Part shown: positions 1 through 24,067 of the stretch, in pieces
Numbering within the stretch: the first letter of the stretch is position 1
Layout: each line of letters starts with the position of its first letter
From: a virus
Virus record (IMG/VR): IMGVR_UViG_3300034071_000568
Location: 1 to 24,067 of that record
Length of the DNA: 24,067 bases
Strand: one strand, 5' to 3'
The notes under the pieces: model-generated
What the model was told of the DNA's origin: nothing
Seen by the model: the letters and a program-made list of their open reading frames with translations, nothing else
Database searches by the model: none
Position numbers and translations under genes: made by a program

Positions 1-38
1 TTGATAAAGTTTGGGGTGATGGGGTTATCTATAGATCC

Positions 39-635
39 CTAAATCTCCCTAGCTAAAACTTCCTCTGCTTTCTTAGTTTTGTAGATGCGATCCATAAGAC
101 CAGTTTGCCCACCATTAATCCGCTTGGTAATCTCTTGGTAATTATCGGCATCAGCAAGGGCATTTAAAGCCTTTTTAGACCAAAAATGACCAGCAGATAG
201 GCAAGCATACTTAGGAGTTGTTAAAAGCTCAGGAAGGGCGATTAAATCAACTCCAAGGGCATTTCCTGTGTTCTTATAGTTTTCTTTGCCAGTAAGCTGA
301 AGAATCCCTCTACCTCTGTATTTCCAGCCATCACCATCTTCTAAATTGCCCATGCGCCCACCATAGACCTTATTAGCTATCTTCTCAGGGTTTCTAGCGC
401 ATTCCTGTGCAATCTCTAGAGTAGGAAATCTAGACCCCCAAATCCCCATTAAACCTTGTGCAGAATAGTTAAGGTTTTCTTCTAGGGCTTTAAAGTAATT
501 AGATTCATGGGCGCATTGTCCAATAAAGTGCGCCTGTCTTTTAACAGTATTAATCTCATATCTATCAAAGGTTTCTTGCAGGGCATCATACCAATTCTCA
601 TGGATGCCAATGGCTATAAGATGCTCACTATTCAT
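39..635 (-). CDS. Endolysin, glycoside hydrolase 19 type
   Basis: A 198-residue peptidoglycan-degrading lysozyme-like enzyme. Seen: QAHFIGQCAHES with likely catalytic E44, E53 in the following EENLNYSAQGL, VYGGRMGN, and the hallmark WKYRGRGILQLTGKENY (104-120). This is the GH19 chitinase-like endolysin pattern, which cuts the glycan strand of peptidoglycan in Gram-negative phages. There is no signal peptide or membrane anchor, so it depends on the holin, which it overlaps by eight bases. No wall-binding domain, as usual for phages of Gram-negative hosts. The stop codon is TAG at 41-39, with nothing recognisable in the last 38 bases. Confidence 0.94.
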   Translation of the reverse strand: MNSEHLIAIGIHENWYDALQETFDRYEINTVKRQAHFIGQCAHESNYFKALEENLNYSAQGLMGIWGSRFPTLEIAQECARNPEKIANKVYGGRMGNLEDGDGWKYRGRGILQLTGKENYKNTGNALGVDLIALPELLTTPKYACLSAGHFWSKKALNALADADNYQEITKRINGGQTGLMDRIYKTKKAEEVLAREI

Positions 636-1032
636 TTTTCTTAGCTTTCATCTCAATAATCTTCTCAGCAGTTCTACCGCCAAAATAGGCTAAAAATACA
701 ATCTGACCCCATTGCCCTAGCAACTGCACATAGTTTTGATTTGCATCATAGCCAAAAGCACTCATCATAGCGAATAAGAAATAAGCGCCAAAGATGGCAA
801 TAAGAGCCATTGGGCGAATATTTTTAGAAAGCCAACTGTCGCTAGACATATCCGCTTCCCATCTCTTAGTAATCTCTTGAGCTTCTGCAATATCGGCTTG
901 CATCTTAGCAAGCTCGCCTTCTTGCTGTAGCTTTACAAGCTCTAATTGAGCCTTAGCTTTAGCTTCAGGATCAGGAATTAGTTTGTCTATTAGCTTTGTG
1001 CCAATATCTAGAATAGCTGTTAAGGGGAACAT
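628..1032 (-). CDS. Holin, 3-TM (gene-transfer-release) type
   Basis: A 134-residue membrane protein. Seen: a short hydrophobic start (MFPLTAILDIG), an amphipathic helical stretch (23-60, KAKAQLELVKLQQEGELAKM), the motif SWLSKNIRPMALI (66-78), a membrane segment about 75-93 and another about 103-118 (WGQIVFLAYFGGRTAEKI). The SWLSKNIRP...FGGRT-x-EK pattern is that of the GTA/3-TM holin family. It has GGAAGG six bases before the ATG. It should make the inner-membrane holes that let the endolysin, which overlaps it by eight bases, reach the wall. Confidence 0.9.
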   Translation of the reverse strand: MFPLTAILDIGTKLIDKLIPDPEAKAKAQLELVKLQQEGELAKMQADIAEAQEITKRWEADMSSDSWLSKNIRPMALIAIFGAYFLFAMMSAFGYDANQNYVQLLGQWGQIVFLAYFGGRTAEKIIEMKAKKNE

Positions 1033-1035
1033 AAT

Positions 1036-1509
1036 TTACCTTCCATGATTAGCAAATTGACCATGATATTTTTCTCTAGCCATTGTTGCTACCAAATCAG
1101 CTAATTCAATATCATCAAAACCACCAATATGTTTAATTTTTTTGTTTATATGTAATTGAATAATCCATTTTTTATTTTGTTTATTCCAATGAACATTTTT
1201 AAATCCTGATTTATTTCTTTTAATTAAACCAACATTTTGTTGATTTGTAGATTCATTAGCATCTCGCAAATTATTAATATCATTTGAATAACCAAAAATA
1301 TGATCAACTTGTTTTGGAATATATCCATTAAACATACAAAATATTAATCTGTGCAAAAGATAAGTTTTGCCTTTGAATTGAACTCTAAAATATTTACCTT
1401 GTTTGCTTCCAGCCTTTTTTCCAATTAATTTTGGGAAATAATCATGATGTTTCCAATATAAATTGCCATCTTTATAGTCAAAGGTTTTTTTTATAACACT
1501 TTGTAACAT
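1036..1509 (-). CDS. HNH homing endonuclease with AP2 domain
   Basis: A 157-residue free-standing nuclease. Seen: an HNH_3-type core (about 45-95) with YLLHRLIF (H53), VDHIFGY with D69 and H70, N79-N80-LRDAN and the N-rich STNQQN, followed by an AP2-like DNA-binding part (about 101-156) with SGFKNVHWNKQNKKWIIQL, HIGGFDDIELA and YHGQFAN. This HNH-AP2 order is typical of mobile endonucleases of phages. Base composition stands out: the row from 1141 has 10 G/C in 60, against 27 in 60 at 661. It sits in the lysis region between a membrane protein and the holin, interrupting no gene, and was probably gained by transfer. Spacing to the holin is only three bases. Confidence 0.9.
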   Translation of the reverse strand: MLQSVIKKTFDYKDGNLYWKHHDYFPKLIGKKAGSKQGKYFRVQFKGKTYLLHRLIFCMFNGYIPKQVDHIFGYSNDINNLRDANESTNQQNVGLIKRNKSGFKNVHWNKQNKKWIIQLHINKKIKHIGGFDDIELADLVATMAREKYHGQFANHGR

Positions 1510-1961
1510 TATTTTTTAACTCCCCAAACTATGTAATATGAAATCCATGCTGCAACCAAAAAGCACCAAAACTGCACCGATCTAATTTTTGATAGTTCAG
1601 CATCAAAATAATCTTTGTCTGCTTTCTCTAACTTTTCAATCTCAATCTTAATATCTAAAAGTTTTTGCCATTCTTTAGTGCCATAAGCCTTAATAAAATC
1701 TACTCTTAATTTGTATTCCTCATCAGAAATCTTCTTTCTGTGTTTATATTCCTCTAGAGCTTTAAAAATTGCTCTTTCTTTCCTAAACTCTGCTTCCCTT
1801 CTTTCTCTGATCTTAGCTTGGGCGCTTTGCCTTGCTAGATCAACTGCTTCCTTTTGAACTTCTTCAATATTTTTTGCAATCTCTTTGCCAGCATCTCTAC
1901 CAGTTTTGATGCCTTCGCTGATGCCTTTAGCGCCAATAGATAGTCCAAGATCATCTGCCAT
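1509..1961 (-). CDS. Coiled-coil protein with C-terminal membrane anchor
   Basis: A 150-residue protein I do not recognise as a named family. Seen: a Gly/Lys-rich start MADDLGLSIGAKGISEGIKT, a long Glu/Lys/Arg-rich helical part (about 30-125) consistent with a coiled coil, and a single hydrophobic segment at about 129-147 (VQFWCFLVAAWISYYIVWGV) followed by two lysines. This is a tail-anchored membrane protein, most of it in the cytoplasm. No signal peptide, so it is not a normal inner spanin, although the helical-plus-anchor plan is similar. Position ahead of holin and endolysin suggests a role in lysis. It is AT-rich like the HNH gene that follows, with a one-base TAATG overlap. Confidence 0.75.
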   Translation of the reverse strand: MADDLGLSIGAKGISEGIKTGRDAGKEIAKNIEEVQKEAVDLARQSAQAKIRERREAEFRKERAIFKALEEYKHRKKISDEEYKLRVDFIKAYGTKEWQKLLDIKIEIEKLEKADKDYFDAELSKIRSVQFWCFLVAAWISYYIVWGVKK

Positions 1962-1993
1962 AATTTAAGAATGCTGTTCATAAGTATTAAGGT

Positions 1994-2022
1994 AGTTTAA
2001 AGGCTAAGATATTTACTATCAA
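1994..2022 (-). promoter_or_regulatory. Candidate sigma-70 promoter for the lysis genes
   Basis: On the minus strand TTGATA (2022-2017, five of six matches to TTGACA), 17 bases, then TAAACT (1999-1994, four of six to TATAAT). It lies in a 61 bp gap, the second longest in the window, before the coiled-coil membrane protein, about 30 bases upstream of its start. Read by eye only. Confidence 0.35.
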
Positions 2023-2808
2023 CTATTGTTGATTTTTAACTAAAAGTAATTGAAAGTAAGATGAAACTTTTTCATTATCTGTAGAAGATGTAGCTGTAGC
2101 AGAGATGCAAGATCCTGACTGTAAGCTAATGGGATAATCAAAATAAAAATCTACTTTCCCTGAACTAAAAGTTACTATGGATGAGGTATGAATTACATTT
2201 TGTGGATCTCTATATTTAAGCCTACCAGTTATATTTTTTGAAGCCTGAGTTGCGCCACAGGATAATGATCCTGATATTAGATAACCTGTGTAATCTAATG
2301 GAATTGTGTAATGTCCAATTAAAGAGCCATTCTCTGTAGCAAGGATATGCCCATAAATAACAGCAGGAACTCCGCCTGTAACTGTGCCTGTGCCAATAGA
2401 TATATTGCCTTCATTGTGTGTTGCAGAGCCAACAGAAGTTACTAAAGCAGATTGAATTTCTGTGTATGTATGAATTGTATTAACAGAAGTTTGCCCATTC
2501 AGAGTTACTGTTTCCGATACTTCATTACCTGTAGAGTTAATACCTAGAATAGAAACAGTTCTAGCACCAACTCCAGCAGATGTATCTAAAGTGCTTGTAG
2601 ATGATACTTTCATTATTGTTGGTGAACTAGCATGAGCATAAAGTCCACCAGCAGTCCAAATAGTTTCTTCTGTATTGGCATCAATATCAGGGTTATATCC
2701 AAAAATATGCCTAATTTGATGCCCTCTGATTTGCCCTCTAGCTACTTGGAGTTCAAATGCTTCTGTCTTATTCCATTTGGATAAGGAATCATTTACTTGT
2801 AGATTCAT
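2023..2808 (-). CDS. Conserved phage protein, probable virion component
   Basis: A 261-residue protein without a named function. Seen: an N-terminal RGQIRGHQIRHIFGYNPDID followed by TEETIWTAGGLYAHASSPTI, then a VSSTSTLDTSAGVGARTVSI segment, a Thr/Val/Gly-rich middle, and HYTIPLDYTGYLISGSLSCG toward the C-terminal third, finishing with a YFDYPISLQSGSCISATATS stretch. The FGxNPDID...EETIWxxGG...(S)P(T) and Y-T-I-P-x-x-(Y/K)-T-G-Y motifs belong to a family common in phages of aquatic bacteria near tail and lysis genes. Beta-rich and lacking membrane segments, so a fibre or baseplate-like virion protein is likely. It is unusual that it lies between two membrane proteins of the lysis region. Confidence 0.72.
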   Translation of the reverse strand: MNLQVNDSLSKWNKTEAFELQVARGQIRGHQIRHIFGYNPDIDANTEETIWTAGGLYAHASSPTIMKVSSTSTLDTSAGVGARTVSILGINSTGNEVSETVTLNGQTSVNTIHTYTEIQSALVTSVGSATHNEGNISIGTGTVTGGVPAVIYGHILATENGSLIGHYTIPLDYTGYLISGSLSCGATQASKNITGRLKYRDPQNVIHTSSIVTFSSGKVDFYFDYPISLQSGSCISATATSSTDNEKVSSYFQLLLVKNQQ

Positions 2809-3017
2809 TTTCTAATAAATAAATCTGCAAGGTAAGTAATAAAACCACCGCCTACAGAAGCTACACCCATTAGCGCCCAAAGAGAACCTTTTGATCTTTC
2901 AGCCATAGCAAGGAGCTTTTTAATATCAATCTCCATAGTATCCATCTTCTTTTCCATTGCTTCTACTTGTGCAACTAATTTGCCATAGCGAAACTCATCA
3001 AAAAATTCATCTGCCAT
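2805..3017 (-). CDS. Small membrane protein, XhlA/holin-like
   Basis: A 70-residue protein with a charged helical N-terminus (VAQVEAMEKKMDTMEIDIKK, likely coiled coil, about 14-40) and one membrane segment at about 46-66 (LWALMGVASVGGGFITYLAD), ending in RK. This is the layout of XhlA-type lysis accessory proteins and of some single-span holins. A ribosome site AAAGGTG lies upstream. It overlaps the following gene by four bases. It may assist the 3-TM holin; alternatively it is a virion membrane-contact protein. Confidence 0.7.
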   Translation of the reverse strand: MADEFFDEFRYGKLVAQVEAMEKKMDTMEIDIKKLLAMAERSKGSLWALMGVASVGGGFITYLADLFIRK

Positions 3018-3019
3018 AA

Positions 3020-3193
3020 TTACACCTTTTTGCGAATAGTCTTTTTAACAGCAGGCTTTTTAGTTGCAGGCTTTTTTCTAGCTACTGTGCGCTTTGGCTT
3101 TTCGCATTCTAGTTCTTGAATAAAAGAATTCCAATTAAAAGTTATCTTTTTGGTATAACCAAGTTTATCCATTACCCAATCAATAATAAACAT
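3020..3193 (-). CDS. 57-residue lysine-rich small protein
   Basis: A short gene that fills an apparent 170 bp gap. ATG at 3191-3193 overlaps the preceding TGA as TGATG and its TAA (3022-3020) lies two bases before the next ATG. Seen: an N-terminal hydrophobic and aromatic half beginning MFIIDWVMDKLGYTKK, then from residue 32 a basic tail in which 13 of 26 residues are Lys or Arg, with KKPATKKPAVKK repeats that recall histone H1-like or other nucleic-acid-binding tails. Its last codons carry the AAAGGTG ribosome site for the next gene. Frame, tight coupling at both ends and sensible composition argue it is real. Role unknown. Confidence 0.75.
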   Translation of the reverse strand: MFIIDWVMDKLGYTKKITFNWNSFIQELECEKPKRTVARKKPATKKPAVKKTIRKKV

Positions 3194-3384
3194 CATGGCA
3201 AAGTCGCTATAAACGCATCAGCCTGTTCTTGTGTCATCACATTCCCATCGGCATCTTGCAGTTCTGCACCAGCTAAGACTTCTTTTTTGAAATTAGCAAA
3301 ATCAGAATTGGCTGGTTCAAAAGGAATCCAAGCACCATCGCTTAGTCTTTTAACTTTTTTTATATCTTGAAATAGTTCGTACAT
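3193..3384 (-). CDS. Small fibre-associated protein
   Basis: A 63-residue protein. Seen: MYELFQDIKKVKRLSDGAWI, PFEPANSDFANFKKEVLAGA and a final GNVMTQEQADAFIATLP. The I-P-F-D/E-P-A-N-x-D-(Y/F)-x-x-(F/Y)-K/Q-x-(W/V)-L/V pattern is common in small genes that follow phage tail fibre genes (XkdW or fibre assembly chaperone-like). It starts with AAGGTG just upstream and its TGA overlaps the next ATG (TGATG). Function not proven; a fibre folding or attachment helper is possible. Confidence 0.75.
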   Translation of the reverse strand: MYELFQDIKKVKRLSDGAWIPFEPANSDFANFKKEVLAGAELQDADGNVMTQEQADAFIATLP

Positions 3385-3393
3385 ATTTACACC

Positions 3394-4818
3394 TTATAGT
3401 TCAATTGCGGCTGTTGCACCACCCAACCACCAATTAGTTGTAGTGCCAAGTGGTACTGCTGAATTGTCAATCATTACAAATTCTGTTGAGCTACCTAATG
3501 CCCTTGCGTTTGCACTATCTATAGTAGCAGTATTCCATTGTCCTGCTGTGCCACCAACTCTATCATTGAATAAAGTAACAGCTGGAGAAGCACGCATTGT
3601 TACTGGAAATTTCCAAATGGTTGATGGATTTATTGTATTAACTGAATAACCAAAATAATAACTAGTTCCTAGTCCATTAGCAGGCGCTACAGTTTGAGGA
3701 AATGTTTTTGCGTAATATCGTTGGCAAAGCTGTAGTTCTGTCGTGTAAGGTCTGTAATCAAAGCTAGTAGCTGTAGAGCCTACCTCAAGCTGAACTCCTG
3801 TGATGTAGAAAGTTGCTCCGTTTGTGCCGACTACGGATGTTGCTCCAGTTGCTGAAAATGCTCTAGTTGCTGTCCAAGCACCAGCCGTTCCGCTTTCAGT
3901 TGTACCAGCACCCAACGCAAAACCTACTTGTATGCCGATTCCGTTATTTGTTAACCAAGTTCCGCTAGTATCACCAGCGATAGTAATTGATTTTTGTTCC
4001 CAAGTATTAGCGGAAGATATTGTATAAGTGTATGGATAATTTCTAGAGTTGCCTGAGTTATTTAAAGCACCGCCAAAAGTTGCTGGATAAGTTAGTCCAC
4101 TAGAACGCACCCAAAAACTTAGGGTGATAGTCTTAGCGTTAGCAGTACCCCATGCCAAATCTCCTACATTTAGTCCCTCTATTTCATGTAGTAGAGAAAA
4201 CCAATTTGCTGTTGGGACTGTGTAAGCAGATAAAGAAGTTACACCTAAGTAATTAGTAAATCCTGCTGGTGGGGTTACAGAACCAGCATTTTGTTGAATA
4301 CTTAATTTTCCTGTTTCGCCACCACCAATAGAAATAGCAAATCTATCTAAAGTGTATTGTCCGTTAGTTGGAGTAACACTAGCACCAGCATTACGCTGGT
4401 CAATCACCATCGCACCATTGATGATGCGGTTTTTTAATCCTGTATATTGAGCAGCAGAAGAAAGTTTTGCTGGAGAAACAGAAGCATCAACTAATTGAGT
4501 TGCATTAATAGTTTTATTGGTTAGTGTTTGTGAATCTGAAGTTCCTACTATATCTCCTGTAGGAAGTGTTTTAGCACCAACTCCACTTGTAACATCAGCA
4601 GATTGATCTAAAGTAACAATAGAGATCCAAGCATCATTATCTTCATTGCGAATCTTCAGAATATTGTTAGTTGTATCATACCAAAGCTGATTAGCAAATG
4701 GGCTAGAAGGGGCTGAAGCTCCTGAAGAAGTAGATCCTAATGCTTGTAGCGCATTGTTTAGATCTGATCTGAAGGCTGGAAAGCCTTGATTGTCTATTGT
4801 AAAGTCATGCTGGCTCAA
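3394..4818 (-). CDS. Tail fibre / receptor-binding protein
   Basis: A 474-residue fibre-like protein. Seen: MSQHDFTIDNQGFPAFRSDL, ANQLWYDTTNNILKIRNEDN, LTNKTINATQL, then GLKNRIINGAMVIDQRNAGA (129-148), TLDRFAISIGGGE, LLHEIEGLNVGDLAW, ITLSFWVRSS, FYITGVQLEVGSTATSFDYR and CQRYYAKTFP. The R(I)INGAM-DQR...YTLDRF...VQLE-G...F-(D)YRPY...CQRYY set is a hallmark of fibre and carbohydrate-binding proteins of phages from many environments. The start is TTG at 4816-4818 with GGAG seven bases upstream (4826-4829 on the complement); the ATG further in is out of frame. It follows the J-like gene after 10 bases, so it may attach to the tip. Confidence 0.9.
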   Translation of the reverse strand: MSQHDFTIDNQGFPAFRSDLNNALQALGSTSSGASAPSSPFANQLWYDTTNNILKIRNEDNDAWISIVTLDQSADVTSGVGAKTLPTGDIVGTSDSQTLTNKTINATQLVDASVSPAKLSSAAQYTGLKNRIINGAMVIDQRNAGASVTPTNGQYTLDRFAISIGGGETGKLSIQQNAGSVTPPAGFTNYLGVTSLSAYTVPTANWFSLLHEIEGLNVGDLAWGTANAKTITLSFWVRSSGLTYPATFGGALNNSGNSRNYPYTYTISSANTWEQKSITIAGDTSGTWLTNNGIGIQVGFALGAGTTESGTAGAWTATRAFSATGATSVVGTNGATFYITGVQLEVGSTATSFDYRPYTTELQLCQRYYAKTFPQTVAPANGLGTSYYFGYSVNTINPSTIWKFPVTMRASPAVTLFNDRVGGTAGQWNTATIDSANARALGSSTEFVMIDNSAVPLGTTTNWWLGGATAAIEL

Positions 4819-4829
4819 TTTAATTCTCC
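4816..4829 (-). promoter_or_regulatory. Ribosome binding site and TTG start of the tail fibre gene
   Basis: GGAG (4829-4826), a seven-base spacer, then TTG (4818-4816). The frame it opens starts with SQHDFTIDNQG, the usual fibre N-terminus. The only ATG close by, at 4809-4807, is in another frame, which leaves TTG as the supported start. Confidence 0.75.
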
Positions 4830-7735
4830 TAGGTTACTAATTCTCCATATCCTTTGGCTACATAATCAAAGGTGCGACTGACCACAGTTCCGCCTGAATT
4901 CTTAAATCTAATTGTAAAGCCTGAAGCTGATTTTGTGGGTATTTCATAGAAATCACCTTGCTGTAAATTCTGCGCCATGATACCAATAGAAGGCGATACT
5001 TTGAATGATGGGCTAAAGATTACAGCATATCCACCTGATCCAGTTCCGCTTACCAAATCATTATCTCCAATAACCCTATCAGGCATATCTACAGTTACAG
5101 AAAGGCTTTGAATAACTGGAGTTGATGCCCCTGATGTAGAAGTCATTAAAGCCTTAAATTTAAGACCTCTAGCCTTGTAATCTCCTACATAGAACTTGCG
5201 CCAATCTGACCAAGTTACAGGAGAACTATTAGGATCATCATCTGTAACCGAAACATATAGTTCTACATTTGTATCACCATAAGTATTTGGATCACCATCA
5301 AACAAGCCTTCTCGATCATCAAAATTGACAGTTACATCATCAAACAGATTTACATAATCATTGCGCCCTACAACTATATTTGATGTAACTCTGCTTGTAT
5401 AAACATCTCCAAGATCAACTACATTGTAGAAGTAGTAAGTTCCCTCAGTTGAGATAAAGCCACCACCACCATCAAAATCACCATCTCGATCATCAAACAA
5501 GCCAGTAGCATCATCAAAATCAATAGAAGTATCTAAAACTAAATAACCAAATTCATTAACATTACATTCTACTTTTTGACCTAAGAATGATGGAGATTCT
5601 GTAACAGTTTCTACTACATTTAGATCTTTAATATTTTGAATGATTGCAGTAACTTCAGCAGGAGCAATAGATTCATTCCCTAGCTTATCAATGGCTTTAA
5701 TGAAATAAGTCCCTGTCATGGCTGGTGCTACTGCAAACACAGCAGGGCGAGCTACCTTAGCAATCAAATCTATAGAATTAGAATAAGTTGCGCCTGTAGT
5801 TTCTGATGAATGCCTAATCCGATAATGCGATAAATCTAAATCAGGAACAGCAATCCAACTCAAATAAGCCTGTGCGCCTACTATATTTATATCAAAGCCA
5901 GTTACATTCTGTGGGGGCGCAGTCTTACCAACCACTACATAGTTTGCTGTAGTGTATGCAGATTTAACATTAAATGAATTAATTGTTCTTGCTCTTACAT
6001 TGTATAAAGCGCCATCTACTGCATTAGGAAGCTCAAATCTAGTTCCTGATCCCTGACCTAATGCGATATAAGTTGTATCTGTTGATAATTTTGCTTCTAC
6101 CTCATATCTATCTTGGAAGGTATTTGTTCCAGCAATATCTACTATTAAAGTAGTTTGCACAGTTTCAGCAATAATTGTTAAGGTATCAGAAACAAAAACA
6201 CCGCATGGATTAACAGTAAAAGGATCAGGAAGGTTTGTATTTGGCGCAAAATCTACAGTAGTTTGCTCTCCACTATTCCAATCATATACCTGAGATGCAG
6301 TTTCTCTTAAAGTTAGATTGACTACTGGAACAGAGTTTTGACCTTCTGAAGCTACAGTAAATTCCCAATCTAGAACTTCAAATATCTTATTACTCCACCC
6401 ATATCTAGGGAAGTTTACAAAAACATTATCACCAGCTTGAACCTCAAATGCATTTAGTTTGCATGGCACATTAAACACAATCTGCTGTCTAGACTTTTCT
6501 AATTCTATCTTTGCAAGCCTTTGGCAAGTAGCAGAAGAAGTAGTAAATGAATACTCTATATCTTTCCAAATCTGTTCTCCATCCTGATTTGTATAAGTAT
6601 TGTTTTCTACAGATGGGAAGCTAGTAGGCTGATAAAGAGCAGTAGGCTCAGAATACAAGCCCTTAACTGCATTAAATATATCTCTGCGACTTTGTGAAGC
6701 CTGCATAGTTACAGAGCCAGCAATAATATCTTCTGATATGGTTACTGTAGGTGTTCTATAAGTTGCAACCTTAATAACCCATTTACCCCCTGAATAGGTA
6801 AGAATACCACCACAGGAAGTAAGCATTTTAGATAGAACATCTTTGGGCTTCTCAGAGCTTACATAAGTTCCATTAAGGGTATATCTTTTTTCTGTTCCGC
6901 TTGGATTTAGGTTTACATTCTCATCACAAATATTTGCAGCACTTATAAAGGATGCTTCATCTATCTCAGTAGATTTAGCACCAAGTCCAAAATCAGCATC
7001 TAAAAGATAATCTCTAATGCAAAGTGCTGAGTTATTAGAATAAGCAGTTGTAGAAGTTCTTGGATCATAAACCCTCTTACCTCTAACAATGGCTGTAATG
7101 TTTGGCAAGCCCTGTGGGAATACATTGGCATCATAGACCATCTTAGATGCTAATGCAGATATGCCTTTAAATTGAAATGCTGATGCAGATGTGCCTGATA
7201 GGAATGGCAAAGCAGTTTGATTATCTGTGCCTAAGAACCAATTAAAAGAAACAGCAGTAGCGCTTCCTTTATAAGTTCCTACATAGGCATTACCTGAAAG
7301 AGTTAATACCACCTCTGTATCATTTACATAAACTTTTTGAACTGAATCAATTTGATGCCCTGATATTGCTTGAACTATGTGCATAGTTTCATTTTTTGCG
7401 CCACTAGCTTCCATAAATAGAACTGTGCCACCTACCCTAGTTTCACCATAGACAACCCTAGCATTTCCAGCAGGCTCTCTCTTGGAAACAATTTGACCCT
7501 GTAATTGACTGCCAATATCAAAGGTTTGCCCTTGTAATTGGGTAGATGTCATTAGCTGTGAAGCTGTCGCTGCAACTGCTGTAGTAAGAGCAGCCATAGC
7601 GACAAATGAACCCATACCGCCAGCTAAAGTTGTTGCAGATAACAGTCCTAATGAAGCACCACCTGTATAGACTACCGCAGCAACCGCAGCAGCTACTACT
7701 ACTGCTCTAAAGACTGCGCCAAAGCTAAATCCCAT
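4829..7735 (-). CDS. J-like tail tip / host specificity protein
   Basis: A 968-residue tail tip protein, the largest here. Seen: an Ala/Gly-rich hydrophobic N-terminus (8-65), IVSKREPAGNARVVYGETRV (82-101), MHIVQAISGH (118-127), the GISALASKMVYDANVFP stretch (191-207), a KPKDVLSKMLTSCGGIL segment (296-312), two fibronectin type III-like domains (about 505-600 and 605-702), then a beta-rich region. The first half matches the phage tail J/Tip_J fold. Residues 740-755 and 798-813 carry triplets of FD every seven residues, a pattern shared with the repeat-rich protein near the portal. The C-terminus probably contacts the fibre or receptor. Known: J proteins set host range in lambda-type phages. 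Confidence 0.93.
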   Translation of the reverse strand: MGFSFGAVFRAVVVAAAVAAVVYTGGASLGLLSATTLAGGMGSFVAMAALTTAVAATASQLMTSTQLQGQTFDIGSQLQGQIVSKREPAGNARVVYGETRVGGTVLFMEASGAKNETMHIVQAISGHQIDSVQKVYVNDTEVVLTLSGNAYVGTYKGSATAVSFNWFLGTDNQTALPFLSGTSASAFQFKGISALASKMVYDANVFPQGLPNITAIVRGKRVYDPRTSTTAYSNNSALCIRDYLLDADFGLGAKSTEIDEASFISAANICDENVNLNPSGTEKRYTLNGTYVSSEKPKDVLSKMLTSCGGILTYSGGKWVIKVATYRTPTVTISEDIIAGSVTMQASQSRRDIFNAVKGLYSEPTALYQPTSFPSVENNTYTNQDGEQIWKDIEYSFTTSSATCQRLAKIELEKSRQQIVFNVPCKLNAFEVQAGDNVFVNFPRYGWSNKIFEVLDWEFTVASEGQNSVPVVNLTLRETASQVYDWNSGEQTTVDFAPNTNLPDPFTVNPCGVFVSDTLTIIAETVQTTLIVDIAGTNTFQDRYEVEAKLSTDTTYIALGQGSGTRFELPNAVDGALYNVRARTINSFNVKSAYTTANYVVVGKTAPPQNVTGFDINIVGAQAYLSWIAVPDLDLSHYRIRHSSETTGATYSNSIDLIAKVARPAVFAVAPAMTGTYFIKAIDKLGNESIAPAEVTAIIQNIKDLNVVETVTESPSFLGQKVECNVNEFGYLVLDTSIDFDDATGLFDDRDGDFDGGGGFISTEGTYYFYNVVDLGDVYTSRVTSNIVVGRNDYVNLFDDVTVNFDDREGLFDGDPNTYGDTNVELYVSVTDDDPNSSPVTWSDWRKFYVGDYKARGLKFKALMTSTSGASTPVIQSLSVTVDMPDRVIGDNDLVSGTGSGGYAVIFSPSFKVSPSIGIMAQNLQQGDFYEIPTKSASGFTIRFKNSGGTVVSRTFDYVAKGYGELVT

Positions 7736-8293
7736 TTATCTTCCCCAAGCTATATCTTTTTCTTGAAGGCTTGCAACATACTTCAAGGATTGGTCATTAG
7801 GATAGCGACTTAATTGTTCTTCATTAGTATATTTTCTAATTCTTGGTCTGTCTAAATCTATAAGAACATTTTCAATGCTAAGATTTAAAGTAGATGTAGT
7901 GCCATCTTCTTGAATACTCATAACATCCATGCGCCCTGAGAATAACTGATACAAAGTGCTAACTGGCTGATTAGTAGAATCTAAAGCGCCAATATATAAA
8001 GTTGCAGTTCTTCCTCTGTAGTTCTCTGTTAAAGCAATAGCAACAATGTTAGGATCTAATCCACCAAAGGTTAAAGTCATTCCATTAGCAGATAGATCTG
8101 TAGTTTCATTACTAGGCGCAATACCCATAATCTGCCCTGAACCTGACCATTCTTCTCCATTAGCAGTAATCTCACCATAGCCTGTCCAAAAGCGCACCGC
8201 CCCTGAATCAAACATTAGCTCTACTGCATAGAATGGTTTTAGCTCAGAAGCAATAAACTCATCAGATAGAGCTTGTGGCAAAGTTCTAGACAT
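7736..8293 (-). CDS. Tail hub-associated protein, DUF2163-like
   Basis: A 185-residue protein. Seen: LKPFYAVELMFDSGAVRFW, TGYGEITANGEEWSGSGQIM, GMTLTFGGLDPNIVAIALTE and YRGRTATLYIGALD, then LFSGRMDVMSIQEDG and LSIENVLIDLDRPRIRKYT with a final DIAWGR. The order of F-x-G-x-M-D, LDRPR-x-R-x-YT is familiar from DUF2163-type proteins and from gp14-like proteins of gene transfer agents. A role in building the tail tip hub ahead of the J-like protein is inferred. It precedes the J-like gene with no gap. Confidence 0.8.
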   Translation of the reverse strand: MSRTLPQALSDEFIASELKPFYAVELMFDSGAVRFWTGYGEITANGEEWSGSGQIMGIAPSNETTDLSANGMTLTFGGLDPNIVAIALTENYRGRTATLYIGALDSTNQPVSTLYQLFSGRMDVMSIQEDGTTSTLNLSIENVLIDLDRPRIRKYTNEEQLSRYPNDQSLKYVASLQEKDIAWGR

Positions 8294-8913
8294 TACAATG
8301 CTTCCCTAGCGCCAAATGTTATTCCATAAAATTGCGCTTCTGTAATGTCCCAAGAAGTTTGATTTGAGTTAAGTCTAAAGTTACCCTTAGCATTAGTTAC
8401 AGTAATTGTTGCATTGTTAGCTGGAGAGCTTCTTAGATCAGGATAAATTGTAAGAGTTGCATTTCCTGATCCATCAGAATTTACATCACTTAAAACTTTA
8501 TAAAGCCTTGCGCTTAAGCCTGTGCCTAATTGAAAATAATCTCCTGCTTTCATAATGCCTGTAACTCCAGCAGTCCATCCATCTGTAATTAGTTCATTGC
8601 CAGTTTGACTAGCACCATTTACTAATGGAGTTCCTGTTGCTACACCCCTAGGAGTAGCGCCATTTGGATCACCTAATAAAAATGTTCCATATTGACCATT
8701 TAACTTTAGTAGAAAGCTAATCCAATACTCAGCATCATCTCTATCCATTGGGCGCAAAGTTATATCTGCTTCCCAAAACTGCCCAGTATATCTATATACT
8801 TGCTGAGAAGCTGTAAAAGGAGATTGAGATACACCAACTACATCAGTAGCATTTAATCTAACTCTTGCAATCTGTCTATTAGAAGGAAGGGATAAGGGGT
8901 AAGTAATTGCCAT
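8293..8913 (-). CDS. Distal tail protein, DUF2460-like
   Basis: A 206-residue protein. Seen: YPLSLPSNRQIARVRLNATD, SQQVYRYTGQFWEADITLRPM, YWISFLLKLNGQYGTFLLGDP, then a Gly/Asn/Thr-rich middle and ITEAQFYGITFGAREAL. The W-E-A-x-I-x-L-P/R-P-M and GxxGTF(L/F)LGDP motifs mark a family of beta-rich distal tail proteins found between tape measure and J-like genes. Probably part of the ring at the tail end. It lacks the NlpC/P60 or zinc motifs of lambda K or L. Stop overlaps the next start as TAATG. Confidence 0.8.
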   Translation of the reverse strand: MAITYPLSLPSNRQIARVRLNATDVVGVSQSPFTASQQVYRYTGQFWEADITLRPMDRDDAEYWISFLLKLNGQYGTFLLGDPNGATPRGVATGTPLVNGASQTGNELITDGWTAGVTGIMKAGDYFQLGTGLSARLYKVLSDVNSDGSGNATLTIYPDLRSSPANNATITVTNAKGNFRLNSNQTSWDITEAQFYGITFGAREAL

Positions 8914-8914
8914 A

Positions 8915-10798
8915 TTAGCTCATCATCTTTCCATAAGAACCGCCCCTGCGCTTGGAATCAGCTACAGCAGCTTTTGTTGCTTCCATGATTCTTGGCATCA
9001 TAGACTGTATTTCTGTTCTTACTGTTTGTGCAACTCCAGTTTGTATATTGAATGTTTGATTAACAGTAACACTACCCATAGCATCATTAGGAGTAATAGA
9101 GCCATTCATATTAGGGGTAAATATCTCTGCACCTTTCTCACCAACTAAGTAAGAAGTTCCAGCGCTTACATTACCGCCCAATGCTCTACCACCACCCATA
9201 TCAAAGGTGTTTAAGCCTGTAGAAGTTTGAGTAGGTGTTACAGATCCACCAAAGAAACTTCCTAAAGAGCTAGAGATAAAGCCAGCCAAAGGTGCTGTGA
9301 TAGATTGCCTAATTAAAATTCTAGCTATGTCATTGAGAATAGATGCTGTCATTTTTGAGAAGGCATCTGCTACAGAAGTTGTTCTACTCATAATCCCAAG
9401 GAGAGCATTGTCTAAACCATTCATAGCATTTGTAACTACACCGCTAGTAAGATTTGCTAGATTCTTTGATTCATTTATATATTTAGATAATGCGATTTGT
9501 GCGCCATAAGCATAACTAGAATTCAAATCATCCTGAGTTTCTTTTAATTTTGTAGCAACTTCAATAGCAGCAACATAGTTTAAAGAAAGTTCTTTAATTC
9601 CTTGAGCATATTGGTCAGGAGTAATATTTTTTTCTGCTAATTGTTTAGCCATAGATGTTGCAGCATCTTCAACCATTTTTTGCAAACTTAAAAGATTAGC
9701 TTGTAATTTCTTTTCAGTATCAGAAGAAAATACATTTTGCATTTCCATATTAATTTTATTTGTTAAATCTTTAACAGAACTTAAAAACTTCATATTGCTT
9801 TCATTAATTGAAGCTAATCCTTTTGTATAATCTTTTAAATCAGCATCAGCCTTCTTCTTTGGTTTGTTTGCATTGTTAGCTATTTCTTCTTCTATGCGCT
9901 TTTGTTCTTTTAAAAAGCCTATGCGACTTTGCAAACCTTTTTGTAAGTCTAAATTGCTCTTAGAATTTTCTTTTCCTAAAGAAGTATTCTTTTCAATAGT
10001 TGCATTAACTTTTGCTAATGCACCTTCTAATTCTTCTATGTTATTGCCTAGAATTGCATAAGGCTGAATAATAGAATTAAGTGTTTTAAAAAATTCTAAA
10101 AGCGCTGGAATTGCTCTGCTTAGAATTCCATTAGTAAATTTATCAAATTCTAAACCTAGCTTTCTAACTTCATCTTGCAATTTACCAGCAGCTTCAGCTT
10201 GCTGTGCAGTTACCACAGCATTCATCTTTCCATTTTTTGCTAAATCATCTAAAAATGGAGAAATTTCTTTTGCGGATTTACCAAAAATAGCAGTAATAAT
10301 AGCTGCTTTATTTGCATCATCAGCATATTCTTGTAATGCTCTAGCTACTGCATAAGTAGCATCTACTGTATCCATCTGCCTTAATTCTTTAGAAGATAGA
10401 CCAATAGCTTTTAATGCTTTTTCGGTAGTATTTGCTTCATTTTCAACACTAAATAAAGCCTTATTAAATTTTATTAAAACAGATTCAAGGGTGTTCATAT
10501 CAACACCAACAATTCTTGCTTGGCTTGCTAAACCTGATAAATTCTCTACAGTTGAACCAGTAGTTTTACTAATATCCTCAAGCCTAGCCATAGATTCAAT
10601 GATTGAATTAACTCCGCTAGTAACTTGGGCTACAACTCCAGCAGTCAAAAGAGTTTTAAAAGCAGTAGAAACAAAGCTAGTAGAAGATTCAATCTTCTTC
10701 ATAGCCCTATCAGTTTCATAGGCTGCTTTAGAAAGTGCTTCTTTAAATTGCGCTGTTTCCGCAGTAAGAGAAACTACAAGCTGACCTAATGATGCCAT
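8915..10798 (-). CDS. Tape measure protein
   Basis: A 627-residue tape measure with the lambda-H-like layout. Seen: N-terminal LGQLVVSLTAETAQFKEAL, a hydrophobic patch around 46-68 (STAFKTLLTAGVVAQV), long Lys/Glu-rich helical stretches in the middle, an amphipathic region about 480-515 (ILNDIARILIRQSITAPLAG), and the conserved RALGGNVSAGTSYLVGEKG with EIFTPN near 540-562. Known: tape measure length sets tail length at roughly 0.15 nm per residue, so a tail around 90-95 nm is expected; that is inference. Begins by a one-base overlap with the stop of the long chaperone form. Confidence 0.94.
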   Translation of the reverse strand: MASLGQLVVSLTAETAQFKEALSKAAYETDRAMKKIESSTSFVSTAFKTLLTAGVVAQVTSGVNSIIESMARLEDISKTTGSTVENLSGLASQARIVGVDMNTLESVLIKFNKALFSVENEANTTEKALKAIGLSSKELRQMDTVDATYAVARALQEYADDANKAAIITAIFGKSAKEISPFLDDLAKNGKMNAVVTAQQAEAAGKLQDEVRKLGLEFDKFTNGILSRAIPALLEFFKTLNSIIQPYAILGNNIEELEGALAKVNATIEKNTSLGKENSKSNLDLQKGLQSRIGFLKEQKRIEEEIANNANKPKKKADADLKDYTKGLASINESNMKFLSSVKDLTNKINMEMQNVFSSDTEKKLQANLLSLQKMVEDAATSMAKQLAEKNITPDQYAQGIKELSLNYVAAIEVATKLKETQDDLNSSYAYGAQIALSKYINESKNLANLTSGVVTNAMNGLDNALLGIMSRTTSVADAFSKMTASILNDIARILIRQSITAPLAGFISSSLGSFFGGSVTPTQTSTGLNTFDMGGGRALGGNVSAGTSYLVGEKGAEIFTPNMNGSITPNDAMGSVTVNQTFNIQTGVAQTVRTEIQSMMPRIMEATKAAVADSKRRGGSYGKMMS

Positions 10799-11345
10799 TA
10801 TTTTTCTTTCCTCTTAACCCTGTGTGCAAACTGCGCTTTTATTACATCTGATGCTTTCTGTTTTGGTAGTGTTTCTAACTTGAAGTATGCCATCCATTCA
10901 GTTATCTCTGCACTATCCATCCTTCTTAACATCTCCCCAACTGGCATTCCCAATTTCAGAGCTAAACTAAAGTAGAACTGTCTTTGGGGATGGGCTTTTA
11001 GTTTTTTACTAGATTATCTAATTCTTCCTCAGTTAATCTATTTAACTTCTGCGCCACCTTTACACATCTCTCAAGAGCAGTTGCGGATTTCTTGCCAAGC
11101 TCAACAGCATCTTCACTATGAAAGATCCTCTTACCTTGCTCATCCACAGCAGTAAAGGAAACTAACCTAGCTCTAATATTCTCTAGATTCGCACCTTTAC
11201 CGCCTACCAATCCCTGTTCCCAAGCATCTCTAGCTTCACCAGTCATCATGCTGATGTAAACTTCACCACCCCACTCAGGAACTTTAACTAACTCTTTTTT
11301 TAAATCTACTGCGCTTAGTATTGCTTCTTTATTTAGGATTGCCAT
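10798..11345 (-). CDS. Tail assembly chaperone, long frameshift form (G-T-like)
   Basis: A -1 slip on A AAA AAC (11007-11001) bypasses the short form's stop and opens 67 more residues, giving a product of 182 residues. The added part begins LKAHPQRQFYFSLALKLGMP and includes MDSAEITEWMAYFKLE followed by a Lys-rich tail. The pattern LGxxxxEMLxRMDSxEIxEW is typical of the T part of lambda-like G-T and HK97 gp14-15 chaperones. The frame has no stop until TAA at 10800-10798, which overlaps the tape measure ATG as TAATG. It explains the apparent 200 bp gap. Known function: the G part coats the tape measure and the T part recruits tail tube subunits. Confidence 0.88.
10998..11345 (-). CDS. Tail assembly chaperone, short form (G-like)
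   Basis: A 115-residue protein, the zero-frame product. Seen: an N-terminal segment FNxxx-type AILNKEAILSAVDLKKELV, WGGEVYISMMTGEARDAWE, FTAVDEQGKRIFH and a helical LTEEELDNLVKN end. This is the pattern of HK97 gp14-like chaperones that coat the tape measure during tail assembly. The stop TAA directly follows the slippery heptamer, so a minor longer product is also expected. Confidence 0.92.
   Translation of the reverse strand: MAILNKEAILSAVDLKKELVKVPEWGGEVYISMMTGEARDAWEQGLVGGKGANLENIRARLVSFTAVDEQGKRIFHSEDAVELGKKSATALERCVKVAQKLNRLTEEELDNLVKN
11001..11007 (-). other. Slippery heptamer A AAA AAC for -1 frameshifting
   Basis: Reads A AAA AAC in the correct zero-frame phase (gtA AAA AAC), directly followed by TAA. 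The -1 frame from here encodes a chaperone T-like domain. A GAGGAA tract lies about 17 bases upstream; no strong downstream stem was seen by eye. Confidence 0.85.
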
Positions 11346-11346
11346 T

Positions 11347-11769
11347 TTAGCTCTGTGTGATTGATCCAGTAATTTCTAAAGTTACATTAGCTTCCACCAC
11401 ATTATCAACTGCGCCTGATACAGCAAAGCCAGTTACAAATGCAGAGAAACTCCAAGTAGTAGATGGGCTATCATCAGTAAACACCATTTTAAAATCTGTT
11501 TCATCTCTGCTTGCTCTGCGAGTGCGTAACAATGTATGCTGAGTATTGTCAGGAATGTAGTTAATAGTAAAACTTAACTGTCCTTCATCAGCTAGACCCA
11601 TGCGCTTTTCTTTAGCAGTAGAACTTAAATCAGTTACATCAATAACTGCTGCTGACCCTGTCGGGCCGCTAAAGGTTTTGATTTCAGAAATAGTAGTGAA
11701 CACTTGCGGAGAAGCGCCATTACCGATCTTGATTAACATCCCTTGTGCTTCTAAAGCATTTGAACTCAT
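11347..11769 (-). CDS. Major tail tube protein
   Basis: A 140-residue tail tube protein. Seen: GMLIKIGNG, ISEIKTFSGPTGSAAVIDVT, STAKEKRMGLADEGQLSF, a strand-rich IPDNTQHTLLR and a final EANVTLEITG. This is the phage tail tube (TTP) fold: conserved G-P-x-G...D-V-T and G-L-x-D-E-G-x-L motifs. Subunits stack as hexamers around the tape measure. It is followed one base later by the tail assembly chaperone, the typical order. Confidence 0.93.
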   Translation of the reverse strand: MSSNALEAQGMLIKIGNGASPQVFTTISEIKTFSGPTGSAAVIDVTDLSSTAKEKRMGLADEGQLSFTINYIPDNTQHTLLRTRRASRDETDFKMVFTDDSPSTTWSFSAFVTGFAVSGAVDNVVEANVTLEITGSITQS

Positions 11770-11777
11770 ATTAACTC

Positions 11778-12125
11778 CTACCTAGTTTGCCAAACATAAT
11801 AATCCTGAGATACCCTGAAAACAGATAAATCAGGCTCAAAAATATCTTGATCAGTCTGTAAAGTTGCCTTTACTGCGCTTCCTTCAAGAGATGACCTAAC
11901 AGATTCAGCAAGCACTTTGCAGGCTGAATAAGTCTTTGCATAAGTATCCACCTGAATGCGAACTAAATCAATAGTTGAACCACCATCTATTGTATTTATG
12001 GGAGTGGAATTGATCCGAAAATAAACTATGCAAGGATAGGTTACTTTCTCAGGTGCTTGCAATGGATAGACCCTGCCACTAGCCAAACCTTGCAATGCAG
12101 AATAGATTGAAGTTTCAATAGTCAT
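11778..12125 (-). CDS. Tail terminator-like protein (DUF3168 family)
   Basis: A 115-residue protein with the DUF3168/gp17 pattern: MTIETSIYSALQGLASGRVYP, CIVYFRINSTP, IQVDTYAKTYSACKVLAESV and a final SVFRVSQDYYVW. The family is thought to cap the tail tube and link tail to head. Position between gp10-like and tube protein is the normal one in siphovirus operons. Four-base overlap with the upstream gene. Confidence 0.9.
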   Translation of the reverse strand: MTIETSIYSALQGLASGRVYPLQAPEKVTYPCIVYFRINSTPINTIDGGSTIDLVRIQVDTYAKTYSACKVLAESVRSSLEGSAVKATLQTDQDIFEPDLSVFRVSQDYYVWQTR

Positions 12126-12601
12126 TTTTTTGCCAGTTTCTTTGCTTGATCTTGAATTGCCTTGCCTAATCTTTCTTTCATTACATCCAATATTCTACTT
12201 TTTGATCCCTCAAAAGCGGGGCGCATAAAAGGTTTAGCTTGCATTTTAGCAGTTCCAAACTCTAAAAAGCGCCAATAATATGCTTCACCTTGAACTGTGT
12301 ATTTCTTACCTACCCTATTTAGCCTTCTGTTTCTTGCAGTATTGGCATAGGCTTTCTTGCCTTTCCTAACACCTACCAAATAAGTTTCTCTACCTGTGCC
12401 TGAGCCACTTCTACTTCTATATCTGTAGATTGCCTTTTTAAGATTGCCTGTATCTCCTGCTGGCGCTTTAGCTATTGCAGCATCAACTACAACTTTTGCA
12501 GATGCGGATACTGCTGATCTAAGAGCCTTTTGCTGGATCTCTATAGGAAGTTGATTTAGGGCTTTTTTTAGTTGCTCTAAACCTAGAATTTTTACTTGCA
12601 T
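12122..12601 (-). CDS. HK97 gp10-like tail completion protein
   Basis: A 159-residue protein of the HK97 gp10 family. Seen: VKILGLEQLKKALNQLPIE, ALRSAVSASAKVVVDAAIAKAP, GDTGNLKKAI, a basic middle with KGKKAYANTARNRRLNRVGK, YYWRFLEFGTAKMQAKPFMR and a Lys-rich C-terminus. The family acts at the head-tail joint or tail completion. Start overlaps the preceding stop by one base, and its own stop overlaps the next start. Confidence 0.93.
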   Translation of the reverse strand: MQVKILGLEQLKKALNQLPIEIQQKALRSAVSASAKVVVDAAIAKAPAGDTGNLKKAIYRYRSRSGSGTGRETYLVGVRKGKKAYANTARNRRLNRVGKKYTVQGEAYYWRFLEFGTAKMQAKPFMRPAFEGSKSRILDVMKERLGKAIQDQAKKLAKK

Positions 12602-12915
12602 TATGCAGGCTTCTTAACTAAAACTTCTAAACCATCACCCCTACCAATTTCAGCAATGTAGAGAATGTCATAATCCACACCATCATGGGCGAGCTTCGCT
12701 GTTTCATCAAAATCTTCTCTGTAGCGCATTCTAATCTTTAAGCTGGCTTCAGGTATAAATTGTGCTACAGAAAAATACTCTCTACCGCTTACAGGCATTA
12801 TTTCTGCCCAAACTGTAGCCAACACAGAATAGGTAAGAATCTCTGCGCCATAAGCATCCCTTGTAGATGTTTTAACCTTAATCTGAACTCTGCGATCTAA
12901 TTTGCCTGCTTTCAT
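12601..12915 (-). CDS. Head-tail adaptor (SPP1 gp16-like head closure)
   Basis: A 104-residue head-tail joining protein. Seen: MKAGKLDRRVQIKVKTSTRDAYG, VWAEIMPVSGREYFSVAQ and LKIRMRYREDFDETAKLAHDG, then YDILYIAEIGRGDGLEVLVKK. This beta-barrel pattern with VWAxIxPxSGxE is the hallmark of the Phage_H_T_join family. It should close the head after packaging and offer the docking face for the tail. In standard operons it directly follows the gp6-like connector; here the four-gene sugar cassette separates them. Confidence 0.93.
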   Translation of the reverse strand: MKAGKLDRRVQIKVKTSTRDAYGAEILTYSVLATVWAEIMPVSGREYFSVAQFIPEASLKIRMRYREDFDETAKLAHDGVDYDILYIAEIGRGDGLEVLVKKPA

Positions 12916-13499
12916 ATCTCTCTCACAAATACAAATGTGCCTATATCTTCTCTACCTATTTCAGTTTCCATAAGGTTATATTCTAAAAGACTAAAGCCAA
13001 AATTACTCATAAATCTTTCTAGACCTTTATTAGTCCAATACCAACAATGCTCATCAGGGCGAAAATGCTTGCTTCTTAGGATATGTTCTTTATCCTCATA
13101 AACAGGGCAAGAGATAAATGCATATTTTTTGATATAGCCTAACAAATGGCTAGGGTTATGAATATGCTCTAGGCTATCCCAAAAACTCATGGAATCTAAA
13201 GGATAAGGATCTTTATATTTGCCAGCTTCTTTAAGCCATGCGATTGCACAGGGATTAATATCAAACCCATAGGCATAATCTAGAGCTTTAACAAATGCGC
13301 CTGATCCTATTCCTATATCTAGAATCTCATCCATCTTATAAGCCTGAACTAATTCCACCCTAGCATTATTAAGGGTTTTCCCTATTTCTGTATTTTCCAT
13401 TACTAAATACTTTTGCCAGTAGGCTTCATCATAGGGCTGATCTTCTACAGGGTAATAGCCAATCCCAAACTTAGGAAACCAAAGAAGTTTACTTTCCAA
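12912..13499 (-). CDS. SAM-dependent methyltransferase, class I
   Basis: A 195-residue methyltransferase. Seen: motif I LDIGIGSGAF (60-69), an acidic GFDINP end of strand two (78-83), FWDSLEHI (106-113) as motif IV and a late FVFVREI strand. The segment KHFRPDEHCWYW (144-155) is a conserved-looking feature. The N-terminus WFPKFGIGYYPVEDQPYDE is part of the same family in phages of aquatic bacteria, as far as I recall, which supports the TTG start at 13497-13499 rather than the in-frame ATG at residue 34. It overlaps the preceding glycosyltransferase by 11 bases and the head-tail adaptor by four. Expected partner of the sugar enzymes, for example to methylate a transferred sugar. Confidence 0.88.
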   Translation of the reverse strand: MESKLLWFPKFGIGYYPVEDQPYDEAYWQKYLVMENTEIGKTLNNARVELVQAYKMDEILDIGIGSGAFVKALDYAYGFDINPCAIAWLKEAGKYKDPYPLDSMSFWDSLEHIHNPSHLLGYIKKYAFISCPVYEDKEHILRSKHFRPDEHCWYWTNKGLERFMSNFGFSLLEYNLMETEIGREDIGTFVFVREI

Positions 13500-14331
13500 G
13501 AAGCACCCCCAAATTCTTCATAAGAGAATCATTGTTAGCTGTTTCTACATCCATAGGAATGTAAACCTTTCCCAATCTATCAGGATCAACCCAGTTAGTT
13601 TGAAAGGCTCTATGAGAGAAGTAATTAGACCAAAGCATTAAAGTTGGTGTGTTTATGTGCTGGCTAACTATGGTATTACCGCCACACCAGCCAACAAATG
13701 CAGAAGCCCCTTTAATCAAGCCAAAAAGCTCTGTAAGGCTAGTTTTGCCACAAAGGTTAATTACACCATTATCTTCTAGCTCTTGGTTAAATGGCGAATC
13801 CCATGAGCTTCCTGTAAGGATTAATTTGTAGCCTTTAATTTGTTGCATGAAACTTCTAATCTTTTCAGGTGGCATCTTGGCTACCCAATCAGTAAACATC
13901 CCATGATTAGAGAAATAAAAAATAATGTAAGGCTCACTATATGGGCTTATGCAGTCCTCTGTGTTTATTTTGTAATTCCAATTTGTAGAGTATTGGCGCA
14001 TGATTGTGTCCATGTTATGCCCTATTCTTAGGCTTCCATTTACACAAATAAAATAATCATAGCCTTTGAATCCGCTTACAACTTCCTTAGATCCTTCCAT
14101 ATACATCTCATGGAATAGTCGCTTTTGCTGTCTGCCCATAGGCTCATTGTCATAGCCAGCAAACTTTACAAAAGGAATGCGACTTACAAAGCCATCTGCC
14201 CTAGGTCTACCATCAAAGTTCCAAACTGTAATCTCAGGGATTACACCTTTGCATTCTTTCTCTATGAAAGATTCCATCTTCAGCATCACCCAATGAATAT
14301 CTCCGATACCGCAAATGGTTAGAATTCTCAT
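13489..14331 (-). CDS. Putative glycosyltransferase, family 9-like
   Basis: A 280-residue protein. Seen: an N-terminal LTICGIGDIHWVMLKMESFI Rossmann-like strand and helix, PYIIFYFSNHG near 134-144, YKLILTGSSWDSPFNQEL (168-185), INLCGKTSLTELFGLIKGAS (191-210) and AFVGWCGGNTIVSQHINTPT (211-230). The last three stretches match the C-terminal nucleotide-binding half of GT9 (ADP-heptose:LPS heptosyltransferase-like) enzymes, where GxxxGxxH-like residues hold the donor. Here the usual His region reads GGNTIVSQH. It overlaps the gene before it by four bases and the one after by 11. Phage copies are probably not LPS heptosyltransferases in the strict sense; donor and acceptor cannot be read from sequence. 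Confidence 0.82.
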   Translation of the reverse strand: MRILTICGIGDIHWVMLKMESFIEKECKGVIPEITVWNFDGRPRADGFVSRIPFVKFAGYDNEPMGRQQKRLFHEMYMEGSKEVVSGFKGYDYFICVNGSLRIGHNMDTIMRQYSTNWNYKINTEDCISPYSEPYIIFYFSNHGMFTDWVAKMPPEKIRSFMQQIKGYKLILTGSSWDSPFNQELEDNGVINLCGKTSLTELFGLIKGASAFVGWCGGNTIVSQHINTPTLMLWSNYFSHRAFQTNWVDPDRLGKVYIPMDVETANNDSLMKNLGVLLGK

Positions 14332-14861
14332 CTGAACTTTCTGCTTGCTTGATAATGCTCAATTATAGGGTTTACCCTAGGATAGTAATCTTTAGATAAG
14401 TCATAGATAAAACAATATTCAGGTGGAAGCTCAATAATTGAAATATCTGAAATAGATTTTAAAGCCTGATCTAAGTTCTTTTGATCAAATACTTCAGGAT
14501 TTTCTTGATTTATATCAATCCATTTTTGTAGAAGTTCAGAAGTCTTAGCTGTGTTATTAAAATAAACTGTGCCTGATAAAAGTTCTTTGCCTTTAAATCT
14601 ATGAAATGCCACATCACAATTAAGCTCAAAGAATATCTTAGGATAAGAAAGCACCATGCAATCAGCATCTAGCCAAACTACAGCACTTTCATTTTGTAAT
14701 TGTTGGCGGATAAATATAGGCTTGTAGTGTGTATTTGCATCCCAAGATCCCTTATCTTCTATCCCTGCGACATGGTAATTTAAAAGATTAGATTCTAATG
14801 ACTGTCTTAGCTTCTGCGCTTCTTGAATATATTGAGGAGTGTAGTAACTAATGAACTTCAT
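14328..14861 (-). CDS. Putative GT-A glycosyltransferase
   Basis: A 177-residue protein. Seen: MKFISYYTPQYIQEAQKL, a KPIFIRQQLQ helix, then VVWLDADCMVLSYP with the DxD motif D65-A66-D67 that in GT-A enzymes holds the metal and sugar nucleotide, VAFHRFKGKELLSGTVYF, DQKNLDQAL and a C-terminal EHYQASR. The pattern is that of small nucleotide-diphospho-sugar transferases. It overlaps both neighbours by four bases (ATGA-type), so the four genes are probably translated as a coupled unit. Acceptor unknown: virion protein, host surface glycan or DNA are all open. Confidence 0.8.
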   Translation of the reverse strand: MKFISYYTPQYIQEAQKLRQSLESNLLNYHVAGIEDKGSWDANTHYKPIFIRQQLQNESAVVWLDADCMVLSYPKIFFELNCDVAFHRFKGKELLSGTVYFNNTAKTSELLQKWIDINQENPEVFDQKNLDQALKSISDISIIELPPEYCFIYDLSKDYYPRVNPIIEHYQASRKFR

Positions 14862-15412
14862 AAGACTTCTGTTATAGCCTTTCTAGGAAAACAGTTGATG
14901 GCTGTATCTCTACTGCAATTAATTATTTCTAAGCCAGCATTTTGCATAAGAGGATAAGCATTCTCCATATGCCTAACCCATCTTCTCATATCAGGGCTTT
15001 TGTGCAATCTACCTTGATGCCTACCATGCCAATGCTGACCTGAGTTTTGATAGTCATATCCTAATAATAGAATGCGCCTAAATCCATGAATAAAAGCTAG
15101 GTTTAAAGCCTGAAAGCCACCATTGTTGCCAGTTGCAATTCTTTCTGTGTCGCAGAATAAAGCCTGTGCATCATGTTCAATATAATTTAAATTATATTTC
15201 TTGGATGCATTTTCATTAATTGTCCATTTAGCCCCTGCGAAATCAGGCTTATAGTAATCCCACCATTCTTCATCACAGGCATAAAGAACATCTGCCCAAG
15301 GTGCAATCTGATAAGAGTTATTGACTACATAGACCGAAGCCTTGCCTTGGCAATAATCAACATCTTCTTTAGTTAGGCTAGTTCCACTAGCTATGCAAAC
15401 AGCAGTTTTCAC
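14858..15412 (-). CDS. MptE/DUF115-like putative sugar-transfer protein
   Basis: A 184-residue protein. Seen: an N-terminal CIASGTSLT glycine loop after a short beta strand (residues 6-14), YVVNNSYQIAPWADVLYACDEEWW, a GNNGGFQALNLAFIHGFRRI helix, ILLLGYDYQ and an HWHGRHQG stretch around residues 128-135. This resembles the MptE-like/DUF115 group related to motility-associated and sialyltransferase-like proteins, many of them linked to glycan transfer. The start is GTG (15410-15412), overlapping the connector stop; the nearby ATG is out of frame. First of four linked genes placed between two connector genes. It may transfer or bind a nucleotide sugar; the substrate is not evident from sequence. 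Confidence 0.72.
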   Translation of the reverse strand: MKTAVCIASGTSLTKEDVDYCQGKASVYVVNNSYQIAPWADVLYACDEEWWDYYKPDFAGAKWTINENASKKYNLNYIEHDAQALFCDTERIATGNNGGFQALNLAFIHGFRRILLLGYDYQNSGQHWHGRHQGRLHKSPDMRRWVRHMENAYPLMQNAGLEIINCSRDTAINCFPRKAITEVL

Positions 15413-15990
15413 ATTCCTATATTAAGCCTGTAAAACTGCAATAAGTTTTGAACTGTAGGATTAACTTGATAAGCCCTTTCACCGCCTGCTTCTCTATTGG
15501 AATATAGATCACCAATAATAAGCATCATGGCAAACTTTAAAGGATCAGGCAAAGGATTTGTATCAGGGCTACCACCTGAAGTAAAGCCAACTACATAGCG
15601 AATCTTTACATTGTTTTCTTGATCATACAGATTAGGATAAGTTACATCATAAGCAGGATAAATACTTGCTGGCTCAGAGTAATTATCAAGAATATACTGA
15701 GTAGAGCTTAGAGTTTGCTCAACTCCATTTTCATCTAAATATTTAACTGAAGTAATAGATTGAACTGGAGAAGATAAATCAATCTTATCCTTCCATCCAG
15801 TAAGTGCAAGCTCAACTGTTTGTTGGGCAATAAATCTATTTAGGTAATTTTCTAGATGTTGTCTAGAAGCTGTAATTAGTGCGCTGATTAGCGCTGTATC
15901 TGTTGGGCTATCATCTAAGCGCAAATACTCAGATACATCTGCAACAGTAATAGGCTCAAAAGATGGTGCAGTAATAATCTTAGTTGCCAT
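15409..15990 (-). CDS. Head-tail connector (HK97 gp6 / phiE125 gp8-like)
   Basis: A 193-residue adaptor expected to form a ring under the portal. Seen: the family's N-terminal VADVSEYLRLDDSPTDTALI pattern, a helix with ASRQHLENYLNR, then IDLSSPVQSITSVKYLDENG and a C-terminal helix DPLKFAMMLIIGDLYSNRE. This order matches gp6-like connectors (phage_connect_1 and phiE125 gp8 families). Its stop codon TGA overlaps the GTG start of the next gene by four bases, so translation probably passes straight into the unusual sugar-enzyme cassette. Confidence 0.92.
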   Translation of the reverse strand: MATKIITAPSFEPITVADVSEYLRLDDSPTDTALISALITASRQHLENYLNRFIAQQTVELALTGWKDKIDLSSPVQSITSVKYLDENGVEQTLSSTQYILDNYSEPASIYPAYDVTYPNLYDQENNVKIRYVVGFTSGGSPDTNPLPDPLKFAMMLIIGDLYSNREAGGERAYQVNPTVQNLLQFYRLNIGM

Positions 15991-16198
15991 TTTTGCGCTT
16001 TCTTACTTTTTTGGTTTCTACTGTTTTTTCAATATGTGGCTTAGTTTCAATCTCATTCCATTTTACAGGCTTAAATTCTGTTACTAATCCTGAACCAAGC
16101 CAATAGTAAGCTATGCCATCATCACAATCAAATACTTGACCAGTTGTAATATCACCCATAATTGGGCTTATAAAATCTCTTTGTGCTTTTACTAGCAT
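15980..16198 (-). CDS. Small conserved head-tail region protein
   Basis: A 72-residue protein. Seen: MLVKAQRDFISPIMGDITTG followed by QVFDCDDGIAYYWLGSGLVTEF, a short beta-rich SH3-like segment, and a Lys-rich C-terminal tail (VETKKVRKRKNGN). Proteins of this shape, with a hydrophobic barrel plus a YWL-x-x-GLV motif, are common just after the major capsid gene in siphoviruses; their role is unknown. The ATG start lies only three bases after the T-run of the terminator and has no clear Shine-Dalgarno, so translation may be weak. It overlaps the next gene by 11 bases. Confidence 0.8.
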   Translation of the reverse strand: MLVKAQRDFISPIMGDITTGQVFDCDDGIAYYWLGSGLVTEFKPVKWNEIETKPHIEKTVETKKVRKRKNGN

Positions 16199-16201
16199 GA
16201 T

Positions 16202-16235
16202 AAAAATGGGAAGGAGTTTCCCCCTTCCCTATTTT
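16202..16235 (-). terminator. Intrinsic terminator after the major capsid gene
   Basis: On the minus strand GGGAAGG (16229-16223), an eight-base loop, CCTTCCC (16214-16208), then after one base a run of five T (16206-16202), preceded by an A-tract (16235-16232). The stem is seven perfect G/C-rich pairs. It lies in the 46 bp gap between the capsid stop and the next start, so it probably attenuates transcription into the connector and tail genes, keeping capsid protein more abundant. The A and T tracts make it look usable in both directions. Confidence 0.75.
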
Positions 16236-16244
16236 AATACCCTA

Positions 16245-17390
16245 TCAAACAGTCAAATTACCATATTGAATGGAAGCAGGGCGATAGATTGCCAAGCCCA
16301 AGCGAGCTTCTGCACGAACTGTAACCAAATTCTTTTGGAAGTTGGTGTCATCTGCTTCACTCATCTCAACAGTAGTGCCTTGGCGATTCCATACCTGTGC
16401 TGCAACATCCATTGCGCCAACCATAAACTTACCAGCAGTCATAGTATTTGTAGCTACAACTGGCAAGCCCCACAATGTAGGTGCAAGTTTCTGAGGTGAA
16501 CCAAAGACATATGCATCATCAGTTGTCTTAGTTCTCTCAATAGCACCCCAATCAGCAGGATTCAGGATGATTGCAGTAGCATTGTAATCAGCAGCAGCTA
16601 CAGCATAGATAGCACGATTGATGCTATCAATCGCATTATCACCGCTTACTGGTGTGAATGCTGTGAAATTACCTGATTTAGTAAGACCGCCAATGTTTTG
16701 ACCTGAGCCATTACCATTAAGCAACTGTTGGTCAATGCGAAGATCAACACCATAGCGCAGGCGAGTATCTACATAGCTGGCTAATGCTGGTGCATCATCC
16801 ATAACTTGCTTAGATAACTTGAGCCAATGAGCAATAGTCTTAACTGGTGCGCTGACTAATTCAAATGTCAAAGCAGATTCAGGCTTAGTTGCACCTTCAG
16901 CAGTTTCAGCAGCATTAGTTGTATATGTTAGTTCTCTTGTATATTCAACTAAGTTTGAAGAAGTTGTGCCAAATGGAAGAACATCCCGAATACGCAAAGT
17001 ACGATAAGCGCCACTTACAATACCTGATTGGCGCTGTGGTGCAACAATGGTATCACTATTAGCAGCAGGAGATCCTGATTGACCAGTAATGGTATTTTTG
17101 ATCTCTAAGCGAGCTTTAGAAGTGCGACCTTCTACAAATGCTTTGAACTCATCAGAGTTAGCAAAAGCCTGTCCTAAAGTTATAGGTGCTTCATAACCCT
17201 TTTTAATAGATTCAGCTTGCTTCTGCTCAATCTCAAGAAGGCGATCACCCATTACTTTTAGTTCTTTAGCAGCTTTTTCAGCAGCTTCTACAGCAGATTT
17301 GCTTTCTGTTCCTGCGCTTTTGAGCATAGCATCAATTTCTGATTGCTTTTTCTCAATAGCTTCTACTACTTGGTTTAATTGATCCGACAT
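16245..17390 (-). CDS. Major capsid protein, HK97 gp5-type
   Basis: A 381-residue shell protein. Residues 1 to about 98 form a charged coiled-coil delta (scaffold) domain (ending near ARLEIKNTITGQ), where the protease should cut; the rest is the HK97 fold with TIRD-like RIRDVLPFGTTSSNLVEY, KPESALTFELVSAPVKTIAHW, MDDAPAL, QQLLNGNGSGQNIGGL, LNPADW and GLPVV motifs. Comparison from memory with HK97 gp5 (385 residues) places K169 here at the cross-linking K169 of HK97 (ATKPES versus ALKPES), N354 at HK97 N356 (QKNLVT versus VKNMLT) and E361 at catalytic E363. All three are present, so a covalently cross-linked chainmail capsid is plausible. An intrinsic terminator follows its stop. Confidence 0.97.
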   Translation of the reverse strand: MSDQLNQVVEAIEKKQSEIDAMLKSAGTESKSAVEAAEKAAKELKVMGDRLLEIEQKQAESIKKGYEAPITLGQAFANSDEFKAFVEGRTSKARLEIKNTITGQSGSPAANSDTIVAPQRQSGIVSGAYRTLRIRDVLPFGTTSSNLVEYTRELTYTTNAAETAEGATKPESALTFELVSAPVKTIAHWLKLSKQVMDDAPALASYVDTRLRYGVDLRIDQQLLNGNGSGQNIGGLTKSGNFTAFTPVSGDNAIDSINRAIYAVAAADYNATAIILNPADWGAIERTKTTDDAYVFGSPQKLAPTLWGLPVVATNTMTAGKFMVGAMDVAAQVWNRQGTTVEMSEADDTNFQKNLVTVRAEARLGLAIYRPASIQYGNLTV

Positions 17391-17393
17391 AAT

Positions 17394-18563
17394 TTATCCT
17401 TTGATAATGTTGGTTAAGCGATTAATAATCATTGCTTGTTCAATCTCAGTCTTTACCTCATCCCGAAGCACCAACTTAATTTGCGCCAGCAAAGCCTTTG
17501 CGCTTGAGTTACTAAGGTTTGCTGAATCTCTCAGAAATTCCTCAGCTTCTCTAATACTTTTAATTCCTTCAATATCTAATTTTACAGAATCTAATGAGAT
17601 TCTTGCATTATTATCTGCTGGATTATCTACAACAGATACTTCTACTAGATCTATTTTCTTTAAATATCTAATGCCATCCCTAACATCATAGCCACCATCA
17701 GGAATCTTAAAGCCAATAGATAAACCATCTACAGTCTTATTAATCATGCTGGCATAGATAGCATCAGCAGTAGGATGCCCCAAAGATAACTGACCCTTTA
17801 CATAAAGTCCTCTTGTATCTTCTTCCATACTCATCCATTTGCCAATTGTTGCAGGCATATCAGATCTATAAGATGTGTGATTAAAATACATTGAAACAGG
17901 GCGATTGCGATTAGAAATAGTATCTTGATAAGCGCCCTTTAGGATGGTGTCATTGTAGGAATCTACTCCATCAAATACAGAAGCATATCCTTCAAACATT
18001 CCTAGATCAGCAATTTTAATTTCTGCTGAAGCAAAATTTAACATTTTCTTTTCTAACATAGGCTTCTTTCCCTGCTTTTCTTCATCAATCCTATTTAACT
18101 GCCTGTTCTTGGCATTAGCCCAAGTCTGTCCTACATCACCACCCCACAAAGCCCAAGCAATTCTGCCAGCGCTAGGGTATCCATCTTCACCCTGACTAAA
18201 ACCCTGACCCTGCTTATCTACTTCATGCCTTGCAAAATAACTAACCATCCTTCTCACAGTTTCGGCTGATAGCTCTCTTTTGTTAGCTAGATCTCTAGCT
18301 CTTGCTACACCTACCTCTGTGCCACCTCTATTAAACTCATCTCTCCAAGCTAAACCTCTTTTTGCTTCTTGCGCCATTGAATCTGTAGGAGTTAAATCTA
18401 TTTCCTCACCCCTATAAGTTGCCTTCTCATCCCTTCTGCCCCAAACTGCATAGCAAAAACCAGCCCTTTGTTCTTGATCAGGAAAATCTTCTACTGCTTC
18501 TGCATCACCCATACACCTTGAGATAAACTCTCTTTCAGTTTCATCATCCCTAGGTGTTGGCAT
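17394..18563 (-). CDS. Head maturation (prohead) protease with N-terminal extension
   Basis: A 389-residue protein whose C-terminal part (from about 169) is a HK97 gp4-type prohead protease that cleaves the scaffold part off the capsid protein inside the prohead. Seen in that part: [22 protein letters not shown] with likely catalytic H229, LSIGF with likely nucleophile S282, and [11 protein letters not shown] near 306-316. Before it lie two extra segments: residues 1-45 ([17 protein letters not shown]...FCYAVWG) and 57-155 ([16 protein letters not shown]...[19 protein letters not shown]...ARHEVDKQG...[11 protein letters not shown]), a module I recall from other phage protease-region proteins. 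M169 (codon at 18057-18059) has AGGGA nine bases upstream, so a short protease may also be made internally. The capsid gene follows after three bases. Confidence 0.93.
17397..17402 (-). promoter_or_regulatory. Strong ribosome binding site of the major capsid gene
   Basis: AAAGGA on the minus strand, six bases before the capsid ATG and embedded in the last codons of the protease gene. Among the best-placed Shine-Dalgarno sites in the window, fitting the need for very high capsid protein output from a shared transcript. Confidence 0.7.
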
Positions 18564-18585
18564 ATTCTTTTCCCATCTTTTGCAT

Positions 18586-18614
18586 ATAATAAACTAAAAC
18601 TATCAAGCTACCAA
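18586..18614 (-). promoter_or_regulatory. Candidate sigma-70 promoter for the capsid genes
   Basis: On the minus strand TTGGTA (18614-18609, four of six matches to TTGACA) is followed after exactly 17 bases by TATTAT (18591-18586, five of six matches to TATAAT). Most of it falls in the 39 bp gap before the protease gene, otherwise unusual in this tightly packed operon. Transcription would start near 18579. Assigned by eye; AT-rich DNA yields such matches by chance. Confidence 0.35.
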
Positions 18615-19478
18615 TAGCAATAGCAAATCTTCATCAGGAATACCAAGCTGACCTTCTGCGATTAAATCATTTGATGCAACTGAAGTTTGTAGTGAAAAGA
18701 CATTTGCTCTAGCGCTAATAAATATCTGACCGCTTGCAGAAATATTTTCTACAAAAATTTGTGTAGTTACTGGAACAATTAAAGCCTTAGCCCCTCTGCT
18801 TTCTAATGGTGCATAGTGTTTTCCACCTCTACCAACTTCTGATGCAACTTCTTGTCCACTTGCGCTTACTGATCCTAAATTACTTTGTAAACCTATACCA
18901 TTTACAGAGAAAACAGGATTTTGTGTAGCATTTGCACTAATTTCTGCAACAAAACTGCTCATTTGTATGCCTGAAATAGATGTAGAATCCGCAATTTCTG
19001 CTGTTACATTCCCTAAAAATATTGATAAATCTAAGCCAGTAATGGTAGATGTGGCGCTTTGTGTGCCATTTGCGCTGATATTTTGAGCAGTAGATGTGGC
19101 TTCTTGCCCTGTAATTGATACTAAATCTGTAACTATCGGGCTTATATTACCTACTGCTGAAGCCATTTGTAGCCCATTTGTAGCTACATTGCTATTTTGA
19201 ATACCACTTGCAGTTATGGTTTCTGCGCTTGAAGTAAGGGTTATCCCTGATATTTGTATAGAATCAGAAACAATTTCACCAATACTGCCAGCAGTTGAAG
19301 TTAATTCCTGACCTACTAGCTCAATAGTTGAGCTATTTATGCCACCATCATCAAAATTATTTAATGCTGAATCAAAAAGACCATAGCCATCATCAAATAG
19401 TATTGGCGGATCTTGCCATTCATCAAAGGTGCTAGGCTGATTATCAAAATCACCTAAAGCACTATCAAAGTTAGGCAT
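18603..19478 (-). CDS. Repeat-rich putative virion protein with FD-heptad N-terminus
   Basis: A 291-residue protein I cannot assign to a named family. Seen: residues 4-43 hold six Phe-Asp pairs (F4, F11, F18, F28, F35, F42) spaced 7, 7, 10, 7, 7. Residues about 52-212 hold seven degenerate repeats of about 23 residues, each roughly hydrophobic-x-Gly-(I/L/Q)-x-(A/M/L)-(T/S)-S...G-x-(I/V)-S-A, with regular Gly and Ser positions suggestive of stacked beta strands. The C-terminus (213-291) is non-repetitive and ends in an acidic, Leu-rich tail. Short Gly/Val/Ser repeats like TGVxATSxVGxVxVxG are familiar from proteins of marine phages. It sits between portal and protease, so a head-associated structural role is inferred. 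The same FD pattern recurs in the J-like tip protein. Confidence 0.75.
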   Translation of the reverse strand: MPNFDSALGDFDNQPSTFDEWQDPPILFDDGYGLFDSALNNFDDGGINSSTIELVGQELTSTAGSIGEIVSDSIQISGITLTSSAETITASGIQNSNVATNGLQMASAVGNISPIVTDLVSITGQEATSTAQNISANGTQSATSTITGLDLSIFLGNVTAEIADSTSISGIQMSSFVAEISANATQNPVFSVNGIGLQSNLGSVSASGQEVASEVGRGGKHYAPLESRGAKALIVPVTTQIFVENISASGQIFISARANVFSLQTSVASNDLIAEGQLGIPDEDLLLLLVA

Positions 19479-19891
19479 CAGGCAATTCTAATAAGCGCTG
19501 TAGCCCCTGCTGCTGGTAGATCAATGGTGAAAGTTCCTGAAACAGAAACTACATCACTACCAAAATCAAAACAGGCTACAGCTTTGTTTGTTTTGCTTGA
19601 GTTATATATCAAGCAACCTCTAGCAGTTATGGTGCTATCTGCCCATGATGGATCAGAGAAAGTAATATAAGCTGTGCTTGTAGATAGACCACTAACATAT
19701 CCAGTTAAGGTTTTTCCGCCTGCATCATAGCCTGTGCCACTAACTTCATTAGAAGAAGAATAGGCTGTAGTGCCTGCACCTAAAGTAGCAGAGCTAGTAT
19801 ATAAAGCAATCTTATAAGTATCTGTGGAAGCATGAACTCCCTCAAGAATCTCTTGCTTATAGGAATTACAAATTGCTGTAGTGATTGCCAT
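19478..19891 (-). CDS. Small beta-rich protein, probably a virion component
   Basis: A 137-residue protein of unknown function. Seen: an opening MAITTAICNSYKQEILEGVH, then DTYKIALYTSSATLGAGT, a Ser/Thr/Gly-rich middle with EVSGTGYDAGG, and ITFSDPSWADSTITARG followed by CLIYNSS and a C-terminal AAGATALIRIA. Composition and alternating polarity suggest an all-beta fold without signal peptide or membrane segment. From memory, proteins of this type are widespread in phages of aquatic bacteria, usually among structural genes and without assigned role. It lies between portal and protease and overlaps the next gene by one base (TGATG). A head decoration or vertex protein is possible, but that is inference. 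Confidence 0.8.
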   Translation of the reverse strand: MAITTAICNSYKQEILEGVHASTDTYKIALYTSSATLGAGTTAYSSSNEVSGTGYDAGGKTLTGYVSGLSTSTAYITFSDPSWADSTITARGCLIYNSSKTNKAVACFDFGSDVVSVSGTFTIDLPAAGATALIRIA

Positions 19892-19893
19892 GA

Positions 19894-21336
19894 TTATCCT
19901 TCTGTAGATTCTGCGCCTGTTACATTACCCTTATCATCCCTGACTAGCTTTATAGTCTTTTTGGATGGCTTACCATCTGTTTCTTGCTTCAATGTTAAAT
20001 TAATTGGTGTGCTTTCAACTGTGATATTGGGGTTTAGATCAAACTTTAATGGCTGTTTTTCATTATTCATAGATGATATTTGAGCCTTTAGTTCCCTATC
20101 CATATTGCTCATAGCACCCAAAATCTGCTCAGTTTGCGCTGGCTGTGGATTAGAAAGAGTAGTAATAGGTGTCATTTGTGCCTGTAAATAAGCAACATCA
20201 CCACCTAATATTGGCTCTAAGCCTTCTCTTTGTCTGCATTCATTGATAGTTTTAAAGCCTGACATAATAGCTTCTTTGTAAGTTGCGTATCTAGTCTGCT
20301 CATCACCTCTAAGTAGTGCGCCAAAATCAAACTCAAACTCAAAGTTGCGCTTATCATCTGCTGACAATAGAGTGTTGCGAATGGCAGCTTCATACCTTTC
20401 AAGGTATGGTCTTAGTCCTAATTTATAAAATCCCTCAACAATCTGTTGAATCCCTGAACCCCAAGTAGTGCTGGCTGATGTGTCATTAATTAAGACTGAT
20501 GGCACACCAAAGAATCTTGCAATATCTTCAATCTGAAATCTGCGAGTTTCTAATAGTTGCACATCTTTAGGATTCATAGATACTTGCTGATAAGTCATAC
20601 CAGCTTCTAGAACTCTTAGCGGATCTCCTGAGCCTTGCTGTAAATCTGCAAAGGCTAATCGGATTTGTTCTCTTTGCTCAGGCTTCAGAAGTTTATCAAT
20701 AGTCAAAACTCCAGTAGGCTTAAAGCCATTAGAAGCTAAAGTCTTAACCCTATCATCCCCTGCAATACCAATTCCAATAGCATTGCGAGCATAGGCAAGA
20801 GGAGAAAGACCAACAATGCCATTGCTCATTAGCTTAATATGCCAAATGCTCTCAGGGCTGTAAACTGAAACATCTGTTCCTGAGTTATATCTATAGGTTA
20901 CTGTGCCATCTGTAAGTAAAGCTACTTCCATTTGCTCTGCCATTAAAGGCAATAAACTTATAATGCGCTTACCAGTTCCCCTAGTAATGTGTGCATAAGC
21001 ATTACCATGCAAGGCTAATTGCATAGTCATTGTTTCAAAGAACTCTAATCTGTTTTGATATTTGTTTGGTTTGTTAGCAAATAGCTCTGCAAGAGGATGG
21101 CTATTATCTAAAACCCTAGTGCCATCAGCTTCAATCCTGTAGCAGTTGATAGGAAGCCCACCAATGGTTTCAGAAAGCAACCTTACACAAGCCCAAACTG
21201 CTGAGAGCTTTAGAGATGTATCTTCATTTACTGTTACATTCGCTATCTGATAAGAGCCTGCATTTGCTTGCTGTAAGCCAGCTTGTCTTTTGCCAGCTAT
21301 ACCAAAGCCAAATAATAGAGTTGAATACCATGCCAT
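19894..21336 (-). CDS. Portal protein, HK97 family
   Basis: A 480-residue protein expected to form the twelve-subunit ring at the capsid vertex through which DNA enters and to which the tail connects. Seen: signature stretches VWACVRLLSETIGGLPI near the N-terminus, LHGNAYAHI, the IWHIKLMSNGIVGLSPLAYAR block, RRFQIEDIARFFGVP and ASTTWGSGIQQI, all typical of the HK97/phage_portal family and in the right order. The C-terminal 100 residues (from about QTRYATYKEAIMSGFKTINE) hold the usual N-E-R-GLEP motif and then a low-complexity tail rich in Q, N and K that reaches beyond the family's core. It begins two bases after the large terminase stop. Unlike HK97, where the protease follows directly, two extra genes come next. 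Confidence 0.96.
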   Translation of the reverse strand: MAWYSTLLFGFGIAGKRQAGLQQANAGSYQIANVTVNEDTSLKLSAVWACVRLLSETIGGLPINCYRIEADGTRVLDNSHPLAELFANKPNKYQNRLEFFETMTMQLALHGNAYAHITRGTGKRIISLLPLMAEQMEVALLTDGTVTYRYNSGTDVSVYSPESIWHIKLMSNGIVGLSPLAYARNAIGIGIAGDDRVKTLASNGFKPTGVLTIDKLLKPEQREQIRLAFADLQQGSGDPLRVLEAGMTYQQVSMNPKDVQLLETRRFQIEDIARFFGVPSVLINDTSASTTWGSGIQQIVEGFYKLGLRPYLERYEAAIRNTLLSADDKRNFEFEFDFGALLRGDEQTRYATYKEAIMSGFKTINECRQREGLEPILGGDVAYLQAQMTPITTLSNPQPAQTEQILGAMSNMDRELKAQISSMNNEKQPLKFDLNPNITVESTPINLTLKQETDGKPSKKTIKLVRDDKGNVTGAESTEG

Positions 21337-21338
21337 AT

Positions 21339-23018
21339 TTATAGCCTTATCGGATTAGCCAAGAAGTCATCTAAACTCCCATGCTCATTACTATTTGCAA
21401 TAGCTCTGCTTAATGCCATAATCAAAGCTACTACTCCATCAATCTTATTCTCATGCCTTTCTTTCCTTGGATAGATATTGTCCTTTGCATCCATATGACA
21501 AACTACATTACTAACCATCCAAGTAAGAACTGGATCACCATTGTGATGAAATTTTTTATCTAAGACCAAGGCTTCTAATTGCTTCATTGGCTCACTAAAA
21601 TTCAACACAGTTGGGCGAACCTCAACCATATTTACACCCTGATTAAGCAAGCGCATTGATAACTGAGTAGCCTGAAATGGATCATATGGCACTTCTATAA
21701 CATCAAATTGCTTGCAATCTTCTAGGATTTTATTCTCTATCACCATAAAGTCAATGATTGCGCCATCAGTAACAGTAAGTAAGCCAAGACTTTCCCACCC
21801 TGAGTATTGAGAGTTCTCACCTTTATCTACAGTTTCTCTAGGCAAATAATAATCACCGAATGCATAGTAATGACCATCTCTTTCAAATAACAACATCTTG
21901 GCTGCAATATCTGTTTTAGAAGCTAAGTCTAAAGCTATGTAGGCTGGCTCACCTCTAAAATCTTCTACACTAAGAGAGGAATCTGTGCAGGCTTCCCATG
22001 CTCTCATATCCATCCAGCTTACATCTGCATTAACCCATTCATTTAAATGCTTTGTTCTAAAGTTGTTAGCTGCGCTAGGCATACTCATAGCTTTGGCTTG
22101 CAAAGGAAGTAAAACTTCAGGCATTACAGAAACACCCCAATTAGGGTTAGCTTTTTTCAGGGCTTCTTCAGTTGTCCAATCATCATCCTTATCATCTAAA
22201 CCATAAATGATCCCAAATTGGGTATCATCATGCCCAGTTTTCTCTAAGACTTTGCGAACAAAGCCCCTTACCTCATAACAAATACCAGCCCTATTAGAGC
22301 CTGCTGTAGTGATAACCCACAGCATTGACTGTGTTCTTTTGCCTATAGAAGTTTCTACAACATCATAAACCGCCCTAGTCTTATGGGCATGAAGCTCATC
22401 TATGATGGCAAAGTGTGTGTTTAGACCATCCAAAGTAGAACCTTCAGCACTCAGGGCTTCAAACTTAGATGCTGTTCTTACCTGATTAATATTGTGTGCA
22501 TTGATCTCAATGCCAAAATGATTCCTTAGCCCTGCTGTCTTTTTAGCCATATGCTGTGCATCACCAAAGACAATCTTGGCTTGATCCCTAGTAGTAGCAA
22601 AGCTATAGACCTCAGCGCCACCCTCACCATCAGCACAAAGCATATACAAACCAATAGCTGAACTCATAGCAGATTTGCCATTACCCCTTGGCACTTCAAT
22701 GTAAGTCCTTCTAAATCTCCTGTAGCCTGTGTCTTTATGCATCCAAGAAAACACAGTCATAAGAATAAAGATCTGCCAAGGCTCTAACTCAATAGGCTCA
22801 CCAGCCAACTTGCCTTTGATATGTGGCAGTTGCTCTACAAAAGTGCAAACCCTAGCGCCCTTTGATGAATCATAGATGTAAGGCAACTCAGATGTATTCT
22901 CTTTTGATAGATCATCTAACTGCCTTCTACAAGCCTGCTTAACATATTTATTAGCAGGGATAACTCCCTTGAGAATGTCTAAGCAATATTGAGATGCTAC
23001 TTTTTGATAATCAACCAC
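21339..23018 (-). CDS. Terminase large subunit (HK97 gp2-type)
   Basis: A 559-residue ATPase-nuclease motor that pumps DNA into the prohead and cuts it. Seen: Walker A PRGNGKS at 110-116, Walker B-like FAIIDEL at 203-209, a TTAG coupling motif at 237-240, and a C-terminal RNase H-like nuclease with acidic residues D364 and D370 (ALDLASKTD) and D527 (KIDGVVALIMA). This is the Terminase_1 pattern. The start is GTG at 23016-23018, overlapping the end of the small terminase by eight bases; no in-frame ATG lies near the N-terminus, so GTG is the best start. The portal gene follows after two bases. Full length. Confidence 0.96.
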   Translation of the reverse strand: MVDYQKVASQYCLDILKGVIPANKYVKQACRRQLDDLSKENTSELPYIYDSSKGARVCTFVEQLPHIKGKLAGEPIELEPWQIFILMTVFSWMHKDTGYRRFRRTYIEVPRGNGKSAMSSAIGLYMLCADGEGGAEVYSFATTRDQAKIVFGDAQHMAKKTAGLRNHFGIEINAHNINQVRTASKFEALSAEGSTLDGLNTHFAIIDELHAHKTRAVYDVVETSIGKRTQSMLWVITTAGSNRAGICYEVRGFVRKVLEKTGHDDTQFGIIYGLDDKDDDWTTEEALKKANPNWGVSVMPEVLLPLQAKAMSMPSAANNFRTKHLNEWVNADVSWMDMRAWEACTDSSLSVEDFRGEPAYIALDLASKTDIAAKMLLFERDGHYYAFGDYYLPRETVDKGENSQYSGWESLGLLTVTDGAIIDFMVIENKILEDCKQFDVIEVPYDPFQATQLSMRLLNQGVNMVEVRPTVLNFSEPMKQLEALVLDKKFHHNGDPVLTWMVSNVVCHMDAKDNIYPRKERHENKIDGVVALIMALSRAIANSNEHGSLDDFLANPIRL

Positions 23019-23472
23019 TTGCTAATTTAGCCCAAGGATCATTTTGAATTTCTTCTTCTGCTAAGACAATGCGACTTCTACTTGTAGGAGTAAAGCCCAT
23101 TTCACTAGCGCACTTCATCATCATAGAAGCCTGAGTATTTAGAACTCCTACATATGGGGATTGGATCTGATAGCCTTTAGGCGAAGTAAAAACAATGCCT
23201 TCATTTTGTAGTTGCTCAGATGCAAATCTATGTAGATCTTCTGCAACCACCCAAGCAGTAAGCACAGATTTATCTAGGCGCTTTAGCAAACCAGCAGGCG
23301 CATTATCAATGGCATAGTTCCATGAAGTCTTTTGGCTTTCAGTAAACCACTCAGGTGCTTGATCTAGATTCTTACTCACTACTGGCTCTCTGTTCCTTCT
23401 TCTCTCATCTTTTTTTGTAAATGTTCCCTGAACCAGTTTCAATTCAGTTGGCTTTGGCTTTCTACCTCTCAT
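23011..23472 (-). CDS. Terminase small subunit, P27-like family
   Basis: A 153-residue protein that should bind phage DNA at the packaging start and hand it to the large terminase. Seen: the typical opening MRGRKPKP with the ELKLVQGT motif, then a basic linker, a helical middle and the conserved YVGVLN...MMKCASEMGFTP segment near residues 107-130; this order is diagnostic for the P27/phiRSM small terminases. The ATG start has AGGGA five bases upstream. It overlaps the large terminase by eight bases, suggesting translational coupling. Length is normal for the family, and no truncation or frameshift is visible. Confidence 0.93.
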   Translation of the reverse strand: MRGRKPKPTELKLVQGTFTKKDERRRNREPVVSKNLDQAPEWFTESQKTSWNYAIDNAPAGLLKRLDKSVLTAWVVAEDLHRFASEQLQNEGIVFTSPKGYQIQSPYVGVLNTQASMMMKCASEMGFTPTSRSRIVLAEEEIQNDPWAKLASG

Positions 23473-23615
23473 TAGCTTTCCCTATTAAGTTTAGATCTTG
23501 ATAGCTTTACCCTAAAGTCAATTTCTCCTGTGTAGAAAATTAACTCCGACTAGCGCTTGTGCGCTGTCTGTATTCTACTTCATTTGCACCCCCCATCCTA
23601 TATAGCTACAGCCTA
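23473..23615 (-). other. Non-coding spacer, candidate cos or pac region
   Basis: The longest stretch without a supported gene. Seen: a perfect inverted repeat AGCGC-TTGT-GCGCT at 23552-23565, a run of six C (G on the transcribed strand) at 23589-23594, which is the longest such run I noticed in this AT-rich window, and the small-terminase Shine-Dalgarno AGGGA near its left end. Known: in cos phages with an HNH-TerS-TerL order the cohesive-end site lies beside these genes and the overhangs are GC-rich. Inference: the palindrome and G-run are candidate parts of a terminase binding or cutting site. No good sigma-70 promoter was found here. Confidence 0.35.
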
Positions 23616-24014
23616 TCAATTATTATTTTCGATAGCTTTTGCCTTATGACCGAACCCACCATCCTCTTGTGCTGTCTTTCTACTGTGGCAAGGCTTACAC
23701 AGGGCTTGATGATTATCTTCTGCCCAAAACAAATCCTTATCCCCTTTGTGTGGCTTGATGTGATCTACCTCTGATGCAGGGATTATCTTTCCATCTTCTA
23801 AACAAATTAAACAAAGAGGATGTTGCTTTAAAAATGTAGAAGAATACTTTCTCCAATTCCATGTGTACATTCGGCTATAGTCTGCATTGCGAATACTTTT
23901 GCGCTTATTCTCTTGCACTTGATGTATTGCTTCATGCTTAGTGCAGTATCTACCTTCATCTATTGTCTTACCGCATCCTGCATAGTTGCATATTGTCTTT
24001 GGGCGCAAAGCCAT
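23616..24014 (-). CDS. HNH endonuclease of the packaging module
   Basis: A 132-residue HNH nuclease. Seen: an N-terminal Cys/His cluster (C9, C14, C24, H27) that may bind zinc, then a classic HNH fold with a CxxC pair (C68, C71), VDH with the first His at 85, N101 and the CxxCH pair with C106, C109 and H110. Known: in HK97-type phages a free HNH protein next to the terminase genes works with the large terminase in cutting cos DNA and is needed for packaging and head morphogenesis. It is the first gene of the minus-strand late cluster here, and the small terminase follows after 143 bp, which fits that role. It could instead be a homing endonuclease, but position and the Cys-rich architecture favour packaging. 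The start is an ATG with only a weak AGGGA-like site about 8 bases upstream. No gene lies further upstream in the window. Confidence 0.9.
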   Translation of the reverse strand: MALRPKTICNYAGCGKTIDEGRYCTKHEAIHQVQENKRKSIRNADYSRMYTWNWRKYSSTFLKQHPLCLICLEDGKIIPASEVDHIKPHKGDKDLFWAEDNHQALCKPCHSRKTAQEDGGFGHKAKAIENNN

Positions 24015-24067
24015 AAGGTTATCCCTAAGTAGTTGATTACTTTTAATTTTCTTATTAAGAGTTTATT
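24015..24067. other. Upstream edge of the late cluster
   Basis: AT-rich bases upstream of the HNH gene, too short to judge. No complete promoter or gene is visible. Confidence 0.4.

Follow-up and report, generated by a model that had tools for sequence, protein, structure and literature searches.

A four-gene cassette between two connector genes

The window analysed here is a whole virus record of 24,067 bases (IMGVR_UViG_3300034071_000568), the minus strand of which carries a standard HK97-type morphogenesis operon running from the terminase to the tail tip. Within this operon lies a cassette of four genes, A-B-C-D (15412–12912, minus strand), flanked by two connector genes on the same strand. 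Upstream is Ad1 (15409–15990), encoding a gp6-like head–tail adaptor or connector (PF05135 with 31.1 bits against a cut-off of 21.2; phrog_442 and phrog_40), and downstream is Hc1 (12601–12915), encoding a gp16-like head-closure or completion protein (PF05521 with 75.6 bits; phrog_25). The cassette, also entirely on the minus strand, begins with A (14858–15412, GTG start), the product of which is a DUF115/GT42-like putative glycosyltransferase of 184 amino acids, and continues with B (14328–14861, ATG start), a small GT-A (GT8-like) putative glycosyltransferase of 177 amino acids. These are followed by C (13489–14331, ATG start), a GT9-like and thus GT-B-type putative glycosyltransferase of 280 amino acids, and by D (12912–13499, TTG start), a class I SAM-dependent methyltransferase of 195 amino acids.

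The junctions Ad1/A, A/B, B/C, C/D and D/Hc1 are all overlaps, of 4, 4, 4, 11 and 4 bases, respectively, which read GTGA at Ad1/A, ATGA at A/B, B/C and D/Hc1, and TTGGAAAGTAA at C/D. The original prediction, which had placed four genes between a gp6-like connector and a gp16-like adaptor, is right to the base for both coordinates and overlaps. The GC content of the cassette (33–39%) is near that of the backbone operon (34–42%), and the idea of a recent foreign acquisition is therefore unsupported. All four genes are under purifying selection, with dN/dS values mostly of 0.05–0.20 when compared with four relatives at about 60–92% amino-acid identity. An exception is D in the pair with one of these relatives (L031), where dN/dS is 0.33; here D is 72% identical to that of the window as against 83–97% for most neighbouring genes, which suggests a local exchange at D. 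A search of related phages for the same gene order, as originally proposed, found A-B-C-D complete at this site in 16 other IMG/VR contigs, and about five incomplete contigs are consistent with it. Together with the low dN/dS values, this conservation indicates that the order of the cassette is beyond chance.

Predicted families of the four proteins

The family assignments made earlier for the four proteins hold, with the qualification that A is better termed GT42/DUF115-like than MptE-like, since it reaches 13.8 bits with PF01973 (MptE-like/DUF115), i.e. less than the gathering cut-off of 34.6; its homologue in Pseudomonas phage PAJU2 reaches 17.0 bits. A matches phrog_4603, which is called an alpha-2,3-sialyltransferase, with an E value of 1e-44. 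A phmmer search of the PDB with the single A protein returned noise only and a family profile was needed, which matches the GT42 sialyltransferase CstII (E 2e-5, or 2e-4 with a wider set of sequences) and also 5mu5, a Magnetospirillum Maf-type entry, and MptE (both with E about 0.09). When the AlphaFold2 model of A (pLDDT 93.4) was compared with known structures by Foldseek, CstII (1ro7) was the sole high-probability glycosyltransferase match (probability 1.00, TMq 0.64), with the rest at TM scores of about 0.2–0.46. Similarity to GT42 enzymes of the CstII type is thus seen in both sequence profile and fold, and Campylobacter CstII also has the SG...GxD region in common with A. CstII differs in being larger (about 259 as against 184 amino acids) and in its tyrosines: in the alignment of A, H127 is nearly invariant, whereas the positions equivalent to the active-site tyrosines of CstII vary. 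Based on the profile matches and the CstII match of its predicted structure, A is placed as a member of the GT42/Maf/MptE superfamily, nearest to GT42.

For B, a family profile matches GT8-type enzymes (E 2e-4), while the score with PF03407 (Nucleotid_trans), at 20.3 bits, is under the cut-off of 22. The AlphaFold2 model (pLDDT 94.3) resembles glycogenin (Foldseek E 6e-10) and also A64R of PBCV-1 (2p6w/2p72; TMq 0.74–0.76), a glycosyltransferase that modifies the viral major capsid. This latter resemblance exists at the level of the fold only, as sequence identity is 15–16% and other GT-A enzymes score nearly equally. The motif D65-A66-D67 pointed out in the original prediction is present and its two aspartates are invariant in the family, so that B combines a predicted GT-A fold with a DxD motif. 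In a tblastn search, B matched just two phage records.

C scores above the cut-off for GT9 (PF01075, 24.1 bits against 22) and its family, in which G8-x-G10-D11 is invariant, matches LPS heptosyltransferase II at the profile level (E 0.013); the match to TIGR02195 (E 0.001) stays under that family's cut-off. No phage record was matched by tblastn with C. Elsewhere, a second and remotely related GT9-like family, here termed C2, occurs, with the signature GLGDNIYQR. The bacterial autotransporter heptosyltransferases (BAHT) TibC and Aah are likewise GT9-like and O-glycosylate proteins. TibC has four cysteines (PMC4358343), whereas C2 has three invariant cysteines and one histidine, and window C has no C-terminal cysteine cluster and no four-cysteine iron finger, so that neither C nor C2 fits this type; matches of C2 to TibC (E 0.7) and of orf12 of Pseudomonas phage D3 to TIGR04414 (E 0.02) are weak. 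The assignment of D is straightforward: it exceeds the cut-off for PF13489 (Methyltransf_23; 42.9 bits against 27), matches phrog_6564 with an E value of 5e-65 and carries a D-x-G-I-G-x-G motif (DIGIGSG) that is invariant in its family, as in class I SAM methyltransferases.

Replacement sets, empty sites and distribution

The block between Ad1 and Hc1 was compared among relatives that share the major capsid protein (MCP). In three of these (L011, L142 and L158; MCP identity 72–79%) it consists of A-X-GT-A2, in L146 of A followed by a capsule-type glycosyltransferase, an FkbM methyltransferase, a GT9 and a GT8 enzyme. The set of L200 closely resembles that of L146, and L179 (61%) has its spacing in common with L146. 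In other relatives (L154–L156 and L173–L177) the site is empty and Ad1 is followed directly by Hc1, which bears out the earlier statement that the two are normally adjacent. The block in L011 and its relatives is devoid of a methyltransferase, so that methylation is not universal. Yet the sets follow a common logic despite most components being non-homologous: A is combined with two or three glycosyltransferases that differ in fold, and usually with a methyltransferase. Nothing else argues as strongly for a single job of the block, which would be the making of a short, often methylated and exchangeable glycan.

The families of the cassette reach far beyond this site. Among viral contigs, the D profile has no fewer than 572 matching stretches. 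We examined 67 further loci, picked by D alone irrespective of its neighbours, a few of which are contigs already counted above. A GT9-like gene (C or C2) is found within 2.5 kb of D in 66 of the 67 and A within 3.5 kb in 49, and a structural gene lies within 3 kb of D in 50, although many of these contigs are short. The commonest order is MCP-A-C2-D-Ad1-Hc1-Neck, while Ad1-Hc1-A-C2-D-Neck occurs in two contigs (L071 and L121) and in PAJU2, and A-C2-D is located upstream of the terminase in Mixta and Buttiauxella prophages; i.e. outside the window's site, the cassette families occupy the gap between MCP and Ad1, the one that separates Hc1 from the neck protein or a place just upstream of the terminase. 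Over longer distances, the divergence of A, D and C2 tracks that of the MCP (Mantel r 0.55–0.66, P 0.001), which argues for an old association with head genes.

A scan of genomes with the single D protein yielded no loci, whereas the D profile yielded 25; one match is in a Chloroflexi MAG. Prophages with the triad of A, a GT9-like gene and D reside in mostly Gram-negative hosts (Bordetella, Pantoea, Mesorhizobium, Bradyrhizobium, Methylophaga, Citrobacter, Mixta and Pseudomonas); for the Citrobacter locus, no close E. coli homologue was found. Some prophage loci have a GT9-like gene and D, but not A. Named phages with the triad include D3, PMG1, PAJU2, D14C and Psp6. In the Pseudomonas phages D3, PMG1, PAJU2 and D14C (Detrevirus and relatives; orf7/orf12/orf13), the A homologue is 34–35% identical to window A and the D homologue 39–43% to window D; both are located in the head–neck block, together with a GT9-like gene that is annotated as such in D14C. 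This group differs from the window in that its GT9-like gene is C2, in having no B gene and in the position of the genes relative to Ad1 and Hc1. The original notion of an unusual and unique position finds no support, since relatives of A and D together with a GT9-like gene are present in the connector block of the published D3 and PAJU2 genomes. These genomes have been public for years, with the genes mostly labelled as encoding hypothetical proteins, so that databases already contained the arrangement. In the literature searched, which omits most subscription journals, we found no paper on the cassette or one that recognises it as a module.

The likely target of modification

Among the targets originally envisaged—a virion protein, the host surface or DNA—the virion is favoured by the position of the cassette, its overlapping junctions and its co-inheritance with head genes, while the glycan, its acceptor and its donors are predicted. 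With a probability of roughly 0.6, we regard the locus as an exchangeable phage-encoded cassette by which a virion protein receives a short O-methylated glycan during assembly. Late in infection, the operon would yield Ad1 first, the four cassette proteins next and Hc1 last, with translation probably being coupled via the overlapping stop and start codons. In the cytoplasm, while head and neck are being assembled, the three putative glycosyltransferases would link host nucleotide sugars into a short oligosaccharide on a structural protein, and D would then O-methylate this chain. The acceptor is likely to be the MCP or some other protein of the head, neck or tail, and the benefit would likely consist in shielding of the particle or in altered adsorption or diffusion, with the type of glycan being rapidly swapped between lineages. 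For GT42-, GT9- and GT8-like enzymes in Gram-negative hosts, one may speculate, with low confidence, about a CMP-linked acidic sugar (e.g. Kdo or a nonulosonic acid) as one donor, ADP-heptose or a comparable sugar as another and a UDP-hexose as the third, so that the glycan would be LPS-core-like. With a swappable gene set of this kind residing beside head genes in many other phages, these may likewise coat their own particles with sugar. A tentative extension, to which we give rather less than even credence, would be a widespread and hitherto overlooked glycan-variation locus in the head–neck operon of tailed phages of Gram-negative bacteria, in which a conserved GT42-like anchor is combined with swappable sets of glycosyltransferases and an O-methyltransferase to produce LPS-core-like methylated virion glycans, with lineages changing their type of glycan by exchange of the set.

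The LPS-type folds would also suit a late modification of host surface glycans (LPS or capsule) that provides superinfection exclusion or stops progeny from adsorbing to debris. The LPS core is the classical target of GT9 and GT42 enzymes, A weakly matches the Kdo transferase WaaZ (E 0.04), the replacement glycosyltransferases look like capsule enzymes and, as described above, the prophage hosts are mostly Gram-negative. In many unrelated phages, however, the cassette is fused into the head–neck operon rather than located beside lysogenic-conversion genes, its enzymes are all small, with no membrane anchors noticed in the translations, and expression would fall just before lysis, which makes this explanation unlikely. 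Quite unlikely, too, is another target in the cell, i.e. a host protein, small molecule or RNA, with the location reflecting mere hitch-hiking in a late operon: a gap between structural genes can tolerate unrelated cargo, but a functional set that recurs at several head–neck positions in unrelated phages and diverges in step with the MCP argues against such chance company.

The cassette's place among connectors raises the further question of whether A, and possibly the other proteins, have given up catalysis for a structural or assembly role in the particle. The A homologue of PAJU2, ORF010, is annotated in GenBank as 'structural protein', and pmgO of phage P1, whose product is an A homologue (34% identity), is named a putative morphogenetic gene. 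That motifs typical of active glycosyltransferases and methyltransferases are invariant and that the genes are wholly absent from some relatives speaks against this very unlikely alternative. Moreover, pmgO is non-essential for plating (PMC10695390) and hence not a core assembly factor, which is consistent with decoration without proving it. The annotation of ORF010 may alternatively mean that the A enzyme remains with the particle. Least probable of all is a hypermodification of DNA, in which the glycosyltransferases would attach sugars to modified bases as a counter-defence. DNA glycosylation by phage glycosyltransferases is generally known and is mentioned in a review (PMC12619734). The cassette, by contrast, lies in a structural block, D belongs to no DNA-methyltransferase family, and the thymidylate-synthase/hydroxymethylase family (PF00303) has zero matches in eight records of relatives or other cassette carriers, among them four relatives of 30–35 kb.

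Glycosylation of a virion protein, as preferred here, has precedents. For mycobacteriophages it was reportedly described by Freeman et al. in 2023. According to papers citing that study, the capsid and tail-tube proteins of Che8, Corndog and Myrna are glycosylated by the phages' own glycosyltransferases, such as Che8 gp110 and Corndog gp38 (PMC12363180, PMC11256854, PMC12619734, PMC12894461), with a methyltransferase also implicated (PMC12363180, PMC12894461, PMC12619734). Phage virion glycosylation as such has thus already been reported, and the cassette, with its putative function predicted from sequence, would be a variant with apparently other enzymes. The mycobacteriophage enzymes appear to differ from those of the window, in that tblastn searches with B, C and D matched no mycobacteriophage record. 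Their gene location differs, too: in Maravista, the glycosyltransferase genes lie close to the 3' end. P1 offers another partial parallel in its pmgO-pmgP-ppp-pmgQ cluster, in which pmgP has an A/MptE-like profile match and pmgQ, clustered with pmgO, is annotated as a glycosyltransferase; this cluster differs in having neither a GT9-like nor a D gene and in adjoining baseplate and tail genes. If our reading is correct, glycosylated virions would be common in phages of Gram-negative bacteria, including the laboratory phages P1 and D3, rather than a mycobacteriophage speciality, which would affect how particles adsorb, how stable they are and how the immune system recognises them, and a function would be assigned to PHROG families 4603 and 6564 as well as to P1 pmgO. 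The question of particle glycosylation thereby becomes directly testable in D3, PAJU2 or P1.

As to the acceptor, no structural protein was seen to track the cassette among the relatives compared. By analogy with mycobacteriophages, C-terminal tails rich in serine and threonine were considered, for which the MCP has no enrichment and the major tail protein a mild one. A hypervariable S/T-rich protein encoded at 18603–19478 in the window was dismissed as an obligate acceptor, since it is missing in a cassette-bearing relative (L008); in the cassette-lacking L155 and L156, a gap of similar size is kept in its place.

GT9-like genes in other viral contigs

A second phage family of GT9-like proteins, only remotely related to the putative glycosyltransferase C of the window (13489-14331, minus strand), carries the signature GLGDNIYQR and comprises a set of 74 ORFs, including those of the contigs L046 (7160-7999), L034 (6994-7923) and L013 (7748-8575). 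A C-terminal CxC...HxC cluster is invariant in this family and bears a weak likeness to the four-cysteine iron finger of the bacterial heptosyltransferase TibC. The C-type gene itself occurs as a tandem pair, i.e. duplicated ahead of the methyltransferase gene D, in L048 (7992-9789) and L050 (7980-9952), phages whose capsid gene set differs.

Proteins next to the portal

Between portal and protease, the minus strand encodes an S/T-rich repeat protein (18603-19478) that is hypervariable among relatives (44-55% identity versus 80-95% for its neighbours); it may form a head fibre or serve as a decoration protein. Directly downstream of the portal gene, a conserved 137-aa protein (19478-19891, minus strand; 28% S+T) matches phrog_644, a family of unknown function. 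Both proteins lack a counterpart in the cassette-bearing relative L008.

Short minus-strand frames

Between the genes for the tail assembly chaperone and for the tape measure lies a 51-codon frame (10798-10953) that may represent a second tail-chaperone reading frame; most relatives conserve it at 84-100%, the contig L045 at 65%. Judged by eye only, two short genes, one beside the lysis genes (1036-1509) and one at the terminase end (23616-24014), look like HNH-type endonuclease genes.
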